Both the position numbers and the translations under genes were made by a program. The notes under the pieces were generated by a model. The model was not told the DNA's origin. It worked only from the letters and a program-made list of their open reading frames with translations, and did no database searches. Positions 1 to 56,523 of a stretch of 56,523 bases of DNA are shown one piece after another (the first letter of the stretch is position 1; each line of letters begins with the position of its first letter). Origin of the DNA: a virus; the IMG/VR virus record IMGVR_UViG_3300047173_000133, positions 1 through 56,523 of that record. One strand, written 5' to 3'.

Positions 1-1
1 C

Positions 2-295
2 TCCCACGCCGTCGAGGTCATCCTCAAAGCAGGGAACCTTAGCGAAGCTGCCTTAGCCATCTTAGCCGAGAAGCTCCCTTACGACGGCTTTACCATCGAC
101 CAATTTCTTTCTTGGTCTCAGGTAATGCTCGGCTTCCTATCCCGCGGCGCAGCCACCCCGGCCATAACCCGAAGCCCCATCGACCTCAAGGGAACCTATT
201 GGCTTTCGGCCCGTCAAACCCATTGTATCCAAGTCCAGCAAGTCCAGGCCGAGATCATTTCCCTCGACGCCCAACCAAAGGTCTTAACTCCATGA
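2..295 (+). CDS. 3' part of a small early protein, truncated by the window edge
   Basis: An open frame runs from the first bases to a TGA at 293-295, encoding 97 residues beginning SHAVEVILKAGNLSEAALAI and ending QPKVLTP. It carries no domain I recognise; it is mostly helical in character with a mid-part rich in Leu and Ala. The stop overlaps the next start (ATGA), so it belongs to the early operon. Its beginning is probably the + strand start at 56482 at the other end of the window, if the molecule is circular and the C run there is one base too long. The frame is convincing because of the C-rich third positions typical of the following genes. Confidence 0.7.
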   Translation, partial: SHAVEVILKAGNLSEAALAILAEKLPYDGFTIDQFLSWSQVMLGFLSRGAATPAITRSPIDLKGTYWLSARQTHCIQVQQVQAEIISLDAQPKVLTP

Positions 296-735
296 TCATG
301 TTCATAGCCAACATCGCCATTGACCTTCCTTCGCGCTTTTCTCCAGGCGACATCCTAGATGACGACTCGGCCGCCGTCCTCCAGCACGAGTTCATCAAGC
401 GTCTCGGCGCTCAAATTCGGTGGCGCCTCTCGCGGGGCGAAATCACCCCCAACAACCTCCTGTCCGAGGCCCTCTCAATGGCCCATAGCTTTGAGTTTTC
501 CTGGACCCCCAACGATGATGACGACCCCCTTACGGAAGAGGCGATGATCATTGCTAAAGACCTCATCATTCAACAACTGGCGGCAGATGGCATCACCATC
601 TTCCCCAACCTAGACAACCACGCTCGGACCCTAGCCCAAAATTCCCCCGAGCTTCGCAAGCAGGCCCTCACCCGGATCGAAACCCGCTATCGGATCGGGG
701 AAGAGGCTATCCGCAAATTGCGCGAGACCCAATAA
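292..735 (+). CDS. hypothetical early protein, 147 aa
   Basis: I do not recognise the family. The frame is open upstream to 112, but the ATG at 292 overlaps the preceding stop as ATGA, which fits the translational coupling seen throughout this block, so I start it there; a second ATG follows at 298. The N-terminus is hydrophobic for about ten residues, then comes an acidic DDDS stretch and a basic helix (HEFIKRLGAQIRWRLSRGE), a second acidic patch (NDDDDPLTEE) and a charged C-terminal helix. It is probably soluble. It is followed by one base and then the RNase H-like gene. Confidence 0.75.
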   Translation: MIMFIANIAIDLPSRFSPGDILDDDSAAVLQHEFIKRLGAQIRWRLSRGEITPNNLLSEALSMAHSFEFSWTPNDDDDPLTEEAMIIAKDLIIQQLAADGITIFPNLDNHARTLAQNSPELRKQALTRIETRYRIGEEAIRKLRETQ

Positions 736-736
736 A

Positions 737-1297
737 ATGCTCATAACCATCTTCACGGACATTTCTTATGATCCAAAGCTCGGCGTCGCCGCCTGGGCGG
801 CTTGGGGCAAGATCAACGGCCAGACCTTTAGGCACAGCGCCCTCTTTACCACCAAAATGCACGAGTCTGCCATCGCCGAAGTCTATGGCGCCGTCAACGG
901 CATCATCAAAATCATGAGTGAGGCCCTAAAGGCTGGTCATCGCCCGAGTGCCATCCTCCTCCAATTCGATTGCATGACCGTCGAACACGCTCTAGGCCCC
1001 AAATTTTATGAATGTCAAATCCTCAAGACCTATAAAAAGGCCCGTGAAACCCTCTCCACCTTCTTCGCCCAATTTGAGGCTAACCGCCCAAAATTAATCT
1101 TCCGCCACGTCAAAGGCCACCAAGGATATGGAACCGCGCGATCTGCCGTCAATAGTTGGTGCGATAAAGAAAGCCGAAAACTAATGCAAGAAGAAAGAGA
1201 ACGGCTAAGTAAAGCTCGGACCCTCGACGAAGCTCAGGCCGCCACCAACGTCATTGTCCTTATTCCCGCGGCCAACGCGGCCAAGCGTGCCGTTTAA
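737..1297 (+). CDS. RNase H-like nuclease
   Basis: An RNase HI-fold protein of 186 residues that would cleave RNA in RNA-DNA hybrids, for example replication primers or R-loops. The acidic residues of the fold appear in order: D8 in FTDIS, E48 in SAIAEVYGA, D78 in LLQFDC and D143 in NSWCDKESRKLM. The loop histidine is present in KGHQG (H128). The C-terminal 40 residues are a charged helix followed by a hydrophobic stretch without an assigned role. The stop overlaps the next ATG (TAATG). The fold assignment rests on motif order and spacing; a related role such as a retroviral-type RNase H domain with another substrate cannot be excluded. Confidence 0.75.
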   Translation: MLITIFTDISYDPKLGVAAWAAWGKINGQTFRHSALFTTKMHESAIAEVYGAVNGIIKIMSEALKAGHRPSAILLQFDCMTVEHALGPKFYECQILKTYKKARETLSTFFAQFEANRPKLIFRHVKGHQGYGTARSAVNSWCDKESRKLMQEERERLSKARTLDEAQAATNVIVLIPAANAAKRAV

Positions 1298-1551
1298 TGT
1301 CTCACTCAACCCCTTTGAAACTTCTGGCCGCCCGCCTTCTGTACAAGGCCCTCGATTGCAAAATTGGTTTAGTTGTTACCACCTCAGACCCCGTCAAAGC
1401 GAAAGCCATTTTCTATCGCTTCCGCCGTGAAATTGGAGACCCTTTGTTAATGAGCCTCAAAATCTACATCTCGCCCACTAACCCAACCTCGGAGCTTTGG
1501 CTCCTACGGACAGAGGAAGAGGCAAAAGAAGAGGCTTCACCACAATCATGA
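1297..1551 (+). CDS. hypothetical protein, 84 aa
   Basis: A small basic N-terminal half (LLAARLLYKALDCKIGLVVT) is followed by KAIFYRFRREIGDPLLMSLKIY and an acidic tail. The helix-strand pattern would suit a small nucleic-acid-binding protein, but no family is recognised. The stop TGA overlaps the ATG of the next gene, and the start overlaps the stop of the RNase H-like gene by one base, so it is translated as part of the same operon. Confidence 0.65.
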   Translation: MSHSTPLKLLAARLLYKALDCKIGLVVTTSDPVKAKAIFYRFRREIGDPLLMSLKIYISPTNPTSELWLLRTEEEAKEEASPQS

Positions 1552-1760
1552 GCGCCACAATCAACTCCCTCCGTAATCGCTCTGCCTCCTCCGCCATGGG
1601 CTTTTTAGTCAATTGGTATTCCTGCCATGGCTTCTTCGCCGCCGCAGCTAATGTCTGGAGCATTTACTACAACAATCCCGATTTCAACGACCTTCTCAAA
1701 TCCCTTAAAGCCTTCGACGCCACCAAAGGAAAAACTGTATGGACCACTCCCCCGAAATAA
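1548..1760 (+). CDS. hypothetical protein, 70 aa
   Basis: The ATG at 1548 overlaps the preceding TGA (ATGA). The product has a Ser/Arg-rich beginning, then a hydrophobic stretch (SSAMGFLVNWYSCHGFFAAA) that could be one membrane segment or the core of a small domain, and a lysine-rich C-terminus. No family is recognised. The palindromic element at 1781 begins 21 bases after its stop. Confidence 0.6.
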   Translation: MSATINSLRNRSASSAMGFLVNWYSCHGFFAAAANVWSIYYNNPDFNDLLKSLKAFDATKGKTVWTTPPK

Positions 1761-2062
1761 CTTCCTCCGTCCTCACGCCCGTGCCTTGCCCCTGGGGGTG
1801 GTGTCTTCCCAAAATCCTCGGGGATTATACACTCTCGGACATTGCTCCGTCAAGGTCTTTAAGGGCAACCTCGCAAGCTCGGTTGCCCTTAAAGACCTTG
1901 ACCTCTCATGTCCGAGAGTGTATAACCCCTCGGCATTTTGGGTCACACCACCCCAACGGGCAGGCACCGCCTCTCCACCCCCGCGATATCATCTACAACA
2001 TCCTAGCCAACACCAAATCCAACATCATAGGTCTACTCAATATTCTCGGAGAGAAGGAATAA
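1739..2062 (+). CDS. possible small gene carrying the palindromic element in frame
   Basis: An ATG at 1739, overlapping the end of the previous gene by 22 bases, opens a frame of 107 residues that runs without a stop straight through the 187-base palindrome and ends at 2062, five bases before the next gene. The first 14 residues (MDHSPEITSSVLTP) and the last 30 (including IIYNILANTKSNIIGLLNIL) look like ordinary protein. The middle is only the translation of the element. The simplest reading is a small gene into which the element was inserted without destroying the frame. It may equally be a broken gene, so confidence is low. Confidence 0.35.
   Translation: MDHSPEITSSVLTPVPCPWGWCLPKILGDYTLSDIAPSRSLRATSQARLPLKTLTSHVRECITPRHFGSHHPNGQAPPLHPRDIIYNILANTKSNIIGLLNILGEKE
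1781..1967. repeat. palindromic element copy 1
   Basis: A 187-base quasi-palindrome. Outer arms pair GTGCC/GGCAC and GGGGGTGGTGT with ACACCACCCC. Inner arms TACACTCTCGGAC and GTCCGAGAGTGTA are perfect inverted repeats. The innermost stem GTCTTTAAGGGCAAC pairs perfectly with GTTGCCCTTAAAGAC around the core CTCGCAAGCTCG. The block CCCAAAATCCTCGGGGA on the left is only partly complementary to CCCCTCGGCATTTTGGG on the right, and this asymmetry is shared by all copies. Related copies lie at 15990, 29288 and 46848. It is a family-type element, not a simple terminator, because there is no T run after either arm. Confidence 0.9.
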
Positions 2063-2066
2063 AATC

Positions 2067-2354
2067 ATGGGCTTTTACATCAATCCCCCCGATCAAACCA
2101 AAGAGGAATTTCTCTACGACCACGGCTTTCGCCTCCGCCCCGAAGAACTTCCCTCGTCCTTTGACTTCGCCAACAGCATACATCTCCCCGTGTGCTTAGT
2201 CGATAACGGCGCCTTCACCGCCGCTGGCATCGCCTACTGCCAAGCCGAATATGAACGCTTTCTCGACGGCGCCGACCGCCCTAAAAAGTGGTACTTAGTT
2301 TCTAAGGCCAATCTCAAACCTTACTACTCTCCTTCTTTGGGAGGCAGCTTATGA
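2067..2354 (+). CDS. conserved phage hypothetical protein, 95 aa
   Basis: The start at 2067 follows GGAGAGAAGGAATAAAATC, a strong ribosome site. The central stretch SSFDFANSIHLPVCLVDNGA followed by FTAAGIAY is of a type I remember from short conserved phage proteins of unknown function, but no reaction can be assigned. The C-terminus (WYLVSKANLKPYY) ends at a TGA overlapping the next ATG. It is probably a soluble early protein. Confidence 0.7.
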   Translation: MGFYINPPDQTKEEFLYDHGFRLRPEELPSSFDFANSIHLPVCLVDNGAFTAAGIAYCQAEYERFLDGADRPKKWYLVSKANLKPYYSPSLGGSL

Positions 2355-2503
2355 CCCTTAACCTCAACGCCCTCTGGACCCGCGTCTACGAAAAGGCCAT
2401 GGACGACGGCCTAGACGAAGACGAAGCTCTCGCCTTGGCCGACGAATCCCTTTGGGACTACGCCGATTATGAAAACGACCGCCGGCGGGACGAAGGTCTT
2501 TAA
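2351..2503 (+). CDS. hypothetical acidic small protein, 50 aa
   Basis: An ATG overlapping the previous stop (ATGA) opens 50 codons to a TAA at 2501-2503. The product is strongly acidic with two Asp/Glu-rich helices (AMDDGLDEDEALALADESLW and DYADYENDRRRDEG). Small acidic early proteins sometimes mimic DNA or bind host factors, but nothing here proves that. Coupling and C-rich third positions support a real gene. Confidence 0.6.
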   Translation: MTLNLNALWTRVYEKAMDDGLDEDEALALADESLWDYADYENDRRRDEGL

Positions 2504-2538
2504 AAATCTCCCGCCCTTAACCTCAAGGACCTTCCCTA

Positions 2539-2781
2539 ATGCCTAAAATCTCTGATGAGCCACTAGAATTTGTCAAGGTCCGCCTTTTTCAGCGCGATCT
2601 CATCCAACTCAAACGGACCTACGGCGCCACCATCGGCATTAACAAGGCCATTCGAACCATCATCCGATCCCACGTCATTGCCCTCAACGCCGAGGTCATC
2701 CGCCAAATCGACGTAATCGAACGGTCGCCCGAAGGCCCTTCAAGCCCCTCAACCTTAATCCCGGAGCTTCCCCATGGATGA
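2539..2781 (+). CDS. ribbon-helix-helix-like DNA-binding protein
   Basis: An 80-residue protein whose residues 11-46 (VKVRLFQRDLIQLKRTYG, then a helix of the type INKAIRTIIRSHV) have the strand-helix-turn-helix pattern of ribbon-helix-helix repressors: a short strand with alternating residues, a helix, a Gly turn and a second amphipathic helix. It would bind DNA as a dimer and could regulate the early operon. It is preceded by a 35-base gap with the ribosome site AAGGACC. The C-terminal third is Ser/Pro-rich and likely disordered. The assignment is by pattern only. Confidence 0.5.
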   Translation: MPKISDEPLEFVKVRLFQRDLIQLKRTYGATIGINKAIRTIIRSHVIALNAEVIRQIDVIERSPEGPSSPSTLIPELPHG

Positions 2782-2971
2782 CTTCATCACCAACCTCCAC
2801 CGAGCCACAGTCCTACTCCAAAAGGCCACCTTGAACAACAAAGACTTCTCGGCCAGTGAGAAACTCACCGCCAGCATCTTGATAGATGTCGGCAGCGGGC
2901 TAATCGCCGACATCCATCGCATCGACATCATCCTCGAAGAAATCCTCATTTGCCTAAGGCCCCGGTCATGA
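2774..2971 (+). CDS. hypothetical helical protein, 65 aa
   Basis: It overlaps the previous gene by eight bases. The product is almost entirely helical (NLHRATVLLQKATLNNKDFS; LIADIHRIDIILEEILICL) and could form a coiled coil or helical bundle. No family is recognised. Its stop overlaps the following ATG at 2968 (ATGA). Confidence 0.6.
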   Translation: MDDFITNLHRATVLLQKATLNNKDFSASEKLTASILIDVGSGLIADIHRIDIILEEILICLRPRS

Positions 2972-3312
2972 CCTCTAAGCCCTCTCCACCAGACTCCCCG
3001 CCGGCCTCGGATCTTTTCGCCGACGCCCTAAGCGCTGCCCCGTCTCCCCTCCTCGAAGCCGACCAGGCATCTCTCGACATTCTCACCGACGAACGCCTGG
3101 CGGACCTCTTTAACAAAAGCCCCTCGGATACCCTCGACTCTGAACTTCAAGCCATGGCCCGATATTACCGCTCCAAACGCACTCAGTTCCTCCAAGAGGA
3201 AGCCCGAAAGTCCTCGGAACCTCCTCGCCAACGCAAGACCGCCAAGAGCGTCGCGGAAGCTCTCGAACTCTCTCAACTCCTGGACGCCGCCAAAACCGGA
3301 GACCTATTCTAA
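2968..3312 (+). CDS. hypothetical protein, 114 aa
   Basis: The frame is open from a TTG at 2950, but the ATG at 2968 overlaps the previous stop and is preferred. The N-terminus is Pro/Ser-rich and disordered (MTSKPSPPDSPPASDLFADA). Residues around 40-75 are helical (LTDERLADLFNKSP; SELQAMARYYRSKRTQFLQ) and the C-terminus is a second helix. It precedes a RecB-like nuclease directly (TAATG overlap), so it may act with it, but no domain is recognised. Confidence 0.65.
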   Translation: MTSKPSPPDSPPASDLFADALSAAPSPLLEADQASLDILTDERLADLFNKSPSDTLDSELQAMARYYRSKRTQFLQEEARKSSEPPRQRKTAKSVAEALELSQLLDAAKTGDLF

Positions 3313-4316
3313 TGGCCATCGAAATAGGCATCACCCAACCCACCGGCACCTGGTCGCCCATCAACTCCCGCCACCAACTCGCATGGGACTCGACCTCTCT
3401 CGGCGAGTTCAAGACCTGCGCTAGGCGCTACTTCTACCGCATCGTCATGGGCCTAACTCCCCGCGATGTCAGCGCCCACCTAACCTTCGGCCTAATCTAC
3501 CACTCGGCCCTCGAAACCTATGACAATGCCAAAGCTCAGGGCTCAACCCACTCCGCCGCCGTGATCATTGCCCTCCGCCACACGCTAGAAAAAACCTGGG
3601 ACTCTGCCCTTGGGCGTCCATGGACCTCGGACATTCCCACCAAAACCCGCGAAACCTTGGTCCGCTCAATCCTGTGGTATCTGGAAAACTTCTCCGACGA
3701 TCCCGCCTCCACCATCATCCTAGCCAATGGTCGGGCCGCCGTCGAACTCAGCTTCCGCTTTGAGTCGGGTCTCAACTCCTCCGACGGCCAACCCTACCTC
3801 ATCTCCGGCCACATGGACCGCATGGTCAACTTCATGGACCGCCCGTGGGGCCTTGATCGCAAGACCACCCGATCAGCCCTCAACAGCGACTACGCCACCC
3901 ACTACTCCCCCGACAACCAAATCTCCCTCTATTCCGTAGCCGGGTCCTTAATCTTCGGTGAGCCCATCGCCGGATTCCTCATCGACGCCGCCCAAATCGG
4001 CGTCGGCTTTAGCCGTTTCTGGCGCTTTCCCGTCACCCGCACCCAAGCCCAACTCAGCGAGTGGATGGCGGACTTGGAGTTCTGGCTCTCCTACGCCGAA
4101 CACTGTGCCAAGATCAACCATTGGCCCCAAAACGACCGAGCCTGTGGCAACTTCGAGCGGGTTCTCGACACCAAAGACACCAGCCAAACCTCCGGCTACG
4201 CCGGCGGCTGTCCTTATCGCACCCTTTGCGGCGTTAGCCCTTCAGCCCGCCCCGCCCTTTACAAAGCCTACGACGTTAGTCCGTGGGACCCCCTAATTCC
4301 TCGGGGAGAAACTTAA
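3312..4316 (+). CDS. PD-(D/E)XK nuclease, RecB/Cas4-like with four conserved-type cysteines
   Basis: A 334-residue nuclease of the PDDEXK_1 kind that would process DNA ends or ssDNA during replication-recombination. Visible motifs: H64 in GLIYHSALE, E145 in RAAVELSF, GHMDRM with D169, the D182-x-K184 pair in LDRKTT, and the RecB-type QxxxY (Q203, Y207). C36 near the N-terminus and C278, C300 and C306 near the C-terminus have the layout of the 4Fe-4S cluster of AddB/Cas4 nucleases. It sits just before the Sak4-like ATPase and SSB-like gene, a typical phage recombination set. Cas4 as a CRISPR protein is unlikely since no array is present. Confidence 0.8.
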   Translation: MAIEIGITQPTGTWSPINSRHQLAWDSTSLGEFKTCARRYFYRIVMGLTPRDVSAHLTFGLIYHSALETYDNAKAQGSTHSAAVIIALRHTLEKTWDSALGRPWTSDIPTKTRETLVRSILWYLENFSDDPASTIILANGRAAVELSFRFESGLNSSDGQPYLISGHMDRMVNFMDRPWGLDRKTTRSALNSDYATHYSPDNQISLYSVAGSLIFGEPIAGFLIDAAQIGVGFSRFWRFPVTRTQAQLSEWMADLEFWLSYAEHCAKINHWPQNDRACGNFERVLDTKDTSQTSGYAGGCPYRTLCGVSPSARPALYKAYDVSPWDPLIPRGET

Positions 4317-4529
4317 ATGGCCTATTTCCAAACCTTGGTCTTTACCCTTGCTATGGCAATAGCCACGGCCTTCGCCCTCACCTATGCCATCCACCAAATC
4401 AAAACCGAAGACATCCGATGGCTGAGGGTCCTTTGGTACATCTGCACCATTTGGCTCATCGTAGTCTTTGCCCTTTGGTTCTGGGAACTCTGCTACGGCA
4501 TTTACAAAGGACTTTCCTTATGGCTTTAA
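4317..4529 (+). CDS. small membrane protein, two membrane segments
   Basis: Seventy residues with two long hydrophobic stretches: about 4-26 (FQTLVFTLAMAIATAFALTY) and about 38-60 (VLWYICTIWLIVVFALWFWE), separated by a short charged loop (HQIKTEDIRWLR). It starts directly after the nuclease stop and overlaps the ATPase gene by ten bases. A membrane protein inside a recombination operon is odd; it could be a moron that alters the host membrane or excludes superinfecting phage. No family is recognised. Confidence 0.65.
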   Translation: MAYFQTLVFTLAMAIATAFALTYAIHQIKTEDIRWLRVLWYICTIWLIVVFALWFWELCYGIYKGLSLWL

Positions 4530-5584
4530 TTGACCCCACCAAAAACCCCGCCAAGGTCCTCCTCATCGGCAAGCAAGGCCATGGCAAAACCGGCGCCGTC
4601 GCCTCCCTTGTTGCCGCGGGATACAAACTCCGCATGATCGACACTGACAAAGGCGCCAACATCCTTCGGAGCCTGTTGACCGACCCTCACTACCCCTATG
4701 CCAAGATCATGGCGGCCAATGGCCTGACCTACGAGACCTCGGTCTCCATCGCCCCCATCTCCATCCCTATGGGCATCCGCACCGTCCGCATCAAAGTCGG
4801 CGATACCGAAACCACGGAAAACATCCTAGCCCCCAAAAACGCTAACGCCTGGCTTCGAATCGGTGAACTCCTCAACAAATGGAAAGTCGATGGAAAGGAA
4901 CTTGGCGGCATCGGTGATTGGGGCAGCGATGTCATTTTGGATTTTGACACTCTCTCTACCATGGCCAAAATGACCTACTACTTTAGCCAATCCCTCAACT
5001 CCCGCCTCGGCGTCCGCGAACAAGGCTTCAGCCACATGCAAGACATCAACGGCGCCCAGAACCAACTCAGCCGCCTTTTGGAACTTTTGGCCGATGATAA
5101 CCTCCGCTGCAACGTCATCGTCAATTCCCACATAATCTGGATCGACGAAAACCGTACCCGGAACAAAACCTACGACGACAGTCAAGGCCAAGGCCAAGGC
5201 CAAGGCCAAGGCCAAGGCCCGGGCCAACCCTCCTTCTCCAACATCGTCATGAATTGGGAAGGCTTCCCCGAAGCCATCGGCCAACAGCTATCTCAAAAGC
5301 TAGGCAAGCATTTCAATGATGTCTACAACATCCGCCAAAGCGGCTCAGGCACCACGGTCAAGCGGGTCATTTCCACCGTGCCCTTGGAAGGCATCGCCAC
5401 CAAAAACTCTACGTGGCTCGAACGTGAATACCCCCAAACCTCGGGCCTAGCCTCAATTTTCGCCGCTCTCCGAGGCGAATCTCTGCCCTCCGATTTCGTT
5501 TCCTCCATCACCAAACCCGGCATCGCCACAGCCGGGCTAAAGCCCAAGCCTAGCACTAGCGAAGCCCCAAGCGGAGCGGACTAA
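4520..5584 (+). CDS. Sak4-like RecA-fold ATPase
   Basis: A 354-residue ATPase of the phage Sak4/AAA_24 type, expected to load or assist ssDNA annealing in recombination with the neighbouring nuclease and SSB-like protein. Walker A is GKQGHGKT (17-24), a DTD follows at 41-43, and Walker B is VILDFDTLS (138-146). The frame is open to 4283, but the protein-like sequence and the Walker A distance place the start at ATG 4520. Residues around 220-233 are a (Gln-Gly) repeat encoded by six CAAGGC units, so its length may vary. The C-terminus is Pro/Ser-rich. Confidence 0.75.
   Translation: MALIDPTKNPAKVLLIGKQGHGKTGAVASLVAAGYKLRMIDTDKGANILRSLLTDPHYPYAKIMAANGLTYETSVSIAPISIPMGIRTVRIKVGDTETTENILAPKNANAWLRIGELLNKWKVDGKELGGIGDWGSDVILDFDTLSTMAKMTYYFSQSLNSRLGVREQGFSHMQDINGAQNQLSRLLELLADDNLRCNVIVNSHIIWIDENRTRNKTYDDSQGQGQGQGQGQGPGQPSFSNIVMNWEGFPEAIGQQLSQKLGKHFNDVYNIRQSGSGTTVKRVISTVPLEGIATKNSTWLEREYPQTSGLASIFAALRGESLPSDFVSSITKPGIATAGLKPKPSTSEAPSGAD
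5183..5218 (+). repeat. CAAGGC microsatellite inside the ATPase gene
   Basis: Six perfect head-to-tail CAAGGC units encode a Gln-Gly tract between the ATPase core and the C-terminal part. Six-base units preserve the frame, so slippage changes only linker length. Confidence 0.9.
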
Positions 5585-5659
5585 GCCCTCGCCTTCGCCC
5601 AACTCTTCGCTTTTGCCTCGGCTTGTGTTTTCTTTGTGGCCTAACTAAGGACCTTTACC

Positions 5660-6103
5660 ATGCCAACAGAACAAGTCGTTAACTACCGCGAACTCCTATC
5701 TCAACCTTCGGACAGTTTTCAACGTCCACCCTCCATGCCCGCGGGCCACTACATTGCCACCATCAAAACCCACCAGTTCGACAAAAGCTCCAAAAAGGCA
5801 ACTCCCTTAGTAAGGTTTTTATTCTCTCCCCGTGAAGCCACGTCGGACGTGGACGAAGAAGCCTTAGCCAACGTCGATCTCACAGAAAAAGAACTTCGCA
5901 AGGAGTTCTACATCACGCCGAAAGCCCTTTGGCGCCTAAACAAGTTCCTCGACGACGTACTCGGCCCTCAGGAAGGTCGGAGCTTCGACGAACGCATCCC
6001 CGAAGTCAAAGGCGTCGAAGTCCAAATCGGCGTGACCCTCAGGTTCTCGGACGATGGTGAAATGGACTTCAATGACGTGACGACGGTAGTAGCCACCGCC
6101 TAA
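5660..6103 (+). CDS. SSB-like protein
   Basis: A 147-residue protein with the build of phage ssDNA-binding proteins of the DUF669 or related kind: an N-terminal disordered segment, MPAGHYIATIKTHQFDKSSK with alternating strands, an acidic helix (DVDEEALANVDLTEKELRKE), then a helix (PKALWRLNKFLDDVLG) and a final pair of strands ending VEVQIGVTLRF. Its place after the RecA-fold ATPase and nuclease agrees with a role in coating ssDNA. The start has AAGGACC upstream. The assignment depends on context more than sequence identity. It is followed by a strong hairpin. Confidence 0.55.
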   Translation: MPTEQVVNYRELLSQPSDSFQRPPSMPAGHYIATIKTHQFDKSSKKATPLVRFLFSPREATSDVDEEALANVDLTEKELRKEFYITPKALWRLNKFLDDVLGPQEGRSFDERIPEVKGVEVQIGVTLRFSDDGEMDFNDVTTVVATA

Positions 6104-6109
6104 CCAAAA

Positions 6110-6139
6110 GGGGAGGGGCAGCCTTGGCTGTTCCTCCCC
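6110..6139 (+). terminator. strong hairpin after the SSB-like gene
   Basis: GGGGAGGGGCAGCC can pair with GGCTGTTCCTCCCC along its whole length in RNA (two G-U pairs) with a two-base TT turn. No T run follows, so it is more likely an mRNA stabiliser or processing site than an intrinsic terminator. It lies between the stop at 6103 and the next ATG at 6156. Confidence 0.55.
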
Positions 6140-6155
6140 CGCAGGAGACCCTCAA

Positions 6156-6479
6156 ATGACCAAACCCCCTCGTCCCTCCAAAACCCTTATCACCGCCACC
6201 ACCAGAGCCCTTGCCGACGAAAGCAAGATCATCGAAGCTGGTTGGCTCGGCCTCAAACACTTAGCCATCCCGCCCGATGCCCCCGCCATCCAGCTCGAAG
6301 AAATGCGAAATGCGTTTTTCGCGGGCGCCTACCACGTCTTCAACTCCATAATAGTCTTTTTGAGCACAGGCGAGGAAGTCACAGAGGCCGACCTCACCCG
6401 CATGAGCAACATTAACGACGAACTGCAAGCCTTTTTAATCGAGTTCTCACATCACCACAACTTAGGGGAGCCCGAATGA
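6156..6479 (+). CDS. conserved phage hypothetical protein, 107 aa
   Basis: The central stretch EAGWLGLKHLAIPPDAPAIQ then LEEMRNAFFAGAYHVFNSI is of a kind I recall in short phage proteins of unknown function. The product is all-helical and acidic at its end. The start follows GCAGGAGACC, a good ribosome site. Its stop overlaps the next ATG. No reaction can be assigned. Confidence 0.65.
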   Translation: MTKPPRPSKTLITATTRALADESKIIEAGWLGLKHLAIPPDAPAIQLEEMRNAFFAGAYHVFNSIIVFLSTGEEVTEADLTRMSNINDELQAFLIEFSHHHNLGEPE

Positions 6480-6739
6480 CCGAGCCCTCGACCCACGAAG
6501 AAAAGGTCGTCCAAATGCTACGGACTCTTGTCACTTGGCTAACCAAAACCTTCGAAAATGATCTCGGCTCAATCCCTTACTCCGACATCAATTTCATTCT
6601 AATCGTTCAGGCCCAATCCCTAGTCCAACTGAGAGCGACCCTAGAAGTCGAGTCAGTCGCCTCCGTCCTCAAACAAATTCTGGAAGGGCTTGAAAACGAC
6701 GAAGACACAACTCCCACGGACATTCTCAAACCCAACTAA
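6476..6739 (+). CDS. hypothetical helical protein, 87 aa
   Basis: It starts at the ATGA overlap with the preceding gene. The protein is helical (EEKVVQMLRTLVTWLTKTFE; VESVASVLKQILEGLEND) and acidic, perhaps forming a complex with its upstream neighbour. No family is recognised. Confidence 0.6.
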   Translation: MTEPSTHEEKVVQMLRTLVTWLTKTFENDLGSIPYSDINFILIVQAQSLVQLRATLEVESVASVLKQILEGLENDEDTTPTDILKPN

Positions 6740-6752
6740 GAGGACCCTTTCC

Positions 6753-8111
6753 ATGACCTCGCTCGACGATCTCATCGACCCAAAGCTCATCACCATCCGC
6801 CGTGACAAACGCCAGCGGCGGATGATTCCGTTGGATGCAGACTTCAAAAAGTCCATCTCCAAACGCATCATTTCCCCCATCATCGTCAATGACATCGACG
6901 GTGAGCTGGTCTTAGTCGCCGGGGAACGGCGCCTCACAGCGGCCTTAGAATTGGGCTTGGCCCTAGTCCCCATCCGCCGCTTTCAGGACCTCTCCCCCGA
7001 GGACGCCCAAATCACGGAAATGGAGGAAAACCTCAAGCGCCTCGACCTCCCCTGGAGGGATTTTGTCCGAGCCATCGGCCAAATCCACACCATTTTCCTC
7101 CAACGTGACCCCCAATGGAGCCTAGCTCAGACGGCCTCTGAAGTCCACTTCTCCTACGAGTACGTCCGCATGATCCTCCAAGTCTACCAGTCCCTCGACT
7201 CGGAAAAAATCGCCCAGGCCACCGGAGTTGAAAACGCTCACAACATACTCCTTCGCCTAGCCGATCGCATGGCGGAGGGTATCGTCAGCAACATCCTTAA
7301 CCAAGGCACCGCAATATTTCAGGCTTCACCCCCACCATCACCCTCGCCAACCCCAAGCCCAGGCCCCGCCTCCGGCCCCATTCCTCCACCATCCCCGCCG
7401 CCTCCACCACCCCCGCCTCCACCCGCAATAACTCAAGCCGATTTCATCCCATGGGCCGATGCCTACACCGGCCCAAAGTTCAACTTCATTCACGTAGATT
7501 TTCCCTACGGGACTTACAAAGGTGACGACAGCAGCGGGACATATACTGTTACCGAGTTCTATGACAATACTCCCGAGGTCTACCTAAATCTTCTTCACGC
7601 CCTCTGCCGCAACCTCGATCGCCTAATCTCCCACTCGGCCCACCTAATGTTCTGGTTCGACATGAAATTTTACACGGAAACTTTCCAAAAGCTTACCGCC
7701 TCAGGTCTCGTAGTCCATCCGCACCCCCTGATCTGGCACAAAACCATCGGAGGCGTAATGCCCGGTAACTCCGTTAGCCATCCTCGGCGTACTTACGACA
7801 CCGCGCTGCTTTGCGTGAAGGGTAATCGGCCCTTCGTCAAACCCGGCGCCTCCAGCTATGCTGCCCCGCCCGTCCACTCTAAGGTCCACCCAAGCCAAAA
7901 GCCCGAGCCCATGCTCCGCTTTTTCTTTTCAATGTTCGTCGATGTTCACACCACAATGCTGGACCCCACCTGCGGCTCGGGTTCAGCCCTCAAAGCCGCC
8001 GAAGACCTCGGAGCCAAGAGTGTCCTCGGCCTAGAACTCGACCCCGAGTACGTCGCCCAAGCCAACGCCGCCATGGTCACTGCCCGAATCCTCCGTATAG
8101 CCGGAAGATAG
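6753..8111 (+). CDS. ParB-like domain fused to a DNA methyltransferase
   Basis: A 452-residue fusion. Residues 1-185 are ParB/Srx-like with the signature GERR (57-60) and a following helical DNA-binding part. Residues 192-224 are an almost pure Pro/Ser linker. The rest is a beta-class amino-methyltransferase: catalytic motif IV appears as DFPYG (249-253; DPPY is usual), HPSQKP is at 379-384, and SAM motif I DPTCGSGS at 404-411 comes last, as expected for that class. It would modify phage DNA at adenine N6 or cytosine N4, with the ParB part guiding binding or hydrolysing nucleotide. The ATG at 6753 has AGAGGACC upstream and is chosen over the longer frame from 6690. Confidence 0.8.
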   Translation: MTSLDDLIDPKLITIRRDKRQRRMIPLDADFKKSISKRIISPIIVNDIDGELVLVAGERRLTAALELGLALVPIRRFQDLSPEDAQITEMEENLKRLDLPWRDFVRAIGQIHTIFLQRDPQWSLAQTASEVHFSYEYVRMILQVYQSLDSEKIAQATGVENAHNILLRLADRMAEGIVSNILNQGTAIFQASPPPSPSPTPSPGPASGPIPPPSPPPPPPPPPPAITQADFIPWADAYTGPKFNFIHVDFPYGTYKGDDSSGTYTVTEFYDNTPEVYLNLLHALCRNLDRLISHSAHLMFWFDMKFYTETFQKLTASGLVVHPHPLIWHKTIGGVMPGNSVSHPRRTYDTALLCVKGNRPFVKPGASSYAAPPVHSKVHPSQKPEPMLRFFFSMFVDVHTTMLDPTCGSGSALKAAEDLGAKSVLGLELDPEYVAQANAAMVTARILRIAGR

Positions 8112-8125
8112 AGAAAAGCCAAAAA

Positions 8126-9262
8126 ATGACAATCAAGGCCCTCATCGTTGCCGAAGCCTATGGCGACCGCGAAGAACGCTACCAACACCACTTGGTCGGC
8201 CCCACCGGGCGTGAACTCGCCGTCATGATGAAAGCGGCGGGCATGATCCCCGAAGGCCCTCCAGAGCACGCCACCGAGTCCCAAATGATCGAATTTTGGC
8301 GAATGGCCAAGACAGACTTCGGCATCGTCGCCACCAACGTCTTCAACCTCCGCCCTCCGGACAACAACCTCGACGCCTTTTTCACCACCAAAACCCTCGG
8401 CCTCACCACCTATCCCCCTTACCTCCGAGGCAAATATCTCCGCCCCGAGTATGCCCATCACGTTGAAAAGCTCTGGCACTTAATCTCGGACCTCCGCCCC
8501 AACCTCCTCATTTGCCTCGGCAATGCTGCCCTGTGGGCCGTCCTCCGTCGTACTGGCATCAGCAACCTCCGCGGGACAACCTCCCTATGCCCGGACCTCC
8601 AAATCAAGACCCTCGCCACCTTTCACCCGGCCTCACTATTCAAAGGCGCTTCCTCCTGGGCCAACCGCCCCATTATCATAGGCGACCTCACAAAGGCCGC
8701 CAGGGAAATGGAGACCCCAGACATCTCCCGGACCAAGCGCTGGTTTTTGGTCAGCCCCACCCTAGCCGAAATCGCCCGCTGGTTCGAGGTCCCCGCCACC
8801 CACTACGCCGTCGATATCGAAACGGGCCGAGCCATCTACACCAAGCTCGAACTCAAAACTTTCTCGCCCCAAATGCACGCCATCCTCAACCGCCAAATCT
8901 CCATGATCGGTTTTGCCCGAAACAAAACGAACGCCATCTGTATTCCGTTCATGACCCGCCATTCCCCCGACCTCAACTACTGGGCTACGGAAGCTGAGGA
9001 AGTCAAGGCCCTACACCTAATCCAAAAAGCTCTCGCCAAACCCATCCCCAAAATCTTCCAAAACGGCATCTTTGACATTCCGTTCCTCTGGTCCTACGGC
9101 CTCCGACCCCGCCATTGTACCGAGGACTCGATGCTACTCCACCACTCCATCTACGCGGAAATGCCCAAAGGCTTAGGCTTTTTAGGAGCTACCTATGCCG
9201 ACGCTCCTAGTTGGAAACAAGCCTACGGCCACGGCGAAGCCAATCTCAAAAAGGACGAATGA
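8126..9262 (+). CDS. uracil-DNA glycosylase domain fused to the front of a DnaQ-like 3'-5' exonuclease
   Basis: A 378-residue protein. Residues 1-200 resemble family 4/5 uracil-DNA glycosylases: VAEAYGDREERY then LVGPTGREL (motif A region), NVFNLRPPDNN and HPASL (168-172). From about 205 a 3'-5' exonuclease begins: Exo I is DIETG (231-235) and Exo II is FQNGIFDIPFLW. The frame ends at KKDE just where the polymerase-linked exonuclease should continue to Exo III. The missing Exo III (YNAYD) is found at the start of the next-but-one gene, so this is the N-terminal part of a split UDG-exonuclease-polymerase, as in SPO1-type polymerases. It likely removes uracil and proofreads in complex with the polymerase part. 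Confidence 0.8.
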   Translation: MTIKALIVAEAYGDREERYQHHLVGPTGRELAVMMKAAGMIPEGPPEHATESQMIEFWRMAKTDFGIVATNVFNLRPPDNNLDAFFTTKTLGLTTYPPYLRGKYLRPEYAHHVEKLWHLISDLRPNLLICLGNAALWAVLRRTGISNLRGTTSLCPDLQIKTLATFHPASLFKGASSWANRPIIIGDLTKAAREMETPDISRTKRWFLVSPTLAEIARWFEVPATHYAVDIETGRAIYTKLELKTFSPQMHAILNRQISMIGFARNKTNAICIPFMTRHSPDLNYWATEAEEVKALHLIQKALAKPIPKIFQNGIFDIPFLWSYGLRPRHCTEDSMLLHHSIYAEMPKGLGFLGATYADAPSWKQAYGHGEANLKKDE

Positions 9263-9266
9263 AACC

Positions 9267-9590
9267 ATGACCCAAGACCCCACACCCGCCTCCACCCCCC
9301 TTTACTACATCAAACTCCTTTGCCTTGCCTATGGCGGCCCGTCAACCTCTTACGATGGCCGCTATCTCGCGGCCTACGATCCCACATGGAACTACGACGC
9401 CCCGCCAAACGGCCTTCTCATCATGAAGCTAGAAACTACCCAAGACCCCGCCGCGGCAATGAGCTTTTCCTCTATAGACGCTGCCTTTGCGTGCTGGCAG
9501 CAAATCTGCCCCAACAACCCCATACGCGCCGATGGCAAACCCAATCGCCCGCTGTCGGCTTTTACTGTGGAGGTCATCCGTTGCCCCTAA
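9267..9590 (+). CDS. conserved small protein lying inside the split polymerase
   Basis: A 107-residue protein starting at ATG 9267, four bases after the exonuclease stop. It has the layout of a small conserved protein I recall from phages and some bacteria: YYIKLLCLAYGGPS, DGRYLAAYDPTW, MKLETTQDPAAAMSFSSIDA, FACWQQICPN and a C-terminal DGKPNRPLSAFTVEV. Function unknown. It separates the Exo II and Exo III motifs of the DNA polymerase, and its end overlaps the presumed TTG start of the polymerase part by ten bases. The ORF looks fully coding, so the gap is not an intron in the usual sense. Confidence 0.75.
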   Translation: MTQDPTPASTPLYYIKLLCLAYGGPSTSYDGRYLAAYDPTWNYDAPPNGLLIMKLETTQDPAAAMSFSSIDAAFACWQQICPNNPIRADGKPNRPLSAFTVEVIRCP

Positions 9591-11932
9591 TCGCCGCTCA
9601 CACCCTGGCGCCCGACAATTCCGACGTTCAAATCTACAATGCCTATGACTGCGCAATAACCTACGAAGTTTGGCAGAACCTCCGGCCCCAAGCCTCTCAG
9701 GCCGGCCCGTTGTATGCCTTTGAGATCGCCCTTCAAGCCCCCGTCCTCGAAATGATGACCCGTGGCTTCAAAGTCGATCCCACAGCTCGGGAAAAAGGCA
9801 TCTACCTTCTCCGTCAACGCCTGGCCCATCTCAGCAACTACATCGATACTCTCGCCGAGGCCGTTTGGGACTACAAACCGCCCGTCCCCAAGGACCTTCA
9901 CTATCCCAAACCCAAACTCCTGAACCCCGACTCCACGACACAACTCATCAAGTTTTTCTACAACACTCTAGGAATCCCTCCGATCCTCAAGTGGCACAAA
10001 GGCGAAAGCAAAACGCCTATGGACCGCGACACCCTAGAAAAGCTCGAAGTCTATTTCCTCGCTCGGCCCATCGTCAACGCCATCCTCGAATACCGCGATG
10101 CCGCCGGCCAACTCGAAGTCCTCGAATCCGAAGTCGATGACGACTGGCGTATGCGGACGACCTACCAAATCGCCGGTACAGACACCACCCGCTTCAGCTC
10201 CTCCAAGTCCATCCTGGGCACAGGCCGCAATCTCCAAAATATCGAGGAAGCGCTCCGCCACATCTTCATTTCGGACGAAGGCTTCAAACTCTATGGCATC
10301 GACCTCGAACAGGCCGAAAGTCGAGAGGTCGGCCTGATGTGCGGCCTATTATTTGACGACTGGACTTACCTCGATCTTTGCGAAAGCTCGGACCTTCATA
10401 CCGCCGTCTGCCAAATAGTCTGGCCCGAATTTCCGTGGACAGGCAATCAGCTTAGGGATCGCCAAATAGCCGATCAAAACTTCTACCGTGAACATTCCTA
10501 TCGCGATGCCACCAAAGTCCTTGGCCACGGCTGCTTAACCGAGGATCATGAAGTTTTAACCCCTTTAGGTTGGGTGCCTATCAGCGAAAAGCCTAGTACA
10601 ATAATGCAGTTTGACGGCAAAGAATCAAAGTTTGTCGAAGTATCCAATTGGACAGATTTTGACTACACAGGAACGCTGCACATTTGGGAAGGGCAAAGCA
10701 TATCGGCGCGTATGACAACAGATCATAGAATATATTACACCGTAGACGCGCCTGATAATCTACACGTGCGCAAAGTTGGCGAGGTGCCTAACAGTGCTCG
10801 TATCCCAAGCGGCTGGGGATATGTCGGTGGCGACAATAGTATCACGCCTGCTATAACTCGTATGATTGCTGCATACCAATGCGATGGATATATTGAGCAC
10901 GGCAGCAATCAAGTAAGATTCCACTTTCACAAACCAAGAAAATTTGAACGATTGGTTAAACTCTGCGAAAACGCCAACCTCGATTGCAGAATATCAGGCG
11001 ATAAAGTTATAGTAAATTGTGCCGCAGCGCATAACTGGCACAAGGCAGCGGGGCCATATTTGCTAAATTGGAGTAAGGAAGCCTTGGAAGCTTATTTAGA
11101 CGAATTGCCCCATTGGGACGGCCATTTTGGTAAAACAAGTACGAGTTTGGCTTCAAAGGACCGTGATCATTTAGACTGGATACGCACCTGCAATCGGATT
11201 TTAGGTAAAGGGGGCAATATACAAAAAGAGCAAATGTCGGGCTTCGGTACTGTCATGTACAAGCTACAAATAAACAATAGACTATTCGCCAGCATGGTCT
11301 CAATGCAATGTACGAAGGAACAGGCAAATTCTGTTCGCGTTCTTTGCCCAACCGTTTCTAGTAGCGCATTTTATATTCGCCGCAAAGAGAAAATTTCTAT
11401 CACAGGCAACTCGAATTATTTAGGACAACCTAGAACGATGGCCGTCCACACCAAAATTCCCCTCAACCTTTGCACAGCTTTCCAAGCCAACTACTTCGAA
11501 GGCGTCCCAGCCATCCCCCGCTGGCAGCAATGGGTCGCCTCGGAACTCCAAACCCACCACCGCCTCACCAACGTCTTCGGCGTCACCCGCGACTTCTTCA
11601 GCCACCCCAACGATGATGAGACCCTCCGAGCCGCTGTAGCCCACGGCCCCCAATCCGCCACCGCCCAGCGACTAAACCTCGGAATGTGGCGGCTATGGCG
11701 CCATTTCCCTGAGGCCCAACTCCTCGCCCAACTTCATGATGCCGTCTATTTCCAAGTCTCAGAGTCCATCCCCGAGTCAGTCGTAGCCAAGAAGGCTTTA
11801 AAGCTAGTCGAAGTCCACCAGCACTTCCGAGGTCGGAATTTCGTCGTCCCGGGCGCAATCTCGGTCGGGCGTAACTGGGGGAAATATAAAACCGGCACGA
11901 ACCCAAATGGCTTAAAGAAAATAGAATTATGA
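9581..11932 (+). CDS. family A DNA polymerase, C-terminal part, with intein
   Basis: The reading frame begins with Exo III (YNAYDCAIT near residue 22) and continues to a family A polymerase. Motif A is GIDLEQAESREVG (about 240-250), motif B is RDATKVLGHG joined after intein removal to SNYLG, and motif C is QLHDAVYF (about 718; HDE is usual, so Ala replaces Glu). I place the start at TTG 9581, eight bases after GGAGG; no ATG lies downstream before Exo III, and the ATG at 9320 falls inside the 107-residue gene. The 783-residue precursor becomes about 490 residues after splicing. It should replicate the phage genome together with the UDG-exonuclease protein. Confidence 0.8.
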   Translation: MPLIAAHTLAPDNSDVQIYNAYDCAITYEVWQNLRPQASQAGPLYAFEIALQAPVLEMMTRGFKVDPTAREKGIYLLRQRLAHLSNYIDTLAEAVWDYKPPVPKDLHYPKPKLLNPDSTTQLIKFFYNTLGIPPILKWHKGESKTPMDRDTLEKLEVYFLARPIVNAILEYRDAAGQLEVLESEVDDDWRMRTTYQIAGTDTTRFSSSKSILGTGRNLQNIEEALRHIFISDEGFKLYGIDLEQAESREVGLMCGLLFDDWTYLDLCESSDLHTAVCQIVWPEFPWTGNQLRDRQIADQNFYREHSYRDATKVLGHGCLTEDHEVLTPLGWVPISEKPSTIMQFDGKESKFVEVSNWTDFDYTGTLHIWEGQSISARMTTDHRIYYTVDAPDNLHVRKVGEVPNSARIPSGWGYVGGDNSITPAITRMIAAYQCDGYIEHGSNQVRFHFHKPRKFERLVKLCENANLDCRISGDKVIVNCAAAHNWHKAAGPYLLNWSKEALEAYLDELPHWDGHFGKTSTSLASKDRDHLDWIRTCNRILGKGGNIQKEQMSGFGTVMYKLQINNRLFASMVSMQCTKEQANSVRVLCPTVSSSAFYIRRKEKISITGNSNYLGQPRTMAVHTKIPLNLCTAFQANYFEGVPAIPRWQQWVASELQTHHRLTNVFGVTRDFFSHPNDDETLRAAVAHGPQSATAQRLNLGMWRLWRHFPEAQLLAQLHDAVYFQVSESIPESVVAKKALKLVEVHQHFRGRNFVVPGAISVGRNWGKYKTGTNPNGLKKIEL
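10532..11410 (+). mobile_element. intein with degenerate LAGLIDADG-type homing endonuclease, in the polymerase active site
   Basis: A 293-residue in-frame insertion between GHG and SNYLG of polymerase motif B. It opens with Cys (CLTEDHEVLTPLGW, block A), has TTDHRI (block B TxxH), and ends FYIRRKEKISITGN followed by Ser, so the +1 nucleophile is Ser and the terminal Asn is present. The penultimate residue is Gly instead of His. The middle has two LAGLIDADG-like helices, IAAYQCDGYIE and LDELPHWDGHFG, consistent with a homing endonuclease possibly weakened by mutation. The DNA is visibly richer in A and T than the C-rich flanks, arguing for recent arrival. Confidence 0.88.
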
Positions 11933-11974
11933 GAGGAAAAGGCATATACAAAGACCGGGAATCAAAGGCATAAA

Positions 11975-13153
11975 ATGGATTTTATCGATAGCTTTGTGGC
12001 GGAAAGTGACTCCATCCCATCACCCAAAATCTACCGTCTCTGGTCGGCGATTACGGCCGTGTCAGGCGCTCTCGAACGCAAGGTCTGGACCGCTGGATCA
12101 GCCGGTCCTATATTCCCCCACCTATTCACCATCCTAGTCGGTCCACCCGCCTCGGGTAAAACGAACTCGATCTCCCGTATCCGAGACTACTGGGCGCGGA
12201 TTCCGACCCTAAAGCTCGCCGGCGACAACCTGACCCTACCAGCCTTAGTCGATGCCATGGCCGCAGCCCTAAGAACCGAAATGTTCGAAAACAGTATCCT
12301 GACCTTCAGTGCCCTCAATATCACAAGTTCGGAGTTCGGGGTCTTTTTTATGGCCTACGACTTAGGCTTCCTTTCGTTCTTCAACAATGTCTTTGACTCT
12401 CCGCTCATGTACCGCGAAGAACGCCGGACCGCAGGCAACACCGAAGTCATCAAACCCCACATTGTTATGTTAGCTGGAACCCAACCCGACTACCTAGCCT
12501 CATTTATGCCTGAGACCGCCTGGGGCATGGGCTTTACCTCCAGGCTACTCTTGATTTACTGCAACGAAGCCCCAAAGAAAGACCTCTTCAGTATCGACGG
12601 TAAGGCCGAGGCCCGGAGCCTTTCGCCCCTCCTCAACCAAATCCACAAACTCAAGGGCGAAATGAAATGGACTGCCCGCGCCAAAACCCAAATCAACGCA
12701 TGGCACATGAGAAACTGTCCGCCAACCCCCACCCACAACAAGCTCAACCACTACCTTGGGCGGCGTGCCCTCCACGCCCTCAAACTATCCATGATCTCGG
12801 CCCTCAGCCGAACCCAAGACTTCATAATCGACATCGAGGATTTCGAGCGAGCCCAAGACTGGCTCCTCACAGCAGAAAAGTTCATGCCCGACGTTTTCCA
12901 CGCGATGTCCCTAAAATCCGATAACCAAATCATCTCCGACCTGCATTTTTATCTCTATTCCAGATGGTCCGCCAACACCCGCGGCCAACGCGAGGATTTG
13001 CCCGAGGCCGTCCTCTACAACTACCTAAAAGAACGGGTCCCTAGCGAAAAAATCTCCCGGATCATCGAGATCGCGGAGAAAACCGGCTCCATCAAACAAG
13101 GCAAATACCCCGGAACCTACATCCCCCAACCACTAACAAAATTAGGAGACTAA
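11975..13153 (+). CDS. DUF3987-like P-loop ATPase (putative primase-helicase component)
   Basis: A 392-residue protein with Walker A VGPPASGKTNS near residues 55-65 and a DUF3987-like course: LWSAITAVSGALERKVW near the N-terminus, ITSSEFGVFF, HIVMLAGTQPDYL and FTSRLLLIYCNE. Members of this group are phage or plasmid replicative ATPases with helicase-like folds, often beside a primase. No separate primase is recognised here, so this protein may be the replicative helicase. It follows the polymerase by 42 bases with GCATAAA before the ATG. The C-terminus is helical and basic. Confidence 0.7.
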   Translation: MDFIDSFVAESDSIPSPKIYRLWSAITAVSGALERKVWTAGSAGPIFPHLFTILVGPPASGKTNSISRIRDYWARIPTLKLAGDNLTLPALVDAMAAALRTEMFENSILTFSALNITSSEFGVFFMAYDLGFLSFFNNVFDSPLMYREERRTAGNTEVIKPHIVMLAGTQPDYLASFMPETAWGMGFTSRLLLIYCNEAPKKDLFSIDGKAEARSLSPLLNQIHKLKGEMKWTARAKTQINAWHMRNCPPTPTHNKLNHYLGRRALHALKLSMISALSRTQDFIIDIEDFERAQDWLLTAEKFMPDVFHAMSLKSDNQIISDLHFYLYSRWSANTRGQREDLPEAVLYNYLKERVPSEKISRIIEIAEKTGSIKQGKYPGTYIPQPLTKLGD

Positions 13154-13154
13154 A

Positions 13155-13520
13155 ATGAGAAACCTCCGCGAACTAGATAGCTTCCGTGATACCTCCCCCG
13201 CCATCAAGAAGTTCTATGGCGGCATCGGTGACGAAACCTGTGGCGCGTTCCAGGTGCGATGGCCGCGTGGCCAAGGCCGTGTTCTTAGGATCATTGCCTC
13301 CTCAGGCATGGGTTGGGACCACATTAGCGTAAGCCTACCTGACCGATGTCCGACGTGGGACGAAATGGAATTTATCAAGCGGATGTTTTTCAAGCCCGAC
13401 GAAGTCGCTATACAACTCCATTTGCCTCCGGCCGATCACATCAACAATCATCCCTACTGTCTTCACCTTTGGCGTCCACACGCCACCGACATCCCCCTCC
13501 CACCCAAGATTTCGGTATGA
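13155..13520 (+). CDS. DUF7694-like phage protein
   Basis: A 121-residue protein with a pattern recurring in phage genomes: SGMGWDHISVSLPDRCPTWD, EMEFIKRMFF, HLPPADHINNHPYCLHLWRP and a closing IPLPP. Function unknown; it usually lies among DNA metabolism genes. It starts two bases after the ATPase stop and its own stop overlaps an ATG at 13517. Confidence 0.7.
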   Translation: MRNLRELDSFRDTSPAIKKFYGGIGDETCGAFQVRWPRGQGRVLRIIASSGMGWDHISVSLPDRCPTWDEMEFIKRMFFKPDEVAIQLHLPPADHINNHPYCLHLWRPHATDIPLPPKISV

Positions 13521-13660
13521 AAAACCTCTGGGACATCGCCGTAGCGATCAGGCCCTTTGAACTCTACGGAATTTTCCTAGGGATGTGCTTGCTTACCGTG
13601 GAAATGTTAGAGACATACCTACAACAGAGTTGTTCGTACCCCCTTAAAGGACCTCCCACC

Positions 13661-14038
13661 ATGCCATATCGTCACATCCCCTCCAACCGCCGGCCCGGGG
13701 AAACCCGTACCTTCGATATCGACGGCCACATTGCCGAGGCCACCATCAACGTCTATGGTGATTCCGGTTTCCCCTGTGAGCTGTTTCTGTCCTCAGACAA
13801 ACCCGGCTCCTCACTAGCCTTTTTGCTAGAGGACGCAGCCGTCATCATCAGCATCGCCCTCCAGCACGGAATCAATCCCCGAGTTTTGGCCAAGTCCATG
13901 TCCAAAGCCCCAACCTACCCCCAAGCCACTCGGCCGGCAACCATTCTAGGTGAAGCCCTAACTTGGTTAGTAGAAGAATATCACAAGGCCGAAGAAACCA
14001 GCGCCTCCAGCGCCTCTATCCCCGAACCCGGCCCATGA
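13661..14038 (+). CDS. TSCPD-domain protein
   Basis: A 125-residue protein resembling the TSCPD module found at the end of some ribonucleotide reductases and as free small phage proteins: RRPGETRTFDIDGHIAEATI, YGDSGFPCELFLSSDKPGSS and LLEDAAVIISIALQHGI. The ATG at 13661 has AAAGGACC upstream. The frame is also open from an ATG at 13517 that overlaps the previous stop, giving an extra 48 residues with one hydrophobic stretch (YGIFLGMCLLTVEMLETYL); either a small fused leader or a longer form is possible. Its last 58 bases overlap the convergent lipase gene. Confidence 0.65.
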   Translation: MPYRHIPSNRRPGETRTFDIDGHIAEATINVYGDSGFPCELFLSSDKPGSSLAFLLEDAAVIISIALQHGINPRVLAKSMSKAPTYPQATRPATILGEALTWLVEEYHKAEETSASSASIPEPGP

Positions 14039-14724
14039 TCAGACATTCTTAAAATGTCTCCGCCAGGCCATTCGGCCTCAGTGACCCAATCCCAAGTCCC
14101 ATCATGGGTCCAAAGATTCTTAACCTGCCCGTGGTTCAATGCCCCAATCGGAGGCCAGGCGAACCACGGGTCTTTCCCATTAACCATCGACGTAAACACC
14201 AAGCCAAAAACCTCGGCGAAATAGCTCCAAAACTTATCATTGCCCTGCTTGGGCGAGTCAAAGGCCACGATCCTTTTAATCCTCCCATCACCCACATAAA
14301 GCGGCGCGTAAGTTGCCTGCCATCCCCCAAGACTATGCCCCTTGACATTGATCGGCGTGCCCAAGGGCACTAACCCCATCGCCCACTGATAGACTTGCCG
14401 AGCCCCTTGGAACGGCGCGGCAGCGACCTCAATTCCCCCGCCCAACCCCAACGGGCTACAATCAATATCCCGGAACAAATCTCCCAAATGGTCCTCCCAA
14501 GAGCCTTCAGAAATCCTAGTCCCCGAAAACACCAAATCGGCTTCGCTACGGGCGGTATTTGTCCACACCAACACCGCCTGAGCATCGTCATCGCTATACC
14601 ACCCGAAAACCTCCCACCCCAAATCCTCGAAAGCCCTTCGGGCCTGACTCTCACCCACAACATACGCCGCGTTGCACTGCTCATAGTCCGCCACCAACCG
14701 CCCAAAGTCAGGCGCCCCCATCAT
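13981..14724 (-). CDS. lipase/esterase-like alpha/beta hydrolase
   Basis: A 247-residue protein with the nucleophile elbow GHSLGG (129-134, Ser131), strand LVFSGTR before it, IVAFDSPKQG with a candidate acid (D156), and histidines near LNHGQ and THDGT, the arrangement of class 3 lipases. It lies last in the lysis cassette, with its ATG overlapping the lipoprotein stop, so it may attack membrane lipids or outer-membrane links at lysis, functionally parallel to LysB of mycobacteriophages. No signal peptide is seen. A second ATG follows at 14721. The C-terminus overlaps the convergent TSCPD gene by 58 bases. Confidence 0.7.
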   Translation of the reverse strand: MMGAPDFGRLVADYEQCNAAYVVGESQARRAFEDLGWEVFGWYSDDDAQAVLVWTNTARSEADLVFSGTRISEGSWEDHLGDLFRDIDCSPLGLGGGIEVAAAPFQGARQVYQWAMGLVPLGTPINVKGHSLGGWQATYAPLYVGDGRIKRIVAFDSPKQGNDKFWSYFAEVFGLVFTSMVNGKDPWFAWPPIGALNHGQVKNLWTHDGTWDWVTEAEWPGGDILRMSDHGPGSGIEALEALVSSAL

Positions 14725-15017
14725 GGCTTCGCCCCCACCGGCGCCGAGGCTTGGACCGCGGTATCGGCCGTGGGCAGCCCCTGCTTAATCCAAGCGCCAT
14801 TCCCGCAATCAAAAGAAATGGTCCCATTGTCGGTCCCACCTCCCGTAATCCCCGAGCCCACCGCCAAGCTCCCCTGGATCGTAATCACGGCCTTACCCCC
14901 GCACGATACCACCCCTGGATTTCTCCCGGCGTAACCCATATCCCTCGCCCCCAAGGCACACCCGGCCAAACCCACAGTCAAGGCCCCAGCCAAGGCCCTC
15001 ACCCACATCCTTCTCAT
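14721..15017 (-). CDS. lipoprotein, possible outer-membrane spanin-type component
   Basis: A 98-residue protein with a basic start (MRRMWVRALAGAL) and a clean lipobox LAGC at about residues 17-20, so Cys20 would be lipidated. The mature part is Gly-rich (GSLAVGSGITGGGTDNGT). Its location between a coiled-coil protein and the lipase in the lysis cassette suggests an o-spanin-like or other outer-membrane role, but the usual Pro-rich spanin sequence is absent. Strong site GGAGGGG precedes the ATG, which overlaps the previous stop. Confidence 0.65.
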   Translation of the reverse strand: MRRMWVRALAGALTVGLAGCALGARDMGYAGRNPGVVSCGGKAVITIQGSLAVGSGITGGGTDNGTISFDCGNGAWIKQGLPTADTAVQASAPVGAKP

Positions 15018-15265
15018 GATTTCCCCTCCACCAAAGCATTTAGCGCCACCTTCAACTCCGGCATAATCCCATCCAATGCCGCTAACGCCGCGGAGTGCGT
15101 AGCCAAGGATGCCTTCGCTATATCTCCCGCCTCCCTAAGGGCGGCCATTTGGGCGGCCAACGCCGAAAGGTTGGCCTCAATGTCGGCAATATCTGCCGTC
15201 AACCTCACGATTTTGGCCTTGGCGGCCTCGGTAAAAGTCTCAATCTTAGGACTGGCGTCGGTCAT
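15014..15265 (-). CDS. coiled-coil lysis-cassette protein, 83 aa
   Basis: An 83-residue Ala-rich helical protein (IETFTEAAKAKIVRLTADIA through LKVALNALVEGKS) with heptad-like hydrophobic spacing and no membrane segment. Start and stop both overlap neighbours (ATGA), tying it to holin and lipoprotein. It may be a periplasmic or cytoplasmic partner in lysis, but it lacks the membrane anchor of an i-spanin. No family is recognised. Confidence 0.6.
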   Translation of the reverse strand: MTDASPKIETFTEAAKAKIVRLTADIADIEANLSALAAQMAALREAGDIAKASLATHSAALAALDGIMPELKVALNALVEGKS

Positions 15266-15525
15266 GGCTTTTTCTCCTGCGGTTGTACCAAAGGGCCTGG
15301 CGTCCCTGGCGTGAGGTCGGTCCCCAACGCGGGGGTCTTGATAATTCCCAAAATCTTCTGAGCCAAGCTATTAAAGGCGGCAAAGACAACTCCCGTAGCC
15401 CCCAGGAGAATGTCCTTGTTTTCGGCGGGCACCGTATGGTAAGCCAGAATCCCCACAATCCCGAAAAAGCTCACCACCACCATAGTCCCGAAGCACAGCG
15501 TTATCAAGTTTTCCTCTATTTTCAT
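15262..15525 (-). CDS. holin
   Basis: An 87-residue protein with two likely membrane segments, about 8-28 (LITLCFGTMVVVSFFGIVGI) and about 39-58 (ILLGATGVVFAAFNSLAQKI), and a short charged, Pro/Lys-rich C-terminus, the layout of a class II holin. It lies 15 bases after the SleB-like hydrolase gene and is preceded by GGAGG. Function by size, membrane topology and neighbours. Confidence 0.7.
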   Translation of the reverse strand: MKIEENLITLCFGTMVVVSFFGIVGILAYHTVPAENKDILLGATGVVFAAFNSLAQKILGIIKTPALGTDLTPGTPGPLVQPQEKKP

Positions 15526-15540
15526 GATTTTCGGCCTCCT

Positions 15541-15960
15541 TCAACTAACATTGGCGTAAAACCTTACCCTCCCTTGTTGCCCCACCAACACGGCAGGCGG
15601 CGCCGCCCAAGCTGGCGCCGAAATCGAATCGGCATAAAAATGTGTCGCCCCCGAAGTCGGGTCCGCGCTCGGGTCCTGGCCCACAACCTCATCATACAAG
15701 GCCAACCCCGCTTGCCATTGAGGGTCGTCCTCGGCCATATTGGCCACCCTCTCCAAATTGGCATTGTCCTGGCGGTCGGCATTCCACTCGCTAAACTGCA
15801 TCCTCTGAAGACAAACCCCGGCCATCGTCTTCTCAAACCGCCCGCTGGCGGCCCGATTGCGAATGGCCCAGATCACCCACGCCTGGGCATCACCGTCGCC
15901 CGGCGCCGCTTCACACAACATCGTCACGGTGGTAATGATTCTATCGGCGCTGGAAGCCAT
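15541..15960 (-). CDS. endolysin, SleB/CwlJ-type cell wall hydrolase
   Basis: A 139-residue Hydrolase_2-type enzyme that would cut peptidoglycan at lysis. Signs are E17 in LCEAAPGDGDAQAW, the helix VIWAIRNRAASGRF, FSEWN in place of the usual SCWN, and ATHFYAD near the C-terminus. The frame opens at a TTG (15978), but GGAAAGGGG lies six bases before the ATG at 15960, which I choose; another ATG is at 15963. No signal peptide is seen, so it depends on the holin. Palindromic element copy 2 ends 30 bases upstream of the start. Confidence 0.75.
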   Translation of the reverse strand: MASSADRIITTVTMLCEAAPGDGDAQAWVIWAIRNRAASGRFEKTMAGVCLQRMQFSEWNADRQDNANLERVANMAEDDPQWQAGLALYDEVVGQDPSADPTSGATHFYADSISAPAWAAPPAVLVGQQGRVRFYANVS

Positions 15961-15989
15961 CATTGGCCCCTTTCCCAAATGTCATGCCC

Positions 15990-16154
15990 AAGGCCCCCCG
16001 CAGGGGGAGTGACCCAAAATGCCGAGGGGATATACACCGAAGGTCTCGGACTGTCAAGGTCCATCGAGCGTAGCGAGATGGACCTTGACAGTCCGAAACC
16101 GAGGTGTATAATCCCCGAGGATTTTGGGGAAACTCCCCCCAAAGGAAGGGCCTT
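15990..16154. repeat. palindromic element copy 2
   Basis: A 165-base copy in reverse orientation relative to the other three. Read on the minus strand it has outer arm GGGGGGAGT, then CCCCAAAATCCTCGGGGA, TTATACACC, the stem TCAAGGTCCAT with its exact complement ATGGACCTTGA, and the core CTCGCTACGCTCG. The outer ends match copy 4. It fills the whole gap between the stop of the 1567-residue internal virion protein (two bases away) and the endolysin ribosome site. Confidence 0.9.
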
Positions 16155-16156
16155 CC

Positions 16157-19100
16157 TCATCTCCTCCTATGCCTCCTAACATCCTTCGCCGCCTCCTCCG
16201 TCGCCTCTTCCAAAATCTCGGGATGCAACTCATATAGCGCCACCTGAGCACCCTTCCGAGCTCCTGCAATCGTTTTATCAATGACCTCCATCTTGTCGGC
16301 CGAACTCATTTCACTCACTTCGCCATTTGTAGCGAGATCGTCTAAAAGTTCTTTCGTATATCTCCCCGCAATCCTACTATAGTCATCATGTTGCTCGGGC
16401 GTTAGCTGAACCCCCAACAACGCCCTTGGTATTCGGGTGATCCCACTCTGCAACTCGTTGAGCATTTGAGTCGTAGGATCATTGACGTATTTGCTAATAT
16501 CTCCGCTAATTGGCTCCCCGTAAACATCCCGGCGGGGCATGAGCCTTTCGGACAGCCATGGAACTTTGGCCTGAACAGCATCCAAAATCCCATACCCATT
16601 AGCAAAACCTCGGTTCTGAATCTCCCTCTGATATGGATCTATGGCCCTGGCAACTTGTCCTCCCCCCACGGAATATGGCAACCAATTGGTCGCAAAGCTT
16701 CGCAGGTAAGCCGTGGCCTTCCTCCCGCCCTCATTATCATAAACGGCATCAATTAAATCATGTACTCCCCTCATAAAATTTTCGTCCAAAATCGATTTTG
16801 TCATATCCCTAAAATATTCCCCCGCCAATGTTTTGCCCTCATCCTCCTTCCAAGCCATCGAAGTCTCGGTCACATTGGCCGCAAACCTCATCAACATAGC
16901 ATATGGACCACCGCCCTGATACGAAAACGTGAGATTACCAATAGAAACCGAGGTAGGCTTATGACTCAACAACCACACAGCCCGTTGTTTAGGATCGGCC
17001 GGTCCATCCCCGGTCATCAACCCTCCCAAAACCATGCCCGCAGTCGCTCCCATCAGCGCCGTTCCTACCACCACCTTCGCCACCTGCATGTCGGCATCAG
17101 CCCCAGACCTTAGCAATCTCCCCCTAACGTCCTTGTTAAAAAACCCCACCGGGGTCCTCTCAACTACGGCATTTCGCGTGATCTCCACCCCAATATGAAG
17201 AAACGGAACCACTAGCTTCGCCACCAGATTCCTGTTGGTGAAATTCTCCAAACTGGCCAAGGCCGAACTATGCTCGGCCCTTCGCATATAAAGCTCCTTC
17301 AACGTATCCGCCGTTGCCGCGTTGACGTTTTCGTATAGGTTCGCCGGCATCCCAGCGTCACTCTCGCCCTTGCTTGCGGTGGCCATTTGCTCCACCGTAG
17401 GCGTCTGTGTCAGCTCGGCAATTCGCCTATCGAAATCTGCTCCCTTCTTAAGTCCTTCACTCGTAGCTGTCCTATAGGCCAATCCGGCAATATTCTGCTC
17501 ATACCTCAATGATTTGAAAAACGAGTGTATCGCCGCCACGCTTCTTCCCGGCACTCCCACCGCCTCTCCAAAGATCACCGTAGAAGACGTGTAATCGGGC
17601 TTTGCCACTAACTCCCTAGCTCGCTCTACCGCCTCCTGTCCCTCCAGACCTTCTTTCGCGGCCTTGTCCAGTGCCCAACCCTCAATGATAGGATTGCGAC
17701 TAAGGCCATAACCCGCTCCGACTCTCTCCCCCGCCAACAGCGGACTTTGGCCCGTGAGGAACGCCTCGGTCGCGGCCTTAAGCCCATTCGTAGACCCTGC
17801 CAACATGACGTGTAACTGGGCTCCGGCCTCTCCCAAATAAACCCTGTCCTTAGTTTCGACGCCAAAAGCCTCTCGGATCGTAGCCACTCCCGCGGCCACT
17901 GGGATCTCCACCAGCGGCGTCACCAAAGCATTGACCATATTCCCCACGGCATATCGGGCGTGAGTCAGCGGCCCTGAAATCAACGCATTGACATAATAGT
18001 AAATCATCTTGTCCCTAAAACTCGGCAAACGCGAGTCCTTTGTAAACTTCGATATTTGCTGAGTCGTCCGAAGGCTCTTACCCCTCTCGGCCATTTCTTG
18101 TAGCTGAAACAGATCCAATCCTTGAGTTTCCTTCAAAAACGTGCTCAACTCGGCCGCATCCTTAAACCCCTCAATATTCCTAAACGCCGCCAAGGCCCTT
18201 CCCGCTTCGGCCGTGACCCCGGACAAAACCTCCTGAAACATTATAAGTCTGGCCCTTGCCTTCGCAAAGCTTGCAATGTCCGCCTGATTAGCCGTCTCCG
18301 CGGCCTTAGCCATCGCATCTCTAGCTACCGTCGCCCCATCAATAAAAGCCTGCCGGACATACAAAATCTGCTCCGCGTTAAATGCCTGGCCGACCTTCCA
18401 AGCATCCACAACCTCGATCCCCAAATCCTCGGCCAGCATCTGCTGCTCACCCAACGACAGCTCTCCCCGACGCGCAGACATAAACTGTCCATTCGCTTCC
18501 GCCGCATCTTGAGCCATCCGAAACACATCATTCGGTGTATTTAAGGGTTCTTGCAGAATGTTCCCGGCTTTACCCAAATACTTCGAGTCACTTTTAGTGA
18601 ACCGCCCTTTAGCATCCGTCGCCCCCTTAGTCTCTACTCCCTCCGCCGGATCCCTAACCTTTATTGCTGGGCCTTCGGTCCCGCCTTCGCCTTTGCCCTC
18701 AGTTGCTTCAGCGCCCCGACCGACTTCATCAGGTGGGGCACTAGGTCCTTTTCCTCCGGCGTTAGCTGGTCCTGGTCCAGGTCCTGTAGGTTCGCCCCGA
18801 GGTTCTCCGCCCACGCCTCCTGTAGATCCGGGTTCTGGTTCGCCAATTAATTTCTCCTTTAGATTCGGATACTTGTCCAACAAGTCCCTAATTTCACCTT
18901 CAGTCAAATCCGCTAATGCCGCGGCATGTTCTCCAGGCTTCGCTTCACGGGCATCAATCTCATGAATGTCTGCCAAGGTTTTGGCCACGGCCTCCCGCCT
19001 TCCTAAGGGCTGCCTGTTTGGTTCCGGCGTGATTAATTTGTCAAAGATGTTTTTGATCTCGGGCGAAATCGGTGCCAGCCCCTCAATCTTGCCCTTTATC

Positions 19101-20860
19101 GCCGCCAGCCACTCTCGGAACTGGGCGAAAGCCTTGGTCAACCCCGCCGTAGGAGCCTCCCCATCAAACAAATACCTCTCAAAAGCTCTCGCCCATTTTT
19201 CGTGGGCGACAGTCCGAGCCCGGCTTTTCTTCCCAAAATCGAAATCCTCACTTACGCCCATCCACTGTCGAGCGGCGGATGCCATTTCCCTAAGTTCCTG
19301 CGGAGCGGCGGGGTCTTTGGCGTCGCCCATAAGCTCTTCCAACCACTGATGACTCATCTCATGGACGAAAGTAGAAGCATCGGCCGACTTAAACAACCTA
19401 ATCGTATCTTTGGTTTTCTGATAGTCTCCGGGCGAAAACTTTCCTTGGACCGTTCCTCCGCGCTGAAACACTTCCAAGTCCTCGGCTTTGACTGGGGTCC
19501 AGCCACCGGCCGGCAGAGCCTCCTTCGCTCCCTTAGGGCCTTTAACTTCTCCTCCCTCAGCCTTGTAGAGTTCCTCCGCCGTGCCCTTAGCCCCGTCAAA
19601 AAACGCCGCCCTGGTTTCAAAATGCAAAGCCTGTAATTGAGCAGCAAGCGCCGCCTCATTCTCCGGCCTTCCAGCCGCCACCAACTTCTCGCTAACGTCC
19701 TTAGCGATGGCGCTTACCATCTCAGGCGAGGAAATAATTTGTCCCGATGTCGATAGGATCTGCTTCGGCACTACCTGAGCGGCGGGCGGCTCGGGCGGTG
19801 GTTCGGCCGCTATTCTCTCTCGGGCAGTCTTATAAGCTCCGCCTACCTCAACAGCCATATCGGCCATTTTTTCATTATTAGCTTGAATTTGTTGACGAAT
19901 CTCAGTCATGGCCGGTGTATCGACGGTGAGATTGCCGGCGTTCTCTAACTGATTTCTGGCATCCTCCAATGTCGCGGCTTGGCGCTTCGTCAATCGATCT
20001 TCAACACCATTGACCTTGGCCAGCGTGTTAGCAATAGTCGTCTGCAAGGCCCCTGCTTCAGGCGTAGGGACCTGTTCCATCTCGCCCAATTGCTTGCGCA
20101 GAAGCTCTTGGCGCCCTGCCAAGGCATCAAATACCTTGAAAGTCTCAGGCGCAACCTCCCTCGCCATCCCATGCACATCCAGCGGCGGCGTCACCGTATC
20201 GGCCTTCAACGGCCCAGGCGACGGCTCAGGCGGCGGGACCTCTCCTCGCTCGGCGGGAGTTAGGACCTTCTCGCCCTTCCCACCAAGCAGCTTCAGCTCT
20301 CGGGCTTCGCTGATGTAGTTAGGCACCTCAGCAATACCCATAGACGCCTCTGGCATCGCGGCTAAGTCTCGGCCTAATCTCGGTGCTCCCACCTCCTCAC
20401 CCGCGGTCGCCACGCCACTCTGATAAACTCCTAACCCGGCTGCCAGCGTTCTGCTGACCGTCTCACCTCCCAAAATCAACGGCATTAACACTTGGGAATT
20501 GAAAGCCTGGACGATGTTGCCGTGGGTACTGTCGGGGCCAAAAACCTTAGCCTTACGAAGGGCCTCAACCACAGGACCCGAGAACTGATCCTCGGACAAT
20601 CCCTGACCTGCGGCCCCTATCATAGCACTGGCAATCCGCTCCACGCTCGCCGTGACCTTGCTAAAGGTACTTGGCTCCGCCGGCCTCGGCCCAAGCAAAT
20701 TCTCATAGCCATCTACCGGAGCCCCTACCGGAGCCCCCACCGGAGCCCCTACCGGAGCCCCTACCGGAGCCCCTTGTTCCGCCGGCCTCGGCCCCAAAAG
20801 ATCCTCATAGCCAGACCCTACGTTCGGCGGCAGGACTTGTCCTTGAGCTTGATCAATCAT
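16157..20860 (-). CDS. large internal virion/ejection protein with HExxH metallopeptidase-like domain
   Basis: A 1567-residue polyprotein-like product in the place of T7 gp16. Residues 21-28 and 55-62 are the duplicated peptide LLGPRPAE around a GAPV repeat. Residues 204-230 are Pro-rich. A zinc-peptidase signature VHEMSHQWLEE has H500 and H504, and E558 in HEKWARAFE is a candidate third ligand. Further on come a Gly/Pro-rich linker and long helical regions, ending with hydrophobic segments (VVGTALMGATAGMVLGG) that could insert into the host membrane at ejection. The ATG overlaps the stop of the upstream transglycosylase gene. Phage polyvalent proteins commonly mix such domains; the peptidase may mature virion proteins or act in the host wall. 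Confidence 0.75.
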   Translation of the reverse strand: MIDQAQGQVLPPNVGSGYEDLLGPRPAEQGAPVGAPVGAPVGAPVGAPVDGYENLLGPRPAEPSTFSKVTASVERIASAMIGAAGQGLSEDQFSGPVVEALRKAKVFGPDSTHGNIVQAFNSQVLMPLILGGETVSRTLAAGLGVYQSGVATAGEEVGAPRLGRDLAAMPEASMGIAEVPNYISEARELKLLGGKGEKVLTPAERGEVPPPEPSPGPLKADTVTPPLDVHGMAREVAPETFKVFDALAGRQELLRKQLGEMEQVPTPEAGALQTTIANTLAKVNGVEDRLTKRQAATLEDARNQLENAGNLTVDTPAMTEIRQQIQANNEKMADMAVEVGGAYKTARERIAAEPPPEPPAAQVVPKQILSTSGQIISSPEMVSAIAKDVSEKLVAAGRPENEAALAAQLQALHFETRAAFFDGAKGTAEELYKAEGGEVKGPKGAKEALPAGGWTPVKAEDLEVFQRGGTVQGKFSPGDYQKTKDTIRLFKSADASTFVHEMSHQWLEELMGDAKDPAAPQELREMASAARQWMGVSEDFDFGKKSRARTVAHEKWARAFERYLFDGEAPTAGLTKAFAQFREWLAAIKGKIEGLAPISPEIKNIFDKLITPEPNRQPLGRREAVAKTLADIHEIDAREAKPGEHAAALADLTEGEIRDLLDKYPNLKEKLIGEPEPGSTGGVGGEPRGEPTGPGPGPANAGGKGPSAPPDEVGRGAEATEGKGEGGTEGPAIKVRDPAEGVETKGATDAKGRFTKSDSKYLGKAGNILQEPLNTPNDVFRMAQDAAEANGQFMSARRGELSLGEQQMLAEDLGIEVVDAWKVGQAFNAEQILYVRQAFIDGATVARDAMAKAAETANQADIASFAKARARLIMFQEVLSGVTAEAGRALAAFRNIEGFKDAAELSTFLKETQGLDLFQLQEMAERGKSLRTTQQISKFTKDSRLPSFRDKMIYYYVNALISGPLTHARYAVGNMVNALVTPLVEIPVAAGVATIREAFGVETKDRVYLGEAGAQLHVMLAGSTNGLKAATEAFLTGQSPLLAGERVGAGYGLSRNPIIEGWALDKAAKEGLEGQEAVERARELVAKPDYTSSTVIFGEAVGVPGRSVAAIHSFFKSLRYEQNIAGLAYRTATSEGLKKGADFDRRIAELTQTPTVEQMATASKGESDAGMPANLYENVNAATADTLKELYMRRAEHSSALASLENFTNRNLVAKLVVPFLHIGVEITRNAVVERTPVGFFNKDVRGRLLRSGADADMQVAKVVVGTALMGATAGMVLGGLMTGDGPADPKQRAVWLLSHKPTSVSIGNLTFSYQGGGPYAMLMRFAANVTETSMAWKEDEGKTLAGEYFRDMTKSILDENFMRGVHDLIDAVYDNEGGRKATAYLRSFATNWLPYSVGGGQVARAIDPYQREIQNRGFANGYGILDAVQAKVPWLSERLMPRRDVYGEPISGDISKYVNDPTTQMLNELQSGITRIPRALLGVQLTPEQHDDYSRIAGRYTKELLDDLATNGEVSEMSSADKMEVIDKTIAGARKGAQVALYELHPEILEEATEEAAKDVRRHRRR
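20715..20775 (-). repeat. 12-base minisatellite encoding GAPV repeats
   Basis: Five near-identical ACCGGAGCCCCT units on the + strand encode consecutive Gly-Ala-Pro-Val blocks in the N-terminal part of the 1567-residue protein. One unit has a single base change. The surrounding LLGPRPAE-coding segments are themselves duplicated. Confidence 0.9.
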
Positions 20861-23070
20861 CTGTCACTCGTCGGGGTTTGAAGTTTACCAGGCAAACTTT
20901 TTAGCGCGGCCATAGCTTTATCCCAATCCATTGATGTTTTAGCAGACTTCTGATATGCCGTAGCAATTGCTCCCCTAGTCTCAAGAATCCCGGCCGGCGT
21001 CGATAAATCTCGCCCTCCCCACTCAAACGTAAACGAGGGCGGAGGTTTACTTTTGTCATTGATTTTGTCGGCCAATGTCGGCGCGAAAGCCTTCATCGAC
21101 TCGGCCAACGGGCTTCCATCCTTCGTCAACTCCGCAATCGACTTCCCTTCGCTAATGCCTTTATACAATTGGGGCAGCGCCTGATTGAGCCAGTCGGAAT
21201 ATTTTTTGTCCTTGACCGGATCGGTCATGCCCGGAATCTTCAATTGGCCAAGGATTTTGTCTTGGCCCGTCTTCAAAAACCCTTCGATCATCGTGGCTTG
21301 CCCCGGCTGTTCATGGGCCATCTTCAAAAACTTCGACGCTTCGCTAACTCCCGTCGGGCGAAGCGAGTCGGGATTTTCCCCCAAATATGAAATCAACTGG
21401 TTATCGTTGGAGATCCGCTCAGGGTCATCGGCTGGCAAATTCATCTTCCTCACCACATCAAGAAACCCCGAGCCATAATCCTTCGCTGTCTGACTCAAGG
21501 CGTCCTGGCTAGCGGAGCGGCCAAACTTGAACAATCCTTCCACCGTCGATGCACTCAACCCCTGGTCGCCAGCCTTAGCCACCCGTGAATAAAAGTCTGG
21601 CCCCAACGGCTCAGCCTCCGGCAGAGTCGATTTCACCACCTCAGAGGCAAACCCCGCTGCTGTCGTATTTCTCCAGTTCTCTTGCGCCAACATCGCCGAC
21701 TGTTGAACCTGGTTCGCCACGGCAAACCTCTCATTCACATGAGCCCTAATAGCACTGGCCAAGGCCGGATTATCGGCATAATCCTTGTCAATCTGATCCA
21801 GTGTCGTCGCTTTGGAAATTAACATGCCCGATTTCGCCGCCCGAGCACTTACCTGACCCACATATTGAGAGACACTCAACCCATTAGACGGATCTACCAC
21901 ATCTCTCTTCCACGGCGTAGGGCTTCCAGGCGGGGCAACATTCCCGATGCCAGAAAAGTATGCAACAGCCGCGCCTTCGGGATTACCACCAGACACTCTA
22001 AGCCCATCCTCAACAATCCGACCAGTAATAATCTTCTGGTCCGCAAGAGAGTTAATGTCCAGGTGTTCGCCCGGCCTAGTGTATTGCTGAAAGGTCCCCG
22101 ATTTCTGTTGCATTGGGCCAACAGCCCCAGCCGGTGATGTAGGAACTCCCCCTAAGGCTCCGCCGCTTTCTTGCCCGTGAAGTACATCCACCAGTTGAGC
22201 AACTTGTTGAGGTCCCACGGGCCTTGGCGCCATCGTCGTTCCACCTTCGATCGTCTTCGTCACGCCCAAGTTCCCCAAATATTTATCGGCAATCGGCCCG
22301 GCCAAAGCCTTGTCGGCGGCGCCCTCAACATGGGCCGAGAGAGTGTCGTAGTTCGGGGCATTGATCATAAGGTCCCTGTTAGCGTCGAAAACCTGCTTCG
22401 CAAGGATAGGGTTGGTCGGCACCAACGCCAACACCCGGCTCTGGGTCGCCTCGATGGCGGATTGTTTCTCTACTCTATCGAAAACCTCCGAAGGCAACTT
22501 CGCCCCATACTCCATCTGGGCCTCCTTCATTCGGCCCTCGTGAATCTTCGCCGCGCCAAAAGCAAAGGCATTGGGGTCATCGGGCGCCGCATTGATCATC
22601 GAGTGACCATTGTCGGCAATGCCATCGTTAACGCCCTTAGCGTAGATTCTGGTCTGCTGGTTGGCGTGATTGTCGATCTGCGGAGCCAAAAACCTCTCAA
22701 AAAACATCCGGCTCTGTACGTCGTACTGGGCCTTTTGGGCGGGCGAATCGAGGTTGTCCATCCCCGTCTGCCGGATCTTTTCCAAATTATCTTGGAGGGC
22801 CTGATGGGCGTTCATCGCATCGGCACCATTCAAGGTCTTAAACTGTTCTATGGCCTCCCGTCCTTGCGCCATCGTATCGTTGAGAGCGTGATCGGTCTGG
22901 ACCTGCTGATAGAAATGAGCGGCCGTTGAGGCTCCCGCTCCCAACTTTTCCCCGCCCGCTGCGATCAACCCGCCAAACTCATTCGGCGAAGCTTGGATAT
23001 GCTGGTAGTCGTCCGGCGCATTAACCTGCGGGGTTACACTCGGAATCGGATTATAGGGCGCTTCAGCCAT
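20857..23070 (-). CDS. internal virion protein with lytic transglycosylase domain
   Basis: A 737-residue protein. Residues 1-290 are helical, and residues about 292-400 are an SLT-type transglycosylase: VDVLHGQESGGALG with catalytic E301, then GAVGPMQQKSGTFQQY and later AAVAYFSG. It would open peptidoglycan during genome ejection, as T7 gp16 does, here on a protein separate from the largest ejection protein. The C-terminal half is helical. The gene lies directly behind a gp14-like protein and its stop overlaps the next start. Confidence 0.78.
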   Translation of the reverse strand: MAEAPYNPIPSVTPQVNAPDDYQHIQASPNEFGGLIAAGGEKLGAGASTAAHFYQQVQTDHALNDTMAQGREAIEQFKTLNGADAMNAHQALQDNLEKIRQTGMDNLDSPAQKAQYDVQSRMFFERFLAPQIDNHANQQTRIYAKGVNDGIADNGHSMINAAPDDPNAFAFGAAKIHEGRMKEAQMEYGAKLPSEVFDRVEKQSAIEATQSRVLALVPTNPILAKQVFDANRDLMINAPNYDTLSAHVEGAADKALAGPIADKYLGNLGVTKTIEGGTTMAPRPVGPQQVAQLVDVLHGQESGGALGGVPTSPAGAVGPMQQKSGTFQQYTRPGEHLDINSLADQKIITGRIVEDGLRVSGGNPEGAAVAYFSGIGNVAPPGSPTPWKRDVVDPSNGLSVSQYVGQVSARAAKSGMLISKATTLDQIDKDYADNPALASAIRAHVNERFAVANQVQQSAMLAQENWRNTTAAGFASEVVKSTLPEAEPLGPDFYSRVAKAGDQGLSASTVEGLFKFGRSASQDALSQTAKDYGSGFLDVVRKMNLPADDPERISNDNQLISYLGENPDSLRPTGVSEASKFLKMAHEQPGQATMIEGFLKTGQDKILGQLKIPGMTDPVKDKKYSDWLNQALPQLYKGISEGKSIAELTKDGSPLAESMKAFAPTLADKINDKSKPPPSFTFEWGGRDLSTPAGILETRGAIATAYQKSAKTSMDWDKAMAALKSLPGKLQTPTSDR

Positions 23071-23075
23071 TTACT

Positions 23076-23645
23076 TCAGCCTCCCCACGCCGAAATGCCG
23101 CCACCAGTAACGGCTAAGGGATTGCCCGAGTCACTACCCCCACCCCCACCCCCACCGCCACCGCCAAACTTAAACCCTATTCCCGAAGCCCCCGACAACA
23201 AATTCCCTGCTGCCCCGGTCGCACCACCAATCGGCGCCTGTTCAGCTTCGCTCGCCAATAAGCTGGATTGGGCCGTGTCGCTAGTCGCCTGCTGTTGATA
23301 ACCATAGGCTTGCATCGCGGCATTTCGCATCGTCGTCAAAGTATCCAATTGGTTGACTTGAGCCTGAGAAGCCCGGACTTGCACCGCCGAACCCGTATTG
23401 ACATCAATCCCCCCGGCGGCCTGAGTGGCCTTGATCTGGCCGACCTGGGCAGCACCCTTAAGGCTTTGAGTTTGGGCCTGGGTCTCGCCAGCGGCAATTG
23501 CCACTTGAGCATTTTGTTGGGCGATCGTGGCGTTATTCTTGGCTACCTGGGCCTGATAACTCGCGGCATTACCCTGGGCTATACCACCCCCCACAGCACT
23601 AGCCGCCGAAACCGCCAGTCCCGCTGCACCTAGCGCCATACCCAT
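23076..23645 (-). CDS. small internal virion protein (gp14-like)
   Basis: A 189-residue protein with Ala/Gly-rich N-terminus (MGMALGAAGLAVSAASAVGG), a Gln/Ala-rich helical body (YQAQVAKNNATIAQQNAQVA) and a run of ten glycines near the C-terminus. This composition is typical of podovirus internal core proteins of the T7 gp14 type that form part of the ejection channel. The order gp14-like, transglycosylase, giant protein also agrees. Confidence 0.65.
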   Translation of the reverse strand: MGMALGAAGLAVSAASAVGGGIAQGNAASYQAQVAKNNATIAQQNAQVAIAAGETQAQTQSLKGAAQVGQIKATQAAGGIDVNTGSAVQVRASQAQVNQLDTLTTMRNAAMQAYGYQQQATSDTAQSSLLASEAEQAPIGGATGAAGNLLSGASGIGFKFGGGGGGGGGGSDSGNPLAVTGGGISAWGG

Positions 23646-23646
23646 C

Positions 23647-24687
23647 TCAATGCCCTCTCAATTGTAACCTAAACATTTGACCAAAATCCTCAGCCCCAAC
23701 CCGACGGAAAAGCGAGGCCATCTTCGGGTCCCGAGCCCTGAACGCAACCTCATCAACGCCCCTCTGACGGAGGAAGTCTAGGCTCGCCCGCTGCATCCGA
23801 AGTCCAAGCCCATGAAAATCCTTGGAAGCAAAAAACGTCGTCTGCAACGCGCAAACTCCATTGCGATCATCCATCGACGGCGTTATCACCGTCACCATAT
23901 ACCCAAACATCCGGCCATTGGCTCGGGCGGTGACGACTTGGAGCTGCCCCGCAGCGTCCAACCGCCGCAGCAACGGAATGTTTTTCCTAAGATAGTCATC
24001 GGGATGTTGATCTGTCTGAACCAAATGTTCGTTGAAAAGCAACACCCCATCGGCCCAAGCCGCCTCAAACGGCTCGGTCTGAATGGTCAGGCCCTCAAAC
24101 GCTCGGACCTTCGCCATCAACCTTGCAAAAGTCTGCTGCGTTGCCTGGTCGGCCAGCTTTTCCAATTGGGGTCTGAAAGCCCGACAATACCTTAGCTGGG
24201 CCTTCAAATTGATCTGGATGTTTTCCTCGGCCAAACCCGCCCACCGCCCACTCTGATGCTCATAGGGTAAACAAAACTGAAATAACTTTGCGCAAGTGAT
24301 TTCTTGACTCAAATCCTTATAATCCACCACCATCACCCCTGGCAGACGCTTCTCCACCTGATCCAACTTCCGGTTAAGCTTGGTCAAGTGTTCCTCGACT
24401 TGGCGGCCACCCACTCCCCAAAGCCTAAGACTCTGAACTACCTCGGCCATCGGGCGCCTCACGGTAACAATCTTTGCCTGGGGCATGAACTTTAGGATCA
24501 GCCGCCACCACGGCGCAGCGTTGGTTTCCACCGTCCCGACTTTGCCCTGACTAAGCCAAGTCCGGATATCCCCCAAGCTCCGCATGTATTGCAGCTCGTC
24601 ATGTCCGCAAATCCAATCCCCATAAGTCAAAAACCTACTCAGCCAAGCCGTCCGGCTGCGGGGCAGTGCCAAAATTAAAAATCCCAT
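23647..24687 (-). CDS. sulfotransferase-like domain fused to a GNAT acetyltransferase
   Basis: A 346-residue fusion. The N-terminus FLILALPRSRTAWLSRFL is the 5'-phosphosulfate-binding loop pattern of sulfotransferases; AKIVTVRRPMAEVVQSL resembles their 3'-phosphate motif (R with following helix). From about residue 205 a GNAT domain follows: YMVTVITP strand, FFASKDFHGLGLRM as the acetyl-CoA loop, and a C-terminal strand pair (VAFRARDPKMASLFRRVG). It could modify phage or host molecules, or be a virion-associated enzyme. It sits one base from the gp14-like gene and is followed upstream by another GNAT. Catalytic competence of either half is not proven. Confidence 0.65.
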   Translation of the reverse strand: MGFLILALPRSRTAWLSRFLTYGDWICGHDELQYMRSLGDIRTWLSQGKVGTVETNAAPWWRLILKFMPQAKIVTVRRPMAEVVQSLRLWGVGGRQVEEHLTKLNRKLDQVEKRLPGVMVVDYKDLSQEITCAKLFQFCLPYEHQSGRWAGLAEENIQINLKAQLRYCRAFRPQLEKLADQATQQTFARLMAKVRAFEGLTIQTEPFEAAWADGVLLFNEHLVQTDQHPDDYLRKNIPLLRRLDAAGQLQVVTARANGRMFGYMVTVITPSMDDRNGVCALQTTFFASKDFHGLGLRMQRASLDFLRQRGVDEVAFRARDPKMASLFRRVGAEDFGQMFRLQLRGH

Positions 24688-24696
24688 CTCCCCTTC

Positions 24697-25131
24697 TCAC
24701 CTCTCCATCGCATACATCAAAAAATCATCCTCTGTCACGCCCACAAAGTCAAATCCCAGAAACTCGGCAAACCGCCGTCCCACCTCATCGTCAAGGGGAA
24801 TGAAGGTCGTCAGGCGGACCTTCATTATCAAAATCTCTTCCAACTGACGCCGGGCCTCCCTAACAATGGCCCTACGAAACTTCAGGGCCTCCTCCGTAAA
24901 GGCCAGCCACACAAGCCCCTCGGACGCCAACAGGCTCCCAGTGACTCCGCCCACCGCCGCCAATCTCCCGTTAATCTTCCAAGCCTTACGGAAACTCGAC
25001 TGCTCATAATAAGCCCTAAGATTTTGGCGGATGGACCTTTCTCTGGCCACCCTCACATGGGACAGCCGGAGGTTATGGGCCATCTGCCCCAAATGATGAG
25101 CCTTGAGTTCACAAAGCTCCCCGTCCTTCAT
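24697..25131 (-). CDS. GNAT-like acetyltransferase, 144 aa
   Basis: A small protein with N-terminal KDGELCELKAHHLGQMAHNL, a strand AAVGGVTGSLLASEGLVWLA, a helix LKFRRAIVREARRQLEEI and a C-terminal EFLGFDFVGVTEDDFLMY. This is the compact GNAT-like fold frequently found before the tail tubular gene in podoviruses (place of T7 gp13). The acetyl-CoA loop is poorly preserved, so it may be structural. Start overlaps the tail tubular B stop by four bases. Confidence 0.6.
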   Translation of the reverse strand: MKDGELCELKAHHLGQMAHNLRLSHVRVARERSIRQNLRAYYEQSSFRKAWKINGRLAAVGGVTGSLLASEGLVWLAFTEEALKFRRAIVREARRQLEEILIMKVRLTTFIPLDDEVGRRFAEFLGFDFVGVTEDDFLMYAMER

Positions 25132-28100
25132 CGTGACCTCACTGGCGGCGGGCTTTGGGCATGGGTCGGTCCCGGAGGTTGTGGGATATCGCCGGGCGAG
25201 AACTCGGGAATCAGGGCCAAAACTTGCATCGGCAATGGCTGAAGCTGCTGGAGAGCCACTTGGCCCTTAGTATCAAATCCTCCCTGCACCGGAATCCTTA
25301 CGTCGCCCGTATACAATGGGTAAACCGTCGATCCAAATGGCGGGACACTCTTAACGGTCAGCGGCTCCATGGATTGCCACAGAGTTTGGATTTGGGCCGG
25401 TGATTGAATACTTCCATCCGGCTGGTTGCTACCAATGGTCATCCCCACACCCGAGGCTTCTACCCTCGCCGTCACCGCCGCGATCTTCTTCCTCTGACCT
25501 TGGACGGTGGGATTGCCCCCATCCAAATACAAACTCTGAAGCTGAACCTGATATCCCAACCCGAGGATCACCTGCGTCGCCGGAATATCCAACGTAACCG
25601 TCCCTGCGGGCGAGACAACCCGCGGCGTCACAATGGCCCCATCGGCCACACCCGTTACCTCCGCCCCAATCAAATGGTTGAGTCCTGCCACCGTCTGAGT
25701 CGGCACAGTCAAAGTCCAAGTCCCAAACGGTGCCGGAATTGCCATCGTGCCATTAGGATAAATATCGGTGATCGGCCTAGTAATGTTGGCCACCACCTCC
25801 GTAGGTCCAATATACTGGGTTATGGTGGCAATCCCTCCGCCAGACCTAATCACATTCCCCACACTGGCCAGCGAAAACACCGGACTCGACGTGGTAAACG
25901 TGGCGGAATTGTCTAGGGTCAACGTAGCGTTTGCGCCCGAGCCTGTTCCCAAGGGATCAAAAATTACCAACGTCGGCGAAATATAACCCGCTCCCCCACT
26001 AATGATAAAGAAATTAATAATAACCCCGTCGAAAATATTCAAACCCACCGTTGCCCCGACACCAGGGCCTTGTCCATTGTCATCAACGACCGTGACCGTG
26101 GTTCCATACGAGTACTCTGTCCCACCAACAAATCCCGTAAACCCACTCACCGCTCCCAACCCTGTCGGCGTATTAACCGTGAGGATTGCCGCCGGCGTAG
26201 GTTGGGGAAGGGCCACCCCGGCGTCCACACACCAACAATCGTCAATGTCCTCCCAAATCCTATTATCCATCCGCTCGATCATATAACTCGGGACTCCCCC
26301 TGCAAACCTCTCCACACACAAATACAGGGCATCCACCGGTGGCTCTGTCACCGCACAAACACTCAAGAACAATCCGTTGGTATCGTGGCGGGTCCAACCT
26401 TGGATGTCCTGTTGCTTTAGAAAGGTCAAAGCTAACATCGTGCCGTCATCCCTAACAGCCCAAATAATCTTAAACGGTTCCTCCGTCCAAGCCCATTCAA
26501 TGATCTGAAATCCCGTAAACAAATGCGATGACAAAATAGTAATGTCGGACCCATAATACTGGTTCTGAAAAATTTGATATTCAAAATATCTAACAATCGA
26601 GCCTTTGGCCTGGACATACAAAATGCTCAGGTCGATTTTGATTGGCGGCACATTCGGCGAACACCCATTATAAGCCTGAGGTTGGGCCTGTTGATTACCG
26701 GGGGTCAACGGCTGGGGATTTAGGCTACTCCCTCCCACGCCCGTAAGCTGCCAAGCGGCCAAGCCCGTAAGGACCACCAACCCGCCCGGCATATTCACCA
26801 TATACTGAATCCCATTGACCTGCACCGCCCACGGCGTACCCGTGATACTGTCATCAGGCAGGGTCGGAATCCGCTTGTCGAAGTTATTATAAAGTCCGGG
26901 CTTCGACATCCAATAAGTGTCGGGGTCGTTGGGGCTGGCGGCGTAAACCTGGCGCTCCTGAAAATACGCCGGGACACTCGGATACGTCCCCGTAAGAGGC
27001 CCGATATTCGGCGTAGCTATGGCGCCTGCACCTCCCGTAATATGCACCGTATCCCCAAGCTGGTAGTTCTGCCCCGATTGAATAACAATAATACTCACCA
27101 AGCCGCCCCGGATCACCACCGGCTGAAGAACCGCCCCAGTTCCCGTGGCCGAGACCATCGTCGCCGTCACAGTGGCCTGGTTAAAGCCCGCTCCGGGCGC
27201 GCTCATCAAAATGCTAATCACCGGCCCTGGCGAGAACGGGTCCTCATGCACGGGAGGGACAATGCTATAATCCGCCACTATTCCTGAGTCGCTAAAGGCC
27301 GTCCCATACACCGTCCCCACAAACCCGAACAGCGACCCAATCGGCACAGCCGCAGCAGTAGGATCGATCCCCGGATATAGAGCTGGTTGAGCCCTATAAA
27401 CATTGTATGTCCCTGCTCCCACCACGGGCTGCCATGTCACCGTAAGGGTATTTTGGACAATCGCTGGGTTGGCCGTGTTGTTCAAATCCAACACCGCCGA
27501 GGCAATACTCTCATCCCCGGTCAGGGCATCGACCGCGGTCACTTGGTAACTAAAGGCCCAGAGCTGCGTAGACCCGGCACCAAAGCTCGCCCCATTCAAT
27601 CCGCCCGGCGCTGCCATCGTAGACTCAAACACCGGCGGCGAGATCGTCCAATTGTCATCCGCTAGACGAATGAGGTTCTGCTGCACATAAGACGTACCAG
27701 TAATCTGATTCCAACAGCAAATGGTCATCACATCGGCCGACTGATTGAACTTCAACCACCGGACATCAACCTCAGCCCAAGGCGTTACCAGAGTATAGAT
27801 CCTCGCCGCGGTAGCCCCGCCAGTGTAAATGCCAAAATTAGTAGAGTCAGTCGGAATCTGGAACACGCTTTGGGCGGTGAATTGGGTAGGAGTGGCAGCA
27901 ATAACCACATAAGTCTGCTCATTGACTTGGGGCATCCCGGCAGCCCCAGAAATAAAAATCCAATCCCCAGGCGCATAATTATTCACCACCGTGACAACCA
28001 TAGGGTCTGCCCGACTAATGTTGCTAATGTTGAGGGGAGCTTCGGTGACATAATTCCCATTAAGCACAACTCGCATGTAGAAGTTGCCGAACTCCAGCCC

Positions 28101-28340
28101 CAGCCCCTGAAGAATCGAGAACTGGAACGGAATGAGTCTCGGAGGCACTGTTCTCCCCGTCTGCTTGCTATAGCCGGCGAAGGCAGTCCCGGCCCTTGAA
28201 TAGGCCCCGCCCCTATAAGACACAAACAGATTTCTGACAGTCGATCCACCGATATGGAACTTCGCTATATCGACCCGTCCATAAAGGCTCGGCGTTAGCT
28301 CTCCCGCGGCAAAAGCAGTGTCAATTAGAGGCAAAGACAT
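25128..28340 (-). CDS. tail tubular protein B (nozzle)
   Basis: A 1070-residue virion protein in the place of T7 gp12. The N-terminus (MSLPLIDTAFAAGELTPSLY then GRVDIAKFHIGG and NLFVSYRGGAYSRAGTAF) is the standard beginning of podovirus nozzle proteins, with the G-E-L-P-L-x-G-R type motif. The body is beta-rich with GT-rich repeats between 340 and 500 and again around 750-830, suggesting insertion domains. It follows the tail tubular A-like protein with a TAATG overlap. Confidence 0.82.
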   Translation of the reverse strand: MSLPLIDTAFAAGELTPSLYGRVDIAKFHIGGSTVRNLFVSYRGGAYSRAGTAFAGYSKQTGRTVPPRLIPFQFSILQGLGLEFGNFYMRVVLNGNYVTEAPLNISNISRADPMVVTVVNNYAPGDWIFISGAAGMPQVNEQTYVVIAATPTQFTAQSVFQIPTDSTNFGIYTGGATAARIYTLVTPWAEVDVRWLKFNQSADVMTICCWNQITGTSYVQQNLIRLADDNWTISPPVFESTMAAPGGLNGASFGAGSTQLWAFSYQVTAVDALTGDESIASAVLDLNNTANPAIVQNTLTVTWQPVVGAGTYNVYRAQPALYPGIDPTAAAVPIGSLFGFVGTVYGTAFSDSGIVADYSIVPPVHEDPFSPGPVISILMSAPGAGFNQATVTATMVSATGTGAVLQPVVIRGGLVSIIVIQSGQNYQLGDTVHITGGAGAIATPNIGPLTGTYPSVPAYFQERQVYAASPNDPDTYWMSKPGLYNNFDKRIPTLPDDSITGTPWAVQVNGIQYMVNMPGGLVVLTGLAAWQLTGVGGSSLNPQPLTPGNQQAQPQAYNGCSPNVPPIKIDLSILYVQAKGSIVRYFEYQIFQNQYYGSDITILSSHLFTGFQIIEWAWTEEPFKIIWAVRDDGTMLALTFLKQQDIQGWTRHDTNGLFLSVCAVTEPPVDALYLCVERFAGGVPSYMIERMDNRIWEDIDDCWCVDAGVALPQPTPAAILTVNTPTGLGAVSGFTGFVGGTEYSYGTTVTVVDDNGQGPGVGATVGLNIFDGVIINFFIISGGAGYISPTLVIFDPLGTGSGANATLTLDNSATFTTSSPVFSLASVGNVIRSGGGIATITQYIGPTEVVANITRPITDIYPNGTMAIPAPFGTWTLTVPTQTVAGLNHLIGAEVTGVADGAIVTPRVVSPAGTVTLDIPATQVILGLGYQVQLQSLYLDGGNPTVQGQRKKIAAVTARVEASGVGMTIGSNQPDGSIQSPAQIQTLWQSMEPLTVKSVPPFGSTVYPLYTGDVRIPVQGGFDTKGQVALQQLQPLPMQVLALIPEFSPGDIPQPPGPTHAQSPPPVRSR

Positions 28341-29269
28341 TAAAAGCTACTTCCATCACTAAAGCCCACGGAATCCCACCCGCCAAATCCGCCACCCCCA
28401 TAACCACCCCAACCACCGCCCAAATTCTCGCCCTCGTTTCCCCATCCGCCACCGCGTCCCCTATTCCTAATCCAATCGGGCAAATGATCAGTCGAGACTT
28501 TGCCCTCATTACCATTAGTAATCCGAGCCTGTTCCAGTTTCGCCTTGACCGCGGCGACCAACTGAGAGCGGACCTGAAGGCCGAACTTCTTATCCCTCGC
28601 CAACGGCAACGCCACCTCACTAGCAATATAACTGACGACGGCGGCCCTAAACAACGAGTCCCACATATTAATATAGGGCATGTACATTGTATAGACGCAA
28701 AAAGCATTTTTGACATTAGTCAAAATCACCGTCCGCCCCGATGGACTCGAATAAGGAATCTCCCACCACTGAGAATCGGCCTGATTAGTGTCAGCAGGAT
28801 AATTATGGTCCACCGTCACTAAGAACGGAGCCGGAACCATACGGATGAAGGCTTGGGGCGAAACTCCCTGTCCGCCCGTCGTCAGGGGCGTATTCGGCGT
28901 AGTATAGTTGGTCAACGACAGAGGAGGCAGCCCAGTTCCCGGAATCCCCTCACCCGACTCACAATTATTCCACGGCACATATCTGACCTTCAGACAATCC
29001 ACCGGATAACTATACTCATAAATAAACGGTTGAGGAACGACGGTCCCAACATTGGCCGTCTGCCCCGTGGCATCCGCCAGCAAATTCATCGGGGCCTGCT
29101 GGCGGGCGAAATCCCAATGGGCACCTCGCTGGAGTTGCCGAACGCACTCATTGTAGGCCCTCAAGCAAACCTTTGCCTCCCTCGTCCCTTCCTCAATATC
29201 TCCAATAATCAAATCAATCCCCGCAGCATCAAGGGCCTGATTCACTACGTCCGCAGGAAGATTCGCCAT
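28340..29269 (-). CDS. tail tubular protein A-like protein, paralogue 1
   Basis: A 309-residue protein of the T7 gp11 or P22 gp4 kind: VNQALDAAGIDLIIGDIEEG, a helix REAKVCLRAYNECVRQLQR, HWDFARQQAPM, then PFIYEYSYPVDCLKVRYV and a helical C-terminus. The Gly-rich end (GGGWGGYGGGGFGGW) is unusual. The frame is open into the palindromic element at 29335, but ATG 29269 follows GGAGG and begins the family sequence, so I start there. Two shorter paralogues lie upstream at 29515 and 30147. Confidence 0.75.
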   Translation of the reverse strand: MANLPADVVNQALDAAGIDLIIGDIEEGTREAKVCLRAYNECVRQLQRGAHWDFARQQAPMNLLADATGQTANVGTVVPQPFIYEYSYPVDCLKVRYVPWNNCESGEGIPGTGLPPLSLTNYTTPNTPLTTGGQGVSPQAFIRMVPAPFLVTVDHNYPADTNQADSQWWEIPYSSPSGRTVILTNVKNAFCVYTMYMPYINMWDSLFRAAVVSYIASEVALPLARDKKFGLQVRSQLVAAVKAKLEQARITNGNEGKVSTDHLPDWIRNRGRGGGWGNEGENLGGGWGGYGGGGFGGWDSVGFSDGSSF

Positions 29270-29287
29270 CGTCTTAGCCTCCGCTCT

Positions 29288-29474
29288 TTGCTTTGCCCTT
29301 GGGGGTGGTGTCTCCCCAAAATCCTCGGGGAGCATACACTCTCGGACATTGCTCCGTCAAGACCTATCGAGAGGACCTCGCAAGCTCGGTCCTCTCGATA
29401 GGTCTTGACCTCACATGTCCGAGAGTGTATGTCCCCTCGGCATTTTGGGTCACACCACCCCAAAGGGCAAGCAA
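29288..29474. repeat. palindromic element copy 3
   Basis: A 187-base copy, same orientation, length and outer ends (GGGGGTGGTGT) as copy 1. Its private stem is GACCTATCGAGAGGAC with exact complement GTCCTCTCGATAGGTC around CTCGCAAGCTCG. It separates two tail tubular A-like genes and ends 19 bases before the ATG at 29269. Confidence 0.9.
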
Positions 29475-29514
29475 GAATCCTTTGGCATAACCCCGCCGCC
29501 CTCTCGCCATCGCC

Positions 29515-30144
29515 TCAGCCCCTCATCCTTGCAGCCATTTCCTCGTCCATGCTCTTCTCCTGAACCTGTTCCTTCTCACTAGTATCGCCAGCCTGGTCAA
29601 TCTTCGCAATTCCGGGCGCGATTTTTTCGGCCAACGCATTGACCATGGCCTGAATAAACAAGCTGTCCCACTGAGTCATGTCCGTCACCTGCCCACTATA
29701 GACAAACAACGCATTGGGCACGTTGCAAAGGATGACCTTAACGGGCGGGGTCAGCGCCTCATCATTCGCAATGTCAAAGATATTGGACGATGGCGAGAAG
29801 TTTGGTATCCAAACCGCCGACGACTTTATCGCCCTCAGCTTGATGCAGTCTCCCGGATACGTATATTCGTAGATCCAAGGCGGGGCTGGATAGGCGGGGG
29901 TCCAAGGTTGGGCGGGCGTGTAGCCATTTAGCGGCGCCTGCTTTAGCAAGATAGCAAGGGCGTTCCGTTCACTAAACCCCCAATCATACATGCGAAGCAA
30001 TTCATCCCGAGTCTGCGCATAATACTCCAGACACAACCTACTCTGTCGGCTGCCCTCAAAAATATCACCAATCCGGCGGGGAAACCCAATCCGTCCCAAC
30101 GCCTCATTGCAAATGTCTTCGACATTTGTCACCACGGAGGACAT
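29515..30144 (-). CDS. tail tubular protein A-like protein, paralogue 2
   Basis: A 209-residue protein with the same plan as the gene at 28340: NEALGRIGFPRRIGDIFEGS, RQSRLCLEYYAQTRDELLRM, YDWGFSERNALAI, then PWIYEYTYPGDCIKLRAI, CNVPNALFVYSGQV, WDSLFIQAMVNALAEKIA. This is the recurring layout of adaptors that join portal and nozzle. Its ATG has only a weak ribosome site upstream and follows the third paralogue by two bases. Confidence 0.78.
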   Translation of the reverse strand: MSSVVTNVEDICNEALGRIGFPRRIGDIFEGSRQSRLCLEYYAQTRDELLRMYDWGFSERNALAILLKQAPLNGYTPAQPWTPAYPAPPWIYEYTYPGDCIKLRAIKSSAVWIPNFSPSSNIFDIANDEALTPPVKVILCNVPNALFVYSGQVTDMTQWDSLFIQAMVNALAEKIAPGIAKIDQAGDTSEKEQVQEKSMDEEMAARMRG

Positions 30145-30146
30145 TT

Positions 30147-30716
30147 TTAGCTATCCCTTCCTTCACCGAGCTGCTCAAACACCTGCTCCGACCCGAGTAG
30201 ATCCCTCGCCGTGTCCAACCGGCCGCTGATCGCCACCGCCAGTTCCGAGGCCAAAAGCCTGACCACGGACTCTCTAAACAATGGGTCCCAAAGAGCTTCG
30301 CTCGGCGTGTTGGAAAACACCGCCTGCGCATTGACCAAATTAGTCCAAATGACCTTGGCCTGGGCTGCCCCCACCGCCACATTTCCCACCGCCCAATTCA
30401 CTGGCAGCGGATTATTGATATCGAGGATGGTCTCGGGCATTACCTGCCGGACCTGAATACCATTCGTCGGATACAGATATTCGTAGAGATACGGTACTGG
30501 CGCCACGTTCCCGCTCAACACCAATATCGCCGTCTTGCGAGAAAAGTCCCATCCAAACTGCCGACCCACCGTCTGCACAGACGGCGTGTAGAGATTTTGG
30601 AGGGCTATTCCGGCGGTGGAGTTGTCAAACGTCGGAGCTACCCCAGTCACCAACGGCTGATTCGCTCCAATCAATTGAATCGCTTGATTGGCAATGTCAT
30701 TAGAGGTCACGGCCAT
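30147..30716 (-). CDS. tail tubular protein A-like protein, paralogue 3
   Basis: A 189-residue protein: IANQAIQLIGANQPLV, TVGRQFGWDFSRKTAILV, YLYEYLYPTNGIQVRQVM, LVNAQAVFSNTPSEALWDPL and FRESVVRLLASELAVAI match the plan of its two neighbours. The longer frame to 30755 is rejected in favour of ATG 30716, which has GGGAGGGAGAG upstream. The N-terminal conserved region is more diverged (no IGDI), so it may serve a different ring of the connector. Confidence 0.7.
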   Translation of the reverse strand: MAVTSNDIANQAIQLIGANQPLVTGVAPTFDNSTAGIALQNLYTPSVQTVGRQFGWDFSRKTAILVLSGNVAPVPYLYEYLYPTNGIQVRQVMPETILDINNPLPVNWAVGNVAVGAAQAKVIWTNLVNAQAVFSNTPSEALWDPLFRESVVRLLASELAVAISGRLDTARDLLGSEQVFEQLGEGRDS

Positions 30717-30732
30717 CGGAACTCTCCCTCCC

Positions 30733-33700
30733 TCAACAATGGGTAACAATGCCATTAGTCACGGCGAAGCTCGTCGTAGGCAACCCCGAACAATTCACCC
30801 CGGCCACTCCAGAGCTACTCGGTCCCACAAAATAAGCCCTAGAGTAAACCGCCGCCCATGGGGAACCAATCGACCCATCCGTCAAGTATGTTAGGTTAGG
30901 AATCGGACTTGAATTTAGGTTAATCGAGGTATCACTGGCAGAGCCAAAAACCAGTGTCGTGCCGCTCTGCCCTAGCATGGCATAAGCACTTGTCTGGCTG
31001 ACATAAGTGTTACTGTAAACTGCACCCCCACTCGCCGTCTCTAGATTAGCGGCTGTTACCGCGCCAGTGAAAACCGGACTTGAAGTAATACTCACTACCG
31101 GCGCCCCAGTCGTCGGAGACACGATGACGTTGCCACTCCCCGTGACCGACGTTACCCCGCCTCCACCCGCACCGCAAGGCGCTCCCGTCCCAACCAACAC
31201 CCCACTAGGGTTAGCTTCAACGCACTGGAGCGCTCCGGAAGTTAGGTTCGTCGTCAAATTCCCATTCATCACCAAAGACGTAATATAGGCATTGGCAAAA
31301 TATTCCGCCGACGTTCCCAAACTATTTCCATAAATTATATTCCAAGGATCACCAGCAGCCCCGAGATTGTAGGTACTCGCGGAAACGGGCTGAAAGCTAT
31401 TATAACCCACAATCGGCGATGCGGCGTTGCCTAAAAGCGTTCCTCCACCCGTCCCACTAAACCCAATCAACTCATGAGAGTTGTTATCGTAGAGGTTGAT
31501 TCCGGCCACCACCCCCGCATTACCAAGGGTCATAGTCACAGGCCCCGAGGAGGCACTAAGCCCGATGTTAGCATTGGTCGAGGTCAGGGTCGTCACCCCC
31601 GTACCTTCGTTGAGATTAGGAACTCCTCGGACATTAAGAATGTAGGCTGTCCCGGCGTTGATCTGATAGGTCTGGGACCCAGCCGCCCAAGCCCCTCGGG
31701 CAGATCCTCCCTCCCACGTTATTGTGGGGGCGGAGACACCTCCCGTCGCCAAAAACAATGTCGCCTGGGCGCCAGCGGCGGCAGCGCCGATGTCCATGTT
31801 GACAAACTTCCACCCGTAAGCCACATCATTGGTGGAAATAGCATCGACCCCGTAAATCACCCCGTCCATATCTACATTGGTAAACTTCCCATATCCCGCG
31901 ATAAACGTAGGCCCTACGGAGTAGCTAGAGTCTGCAAACACAATCCCGTCGAACTTAGCTCCAATAGCAATATTTGAGCCAAAGAACGAGTCCATCCGCC
32001 CGAAGTGCATTCCCACTCCATTCGCCATGACCCAAGTGTCAATAGTATTAGGCACCGTCCCCGGCGTGAGATAGGTATCGTAAAACTGTCCCATAGACAC
32101 ATTATTGACGTAAACATTGTCCGCCGGCCCGTCAATCAACATCCCTGCGGAGAACGAGCCAATCTTCATGTCCTCGACCACCACCCGCCCAGTGAACAAA
32201 TTCAATCCCACATAAGCATTGACCAAGGTGATCCGTCGGATGGCCGACGTTGTAGCTGAGTAAATCATCGCTGGCTCGACGATCGGCGTAGTGCCCGTGG
32301 GCGCGGTCTGATTGGGATCGTAGATCACCACGTCGGAAATGCCCGAATTAATGCCCGTGAGATTGACGAAGCCATTAGCCCCATAAGTATTGACTAAGAG
32401 CGTCGGAGCAGCCACCGTCGTCGCCGGATTTGTCCCCGCGTCAAATGGCCCCGTGACTTGGCCACTAACCATGACGTAATTCGGCACGCTAAACGTGTTC
32501 AACAAAAACGCCCCATTGGGGATCAGCACCGTGCCTCCGCCCGAGGCGCTTACCGCTGCCATAGCCGCATTGAGTGTGGCCGTGTTCGTCGCGGCGGACC
32601 CCAACGTAGTAAAGGCCCCGTATTGAGTGACCGAGACGCTAAAGCTATTATTGAACCCAGGTACGCTAGACGAGTTCGTGACCAACATCCCCGCCACGTC
32701 GGGCGCTACAGTCGCCGGTACTCCAGAGGCGTTCCATCCCGCAAGGCCATTGGCCAAAGGACCAATCCCGCCCAACGACCCACCCGAGTTAATTTGGATC
32801 GAGTTCGGCAAACCTCCAGCCGCCGCCGTTCCCGACGGATAACAATTGGCCCCAATGTTCTCAATCACCGACCCTGAGGCTGTGGTACAAAGCGAGTCTA
32901 CAATGACACCAGAGGTAGCCAACCCCGAGAACGTCACATTGGACGTGGCTAGGAGGGTGGTGAACACGGGCGAAGCCCCCGCTCCATTGGCCGCCGCCGT
33001 CACCAGCCCCTTAGAATTGACGGTGATATTGGCGAAGGTGTAGGACCCAGGCGTCAGATTGACATTATCAAGGGTCAAAATCCCCAAATCACTCATCGTA
33101 GCATCACCCGACATCGCCACGGGCGTAGCCACTGCCAACGGATTTCCAACCCAAAAATACCCATCGGCCAACGTCGGCAACCCACTTCCAGTGCCCGAGG
33201 CCGCATAGGTCAGGCGCCCATCAATCCCCACAGTCAAACTGGTGTTGGTGTAGGTCCCGGCGATGACCCCCGAGTTAGCAATCCCCGCCGAGGTCACTTG
33301 GGCAAACACCGGAGGAAGTCCAGAGCCCTGACTAACCAAAGGATAGCCAATAATTCCTGGTCCCGTGCCGCCCAACACTCCACCCGCGTTATACTGGGTC
33401 GAATACAAGGCTCCACTGGGCACTCCGCCCGCCGTGCTCCACACTCCATCCGCCCGGAGGAAATCCGCTATCCCGCCCGGCGAGATTGGCACTGCCCCAG
33501 AAGCCACCGTCGAAAACACATTCACCAATGATGTGAGTTGGATTTGGCTCAACGGCAACGGGACAGCGCTGCCCACTCCGGCATTGCCCACGACCGTATC
33601 CCCAGGAATAGGTTCTAGGCCCGACACCGGAATATTACAACTCGACCCAAGAGCGCAGAATTGCCCGGCCACAGTAGTATAATCAATCGAGAGGTAGTTG

Positions 33701-34374
33701 GGAGTGATGTTGCCAAAGCCAATGTTCGCTAGGGCCGTGCCAGCCCCGAGAGCCGGTGCAGCGTCGGACCTCATAAACGTAAGGGCGCTCCCATTGACAG
33801 GAGTATTGCCTATGGAAGCCGTAGGATTGGCTCCGATCGGCAACACCCCGCAATCGCTCAGTAAGGTTCCTACAGCATTAGCAAAGCACGCCACATCGCC
33901 AATGACCGTCGTGGGCGGCCCAACTACAAACCCTCCAGAAAACGGGAACGTGTAAGTTGTCCCATTGACAATGAACTTGAGCGGCAGGGGCGGAGCCAAT
34001 CCTCCAGCCCCATAAACGATCAACCCGCCGCCAGCGGCATTGGGGCTAAAGCAAAGATAATGATAGGAGGTCCCCGTCGACGGCCCATCATAGTCGCAAT
34101 CGTTGGTTCCGTAGGGACCTGTCCCCGTGCCGGCATAGGGCGGTAGCCCCGACCCAATCATCGTCAACGCGAACTCAGAGGGATTGACTCCGGCATTACC
34201 ACCCCTCGCCGGCCCGCTATCACTGATTGTCGGACTGCCTGCCCCGCGGTTGGTATAGACGGGCACATGACCAAAGACCCAAGGGCCATTCTGGAGGACA
34301 GCGCTCTGGCCAAAGGCCGCCAAAGGCAAAAGCAAAAGCAAAGCCTTTAAGCTAACCCTATTTACCTTTCCCAT
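30733..34374 (-). CDS. tailspike with signal peptide and beta-helix domain
   Basis: A 1213-residue protein. Residues 1-22 are a Sec-type signal peptide (VSLKALLLLLPLAAFG then QSAVLQNGPWVFGHVP). Residues to about 125 match the start of the gene at 37435: GSPTISDSGPARGG, GPYGTNDCDYDGP and GGLIVYGAGG. The middle is Gly/Thr/Val-rich fiber. After about residue 575, TQYGAFTTLGSAATNTATLN then GGGTVLIPNGAFLL marks a right-handed beta-helix of pectate-lyase type, likely a depolymerase. The C-terminal part is beta-rich and ends with NCSGLPTTSFAVTNG. Confidence 0.72.
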   Translation of the reverse strand: MGKVNRVSLKALLLLLPLAAFGQSAVLQNGPWVFGHVPVYTNRGAGSPTISDSGPARGGNAGVNPSEFALTMIGSGLPPYAGTGTGPYGTNDCDYDGPSTGTSYHYLCFSPNAAGGGLIVYGAGGLAPPLPLKFIVNGTTYTFPFSGGFVVGPPTTVIGDVACFANAVGTLLSDCGVLPIGANPTASIGNTPVNGSALTFMRSDAAPALGAGTALANIGFGNITPNYLSIDYTTVAGQFCALGSSCNIPVSGLEPIPGDTVVGNAGVGSAVPLPLSQIQLTSLVNVFSTVASGAVPISPGGIADFLRADGVWSTAGGVPSGALYSTQYNAGGVLGGTGPGIIGYPLVSQGSGLPPVFAQVTSAGIANSGVIAGTYTNTSLTVGIDGRLTYAASGTGSGLPTLADGYFWVGNPLAVATPVAMSGDATMSDLGILTLDNVNLTPGSYTFANITVNSKGLVTAAANGAGASPVFTTLLATSNVTFSGLATSGVIVDSLCTTASGSVIENIGANCYPSGTAAAGGLPNSIQINSGGSLGGIGPLANGLAGWNASGVPATVAPDVAGMLVTNSSSVPGFNNSFSVSVTQYGAFTTLGSAATNTATLNAAMAAVSASGGGTVLIPNGAFLLNTFSVPNYVMVSGQVTGPFDAGTNPATTVAAPTLLVNTYGANGFVNLTGINSGISDVVIYDPNQTAPTGTTPIVEPAMIYSATTSAIRRITLVNAYVGLNLFTGRVVVEDMKIGSFSAGMLIDGPADNVYVNNVSMGQFYDTYLTPGTVPNTIDTWVMANGVGMHFGRMDSFFGSNIAIGAKFDGIVFADSSYSVGPTFIAGYGKFTNVDMDGVIYGVDAISTNDVAYGWKFVNMDIGAAAAGAQATLFLATGGVSAPTITWEGGSARGAWAAGSQTYQINAGTAYILNVRGVPNLNEGTGVTTLTSTNANIGLSASSGPVTMTLGNAGVVAGINLYDNNSHELIGFSGTGGGTLLGNAASPIVGYNSFQPVSASTYNLGAAGDPWNIIYGNSLGTSAEYFANAYITSLVMNGNLTTNLTSGALQCVEANPSGVLVGTGAPCGAGGGGVTSVTGSGNVIVSPTTGAPVVSITSSPVFTGAVTAANLETASGGAVYSNTYVSQTSAYAMLGQSGTTLVFGSASDTSINLNSSPIPNLTYLTDGSIGSPWAAVYSRAYFVGPSSSGVAGVNCSGLPTTSFAVTNGIVTHC

Positions 34375-34390
34375 GACCTCAGTCCTCGCT

Positions 34391-37300
34391 TTAACAAGTT
34401 CCGCTGCCCGTCGGGGCGATGTTCCATTTTATTCCAAAGGCCGTTGACCACCCACCTGGCCCAAACCCAAACACGGCCTCACACGCTGCCACCCCATTAG
34501 TAAAGCCAAGCTTATCGGCTACCAACACACTTGCCTTGTCAATGTCCCAATAATCCGCCCCCTGGCCGCCCGATGTGGCATAGAAGCTTACCAGCTCAGT
34601 CCCAATTGGGTCAGTCGGATATGGATAAGGAATCGAATACGTCCCGCCCGCGAGAGTCAAACTCGTAAAAGAATACCCCGTGGCAATCCCGTCATCATGA
34701 TTGGTAGTTCCCGAGGTGCTCAAAGTCAACGTATCCGAGCCTAAGGGTGAATTGATTACAATTCCCGTGATCAAGGCTGCCCCATGCCCACTTCCCGAAG
34801 GCTGGCAAGGTTTATCGGCGCAAATCCACCCGTTGTTCGTCACATACCAAGTCCCTCCGTTGGTGAATTGGCCCGTGGGAAGGGTGGCGGTAATGGCGGT
34901 GCCCGATAGGGCACTCAACGTCATAGGAAAGCTCGATGATGGCACTCGGTTATTGCCATAATCATGGCCTGATGACCAATCGCCGCTTACGGCGGCGTAT
35001 TCTTGAGCCCAGGTCGAAAGCAAGGTTCCCAGAGGATAAAGCACATCATACCACTCCACTTGCATCAGATAGTAAGGGACCTCATCGGCCGTGTCCAACG
35101 CGGCGGTCGTAAATCCTTGTTCCATCCACTGAAAAAAGGCCAGCCCGTTGGCGTCCAAAAGTCCCAACTCATCCAAATGGTAGACCGAGAGAACAAAATA
35201 CCCCAACTGCCAAAAGCTGGCAATATGGCCATTCCCTCCGAGAGAAGTCCACCTACCCCCAACCGGGGCATAAAGACTTCCAGTGGCCCCGCCAGTGCAA
35301 ATGGCTGGTAAAGCCCCTGTGGTGTCACAAGTATTTTGGATATTCAATCCGGGCGGCGGGTTATTCGGGGCCAATGGCGTCGAAGGTACGCCCGAGTTCA
35401 CCGCTACAAACCAATTACTCAAATACGTCTGTCCGTGAACCTTTGGCCATCCAAGCACAGGCGAAGTCCCATCGGGCGTCATCGCCACGGCTTCGCCCAG
35501 GTTCCTAAAGTTCCACGCCGCACCCCTCATCTGGTCAATGAGGATGGGAATCCGGTTCAAACCAACACCCCCATATCCCGACGGCTGGCTCAACCACCCA
35601 AAAAACGCGGCGGTCTGAAGATAGTCGGCCCAATACCAATCGCCCGTTAACAAATAAGCGGCGTAGCAAGGTTGGCCTAAGTGTGCCGTCTCTACATCCC
35701 AACTATTAACATTGGCGGTGGAAGGGTTATTAGCCGAAACTCCCACATTATAAATCCCCCACGACACAGCGCCGTTATTATAATACCAACCCTGAGTGCC
35801 CGTGACCGCCGTGTTTAGCATCGGCGTCAAGCCCGTGGTGGGGTCCCTGTAGTTCCAAGGCATAAGATTGGCTTTGTCCGCATCGGCAAACAACACGCCC
35901 CAAGGATAAGCCCCGGTCACTTGTGGACCTGCGGTGCCCGGTCCTACAGCAGCCCCAATCCCATCGTATTTGACTAGGGCACTTGTAACCCAATCGGGCT
36001 CAACGCCAATATCCGGCCTCTCACCACTGGCCTCAAGGTACATCGACAGGTCCCCAGCCAACCCATCTTGATATTGGCCCGTGGTACTACCGAGGTTGGC
36101 TTTGAAAGCTACGGGATTGGAACCCATCGTTAACAAGTTGGTTTTGCTATTGGTCATGGCACTAGCGGGCGTTGCATAAGGCAAAATCGCCCCGGCGGAA
36201 ATCAAATACGCCGAAGGTCCTCCGGACGTGCCATTCCACAAAGCCCCCAAGTTGACATTGTAGCGGGGCACGGCCAAGCCCGTAAACCAAGCCTCTTGGC
36301 GGTGGCGGGACCCATACTGCTGGGTCATCCCCCAAAGGACATAGTTTCCGCTCGTCAATGTTCCACTCGCAAAAGCCTTGTAGACATTGACCACAACCAC
36401 CGTCGGACTGGTATAGTTAACAATCTGGCCATAGCCCGTGCCATCGGTGATGAAACTCCCTAAGGAATTAATCGTAAACAACGACGAACTGGCAGTAAAG
36501 TTAGTCACGGCCGTGCTCACGTTGGACGTTATCGTGAGAGTTTGGACCGGCTTTGAATTGGGGAAACTGGGTAGTGTGGCCGTCCCAAATGTCTCCGCCA
36601 ACCCATACCAATCATCCGTTACTAAATTCGTATTCTGCATCCACCCCGAGCCAATAATTCGATCCACCCTAATAGCAGTGATAGGATTGCCCACCGACAC
36701 CGGGCCGCGGCCGTTCTTAAAGGCCACCACATCAAACATAACATAGAGTTGATTTCCCGAACCTTGGATCGCTGGACACCCGGCATGAACCCCAACCAAC
36801 GTCAATGGCGTGTAGAGAATATACTCCGTTGCAAGGCCACCTCCATGACGCCACTGACCAAGGTTAACCGGCGTCGATTGGTTAGCCCAAATACCAGCGG
36901 CGCTGAGAGCCGTGGACAGTGAAGCCTGAAACACACATGAAAGCGTGTCCGAGCCCAACGAGTGATCGGTAATGGTGACAACGTAATCGTTATTGCCAAC
37001 GCCAGTCAAAACCCCCTGAATATTAGCCAAACTAATGTCAGTGCCCGTGGCAGGAGGCAAGTCCACAGTCTTCACCGTTAGGACCCGATTTTGGCTGGCC
37101 GTTAGATTTGGCAAAATCACCGTCACCGCGTCCATACGGACGTTCGCCCCTAAATCCGATGCCCTCGAATCCTCCTGGACGGGAAGCAGTGTCACCCCGT
37201 CACTATCAACGACCTCAATCGACGATCCGCCCGACGTAATCAAGCCCGCGGCCAAAGGTAAGCCAAAAGTCACAGGCACATTAGTTTGGCTAAAGCCCGA

Positions 37301-37438
37301 GGTCTCGCTGACCACCATCGTGGTGACGGTGGTGCCTGGCGGCAATGGCTTCTTCCCCCCGCCAGGCTTAGTAACAAAGCCCGAGCAAAGGACAGCGGCG
37401 CAAAGGAGAAGAGAAACCTGAAGGCGAACCCGGGTCAA
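34391..37438 (-). CDS. putative polysaccharide lyase-like receptor protein
   Basis: A 1015-residue protein with an N-terminal signal sequence (VRLQVSLLLCAAVLCSGF). Residues around 45-130 (NVPVTFGLPLAAGLI, LLPVQEDSRASDLG) resemble the RIFT-barrel part of YetA/PcRGLX rhamnogalacturonan lyase-like proteins. The rest is beta-rich with many aromatic residues in the middle (QAWFTGLAVPRYNVNLGALW; AYPWGVLFADADKANLMPWN; CYAAYLLTGDWYWADYL), the texture of an alpha/alpha-toroid glycan lyase. It may degrade host capsule or plant-type polysaccharide. It overlaps the upstream fiber gene by four bases. Enzyme class is inference. Confidence 0.5.
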   Translation of the reverse strand: MTRVRLQVSLLLCAAVLCSGFVTKPGGGKKPLPPGTTVTTMVVSETSGFSQTNVPVTFGLPLAAGLITSGGSSIEVVDSDGVTLLPVQEDSRASDLGANVRMDAVTVILPNLTASQNRVLTVKTVDLPPATGTDISLANIQGVLTGVGNNDYVVTITDHSLGSDTLSCVFQASLSTALSAAGIWANQSTPVNLGQWRHGGGLATEYILYTPLTLVGVHAGCPAIQGSGNQLYVMFDVVAFKNGRGPVSVGNPITAIRVDRIIGSGWMQNTNLVTDDWYGLAETFGTATLPSFPNSKPVQTLTITSNVSTAVTNFTASSSLFTINSLGSFITDGTGYGQIVNYTSPTVVVVNVYKAFASGTLTSGNYVLWGMTQQYGSRHRQEAWFTGLAVPRYNVNLGALWNGTSGGPSAYLISAGAILPYATPASAMTNSKTNLLTMGSNPVAFKANLGSTTGQYQDGLAGDLSMYLEASGERPDIGVEPDWVTSALVKYDGIGAAVGPGTAGPQVTGAYPWGVLFADADKANLMPWNYRDPTTGLTPMLNTAVTGTQGWYYNNGAVSWGIYNVGVSANNPSTANVNSWDVETAHLGQPCYAAYLLTGDWYWADYLQTAAFFGWLSQPSGYGGVGLNRIPILIDQMRGAAWNFRNLGEAVAMTPDGTSPVLGWPKVHGQTYLSNWFVAVNSGVPSTPLAPNNPPPGLNIQNTCDTTGALPAICTGGATGSLYAPVGGRWTSLGGNGHIASFWQLGYFVLSVYHLDELGLLDANGLAFFQWMEQGFTTAALDTADEVPYYLMQVEWYDVLYPLGTLLSTWAQEYAAVSGDWSSGHDYGNNRVPSSSFPMTLSALSGTAITATLPTGQFTNGGTWYVTNNGWICADKPCQPSGSGHGAALITGIVINSPLGSDTLTLSTSGTTNHDDGIATGYSFTSLTLAGGTYSIPYPYPTDPIGTELVSFYATSGGQGADYWDIDKASVLVADKLGFTNGVAACEAVFGFGPGGWSTAFGIKWNIAPTGSGTC

Positions 37439-39999
37439 TTGGTCACTCCCACGGTCTCGACTTCCACCGTCCAGTGGATTGTGTCCGACGTGGCTGTTGG
37501 CCCCTGGACACTAAGGACCAAGTTCGCCCCGGAAGGCGCGAACGTCAAGGCCATCCCAGTTATGACCCACGAATTTGTGACAATGATGGTTTGGTAGGTC
37601 GGCGACACATTCGTCAGCACCCCTCCAGTATTGACCACCAACCCCGGCAACAGCGACGTAATCGCCGCGTTATTGGCGGGCGTAGTGGCGTCATGGGCGG
37701 TGGCTGTGACCTTGTACGTCATCGCCTGCCCCGTGACAATGCCCAATTGGGCGCTAACCCCGTCCAAATAAATCACCGTGGGCGAGGCGGTGGTCGTTGT
37801 CCCCGTGAACGTATCGGTACAGATTTGGCTATCACCCGCCGTGAGAATCTCGGCGTTAGCATGGCAGACTTCGCCCGAGTTCCGCGTATAGCCATATTGG
37901 CCTCCCACGACGGCGGAGTTCGCCGCGGCGGTCGCATTGTGCTGCCCACCTACGACGGTCCCATTCGTAGCGCCCGCCGTATTATATTGGCCGCCTACGC
38001 TCGTCGCGGCCAATTGCGTAGCGGCAGAGCTATTACCCCCGACCACACTCGCGTACTGGCCGGTGGAATTGCTACTGCTGCCCCCGATGGCTATGGAGTT
38101 GGAACCCGTGGCATTAGCGTACTGACCAATCGCAATGGAGTTTGGGCCTTTCGCCCCGTAAGCTCCGCTATGGTCCTGGTTTTGCATAGCTAAAGCATAC
38201 GGACCCGACGCATACGAGTTGCCAAAGGCCATAGCATAAACGCCCGTAAGGGCGGTGGTAGCATTGGTGCCCATGGCCATCTGGCCGACGCCCGAGCCCC
38301 CAACCACCGCGGCGTCACCAATCGCCACTTGGCCCTGATAAGCTCCAACGGTAGGCGTCGTCGGTGTCCCAGCAGCCGAGCCAATGTAAAGCTCCGCCCC
38401 GCCTCCGCCTCCGCAAACGGTCCACGCCGGGTTGGCGCCAGCACCCAAAGTCTCCAAGCAATTGCCCGTGGGTCCGGGAGGTAAGGCCGCCCATCCAGTC
38501 CCCGACCGGTAGAGGATGGCGCCTTGGGTAGCCCCAATGGCTTCATCAATCATCGACGAAAGGCTAACGCCCATCGGCACCGCTGCTCCGCCCGTGTTAT
38601 TGCCAATGACATAGCCACTGGCGATGGAGGGCAGCCCACTCCCCGGCACCGCCGCATAGATATGCCCCGCCCCATCAGTCGTGACAAAGGCAATGGCTCC
38701 CAGGGGAATCGTTATCGCCGCCCCCAATAAACCCCCATTGATCGAGTCGGCAGAGTTGGGCGTGAGCGTCACCGCGGCGCCCTCACCAAACACAATAATC
38801 CCGCCATTGATCGAAAGGCCCGTACTCACGGGCAAAGTCACATTAATGGCGGCGGCCGTAGCCGTAAAGTAATTCCAATTCACCCACTGCGCCGCCGTGA
38901 CCGCGGTGCTAATGGCGATGTCGGTGGTGGCGCTACCGGGCGAATTAAGCAAGACGTAGCAAGTACAGCTCGTCGAATAACTTAAATCAAATTCCAACCC
39001 AACGACAATCTCGCCGCCCACCAACGGAGCCAGCCCTGCCACGGTCTGCCGTTCAATCGGTTCGGGCGATGTCACTCCCACGGCCAACGTCGAAGGCCCC
39101 GTGTTAGTGGCGGAGAAAATGGCCCTAATGACGTATTGGTCCGTGATGACGTAACCCGCGGGCGTAGGCGAGGCAATCGTGAAGGCATTGGCGATGTTGG
39201 TGGTATCCCCCACAAAAATCACCGAGGCCCCACCACCACCCGACGCGGAGAGAATCCCGCCCACCAGCGACAAGTTAGACCCCACGGTAACTGGCGTAAT
39301 CTCTCCTACCAGCCCCGTCCCGCCATAAAGCTGGTTGGTGGCCGCCAAGGGTAGGGCCGTGGCAATTGGCACCCCGTCTAATTGGAGGACCGTAGGATTA
39401 GGGTAAGTCCCTCCCAAATCACCCCCGGCCACCCCACCAAAGCCCGTAGCACTCAAAACCCCTCCAACCAACGTAAGGTTACTTCCTAAACTCACTACGT
39501 TGGCCTGTCCGGCGATCGTCGAACCCCCATAAAGCTGGTTCAAGGCCGCGACCGGGATGGTGGTGATTGGCGAGCTGAGAACGCCGTTGATAGAAAACTG
39601 GAGGGGTCCTGGCGTAGCTCCACCGCCCGCTCCGTAGGCAATCAACCCGCCGCCCTGGGCGTTCGGCCCAAAGCAAATAAAATGATACGGACCCGTAATA
39701 GGCCCGTCGTAGTCGCAGATGTTGGTTCCGTAAGGCCCGCTTCCCGCATTGGCGTAGGGTGGAAGGCTCGGATACTGGCCTACCTCTGTCAGCAAAAGCT
39801 CGGTCAGCCCCGTTCCATAGGGACCTCCGGAGGCTGGCCCCGAGTCCAACATGGCCGGTGATCCAGAACCTGCCCCTATATACATAGGAACATGGCCGGG
39901 CACCCATGGCCCGGCCTGTAACATTGGACTTTGAGCAAAGGCGACGGGAGAGGCCAAAAGAAGGGAAAGGGCGAGGCGAAGGGAGGAGCTAAGAGACAT
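37435..39999 (-). CDS. tail fiber with signal peptide and YadA-like head repeats
   Basis: An 854-residue protein. The signal sequence LRLALSLLLASPVAFA has a clear A-x-A cleavage site before QSPMLQAGPW. The next 120 residues match the tailspike at 30733 (GHVPMYIGAGSGSP; DSGPASGG; ICDYDGP; FGPNAQGGGLIAYGAGG). Between about 590 and 720 lie repeats such as NSIAIGQYANATGSNSIAIG and TVVGGQHNATAAANSAVVGG, the left-handed roll pattern of YadA-type heads. It is probably a trimeric fiber. The exported N-terminus is unusual for a virion protein made in the cytoplasm. Confidence 0.7.
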   Translation of the reverse strand: MSLSSSLRLALSLLLASPVAFAQSPMLQAGPWVPGHVPMYIGAGSGSPAMLDSGPASGGPYGTGLTELLLTEVGQYPSLPPYANAGSGPYGTNICDYDGPITGPYHFICFGPNAQGGGLIAYGAGGGATPGPLQFSINGVLSSPITTIPVAALNQLYGGSTIAGQANVVSLGSNLTLVGGVLSATGFGGVAGGDLGGTYPNPTVLQLDGVPIATALPLAATNQLYGGTGLVGEITPVTVGSNLSLVGGILSASGGGGASVIFVGDTTNIANAFTIASPTPAGYVITDQYVIRAIFSATNTGPSTLAVGVTSPEPIERQTVAGLAPLVGGEIVVGLEFDLSYSTSCTCYVLLNSPGSATTDIAISTAVTAAQWVNWNYFTATAAAINVTLPVSTGLSINGGIIVFGEGAAVTLTPNSADSINGGLLGAAITIPLGAIAFVTTDGAGHIYAAVPGSGLPSIASGYVIGNNTGGAAVPMGVSLSSMIDEAIGATQGAILYRSGTGWAALPPGPTGNCLETLGAGANPAWTVCGGGGGAELYIGSAAGTPTTPTVGAYQGQVAIGDAAVVGGSGVGQMAMGTNATTALTGVYAMAFGNSYASGPYALAMQNQDHSGAYGAKGPNSIAIGQYANATGSNSIAIGGSSSNSTGQYASVVGGNSSAATQLAATSVGGQYNTAGATNGTVVGGQHNATAAANSAVVGGQYGYTRNSGEVCHANAEILTAGDSQICTDTFTGTTTTASPTVIYLDGVSAQLGIVTGQAMTYKVTATAHDATTPANNAAITSLLPGLVVNTGGVLTNVSPTYQTIIVTNSWVITGMALTFAPSGANLVLSVQGPTATSDTIHWTVEVETVGVTN

Positions 40000-40048
40000 A
40001 TCAACCAGTCCTTTGTGTGTACCTACTTAAGGGCCAAGCCCCCGCCTT

Positions 40049-40390
40049 TCATTCGTCTTCGTCCTCTTCATCTTCCGACTCGATATCCAAATCTTCGATC
40101 TGGATTTCCACCCTTGCAGTCTTGCCTTCATCACTCTCAGCCGAGTTAACCGCAGTTACACGGCCCAAGAAATGGCCGTGAACCATTGCACCTACAAAGG
40201 CTTCACTCGGATCTAACTCTAGCTTCTCAAATTCCTTTTCGCAAAGGCAGATCCTCAGGCCGTACGGATACTCGGGCGTTGCCAGCTTCTCCCGCGCCCG
40301 GTCTTCATCGGACTTAGGAAACAACCATGGACTCTGATCGATTTTCTCATCATCGGTCAACTCCATCGAGACCATTTTCCTAAAGACCAT
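40049..40390 (-). CDS. small virion protein, capsid-staple-like
   Basis: A 113-residue protein with a charged N-terminus, PEYPYGLRICLCEKEFEKLE, then FVGAMVHGHFLGRVTAVNSA and VEIQIEDLDIE, ending in an acidic tail EDEEDEDE. The core resembles small proteins annotated as capsid staple in tailed phages. It lies among small head genes. The start could also be M6 or M9. Assignment is from memory of the pattern. Confidence 0.5.
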   Translation of the reverse strand: MVFRKMVSMELTDDEKIDQSPWLFPKSDEDRAREKLATPEYPYGLRICLCEKEFEKLELDPSEAFVGAMVHGHFLGRVTAVNSAESDEGKTARVEIQIEDLDIESEDEEDEDE

Positions 40391-40393
40391 AGC

Positions 40394-40972
40394 TTAAACT
40401 CCCGCCTGAGGTACGCCCGCTCCACCAGCCGCCGGAGCACTCGGCGCCTGTGCTGGAGGCCCGCCATTGCCGCCCGCTGCACCTAACCCAGGCGCCCCGG
40501 CACCTGCCATCTCAGTCTCATGCCGAGCGTGCATCTTGTGACGCTCCTCGGTGTGCCGCTGGTGCATCTCATGATGGGCTTTGGTATGACGGTGGTGCAT
40601 CTCCTCATGTTCGTGTTCGTGCTTCCGATGGAGGTGGATCAGGCCCGCGTGATCACCCTCGGCGATTTCTCCATGCTCCTTCTCATGGCGTTCGTGAACC
40701 GTCCGATGTTCCTCCCGATGAAGCCCATGGAGGTTCCGGCGTTCCTCTTCATGCCGCTTGTGCATGGCCTTGCGCTCGACCGCGTGACGCCCACGGGCGC
40801 CTTCGGAGTGAGGCCCCTCGCCACTTTCCGGGGCGGGTTTGTTGCCTTCGGCGGCCTTCTCAACGCGCTTCTCGTTCCCAGGTTCCTTTTTCTCAGGTTC
40901 CCTTTTATAGAGGCTTTTCATGCCTCCGGACTTCTTCTCCCCTTCGGGCTTCTTCTCCTCTTTTTCTGCCAT
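40394..40972 (-). CDS. His/Glu-rich repeat protein of the head gene region
   Basis: A 192-residue protein. Residues 10-60 are Lys/Glu-rich, with KSLYKREPEKK near residue 20. Residues about 70-150 consist of repeated MHxRHxEE-type units (MHKRHEEERRNLHGLHREEH; MHQRHTEERHKMHARHETEM) with histidine at nearly every third or fourth position, giving a helix with His stripes and a metal- or pH-sensitive character. The C-terminus is Gly/Ala/Pro-rich. AGGAG lies eight bases before ATG 40972, which I prefer to 40978. Function unknown; presumably a virion or assembly protein. Confidence 0.65.
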   Translation of the reverse strand: MAEKEEKKPEGEKKSGGMKSLYKREPEKKEPGNEKRVEKAAEGNKPAPESGEGPHSEGARGRHAVERKAMHKRHEEERRNLHGLHREEHRTVHERHEKEHGEIAEGDHAGLIHLHRKHEHEHEEMHHRHTKAHHEMHQRHTEERHKMHARHETEMAGAGAPGLGAAGGNGGPPAQAPSAPAAGGAGVPQAGV

Positions 40973-40983
40973 AATCATAACTC

Positions 40984-41223
40984 CTAAGTTTTGTAGATTG
41001 ACCGAAGGGACTTTTTCTTCTTCGCCCCTCCATGGTGCCAGCCTTCCATCGTCCTAGCCCGAATCGCATCGTCGCGAACCTCGGTATTGGAACTGTGGAC
41101 GGCCTTGGAAAGTTTGGCGGAGGGGATCTTCTCCCCTTCGGGCACTCCTAATTCATGGTGGAGTTTGCCCTTTTGGCCGCCCGGATGAAATTCACTTTTA
41201 CGCACCCATTGCTTCTTGGCCAT
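40984..41223 (-). CDS. small basic head-region protein, 79 aa
   Basis: A short basic protein: KKQWVRKSEFHPGGQKGKLH, then HELGVPEGEKIPSAKLSKAV, HSSNTEVRDDAIRARTM and a C-terminal KKKKSLRSIYKT. The central part (LGVPEGKKIP...KL..A..S.N) is a pattern I recall from many phages, function unknown. The tail ends in the SLxxIYK-type motif shared with neighbours. Good ribosome site GGAG. Confidence 0.65.
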   Translation of the reverse strand: MAKKQWVRKSEFHPGGQKGKLHHELGVPEGEKIPSAKLSKAVHSSNTEVRDDAIRARTMEGWHHGGAKKKKSLRSIYKT

Positions 41224-41235
41224 AGGACAACTCCG

Positions 41236-41394
41236 TTATTTTTTGTAGAGGGATTTCCGAGGCTTCTTGGCCTTCTCGGGCAGTTTCCCACCCGGATCAG
41301 CATTGGCAAACTCCGTCGCGGCTTTGCCCTCGGCGGATTTTTTGCCCTTATTCGCCCAAGCCCAGCGACGTTGGGCCTGCGAGACCGGCGGCAC
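41236..41394 (-). CDS. small basic protein starting at GTG, 52 aa
   Basis: A frame without ATG starts at GTG 41394, 17 bases after the upstream stop, and reads MPPVSQAQRRWAWANKGKKS, then EGKAATEFANADPGGKLPEK and ends KKPRKSLYKK before TAA at 41236. The pattern VSxAQRR...F..ADPGGKLP is one I recall from phage head-region proteins. Its KSLYKK tail is shared with its neighbours. It would be missed by an ATG-only search. Confidence 0.65.
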   Translation of the reverse strand: MPPVSQAQRRWAWANKGKKSAEGKAATEFANADPGGKLPEKAKKPRKSLYKK

Positions 41395-41411
41395 GTTTGC
41401 CCACCGCCGAC

Positions 41412-41930
41412 TTAATTATGATACCACGTCGCCGTCGAGGCAACGTAGGTAATGCAATAGGCCGTGTTCACGAGAGTGGCCACCGGCATCGTCGGGTTCA
41501 TGATCTGGCCAGTGTTCGCGGTCCACGTCAACGCCGAAATGATCTGGGTCGATGCAAAGCACTCCCGCTGCCCGTCACTCGGGCTTGGGGCCGTAGTCAA
41601 AGCCAACGTGGCGAGGGTGCCCGCCGGCGTCACGAAATAATACGCTTCCGTATTAGTAAAGATATAGGCCGCGCCCGTAAGCACCGCCCCGCCCTCAATA
41701 TACGAAGGCACGCCGGCGATCTGTCCCGCCGTTACAAAATAGTTGGACGGTCCCGGAACTCCGTAGGGAATATCCTGGAACAAGTCCGTGGGATTGATAA
41801 CCAACAACTGCGGCATCACAACGCCCGTGGTGCCGATCCCGCTTGGTGTGATCGCCCAGAGCGTTGCCGCCAGACCAATGGCCAAGCCAACCCCGGCTGA
41901 AGCCAAAAGATTGAGTTTACCTTTGAACAT
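41412..41930 (-). CDS. virion-associated protein with N-terminal hydrophobic segment
   Basis: A 172-residue protein. Residues 8-28 (LLASAGVGLAIGLAATLWAI) could be an uncleaved or cleaved signal/membrane segment. The rest is beta-rich (TGVVMPQLLVINPTDLFQDI; YYFVTPAGTLATLALTTAP) and ends ITYVASTATWYHN, typical of repeat-forming virion surface domains. No family is recognised. Confidence 0.6.
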   Translation of the reverse strand: MFKGKLNLLASAGVGLAIGLAATLWAITPSGIGTTGVVMPQLLVINPTDLFQDIPYGVPGPSNYFVTAGQIAGVPSYIEGGAVLTGAAYIFTNTEAYYFVTPAGTLATLALTTAPSPSDGQRECFASTQIISALTWTANTGQIMNPTMPVATLVNTAYCITYVASTATWYHN

Positions 41931-41953
41931 TTGCCTAACTCCTTAAAATGGCC

Positions 41954-42478
41954 TTAATTCGTTCCAGTTCCGATACTCTGGAACAATCCGCCGCCACCGC
42001 CAGTGTACTCCACCAAGAAATCGCGGTAAGCAGCAACACCTATAGTCATCGTACCGATCAGCGTACCCCAACCAACGTTGGTCACGACGGTCCAAATACC
42101 GGCACCGCTACCGGCAGTATTGGCAATCCTCAACGTATAGGTCTGACCCACCACCGGCGGATTTGGAAACGCCGCAAACCAAGCCGCCACCGTAGGCAAC
42201 TGAAGGTTCGTCGCCGCCACAATAGCACCGGTCATATCCAAGACCGTCGTCACGCTACCCCCTAAAATATTGGCTGGCGTGAGGACCGTCGGCGAGGCCA
42301 CCGAGGCATTGACATTGACGACTAGTGGGGCCAAAGCCCCAAATGCTCCTGCCAAATCGGCGATCTGCAAGGTCGTTGCGCCAGCCCACTCCGGGCCGCC
42401 GCTCGCAAGAGAAACGATTTCCGCGCCCGTGAGGACGGTAAGGGCAGTTTGGCCCGGTTGAGTAGGAACTGGAGGCAT
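41954..42478 (-). CDS. probable capsid decoration protein, 174 aa
   Basis: It begins PVPTQPGQTALTVLTGAEIV, with a final part YRDFLVEYTGGGGGLFQSIG. The Ala/Thr/Val-rich beta pattern suits a capsid-surface or fiber domain. Its C-terminal YTGGGGG...F.SIG.G is common in phage beta-sandwich proteins. Position between two other such proteins supports virion association. No specific family assigned. Confidence 0.6.
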   Translation of the reverse strand: MPPVPTQPGQTALTVLTGAEIVSLASGGPEWAGATTLQIADLAGAFGALAPLVVNVNASVASPTVLTPANILGGSVTTVLDMTGAIVAATNLQLPTVAAWFAAFPNPPVVGQTYTLRIANTAGSGAGIWTVVTNVGWGTLIGTMTIGVAAYRDFLVEYTGGGGGLFQSIGTGTN

Positions 42479-42489
42479 AAAAGTAACTC

Positions 42490-43371
42490 CTAGATTGCGG
42501 CCGGCTGCGACACACTCATCGCGGCTGCGCCAGTTTGAGACAGCCTAAACTGGACGGGTGCCGAATACACCGTGCAATTCAGTCGGTATAGCACCCCCCT
42601 CTCAGGCTCATTGAGATACTCTGTCACCGTGGCCGCGCCTAAGACCGCCTGCACGATCCAAGTACTCCCGCCATCGAACGACTTCTCCAAGTTAATGGTC
42701 CCGGAGGGCAAGATAGTCGAGCCCGTGAACGTCGCCAGCGCATCCACACCGCTCACCGAAATGGCATTACCATTGCGCACGAAATTGAGCTGGTCATTGA
42801 GAGGATAGGGCGGAATTGGCTGGGCCGAAAGGGTAATCACCCCGACCTCGCCTGGGTTGTTGTAATTGGGTTGGCCGGTCACAATGGCCACAGTATCAAT
42901 GGCGGTGACAGTCGTCCCCGGCACGATCCACCCTCGGAGGTCACTCACCGCGGCGCCCAATAGGCTACTCGATTGCGGTGTGCCCAAGCTCTGGCCGCCC
43001 GTAACGTCAATGTTCCTGGCCAAGGTGTCATTGTCATTGATATCGGCGGTCAGGTGATACGGTGCCATTAATAGGGTCACAGCCGTGCCGGCGATGGTCC
43101 CAATGGTGGTCCCAGGCGGCACCAACACTGAGTTGACGGCATCGCCCGCGGCCAATCCCACTCCACTTCCCACCACCGCAGCCAGCGACCCGGCCACCAC
43201 CGTCAGACTAGTATTAACGTTGGCCCAAAGAGTAACATTAAAAGGCCCAAAGAAGCTGAACCTCGGCCCTGCTCCCAACCCCGTAATCGTGCCCTGAATC
43301 ACGGCCTGAGCTAGGTCGCCGGGTGGAGGGGTGCCCCAGGCCGTGTGGTGAGGGCTTGAAGTCATGCCCAT
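42490..43371 (-). CDS. virion protein, 293 aa, beta-rich
   Basis: A 293-residue protein with Gly/Thr/Val-rich strands (GAGPRFSFFGPFNVTLWANV; ASVTVVAGSL-type texture; SGTINLEKSFDGGSTWIVQA). The last 100 residues, with EKSFDGGSTWIVQ and GVLYRLNCTVY, resemble a phage surface domain that is an Ig-like or receptor-adjacent fold. The start codon overlaps the upstream stop (TGATG), with GGGAGG in front. No function can be given beyond a structural role. Confidence 0.6.
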   Translation of the reverse strand: MGMTSSPHHTAWGTPPPGDLAQAVIQGTITGLGAGPRFSFFGPFNVTLWANVNTSLTVVAGSLAAVVGSGVGLAAGDAVNSVLVPPGTTIGTIAGTAVTLLMAPYHLTADINDNDTLARNIDVTGGQSLGTPQSSSLLGAAVSDLRGWIVPGTTVTAIDTVAIVTGQPNYNNPGEVGVITLSAQPIPPYPLNDQLNFVRNGNAISVSGVDALATFTGSTILPSGTINLEKSFDGGSTWIVQAVLGAATVTEYLNEPERGVLYRLNCTVYSAPVQFRLSQTGAAAMSVSQPAAI

Positions 43372-44162
43372 CAGACACCTCCCTGAGAATTATTTTGGGT
43401 AGCCGGCTTCGCAATTGTACCCAAAATCCTAACATGCGAAGCATTTGGATCATTTGGCAGGGCCAAATCCAATCCCGAGCTAAAGCGCTCCTTGGCAGTC
43501 TTGTCCTCCTGCCAATGCGGAACCTCGATCTCCTTCATCGACGCCGGTGGCGTCGAGTTAATAATCACGCCCCCTGCCGTCGCCCAAGGTGTCGCCCTTC
43601 CAAGATTAACGCCGAGGCCCTCCCACCCCCGCGAGGATCTGAATAGCCTAAAAATCTTCACGGCGTCCTCGTCCAGCGGGTACATACAATCGTTGGGCTC
43701 GCCGTCCCACCCGAAGGTCACAGGAATCATCGACCCATCCTTGGCTCGGTAGTAGGGATTGATCATCGTCTCATTGAGGACGCTTTTGTTCGTCGCCCGA
43801 TATTGAGGCTTGACTCCCCTCGCCCGGCAATCCATGATCGCGGCGCCCATCTCCTCCAGAGCCTTCCTCCGGCGCTCCAACTCCTGCGGATCAATCCGCT
43901 TACGCTCCTCCGGCATACCCTGGTCCGACAACCGCGCAATCTGAAGTGCCAAAGCACCCATCAAGCTCTCGGCGTCGTCCGTGTTAGTGGTCTGGGCGAC
44001 CTTCGGAACCAACTGGGCCAGGGCTTCCTTAATTTGCTCCGCCACGGCCGCTCCGACAGCGTTTTTGAACTCTGGGGTTTGGGTAAAATGCACCGGCTTT
44101 GCCCCAGGTCCCGGAGACCCCTCAACGCCGCCGCTTTCGACTGATTTAGCTGCTTCGGCCAT
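43371..44162 (-). CDS. virion-associated protein, 263 aa
   Basis: The N-terminal half is a helical coil (TPEFKNAVGAAVAEQIKEAL; LERRRKALEEMGAAIMDCRA). The C-terminal half has short strands around PYYRAKDGSMIPVTFGWDGE and GVIINSTPPASMKEIEVPHW. It sits between head decoration genes and the intergenic region behind the cement gene. No family is recognised; a tail- or head-assembly role is possible. Confidence 0.6.
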   Translation of the reverse strand: MAEAAKSVESGGVEGSPGPGAKPVHFTQTPEFKNAVGAAVAEQIKEALAQLVPKVAQTTNTDDAESLMGALALQIARLSDQGMPEERKRIDPQELERRRKALEEMGAAIMDCRARGVKPQYRATNKSVLNETMINPYYRAKDGSMIPVTFGWDGEPNDCMYPLDEDAVKIFRLFRSSRGWEGLGVNLGRATPWATAGGVIINSTPPASMKEIEVPHWQEDKTAKERFSSGLDLALPNDPNASHVRILGTIAKPATQNNSQGGV

Positions 44163-44232
44163 AGTCCAACTCCATCAAAAAGAGGGGAGGGTCATCCGTG
44201 CTTATGGTGGTCAAATCCCTTTTACGAGCCAT
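44146..44232 (-). CDS. possible short open frame before the 263-residue protein
   Basis: An ATG at 44232, nine bases after GGGAG, opens 28 codons (MARKRDLTTISTDDPPLFLM then ELDYGRSS) ending at 44146, overlapping the start of the next gene. The spacing looks like a translated leader, but the sequence is too short to prove coding. Confidence 0.3.
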   Translation of the reverse strand: MARKRDLTTISTDDPPLFLMELDYGRSS

Positions 44233-44464
44233 TTCAAAGCACTCCCTTCATAAAAGTTGACCGTCTCTCCGATCTGTCACGCCTAGAGCCTCAAGACAGT
44301 TTGGCGTTCACTCGATACCCGGCTCCTTGGTCCGATAGCTCGCGGCGACACTGCCAACCACCGACTCCTTCAACACATCACTGTGGCCGCTCTAGGATGA
44401 TTTCAACGGGGGAAGGTGTCAGCATCGACCTTGCGTGTCAGCCATTCCATGGAAACCGCTCCCC
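44233..44464 (-). promoter_or_regulatory. 232-base gap downstream of the cement gene
   Basis: No gene or tRNA is seen. Reading on the minus strand, ACTTTTATGAAG could be a weak -10 region ahead of the 263-residue gene. A stretch reads as VLKESVVGSVAASYRTKEPG, then a stop, then CLEALGVTDRRDGQLL, so it may be the remnant of a coding region. No hairpin was obvious. Confidence 0.3.
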
Positions 44465-45013
44465 TTACACGGTGTAGTTCTTCGCCGCGAACTTATTGGT
44501 CTGGTCGTCGCGGACCATCGTGGTAATAACATAAGACACATTTCCGGCGGTGAACTGAGTGGCCGCCGGTGTTGCGAAGTTGATGCGAATGTAGCGCGGA
44601 AGGGGCTGACCCTCGGGGAACACCGCGGCCCAATCCATGCGGATGGTCTGGCCGGCTACGAGATTGGCCGCCGTGATGGGGCCGGTTTCCTCATACGTCG
44701 TCCAGGCTCCAGGCAAATACCCTCCACCGACGCCGGTGTCGGGCGCTCCCTGGAACTGCATGTTGAGCGTCGCTGCCGTGATCGTCACAGCGGCCACCCC
44801 AATGGCGGCCTCGATTTGGATCTTGATTCCACCGATCGACGGGTCTTCCCCGAACAACACCCTGTTACCGATGATGTTCTGAGGGGCAGTTCCTACGCCA
44901 GACCCCAAAATATCAATCACATTCGGGGCCGGAAAGCCCGCGCCGAGGGCGCCCACGAAGCTCAGGGGCGGTCCTCCCACGGGCACGAAATTCAGTTGCG
45001 AATCGAGCTGCAT
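44465..45013 (-). CDS. capsid cement protein (Bbp16-like)
   Basis: A 182-residue protein placed immediately after the major capsid gene. The start MQLDSQLNFVPVGGPPLSFV and the later PLPRYIRINF followed by FTAGNVSYVITTMVRDDQ match the build of Bbp16-type cement proteins in BPP-1-like podoviruses, which stabilise the head surface. Beta-rich, with Gly/Pro loops. The short gap before it has GGACTTTTTC upstream of ATG. Confidence 0.7.
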   Translation of the reverse strand: MQLDSQLNFVPVGGPPLSFVGALGAGFPAPNVIDILGSGVGTAPQNIIGNRVLFGEDPSIGGIKIQIEAAIGVAAVTITAATLNMQFQGAPDTGVGGGYLPGAWTTYEETGPITAANLVAGQTIRMDWAAVFPEGQPLPRYIRINFATPAATQFTAGNVSYVITTMVRDDQTNKFAAKNYTV

Positions 45014-45058
45014 GATGAAAAAGTCCTTTTTATAAGGTTGGTGGCCCTTCGCGCTGGC

Positions 45059-46105
45059 TTAGACCACGCGGCTTTCGGTGTTGACGATCTGGTCAACGAT
45101 CTTGATCGGGATGCCCCTGTAGCTGTCAACTACCCGGCCATCATAATCATTCATCGACAACAAGACATTGCGATTGCGAATAGCCTGGATATTCATCCAA
45201 TGCCGCAATGTGCGATTGCAGTAGAACACCGTCCGCACGCCGCCGGCGGCGTCCTCGGGCGCGTCGCTTTTGGTAATGCCCGATGTCGTCTTGGTGAGTT
45301 TGGGGAACAGCAACAGCATCTGATCCATAAAGGCGAACAAGTCCGCCCCGTTTGGCCCTGCCAAGCCGGCCGCCGTCACATCCAAATTCGCCAGTCGGAC
45401 GCCATACCGCCAGTCCTTCGGGCAAAGTCCCGCCCGCTGCTCGAAGAGGATCGTATAGGCTTCAAACCGGTTGCCCACCGAGTCAAACCCAGGCGTTACA
45501 GTACCTTTGTCTTCGCTGAACAACCCCGCCCGGCTCTGTCGGGGGAAGATGCCGAAGATCGTCTCCGGACTCCATCCAATCAACCAAAGGCTGGTATTGG
45601 AAGTGCCGGTCCCGAGCCCATCAAGCACATTCGCCGCGTTCTGGGCATTGGCCAAGGCCACGGTATTATAAAACGGCGCCAGTCCCATGAACTGCGTCGG
45701 CAAAACGACGGTATTGCCATAAATGTAGGTTTCCGCGATGGTCTGGCTCATGCCTTCGAGAAAACCCACATCCTCGGACTCACGGAACTTCTCCGGATTA
45801 CCGCTATCCTCGGCCAGCAACCGATCGACCTGGCTGTAGTCCCTGAGGGTGCCAATGCCGACCCGGCTCTTGGCGGTGGTGGTTTTCCCGTAGGGCGTGC
45901 CCTGATAATAGCTAATCCACGCGCCTGTCGGAATCGAAGTACGGAAGATGAACTCATGTCCGGTCCGCTCGTTGGCCTCCACCATCGGCAGATCATCGGT
46001 CATGTCATTGCATTGAGAAAGCATTTCTGCGATCACGGGGATTTCTCCGTCCGGATCAAGTCGATTGGCCACATCGACCATCGTCGGCCACGAACCTGTC
46101 GCCAA
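45059..46105 (-). CDS. major capsid protein (Bbp17-like)
   Basis: A 348-residue protein with the HK97-fold character of BPP-1-like capsids: IAEMLSQCNDMTDDLPMVEA, EFIFRTSIPTGAWISYYQG, the E-rich helix region FRESEDVGFLEGMSQTIAET, YIYGNTVVLPTQFMGLAPFY, and C-terminal YRGIPIKIVDQIV. It begins at TTG (46103-46105) with AAGAGG just upstream; the next in-frame ATG would remove seven residues. It follows the scaffold region but is separated from it by a methyltransferase-like gene and palindromic element copy 4. Confidence 0.82.
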   Translation of the reverse strand: MATGSWPTMVDVANRLDPDGEIPVIAEMLSQCNDMTDDLPMVEANERTGHEFIFRTSIPTGAWISYYQGTPYGKTTTAKSRVGIGTLRDYSQVDRLLAEDSGNPEKFRESEDVGFLEGMSQTIAETYIYGNTVVLPTQFMGLAPFYNTVALANAQNAANVLDGLGTGTSNTSLWLIGWSPETIFGIFPRQSRAGLFSEDKGTVTPGFDSVGNRFEAYTILFEQRAGLCPKDWRYGVRLANLDVTAAGLAGPNGADLFAFMDQMLLLFPKLTKTTSGITKSDAPEDAAGGVRTVFYCNRTLRHWMNIQAIRNRNVLLSMNDYDGRVVDSYRGIPIKIVDQIVNTESRVV

Positions 46106-46162
46106 GATACACCTCTTATTTAACTAAAACTATGGCACAATTGCCTTATAAAACCTTTATTT
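46106..46162 (-). promoter_or_regulatory. AT-rich leader of the major capsid gene
   Basis: The short gap before the TTG start is much richer in A and T than its surroundings and contains GTTTTATAAGGC, a TATAAG -10-like hexamer without a clear -35 partner, the small palindrome GGCAATTGTGCC and the ribosome site AAGAGG. A capsid promoter is plausible. Confidence 0.4.
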
Positions 46163-46191
46163 TCTAACATAGGAGCTACCGCTTATGTTAG
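46163..46191 (-). terminator. hairpin at the end of the methyltransferase-like gene
   Basis: CTAACATA and TATGTTAG pair around AGC...GCT and overlap the TAA stop of the gene at 46188. There is no T run after it, so an intrinsic terminator is weak; it may be an mRNA processing or 3' protection hairpin ahead of the capsid message. Confidence 0.4.
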
Positions 46192-46820
46192 GCCACATCC
46201 CGCATTTGCGCGGTACGGGCTATTGAAATCAGCAAGTCTCGGAACGGCAGCGGCGAGCGGTTGCGTTTGGCCTGCTTATCCTTTCCGCCTTCCATGGCGA
46301 CGACACCGATCTTCCGCGCCTTCTCGTAGCCATACCGCTCGATCATCCATTGTGGAATAATTTGCGGGTGACGGTCGGTCGGCAGTTCGGGCAGATCGAC
46401 TCCATAGGCAAGGAGCCAAGTCGGTTTGCGCGCCTTGTGACCAAAGTTCGCTTGGTCAACCGCGCAGGTCCAGCCGCCGAAATCGTCAGCCCTGATCCAG
46501 CCTTCGCCGAATTTCGGCTTGGCCAGATTGAAGAACTCGGCATCCCACGCATGGCTGTCCTTCGGATGCTCCAGCACGCCGCCGCACCGCCGCACCGCTG
46601 CCAGGGCGTGCGCGAAACAACCGGCGTCGTCACCCATTTTGTATTGGTGCGGCTTGCGGGTTGAGCCGTGCCAGAACCGGCCCCAACGCTGGCAGGGCGG
46701 GTGCGCGACCACCGGGTAAGAGCCGTCATAGGTACGAGCATCCCGCGCTTCATCCCACGGATCGACGTCGGGGAGGTTGAAATAGACGCCGTTGATTTCG
46801 ACGTAGAGCGCGGCAATCAT
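46188..46820 (-). CDS. DNA cytosine methyltransferase-like protein (short)
   Basis: A 210-residue protein. VVAHPPCQRWG contains a PPCQ motif like catalytic motif IV of cytosine-5 methyltransferases; CGGVLEHPKDSHAWD follows as in the ENV-like region. The SAM-binding FxGxG is not evident, and the whole is far shorter than a standard enzyme, so it may use a different cofactor site or not be active. The frame is open to 46916 through the palindromic element, but ATG 46820 starts the protein-like part. It lies between scaffold and capsid, where no such gene is expected, together with element copy 4. Confidence 0.55.
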   Translation of the reverse strand: MIAALYVEINGVYFNLPDVDPWDEARDARTYDGSYPVVAHPPCQRWGRFWHGSTRKPHQYKMGDDAGCFAHALAAVRRCGGVLEHPKDSHAWDAEFFNLAKPKFGEGWIRADDFGGWTCAVDQANFGHKARKPTWLLAYGVDLPELPTDRHPQIIPQWMIERYGYEKARKIGVVAMEGGKDKQAKRNRSPLPFRDLLISIARTAQMRDVA

Positions 46821-46847
46821 GACCACAACCTTCCTAACATTTTGCTT

Positions 46848-47024
46848 GGCCCTTCCTTTGGGGGAGTTTCCCCAAAATCCTCGGGGATCATACACTCTCG
46901 GACCTTGCTCCGTCAAGGCTTTTGAAGCAACCTCGCAAGCTCGGTTGCTTCAAAAGCCTTGACCTCGCAGTTCCGAGAGTGTATGCCCCCTCGGCCTTTT
47001 GGGTCACTCCCCCTGCGGGGGGCC
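46848..47024. repeat. palindromic element copy 4
   Basis: A 177-base copy in the same orientation as copies 1 and 3 but with the outer ends of copy 2 (GGGGGAGT, GGGGGGCC). Its private stem is GGCTTTTGAAGCAAC with exact complement GTTGCTTCAAAAGCC around CTCGCAAGCTCG. It lies 28 bases upstream of the ATG at 46820 and 32 bases after the scaffold stop. Confidence 0.9.
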
Positions 47025-47056
47025 TTCGGTATAATAGGGGGCTCAAACTACCCTCC

Positions 47057-47815
47057 TCAATTTTTCGCTGTATTCGCATAAAGCGCCTTCATGCCTTTCC
47101 GGCTAGGAGGCTTACCATGATTCGGCGGCGGTCCCCCACCGGCCGGAGTTGGTGCAGGCTCGTCAAATGCCTTAGCTACATTCCAAAGCAATCGCCAAAC
47201 CGCCGGGTGTTCGCCAGCGCCCGTGATATTGAGAAAGTCATCAAATTCTTTCCTACTTCTCTCGGGCACAAACAAATCTCTCATCCTCGCCACGGCGCCT
47301 TTGACAGTGGCAAAGCCACTACCGCCGAGTTCGGGATCACCCATCAACTGAGTTTGCCAAAGCTGACGGACCCCAGCCCAGGCTTTGTGTTGCTCCAGCA
47401 AAGTATTGGCCTGGTATTGAGTGACGGCAGCAGCATGAAGGTCATAAATTTTCTGGCCAACTTCGGGAGGAATATTATTGGCCTTAAGAATATCGACGAA
47501 AGGCGTAATGACAGCAGGGTCGATTGTAACTCCTTCGGGCGGGGTGAACTTATATTCAAGCGGAGGAGGCGCTGGTGTAGGTGCCGGTGTAGCGGTGGGC
47601 TCCGGGGCGGGCGTGGCAGCGGGGGCAGCGGTAGGTTCCGGTGTAGGGGCGGGCTCTGGGGCGGGCTCTGGGGCGGGCTCTGGGGCGGGCTCTACCGTTG
47701 TCGTGGCCAAAAGGCTCGGAACGTCAGTATGCTCAAATGCCTTCGGCGGAGGTTCGGGTGTGGCTACGGCCAGGGCGGGAGCAGGGGCGGGATCAACTGG
47801 TACTTCATCGGCCAT
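47057..47815 (-). CDS. scaffolding protein
   Basis: A 252-residue protein with a Pro/Ala/Glu-rich N-terminal half (repeats of PEPA, encoded by 12-base units) and a charged helical middle (FVDILKANNIPPEVGQKIYD, LHAAAVTQYQANTLLEQHKA). It ends in SRKGMKALYANTAKN, a short basic tail like scaffold C-termini that bind capsid protein. Position between Bbp19-like gene and capsid fits a scaffold. Confidence 0.7.
   Translation of the reverse strand: MADEVPVDPAPAPALAVATPEPPPKAFEHTDVPSLLATTTVEPAPEPAPEPAPEPAPTPEPTAAPAATPAPEPTATPAPTPAPPPLEYKFTPPEGVTIDPAVITPFVDILKANNIPPEVGQKIYDLHAAAVTQYQANTLLEQHKAWAGVRQLWQTQLMGDPELGGSGFATVKGAVARMRDLFVPERSRKEFDDFLNITGAGEHPAVWRLLWNVAKAFDEPAPTPAGGGPPPNHGKPPSRKGMKALYANTAKN
47646..47692 (-). 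repeat. 12-base minisatellite in the scaffold gene
   Basis: Four near-perfect GGGCGGGCTCTG-type units on the + strand encode repeated Pro-Glu-Pro-Ala in the scaffold N-terminus. The frame is preserved by slippage in whole units. Confidence 0.85.
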
Positions 47816-48201
47816 TATTCTGTTTCCTTCGGCTTGGTGTTGGCGGCATAGTAAGGATCATTTTCGTCGTGCATCTTGAGAATCAACACCCGGTCATTCC
47901 TGGCCAGCATATGATAAAACCGAAAGCCAAGGTCCTGGCGGCCGGCCTCGAACCACGTCGCTTCCGGCTGAGGCATCCCGTTGGGACCGCAGGCGAATCT
48001 GGCGTCGAACGTGTGGGCGGCGTCCAAGAGCTTCCAAATGGCCCGCCGGCCGACCTCTGTGGCCATCACACTTTTCCAAAACTCAATCTCCTGCCGCTCG
48101 GCCAACTTGAGCTTTTGCCTCTTGCGCCCGATAGCACGCTCGTCGGCGGCATTATCGTTGGGCGGCTCGGGCTCGGGGCGGGGGCCTTCTTCCTCAATCA
48201 A
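47815..48201 (-). CDS. Bbp19-like virion protein
   Basis: A 128-residue protein whose middle (EFWKSVMATEVGRRAIWKLL, DAAHTFDARF, EATWFEAGRQDLGFRFYHML) follows the pattern of Bbp19-family proteins of BPP-1-like podoviruses: a GR.F...LL helix and a GR...G. second helix. It sits between portal and scaffold as in those genomes. Its C-terminus is charged and overlaps the scaffold start. Confidence 0.65.
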   Translation of the reverse strand: MIEEEGPRPEPEPPNDNAADERAIGRKRQKLKLAERQEIEFWKSVMATEVGRRAIWKLLDAAHTFDARFACGPNGMPQPEATWFEAGRQDLGFRFYHMLARNDRVLILKMHDENDPYYAANTKPKETE

Positions 48202-48677
48202 CTGACTTTAACTCCCTCAGGAATCACCAAGCCCGAAGGCCGGCGAACTCCATGAACCCGAGTCGAGGTTTTGGGTAGCTTTTTTGGCTTGGGGATGATA
48301 GGCCCGATGACCCCCGTGGCCTTAAACTCAAGCTCATGGGCCTGCTTTTGCAAGGCCCTAAGATTTTCGGCCAGCTTCCGAAACAGCGGAATGGCCTTGA
48401 CTTTGGCATCCTTCGACGATGTGTGCCGAAGCCAATAACCGGCCCTCTCATGAACTTGGTTCATCAACATGCCCAGAGGAAACCACCGGCAGTCTCCATC
48501 CCGGTACTTGCCAATCTCGTTGCAAAGGCGTTCGATGATTTTGAGCCTCTTGCGCATCGAATCGTAAATGAATCCCCTAAACGGATGCACGGCAATCTTG
48601 TCGCACTCCTCGGCGGCCTGACGGAGTTCTTCTGTCAACTGGCCGAAAAGCTCCGCCTCGCTATAGCCTATCGTCAT
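48198..48677 (-). CDS. hypothetical helical protein beside the portal, 159 aa
   Basis: A 159-residue protein with long helices (ELFGQLTEELRQAAEECDKI; FIYDSMRKRLKIIERLCNEI; IPLFRKLAENLRALQKQAHE) and a basic Pro-rich tail. Overlaps both neighbours with ATGA. No family is recognised; a head-assembly helper is plausible from position only. Confidence 0.6.
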   Translation of the reverse strand: MTIGYSEAELFGQLTEELRQAAEECDKIAVHPFRGFIYDSMRKRLKIIERLCNEIGKYRDGDCRWFPLGMLMNQVHERAGYWLRHTSSKDAKVKAIPLFRKLAENLRALQKQAHELEFKATGVIGPIIPKPKKLPKTSTRVHGVRRPSGLVIPEGVKVS

Positions 48678-50482
48678 GCCGGTGCCCCAACCATCTGTCC
48701 CAATGCAGTGTCAGGCGTCGTCTTAGCTTGCCCGAGAGCCTGAGCAGCTTGGACGGCGGCCATTGACTGATTGGCGGCTTGAGCTTGTTGCGAGGCTTGG
48801 GCTTTGGCTTGGTCGTGGGCTTGTACTTCTTCGACCGTGTAAAGAATCTTCGGATTTGCATTGGCATATTCGACATATTCCCGCATAGCCTCGTCAAGAT
48901 TAATGATCCTGAGGGGGCTTGGCACCCCGGCCGTTTGGGCGGCCTCTGTCAACTGGGCGCCCGTCAAAAGCACATCCTTCAGAGCTACGCTCTCAGCGGC
49001 CCTTTGTGCCAGCTTCATGATCGACGCGTAGACCAGCTTCAACGGCACATTCGCCAAACTCGGCGGCTTTGGCTTGAGCAACTTTCGCCGCGTGAGAATG
49101 GCCAACACCCGCTCAATGGCCGGGCCAGCTACCTCCGTCTCAAACAAGTGGATAAACGGCCCCAAGACCTGAAGGCGCTCCAAGTCTCGCTTCGTCAACT
49201 CCAGCTCGTTCCGGGGCTGAACCCCTTCCATCCGGCTGATCGCCATGAACACATCAACAAAAAAGCACCGATCGACTCGGGCATTGACGCCATCAATGTC
49301 CTTGCTAATGTGGGGCAGCCAATTGGCGTCGGGCTCAAAGAGCGGAAAAAATCCCTTCTTCCCGCCCTCGGAAGTGAAGTAGGTAATGTCTCCGGGTTTG
49401 ATTGAGGCGGGCTCGTTTTTGAGTTCGGGAGTGGCGCCCATAGGCGGCCTAACACCCTTTTCAATAAACTCGCCCTTGCGCCGGGTTTCCGTCTGGACTT
49501 GGCGGACATCTCCGAGGGCATCCATCGCAGGGCCACGCCCGTAAGGATCATTGGAAACGGTGGACCAACGGGCGGCCATGAATGGCCTTTCATGAAAGCC
49601 CTTCCGGCTCAATTCCTTTTTCCCTGGATCGCCCTTGAGCCAATAAAACTCCCGGAACGTGAAGATCCCTGGCACCGGGTTGATCTTGGACCCCTTTTTG
49701 TCGCCGCGGCCTCGAAGGGGGTTATTGGGCTCAATCGAATGACAAACGACGTACTCGGTCTCCAAACTCCCGCCGCCGCTTTCCCACATCCCCTGGATTG
49801 AGGCCGGCACACTCTCAATGTCAAACATCTCGACGATGGCGCTCACCGTCATCACGAACTCGCGGGTGAAAACATCGACCGAGTTACGGGCTCCCGTAGC
49901 CAAAAAGAACTCACCCACACACGGCAGGTAAAGCCTAATGACATCGTAAAAATCCTCGTAGATGATAAAAACCGCGGTGCCAAATGTTGTCACGTCCTGA
50001 AACATTTGGGCCATCATCGTGTAAAAGTTACTCTGACCCAAGACCGTGTAAATCTTTTGCTCGGTGTCCTCCAACCAGCTCTGCCCGTCCCTATCAAGCT
50101 CAATCCAAGGCAGGGCGATGCCGAGCTTGAACCACGGGCGAGAGGGCGACGTGAGGCCGGACCAAAGCCCCGCAGCGCAAACCTGCATTGCCAATGTGGC
50201 GTTGGAGTCAATGATCTGATTATTGATCTGGCCGCCCTTCCACATCCGGTTGGCGACGATGACCCAATGATGGCGGCGGGGAAGAATGAACTCGGCCAAG
50301 ACGTTCCAATGAGCCCACCAAGACCAACGCCAAGACCTCTGGGCGTTCATCCGAGTAGTCATGTGTTCGTAGATCGTGGGCCAGTCTTCATTGACCTCGG
50401 TGTCTTTGGCAGGCATCGGGGGGATTTGAGACAGTAGCGTCGGACCCATGCCTTCGTAAAAAGCTATATTCGAGTCTGGCAT
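48674..50482 (-). CDS. portal protein (head-tail connector)
   Basis: A 602-residue podovirus connector of the T7/BPP-1 kind. It forms the dodecameric DNA channel. Signs: YEHMTTRMNAQRSWRWSWWA near residues 35-54, EFILPRRHHWV, NQIIDSNATLAMQVCAAGLW with SGLTSPSRPWFKL, FQDVTTFGTAVFIIYEDFYD and GEFFLATGARNSVDVFTREF; the later part carries NDPYGRGPAMDALGDVRQVQ. The C-terminus is Gln/Ala-rich and helical, as in barrel segments. It starts two bases before the stop of the small gene at 50484. Confidence 0.85.
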   Translation of the reverse strand: MPDSNIAFYEGMGPTLLSQIPPMPAKDTEVNEDWPTIYEHMTTRMNAQRSWRWSWWAHWNVLAEFILPRRHHWVIVANRMWKGGQINNQIIDSNATLAMQVCAAGLWSGLTSPSRPWFKLGIALPWIELDRDGQSWLEDTEQKIYTVLGQSNFYTMMAQMFQDVTTFGTAVFIIYEDFYDVIRLYLPCVGEFFLATGARNSVDVFTREFVMTVSAIVEMFDIESVPASIQGMWESGGGSLETEYVVCHSIEPNNPLRGRGDKKGSKINPVPGIFTFREFYWLKGDPGKKELSRKGFHERPFMAARWSTVSNDPYGRGPAMDALGDVRQVQTETRRKGEFIEKGVRPPMGATPELKNEPASIKPGDITYFTSEGGKKGFFPLFEPDANWLPHISKDIDGVNARVDRCFFVDVFMAISRMEGVQPRNELELTKRDLERLQVLGPFIHLFETEVAGPAIERVLAILTRRKLLKPKPPSLANVPLKLVYASIMKLAQRAAESVALKDVLLTGAQLTEAAQTAGVPSPLRIINLDEAMREYVEYANANPKILYTVEEVQAHDQAKAQASQQAQAANQSMAAVQAAQALGQAKTTPDTALGQMVGAPA

Positions 50483-50483
50483 C

Positions 50484-50696
50484 CTACTGGCCTAAAAGAG
50501 TCTTGGAGGTTGTGGCCGGGGTGGGGGCGCCCTGGGGCGAGGTCATCAACGTATTGTCAAAGCCCGCGCCTGCGGCGGCTCCTGCGGCGGCGGTGGTGGC
50601 TGCACCGGCGCCTTGGGCCGACTGACTTGCCAACGTAGGCGGAATTGGGGGCGGAGGCGGCGCGGCGGGGGCTTTGCCCGGTGAGAGAAAACCCAA
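50484..50696 (-). CDS. small Pro/Ala-rich protein before the portal, 70 aa
   Basis: MGFLSPGKAPAAPPPPPIPP starts a short Ala/Pro-rich sequence common before podovirus portal genes (pattern MGFxSxxKAPxxPPPP). It ends TTSKTLLGQ. Function unknown; possibly a virion linker or membrane-associated peptide. Confidence 0.65.
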   Translation of the reverse strand: MGFLSPGKAPAAPPPPPIPPTLASQSAQGAGAATTAAAGAAAGAGFDNTLMTSPQGAPTPATTSKTLLGQ

Positions 50697-50823
50697 CGAA
50701 AAATGCTCCCTATGGAAGGGCGTAGAACGAGGATGGAATTTTAATAGTAAAGCACGCGAGCGCGCGCGCGAGGGTTAAGAAAAGGAAGGACCAACCCAAA
50801 ACCTAGTAAACGTGGGGCCTTGG
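50697..50823 (-). promoter_or_regulatory. gap with a GC-alternating tract and AT-rich leader
   Basis: The 127-base gap between terminase C-terminal part and the portal leader gene contains GCGAGCGCGCGCGCG at about 50756-50770, a Z-DNA-prone alternating tract, followed in the minus direction by CTTTACTATTAAAATTCC, where TATTAAAAT is -10-like. Promoter or transcription pause is possible. Confidence 0.4.
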
Positions 50824-51612
50824 TTAACCTCTCTGATTTTGCAAATGCCCCGTCGGATCTGGGTACGGGTCAAATTCAAACTGCATTTGCCGCCGGTTAT
50901 GGCCCGGAAGTGCGCCTGGCCGGCCGCCCCACTCGTCGTAGGGGCGCATAACGGCCAGATTAATGCCAGTCATAACCAGATACCGAGTGGCGTCCATCAA
51001 GTGATCATCCAATTTGACGATTTTGCCCTTTTCGTCTCGCCTATAGATCCGATATTCATTCAGCCAATTGAGGCAGGTCTTGAAAACCTTCAATCGGCCC
51101 GTTGAAAGCCTGCTCCAGACCTTATAAAGGCCCGCTTGGACGGCATTATCGGCGGAAACTAGGCTCAATCCTAAGGCCATATATTCTTCCATTATCTTTT
51201 CGCCATCGCGCTGGCTATGTCCGTTAGCCGCGGGGTCAATTGTGCCCGGAACCCACAACCCCCGAGACTTTATTGCCTCGGCGTGGATTGGGGGTTCGGC
51301 CTCGCCCCGATAATATTCGTTGTAGAGGTAGAGGATGTCGGTTTCTGGGTCCAGCGCACCCCAAATAACCGCCGTCCGCCTCCAACCCACGTCCATTCCG
51401 TAGGCATATTTGTAATAGGCCGGAATGACAAAAGGCTCACACGTTACATCGTCTTCATCGACGGGGTAAATGGCGCCGGCTCCAAGGGAAGGTATGCCCT
51501 TAGTCCGGGCGGCCCTCTCATTCGGCAAATAACTGGCCTCAAGCGAGGCTTTGGCCGCGTCATCGAGGTGGGGAACGTCCTGCCAAGAGGCAAATACGGC
51601 GAATTTACTCAT
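50824..51612 (-). CDS. large terminase, C-terminal nuclease part
   Basis: A 262-residue protein corresponding to the RNase H-like nuclease half of a podovirus terminase. SKFAVFASWQDVPHLDDAAK, RAARTKGIPSLGAGAIYPVD, GMDVGWRRTAVIWGALDPET with the first acidic residue of the nuclease, PGTIDPAANGHSQRDGEKIM, and DHLMDATRYLVMTG carrying the last acidic residue are visible. Its ATG overlaps the stop of the ATPase half by four bases, so the two parts are made in equal amounts and should assemble. A frame error in the sequence would be an alternative. Confidence 0.8.
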   Translation of the reverse strand: MSKFAVFASWQDVPHLDDAAKASLEASYLPNERAARTKGIPSLGAGAIYPVDEDDVTCEPFVIPAYYKYAYGMDVGWRRTAVIWGALDPETDILYLYNEYYRGEAEPPIHAEAIKSRGLWVPGTIDPAANGHSQRDGEKIMEEYMALGLSLVSADNAVQAGLYKVWSRLSTGRLKVFKTCLNWLNEYRIYRRDEKGKIVKLDDHLMDATRYLVMTGINLAVMRPYDEWGGRPGALPGHNRRQMQFEFDPYPDPTGHLQNQRG

Positions 51613-52379
51613 TGTGGCAACGCGCCTTCAAGACGGGCGCCACCGGGCATATAACTTAAGACTACGCCCGAGAGACCTTTTAGGGGCGTGAAGGTACACA
51701 TTACGATCCCGGAGGGCTGGCCGGGGACTGTGGACATCGTGCGAGTTAGACCTTCAGTGTAAAGCCCGATGGGAGGTTCCTCATCAAACAACATCACCCC
51801 GACTTTCGACGCCTGAAAGCTTTCACGGCCCTGGTCGTAGGACTTCAAAACCAATCGCCAAGCTCCACCCGACTTGTGTTTGACGGTGATACTGTCAACG
51901 GCATCTGGTACGCCCGATCGGGGCGTCGTGTTTAGGATTTTGTCTGCGGGAATCAGGCCCGTCCCAAAGGCATTTGGCTTGCCTAACAAAGTCTCCTGGA
52001 CGCTCTCGCGCACGGCCTTTGAGTCCTCGCCTGCCGCCCAGGCAGTGTCGGGCTCATAAAACCTTCGGCCGACCCACCAAGGAGGATACCAGCCGGTCAT
52101 GTGGCACGTCAATTCATAACAGGCCGCCATGGTCTTGCCGACGCGGTTGGCGGCGATGAACCCGCGCTCTTGATGAATGGCTCCGGCCGCGAAGAAGGCC
52201 ATGTGCTTAGGGTAGAGTTCTCGGCGGAGTGGCCCGGTGTCAGGAAAGAGCCTGTAAAGAAGGTTTTGTGATTGGATTTTTTGTTCCGCGTCCAGAAAAG
52301 CCACCAGCTTCGCAAGTTCCCGTGGCGGCAGGTTGGCGACCTGATCTTCCGTTAGATTGAGGAACTGGTCTGGGATCAT
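51609..52379 (-). CDS. large terminase, N-terminal ATPase part
   Basis: A 256-residue protein with the packaging ATPase: YPKHMAFFAAGAIHQERGF, Walker A-like AANRVGKTMA, TWAAGEDSKAVRESVQETLL-type helix, and Walker B GVMLFDEEPP, followed by the coupling motif-like VMCTFTPLKGLSGVVLSY. It ends at GALPQ and continues functionally with the nuclease part through an ATGA overlap. The domain boundary coincides with the ATPase-nuclease linker. It packages DNA with the TerS-like protein at 52928. Confidence 0.82.
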   Translation of the reverse strand: MIPDQFLNLTEDQVANLPPRELAKLVAFLDAEQKIQSQNLLYRLFPDTGPLRRELYPKHMAFFAAGAIHQERGFIAANRVGKTMAACYELTCHMTGWYPPWWVGRRFYEPDTAWAAGEDSKAVRESVQETLLGKPNAFGTGLIPADKILNTTPRSGVPDAVDSITVKHKSGGAWRLVLKSYDQGRESFQASKVGVMLFDEEPPIGLYTEGLTRTMSTVPGQPSGIVMCTFTPLKGLSGVVLSYMPGGARLEGALPQ

Positions 52380-52903
52380 GAGGTGAAAAACCTATACAAA
52401 ATGTCAAGCCCATAGCGCAGCCGAGAAAGTTCGTAGAACTGCGGCATGTGATCGTCGATTACTACGAAGTCGATTAGCCGCCCAAGATCATAGGTCAAGG
52501 CCCGACGGAGGCGGAGGTAGTCCTGGCGGAGGATGGCGGCGGCCTCTGGGTCGGCATCGTAAGCTGAGACGCTGCCCCCTCCCCCGCCGGCCTGGAGCTT
52601 TGCCAAGCAGGAGTTCGAGCTTGGCCTTACGCCCGAGGCCACAAAATACAAATTCCGGTAGCGATTGCCACCAGAATGTTGGAGGTTGTCAATCAAATGA
52701 TGAAAGAATAACTGCCCCAGGGCCGTGGAGGCGCGAGTATCACGGCCGGCGTCTGAAGTGGCAACGCACCCGAGGGCCAAGGACCGATGTCGCCGAAGCT
52801 CCACGGTCCCTAAGTCGAGCTTGGGTTTAAGCTGCCCCGAGGGATAACGATCACCTTCGGATTTTGGGCGTCCGGCGCGGGTCATGTTAAGGGGCTTTGT
52901 CAT
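52376..52903 (-). CDS. hypothetical protein between terminase subunits, 175 aa
   Basis: Begins MTKPLNMTRAGRPKSEGDRY followed by SGQLKPKLD, then ELRRHRSLALGCVATSDAGR, an AT-hook-like GRPK near the start. The C-terminal half is helical (LRQDYLRLRRALTYDLGRLI; MPQFYELSRLRYGLDILYRF). A DNA-binding role next to terminase is possible, but no family is certain. GGAG precedes its ATG; its stop overlaps the ATPase part. Confidence 0.55.
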   Translation of the reverse strand: MTKPLNMTRAGRPKSEGDRYPSGQLKPKLDLGTVELRRHRSLALGCVATSDAGRDTRASTALGQLFFHHLIDNLQHSGGNRYRNLYFVASGVRPSSNSCLAKLQAGGGGGSVSAYDADPEAAAILRQDYLRLRRALTYDLGRLIDFVVIDDHMPQFYELSRLRYGLDILYRFFTS

Positions 52904-52927
52904 GACGGACTCCTATTTAGAATCGTT

Positions 52928-53611
52928 CTAATCAGCCGTCCCGTCTTCCCCTTGGAGGCCCGTGGGCGAGGGCGAGGGCGAGGGCGTGATGTCGATGATG
53001 GGAAGCTGGGGCTCTCGCGTCTGATCGACCAACTGCCCAATCCGCCGGAGGACGTTGGCGGCCTCAGCCCGGCGTTCCTCTTCCGACATTCGGAGGATTC
53101 GATTGAGGAGGTCGTCGGGCGGTGGCGGGGCGACCTTAGGCGGGGCGATTGTGCGATCGAGTCCGAGGGCGGCGATTTGGCGCAGCTCGGCCGAGGGAAG
53201 GGCAGCTCTCTTTCCGTCGTCCTCCAGCCGGACCACGAGTTCGTCAACGGCCATTTCCGCGGCGTCTAGGAGCTTGGTTTTGACTCGCTGGGCGTCCTCC
53301 ACCACGGCATCGTTGATCTGGTTTTCGTAGTAGGCGATTAGGTCCTTAAAGGCCGGGTCGCACCGCTGGAGATCGCCGACACGTTGGGGCGTCGAGCCGA
53401 CGATCAAAGCTACCTCGCGGATGCTCTTGCCTTCGGCGAGGAGTTGGGCCTGGCGGTGGTGGATGGCCCGGAGGGTCTTTAGCGGCGGCGGTCCGCTGAG
53501 GGCGGGAGCGTTTGCGAAGTTGTGGAGGTCTTCCGGCGTGAGTTCGCGGGCGGCCTCCATTTGGAGGTTATTGGGCTGGCGTCCGGCGCGGAAGAAAAGG
53601 TCAGCGGGCAT
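52928..53611 (-). CDS. putative small terminase subunit
   Basis: A 227-residue protein with a helix-turn-helix (IREVALIVGSTPQRVGDLQR), then DPAFKDLIAYYENQIND and a long coiled region (VKTKLLDAAEMAVDELVVRL), the plan of TerS: N-terminal DNA-binding part followed by oligomerisation helices. The tail is Pro/Ser-rich and partly repeat-encoded (SPSPSPT). The frame extends to GTG 53776, but that part has no protein character and contains a 12-base inverted repeat, so I start at ATG 53611 behind TTGAGGCC. Confidence 0.6.
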   Translation of the reverse strand: MPADLFFRAGRQPNNLQMEAARELTPEDLHNFANAPALSGPPPLKTLRAIHHRQAQLLAEGKSIREVALIVGSTPQRVGDLQRCDPAFKDLIAYYENQINDAVVEDAQRVKTKLLDAAEMAVDELVVRLEDDGKRAALPSAELRQIAALGLDRTIAPPKVAPPPPDDLLNRILRMSEEERRAEAANVLRRIGQLVDQTREPQLPIIDITPSPSPSPTGLQGEDGTAD

Positions 53612-53777
53612 AAGCGGGGCCTCAAGAGGTAGAAGGCGGGAGCGCTTCGCGGGGAGAGGAGCCGAGGACTGGCCCTGGTTTCGACCGTCCCGCCACAGTC
53701 CGGTCTTGGCCTCTTGGCCCTTGCTTGTCCTCGGCTCCAATGTCACCGGCGCTGCCGGGCGTAGGACCCAAATCACT
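53612..53777 (-). promoter_or_regulatory. leader of the terminase operon with inverted repeat
   Basis: GGAGCCGAGGAC at 53658-53669 and GTCCTCGGCTCC at 53727-53738 form a perfect 12-base inverted repeat with about 57 bases between arms. It lies between a promoter candidate and the small terminase start, a place where packaging sites or autoregulatory operators may be found. Role is inference. Confidence 0.5.
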
Positions 53778-53813
53778 ACGGACGGCTAAAGATGCTGCCA
53801 AGGCGACAAAAGT

Positions 53814-53850
53814 AGTATAGCATAGGGGCAGAGCTACTAAGGATAGTGTC
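53814..53850 (-). promoter_or_regulatory. extended -10 promoter candidate for the terminase-portal block
   Basis: On the minus strand TGCTATACT fits the extended -10 pattern TGnTATAAT closely, and a TTGACA is 27 bases upstream, too far for a regular -35. It would drive the terminase genes. Confidence 0.5.
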
Positions 53851-53877
53851 AATGGGTTAAGGTTACAAACTCCTAAA

Positions 53878-53905
53878 CAGGGGGCTCTAAGGGCCTTGGC
53901 CCCCA
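53878..53905 (-). terminator. GC-rich hairpin after the nuclease-like gene
   Basis: Directly behind the stop of the 154-residue gene, CTGGGGGC can pair with GCCCCCTG; a partial inner GGCC/GGCC is also possible. Only a short TGTTT follows, so termination may be partial. Confidence 0.45.
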
Positions 53906-53906
53906 G

Positions 53907-54371
53907 TTAGAGGGGGAGCTTGTTTTGGCCGAGCCATTGGAGGACGGGCGGGTCTAGGGCTAGGGCTCGTTTGAGGGTACTCTCGGCCCTTGGCGCGTCG
54001 GGGCGTAGGTGCTTGGTAATGACTAGGGGGAAAACCTCCTGCCGGAAGATGTGGCCGATCACGGGACAATACAACTTGAGGAGCTTTTCGATGGCCTCTG
54101 GGACATAACTTAGCTTCGCTTCGACGATGACGATGCAGCCCGAAGGCCCAACGCGGAGGATGAAGTCGGGGGAGCAAAAGGCTTCGCCGAGGGAGTCTTC
54201 GAAGCGGAACCACGGCCCGTGGGCGACGTTGGCGGGGCCGAAGGCGGCCTGGAGGGCCTTGCCGAGCTTGCGCTCGTAGGCAAGTCCGAGTTTTTGGGCG
54301 GGGCTCTGGGCTTTTGGTAGGGGTTGGGCGCTGACGCTAAAGGCGGCGCGGAGACCTTCGACAACTCTCAT
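53907..54371 (-). CDS. PD-(D/E)XK nuclease-like protein, 154 aa
   Basis: The stretch SPDFILRVGPSGCIVIVEAK has the D...EAK arrangement of the restriction-endonuclease fold (PD then a strand with E-x-K). The preceding helix LAYERKLGKALQAAFG would fit the conserved glutamate region. A small nuclease near the terminase may act in recombination or be a resolvase. Alternatively it is an anti-host nuclease. Start abuts the previous stop (TAAATG). Confidence 0.6.
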   Translation of the reverse strand: MRVVEGLRAAFSVSAQPLPKAQSPAQKLGLAYERKLGKALQAAFGPANVAHGPWFRFEDSLGEAFCSPDFILRVGPSGCIVIVEAKLSYVPEAIEKLLKLYCPVIGHIFRQEVFPLVITKHLRPDAPRAESTLKRALALDPPVLQWLGQNKLPL

Positions 54372-54584
54372 TTAGGCGGCCTGCGCCACCGGGAGGCCGT
54401 CATGAGGGCGGCGGCCTCCCGTTAGGCGAAACCAGGGATGGGCTTGGTTGGAGGGAGCTTGGTCGCGGAGGGCGGCCGCTTCGCGGGCGGCCCGAAGGAG
54501 AAATTCGGCCTGGGTCTCGCCTTGGAGGGCCCGAAGAGTCGCCTGGGTGCGCTCGGCGTTGGCTAGGGAATTGAAGTTAAACAT
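54372..54584 (-). CDS. hypothetical helical protein, 70 aa
   Basis: Starts at ATG 54584 after AAAGGAGA. The longer frame from 54692 lacks protein character. Helical with LANAERTQATLRALQGETQA and EFLLRAAREAAALRDQ. No family is recognised. It overlaps the end of the small membrane protein by eight bases. Confidence 0.6.
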   Translation of the reverse strand: MFNFNSLANAERTQATLRALQGETQAEFLLRAAREAAALRDQAPSNQAHPWFRLTGGRRPHDGLPVAQAA

Positions 54585-54795
54585 TGGGCTCTCCTTTGTT
54601 TTTGGTCTTCGGTAGGTTATTGGTCTCCGGTGGGTGATATACCTTATTACGTGCGACTGACCTCGGTGGGGTATCCCCCGGACATGGCTCACAAAAGTCT
54701 TTCAAAGTCAAGGTCTTTTTGTGGCAATGGCAAAGCCACGTCAGACCAAGGGCAGAAAGACCGAGAACAACAAAAGTAAAAACCCAAAGTCCCAT
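54577..54795 (-). CDS. small membrane-anchored protein, 72 aa
   Basis: One hydrophobic segment at residues 2-21 (GLWVFTFVVLGLSALGLTWL) precedes CHCHKKTLTLKDFCEPCPGD with four cysteines, possibly metal-binding or disulfide-forming, then a charged tail. It may be inserted in the host membrane with the cysteine part in the cytoplasm or periplasm. No family is recognised. Confidence 0.55.
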   Translation of the reverse strand: MGLWVFTFVVLGLSALGLTWLCHCHKKTLTLKDFCEPCPGDTPPRSVARNKVYHPPETNNLPKTKNKGEPNV

Positions 54796-54826
54796 AACAA
54801 TCTCAGAAAGAAAGTCTTTAATTAAA

Positions 54827-54852
54827 GGCAGAGGAGATAAATCTCCTCTGCC
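54827..54852 (-). terminator. intrinsic terminator after the 232-residue gene
   Basis: A perfect 12-base stem GGCAGAGGAGAT/ATCTCCTCTGCC with two bases between arms. In the minus direction it is followed by TTTAATTAAAG, a short T-rich run. It ends the unit of the gene at 54868 and makes it independent of the terminase block. Confidence 0.75.
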
Positions 54853-54867
54853 CTTCGTTAAAGGCTT

Positions 54868-55566
54868 TTAGTCGAAAAGACCAGAAGCTTTAATTTCGTC
54901 CACGCTCGGGGCGACAACAGAAGACTTCTTGCCCTTTGCCTTGTTTTCAGCCAGCACCAATTCCAAATGCTTTTGAACACGTGGCGCCTGTTTGACGCTG
55001 TTCGTAATTTGCGCTACCATAGCATCGCGCGCTTCCTGGGCGCCCTTGCCTGCTGGCATGGAACGAACTGCCGACCCCAACAATCCAGGCTGCCCAGAAG
55101 CCAGCAAAGCGTTGTGCGCATCAATAAGTTCGCTCCAAGCCCTAAGGCAAGCCTCATATTTCGCCTTTTCCAGCGAAGACATTTGATCAGTGCCGACATT
55201 GGGCGCATAGGCTAGATAAGCCTTCAGCAAAGCTTCTTCGCTGCAAGGGTTGACGGGAGGCGTTTCTCCCTTAGCAATCGCAACATCGCGCTTCTTCTGC
55301 CATGCTGTAAAGGCAGCGTCCTGGTTATTTTTGAACTGCCGACGATAAGCAGCATCGATGACCTTAGCTTCAGCATCGTTCAGAACCATGCCAGTGACAA
55401 AACGCACTGGCAAGGGGACATCGATTTCCCCTATCGTTGTGTCAACAGTACCATGGTCAGCGATGACAATAGGTGTCTCGACGTTGGGCGTCTCGACTTC
55501 GGGCGTCTCGACGACAGGCGCTTGGATTTCGTTAACTTCGTTATCTTTGGTTTGTGCTTTTGACAT
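54868..55566 (-). CDS. hypothetical protein, 232 aa, in its own transcription unit
   Basis: The N-terminal 45 residues are acidic with repeated VETP units (VETPEVETPNVETPIV) and likely disordered. Then FVTGMVLNDAEAKVIDAAYR and QFKNNQDAAFTAWQKKRDVA, a helical body, and a Lys/Ser-rich C-terminus. The gene has a strong ribosome site (AAGGAAG) and is bounded by a promoter region and terminator, which suggests high expression, probably early. No function is recognised; an abundant host-interaction or DNA-binding protein is possible. Confidence 0.65.
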   Translation of the reverse strand: MSKAQTKDNEVNEIQAPVVETPEVETPNVETPIVIADHGTVDTTIGEIDVPLPVRFVTGMVLNDAEAKVIDAAYRRQFKNNQDAAFTAWQKKRDVAIAKGETPPVNPCSEEALLKAYLAYAPNVGTDQMSSLEKAKYEACLRAWSELIDAHNALLASGQPGLLGSAVRSMPAGKGAQEARDAMVAQITNSVKQAPRVQKHLELVLAENKAKGKKSSVVAPSVDEIKASGLFD

Positions 55567-55643
55567 TTTGAAACTTCCTTTGGGTCAGAAGAAAGGGACA
55601 TTCCCCCTCTTCAAAAAGAATAATGACAGAAGCAAAGGCCCTT

Positions 55644-55670
55644 GTATATAAAAATCGTACCTACTTTGCG
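55644..55670 (-). promoter_or_regulatory. promoter candidate for the 232-residue gene
   Basis: On the minus strand TTTTTATATAC gives an AT-rich -10, but no good -35 at the normal distance. AAGTAGGTAC lies just upstream of it; the same ten bases lie 20 bases before the fiber gene start at 39999. Confidence 0.4.
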
Positions 55671-55881
55671 AGAAAGTTTTTGGGAGCGAAATGCAGAGAA
55701 AGGAAAGACAGAAAGGAAAAGGCTAGGGGAAGAGGCTAGGGGAAGCGCTAGGAGGCTCACTGATAGACGAAAGCGCGCCTGAGTGCGCAGTGCAGGCGCG
55801 CGCGCGCTTGCGCGTACATAGACCATATGCCAGGGACTGAGCTGGGCGTAGCCTATTTGGGCTTACCCTAGCCAAATCGAG

Positions 55882-55959
55882 GGTGCGCGCCACGCCAGGC
55901 GCCAAGGCTGGAGTTTTACACTCAAAAGGTGCGCGCCAGGCCAAGCGCCAAGGCTGGAG
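55882..55959. repeat. 32-base direct repeat pair
   Basis: Units at 55882-55913 and 55928-55959 begin GGTGCGCGCCA and end GCGCCAAGGCTGGAG, differing at two bases. A third partial copy, AAAAGGTGC, begins near 55977. The 46-base period is about four helical turns, suitable for protein binding on one face of DNA. Confidence 0.8.
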
Positions 55960-56032
55960 AGGGCAGTTTCACCCTTAAAAGGTGCAATTTGGCGAGGGTA
56001 GCTGCACTTGTGGCGCTTGTGGGTACGATCAA

Positions 56033-56306
56033 GGGACTTGCTTGTCTGCCCAATAGGTCAAAAACTATAATCGCACCCTGAAAAAGGGCATTAATGGGGA
56101 GATGTATAAGAACCTGAATAGCAGGATGATTAGGGCTCTCAAAGCAAGTCCCTGTTCTCCACAAGTTTTGGTTGTGAAAATAATTGTCCGAAAGTTCTTG
56201 ACTAAAAGTAAATTTCCGAGACGACCTTCAAAAAAAAAAATCTAGAGAAAGTCCGTGACACTAATCCTCTCATTCTCTCATCCCCAGAGTGGGAGAGCAG
56301 GGACTT
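56033..56306. repeat. inverted GGGACTT boxes
   Basis: GGGACTTGCTT at 56033-56043 is inverted as AAGCAAGTCCC at 56142-56152. GAGAAAGTCC at 56245-56254 is inverted as GGACTTTCTC at 56301-56310. Three copies are followed 25-26 bases later by a TATAAT or TATTCA hexamer. Confidence 0.75.
56042..56071 (+). promoter_or_regulatory. sigma70-like promoter toward the early block
   Basis: TTGTCT (56042-56047), an 18-base spacer and a perfect TATAAT (56066-56071). The -35 overlaps the end of the first GGGACTT box, so a protein bound there could act as activator or repressor. It points at the + strand gene starting at 56482. Confidence 0.6.
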
Positions 56307-56346
56307 TCTCCCAACCCCCCAAACTACCCTCTATTCACTACCCTAT

Positions 56347-56396
56347 TCTATTCAAACTTCCAACTCCCACCTCTATTCAAACTTCCAACTCCCACC
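56347..56396. repeat. 25-base perfect tandem duplication
   Basis: Two exact head-to-tail copies of a 25-base unit beginning TCTATTCAAACTTCC and ending ACTCCCACC in the leader of the + block. Confidence 0.9.
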
Positions 56397-56481
56397 ATTA
56401 ACCCCTTCCCTCTAAACCCACCCTCTGCTACACTATCTCTAGTTCACTTCTTCACTTTCTTTTTAGGAGTACCCACTTAAA

Positions 56482-56523
56482 ATGCCAAACCCAACCCCCC
56501 CCCCCCCCACCCACACCACAAAA
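56482..56523 (+). CDS. 5' start of an early gene running off the right end
   Basis: TAGGAG, a strong ribosome site, lies nine to ten bases before ATG 56482. Fourteen codons read MPNPTPPPPTHTTK through a run of C bases. With one C fewer, the frame would read on into the truncated frame at position 2 (TPQNSHAVEVIL), giving a complete gene of about 112 residues with a Pro-rich start. I take the two as the same gene. Confidence 0.6.
   Translation, partial: MPNPTPPPPTHTTK

Follow-up and report, generated by a model that had tools for sequence, protein, structure and literature searches.

Four near-palindromic elements with outward-facing promoter motifs in a podovirus genome: candidate MITE-like insertions

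The window analysed here, the 56,523 nucleotides of viral record IMGVR_UViG_3300047173_000133, belongs to a podovirus with a T7-like tail, a phrog_332 portal and a GP7 capsid. A second viral contig, IMGVR_UViG_3300047473_000048 (G001), is approximately 99% identical to the window over the stretches that the two share and, judged by coordinates, also spans about 10 kb joining the end of the window to its start; this coverage suggests a genome of approximately 66 kb. The phage encodes its own primase. No T7-type RNA polymerase was recognised among its proteins, in a family search run without a ringing control, and host promoters should therefore matter. Several other features of the gene map were recorded. 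Matches to DNA polymerase A are divided between two rightward ORFs (8126-9262 and 9320-11932), the first of which also carries a uracil-DNA glycosylase-type domain, and matches to the large terminase are divided between two leftward ORFs, 50824-51612 and 51609-52379, with a 4-nt overlap. The rightward ORF 6690-8111 encodes an N6/N4 DNA methyltransferase fused to a ParB-like N-terminal domain, and the 263 bp at 44192-44454 are missing from G001, where the flanks join directly.

Four copies of a near-palindromic element of approximately 185 nt are present, each of which folds along its whole length as a long hairpin:

1781 to 1967, plus strand: copy 1, early region, between rightward genes
15984 to 16152, minus strand (inverted): copy 2, between the internal virion protein gene and the endolysin gene
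29288 to 29474, plus strand: copy 3, between two tail tubular protein genes
46848 to 47032, plus strand: copy 4, in an inserted block between the scaffold and capsid genes

When compared to copy 1, copy 3 is 85% identical over 185 nt (E 2.6e-56), copy 4 is 85% identical (E 5.7e-44) and copy 2, reversed, is 72% identical (E 2.3e-13). The original prediction described four palindromic copies whose inner stems differ from one another and still pair perfectly, and this was borne out. Its second copy, placed at 15990, is indeed there, but it is inverted, lacks part of the arms and has a spacer rebuilt by insertions and deletions. The centre of each copy is a stem-loop without mismatches:

1849 to 1902: inner stem-loop of copy 1, 22 bp perfect, loop TCGCAAGCTC
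16046 to 16096: inner stem-loop of copy 2, 20 bp perfect, tip CGAGCGTAGCGAG on the plus strand
29356 to 29409: inner stem-loop of copy 3, 22 bp perfect
46912 to 46963: inner stem-loop of copy 4, 21 bp perfect

The inner arms are thus 20-22 bp long and 100% complementary in all four copies, with loops of 10-11 nt, and they are the sole perfect inverted repeats of at least 14 bp (loop up to 20) in the window; the same scan over a wider 850 kb returned only the related contig's own copy and two unrelated hairpins. A long imperfect hairpin of another kind, with 28-nt arms that are 86% paired, lies at 54811-54868 beside the leftward ORF 54868-55566, and its G001 version has a 14-bp perfect stem.

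The stems were said to be private to each copy. This holds for their middle 11-13 bp, whereas every copy has the same stem base (GTCAAG/CTTGAC) and three of the four share one tip. On one strand the tip reads CGAGC-TT-GCGAG or CGAGC-GTA-GCGAG, is absent elsewhere in the window, and its sequence suggests that it may form tandem sheared G-A pairs. From the outside inwards, the layers are an outermost arm, a conserved arm, a spacer stem, an internal loop (copies 1, 3 and 4) and the inner stem. By their outermost arms the copies form two subfamilies, 1 with 3 and 2 with 4. The conserved arm, CCCAAAATCCTCGGGG-A-NNATACAC, pairs with GTGTATNNCCCCTCGGCATTTTGGG and carries an extrahelical A as well as a TC/TC bubble. 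DNA folding energies of the copies range from -58 to -81 kcal/mol; searches of the element against Rfam and for tRNAs gave no match.

Pairing in the stems has been preserved through extensive sequence change. Between copies 1 and 3, 37 paired positions differ, and approximately 17 pairs are changed on both sides (14 of them standard in both copies), against 4.3 such pairs under random placement and a maximum of 11 in 20,000 trials. Over five aligned copies, 15 of 62 pairs show changes in both partners and no pair shows a change in just one; shuffling gave 7.0 +/- 1.7 both-sided changes, and 0 of 500 shuffles reached 15. Only 0-2 of about 70 pairs are G-U in copies 1, 3 and 4, and copy 2 has five on one strand and none on the other. 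The observation itself is real and well above chance. Of the two causes originally proposed, selected structure or a copying mechanism that renews the palindrome, the latter fits the data better than RNA selection, because one-sided changes are absent and G-U pairs almost so. Template switching is an established source of changes on both sides in a single event (PMC8794818). With many double changes and neither one-sided nor G-U intermediates, the family may offer a compact natural test of hairpin upkeep by template switching, in a setting where covariation would otherwise pass as proof of RNA structure. A role of the stems as copy-specific labels was not supported: those of copies 1 and 4, private part included, are identical in the approximately 99% identical G001.

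Related phages were compared for empty sites, as had been suggested, and these were found for copies 3 and 4. The latter is part of a larger insertion:

46106 to 47056, minus strand: 951-bp insertion holding copy 4 and a cargo gene, absent from relatives
46188 to 46916, minus strand: cargo gene (phrog_12600), ATG at about 46820, between scaffold and capsid

Where the gap can be read in other relatives (11 of them), 11-30 bp lie between scaffold and capsid, compared to 951 bp in the window. The cargo gene has counterparts in Caulobacter phage Jess A and Pseudomonas phage Persinger (60-62% identity); in other relatives it is not found at the scaffold-capsid site, and in G001 its middle (46260-46797) has been exchanged for approximately 640 bp of other sequence. 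At the copy 3 site, two relatives (G002 and G008) have no space between the tail-tube genes, which abut or overlap there. In the window, copy 3 is flanked by a direct repeat, TCGCCATCGTCTTAGCC / TCGCCATCGCCTCAGCC, a candidate target-site duplication matching at 15 of 17 positions, and none of 300 random placements was as good; flanking repeats are weaker at copies 1 and 4, and there are none at copy 2. The copy 2 site holds a different small gene in G002, and for the copy 1 site there is no comparable relative. Since relatives show empty sites at copies 3 and 4, the copies would be lineage-specific insertions, and the likeness in concept to Rickettsia palindromic elements, as a family of inserted palindromes, is supported. 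A tandem run of three tail-tube-like genes occupies the leftward stretch 28340-30755. Two of them are phrog_394 matches, and alignment with relatives pairs the remaining one (30147-30755) with the same genes.

A feature missed by the original prediction is an outward-directed sigma-70-like promoter motif in each arm. A scan for TTGACA and TATAAT found TTGAC, 16-18 nt and TAT, directed outwards, in all eight arms:

1824 to 1853, minus strand: promoter-like site in the left arm of copy 1, TTGACG-18-TATAAT, 11/12
1898 to 1926, plus strand: promoter-like site in the right arm of copy 1, TTGACC-17-TATAAC, 10/12
16085 to 16112, plus strand: promoter-like site in copy 2, TTGACA-16-TATAAT, 12/12, the best in the window
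16029 to 16057, minus strand: promoter-like site in copy 2, TTGACA-17-TATATC, 10/12, towards the endolysin gene
29331 to 29360, minus strand: promoter-like site in copy 3, TTGACG-18-TATGCT, 9/12, towards the tail genes
29405 to 29433, plus strand: promoter-like site in copy 3, TTGACC-17-TATGTC, 8/12, weak
46887 to 46916, minus strand: promoter-like site in copy 4, TTGACG-18-TATGAT, 10/12, towards the cargo and capsid genes
46959 to 46987, plus strand: promoter-like site in copy 4, TTGACC-17-TATGCC, 8/12, weak

The two best sigma-70-like sites of the window are those in copies 2 (12/12) and 1 (11/12), and no others reach 11/12. With 16-18 nt spacing, 12 sites in the window score at least 10/12; five of these lie in the 0.73 kb occupied by the elements, where 0.07 would be expected, an excess that amounts to one or two independent events, because neither the copies, which have a common origin, nor the mirrored arms are independent. 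In the masked window, outside the elements, the seven remaining sites correspond to background, as a random window of full size would be expected to have 5.4. Copy 2 is the best independent witness for the promoters, because its spacer was rebuilt by indels and yet spacings of 16 and 17 nt were kept; its -35 boxes are also the better ones. The predicted -35 box coincides exactly with the inner-stem base that does not vary between copies, and the predicted -10 box with the equally invariant GTGTAT block, so that a promoter model would account for which parts of the element are conserved. In the right arms of copies 3 and 4 the -10 boxes are poor, the sites scoring 8/12, and each copy also holds a promoter-like site directed against the local genes.

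The explanation that we favour for these data, with about an even chance of being correct, is that the element is a MITE-like palindromic insertion serving as a putative portable bidirectional promoter. A short non-autonomous palindrome would have entered the phage lineage and then spread to four sites, its transposition function presumably supplied from an external source. In both arms, the CTTGAC at the inner-stem base would act as the -35 box and the conserved GTGTAT block as the -10 box, and host sigma-70 RNA polymerase would transcribe away from the centre, across the outer arm on either side and into the flanking genes. Lying upstream of both -35 boxes, the inner stem would be free to drift in sequence; its pairing could be upheld by template switching as the DNA is replicated, with one arm serving as the template for the other, and a tolerance for the hairpin would help to keep the pairing perfect. 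Copy 4 and its cargo gene together recall a moron, here lying between scaffold and capsid. If the promoters work, phages could acquire a portable promoter as a unit, and the cargo gene could come under host transcription inside a late operon. The weak point of this explanation is the conserved bulges (TC/TC and the single A), for which a plain duplex promoter does not account and which unrestricted template switching should have erased. Because the bulges are conserved, we suggest that the folded form is recognised by something, perhaps an element-mobilising enzyme, or RNA polymerase acting on a single strand.

Such recognition could be taken further, as in the single-strand promoter Frpo of the F plasmid: a displaced strand would fold and offer its -35 and -10 boxes to host RNA polymerase, yielding a transcript or a replication primer. 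In DNA folds of either strand, in all copies, both boxes do lie in the duplex stem, with the TC/TC bubble just upstream of the predicted start, and both the conserved bulges and the pairing of any inner-stem sequence would be accounted for. The duplex of the F-plasmid Frpo2 region, however, has no promoter of at least 9/12, matching reports that Frpo is active only when folded, whereas the duplex of the element already reaches 12/12; at the level of motifs this speaks against a strict Frpo but leaves room for a similar use. The phage moreover has its own primase and no known single-stranded stage, and this explanation is in our opinion very unlikely. An arrangement in which hairpin and bidirectional promoters form one machine, with the boxes in the stem usable both as duplex and as folded single strand, and template switching constantly renewing the stem upstream of them, giving every copy a sequence of its own, is also improbable, if somewhat less so. 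The attC sites of integrons offer another comparison. Here too, conserved outer arms with extrahelical bases surround a variable inner stem, a similar overall build that would be recognised as a folded strand, and copy 4 adjoins a gene whose middle is swapped in G001; the copies are however 13-18 kb apart with no array, no integron integrase was seen among the scanned proteins, and by eye there is no obvious RYYYAAC/GTTRRRY core, which leaves a recombination site of this type extremely improbable.

Two further explanations, both of which we consider rather doubtful, dispense with the promoters. According to one, the element is a structured RNA, a hairpin in early and late mRNAs that is an RNase III processing site or an mRNA stabiliser and whose pairing is under RNA selection. 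All copies do lie at gene boundaries in transcribed regions, their folds are very stable (-115 to -144 kcal/mol) and covary strongly, and, among known insertions, Correia and ERIC copies serve as RNase III substrates or expose RNase E sites (PMC10969869). The RNA-processing role already raised in the original prediction is nevertheless weakened, as relatives in which the genes are arranged alike have no hairpin at two of the sites and orientation relative to transcription is not conserved: the tip's G-A-rich strand coincides with the mRNA in copies 3 and 4 but lies opposite it in copies 1 and 2. The near absence of G-U pairs, the lack of one-sided changes and the lack of an Rfam match also speak against it. 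The other scenario is a functionless, selfish palindrome moved in trans by a host enzyme, with the promoter motifs either incidental or the binding site of that enzyme. Four copies with two outer-arm subfamilies and empty sites in relatives are what it would lead one to expect, and ORF 1739-2062 stays open through copy 1 (as does another frame), in the manner of Rickettsia palindromic elements or ERIC. Against it stand the promoter excess, which is unlikely to be incidental, and the lack of a copy in the sampled Pseudomonadota genomes, plasmids or phages. Two other candidates were dropped: GANTC sites are absent from all copies, as opposed to a CcrM-associated repeat, and a scan of copies 1 and 2 for an intrinsic terminator (a GC hairpin followed by a T run) found no terminator-like site.

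Among viral contigs only G001 has the element, as copies 1 and 4; its sequence stops short of the copy 2 and copy 3 sites, and the approximately 10 kb that it covers outside the window contain no additional copy. Exact patterns for both arms and the tip in IMG/VR gave, beyond G001, matches (L106, L107, L121 and L122) without a hairpin, and a relaxed right-arm pattern matched 12 further contigs, none of which fitted the covariance model. In 84,980 species genomes the right-arm pattern matched six times, never within a hairpin of comparable kind. The covariance-model search proposed for bacterial genomes brought no further members in 399 Pseudomonadota genomes, and BLAST found no match in 369 and 385 genomes of two classes, these three samples overlapping in part. 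Phage and plasmid collections likewise gave no match, and the tip motif CCTCGCAAGCTCGG was found in 10 of 289 genomes, without long stems in any. In a distant relative, 25 nt (L108, G020 8450-8474) match the region of the inner stem-loop; this was put down to chance, there being no hairpin with the tip motif. In these collections and sampled genomes, neither a transposase or source element nor a relative of the element beyond G001 was found; given the thin genome sampling, a host genome may still be its source.

When compared to known systems, the element is short and non-autonomous with terminal inverted repeats, as MITEs are: it has 185 nt, with arms paired over the whole length, and needs no protein-coding role. 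It shares with REP, ERIC and BIME the character of an extragenic palindrome that could be mobilised in trans, but it is not a known ERIC sequence and is not high copy in any sampled genome; REPs are palindromes of 20-40 bp with a GTAG or CGTC tag at one end (PMC3733652), far below its approximately 185 nt. Rickettsia palindromic elements, which insert in frame in protein genes, are likewise palindromes of roughly 150-185 nt, and copy 1 similarly keeps a reading frame open, though this frame may not belong to a real gene; the element differs from them in its arm promoter motifs and its phage location. With Frpo and the ssi sites (F plasmid, ColIb-P9) it has in common a long hairpin presenting -35 and -10 boxes in the folded stem, differing in the strong consensus boxes on both arms of its duplex. 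Correia elements, the MITEs of Neisseria, are also short, non-autonomous and intergenic, with inverted arms and outward sigma-70-like promoters (PMC10969869), of which the element has two at the level of motifs. In contrast to them, it is nearly all one palindrome, has copy-specific inner stems and few copies, and resides in a phage, and no TA duplication was seen. The element would be a lineage-restricted form of palindromic MITE bearing putative promoters.
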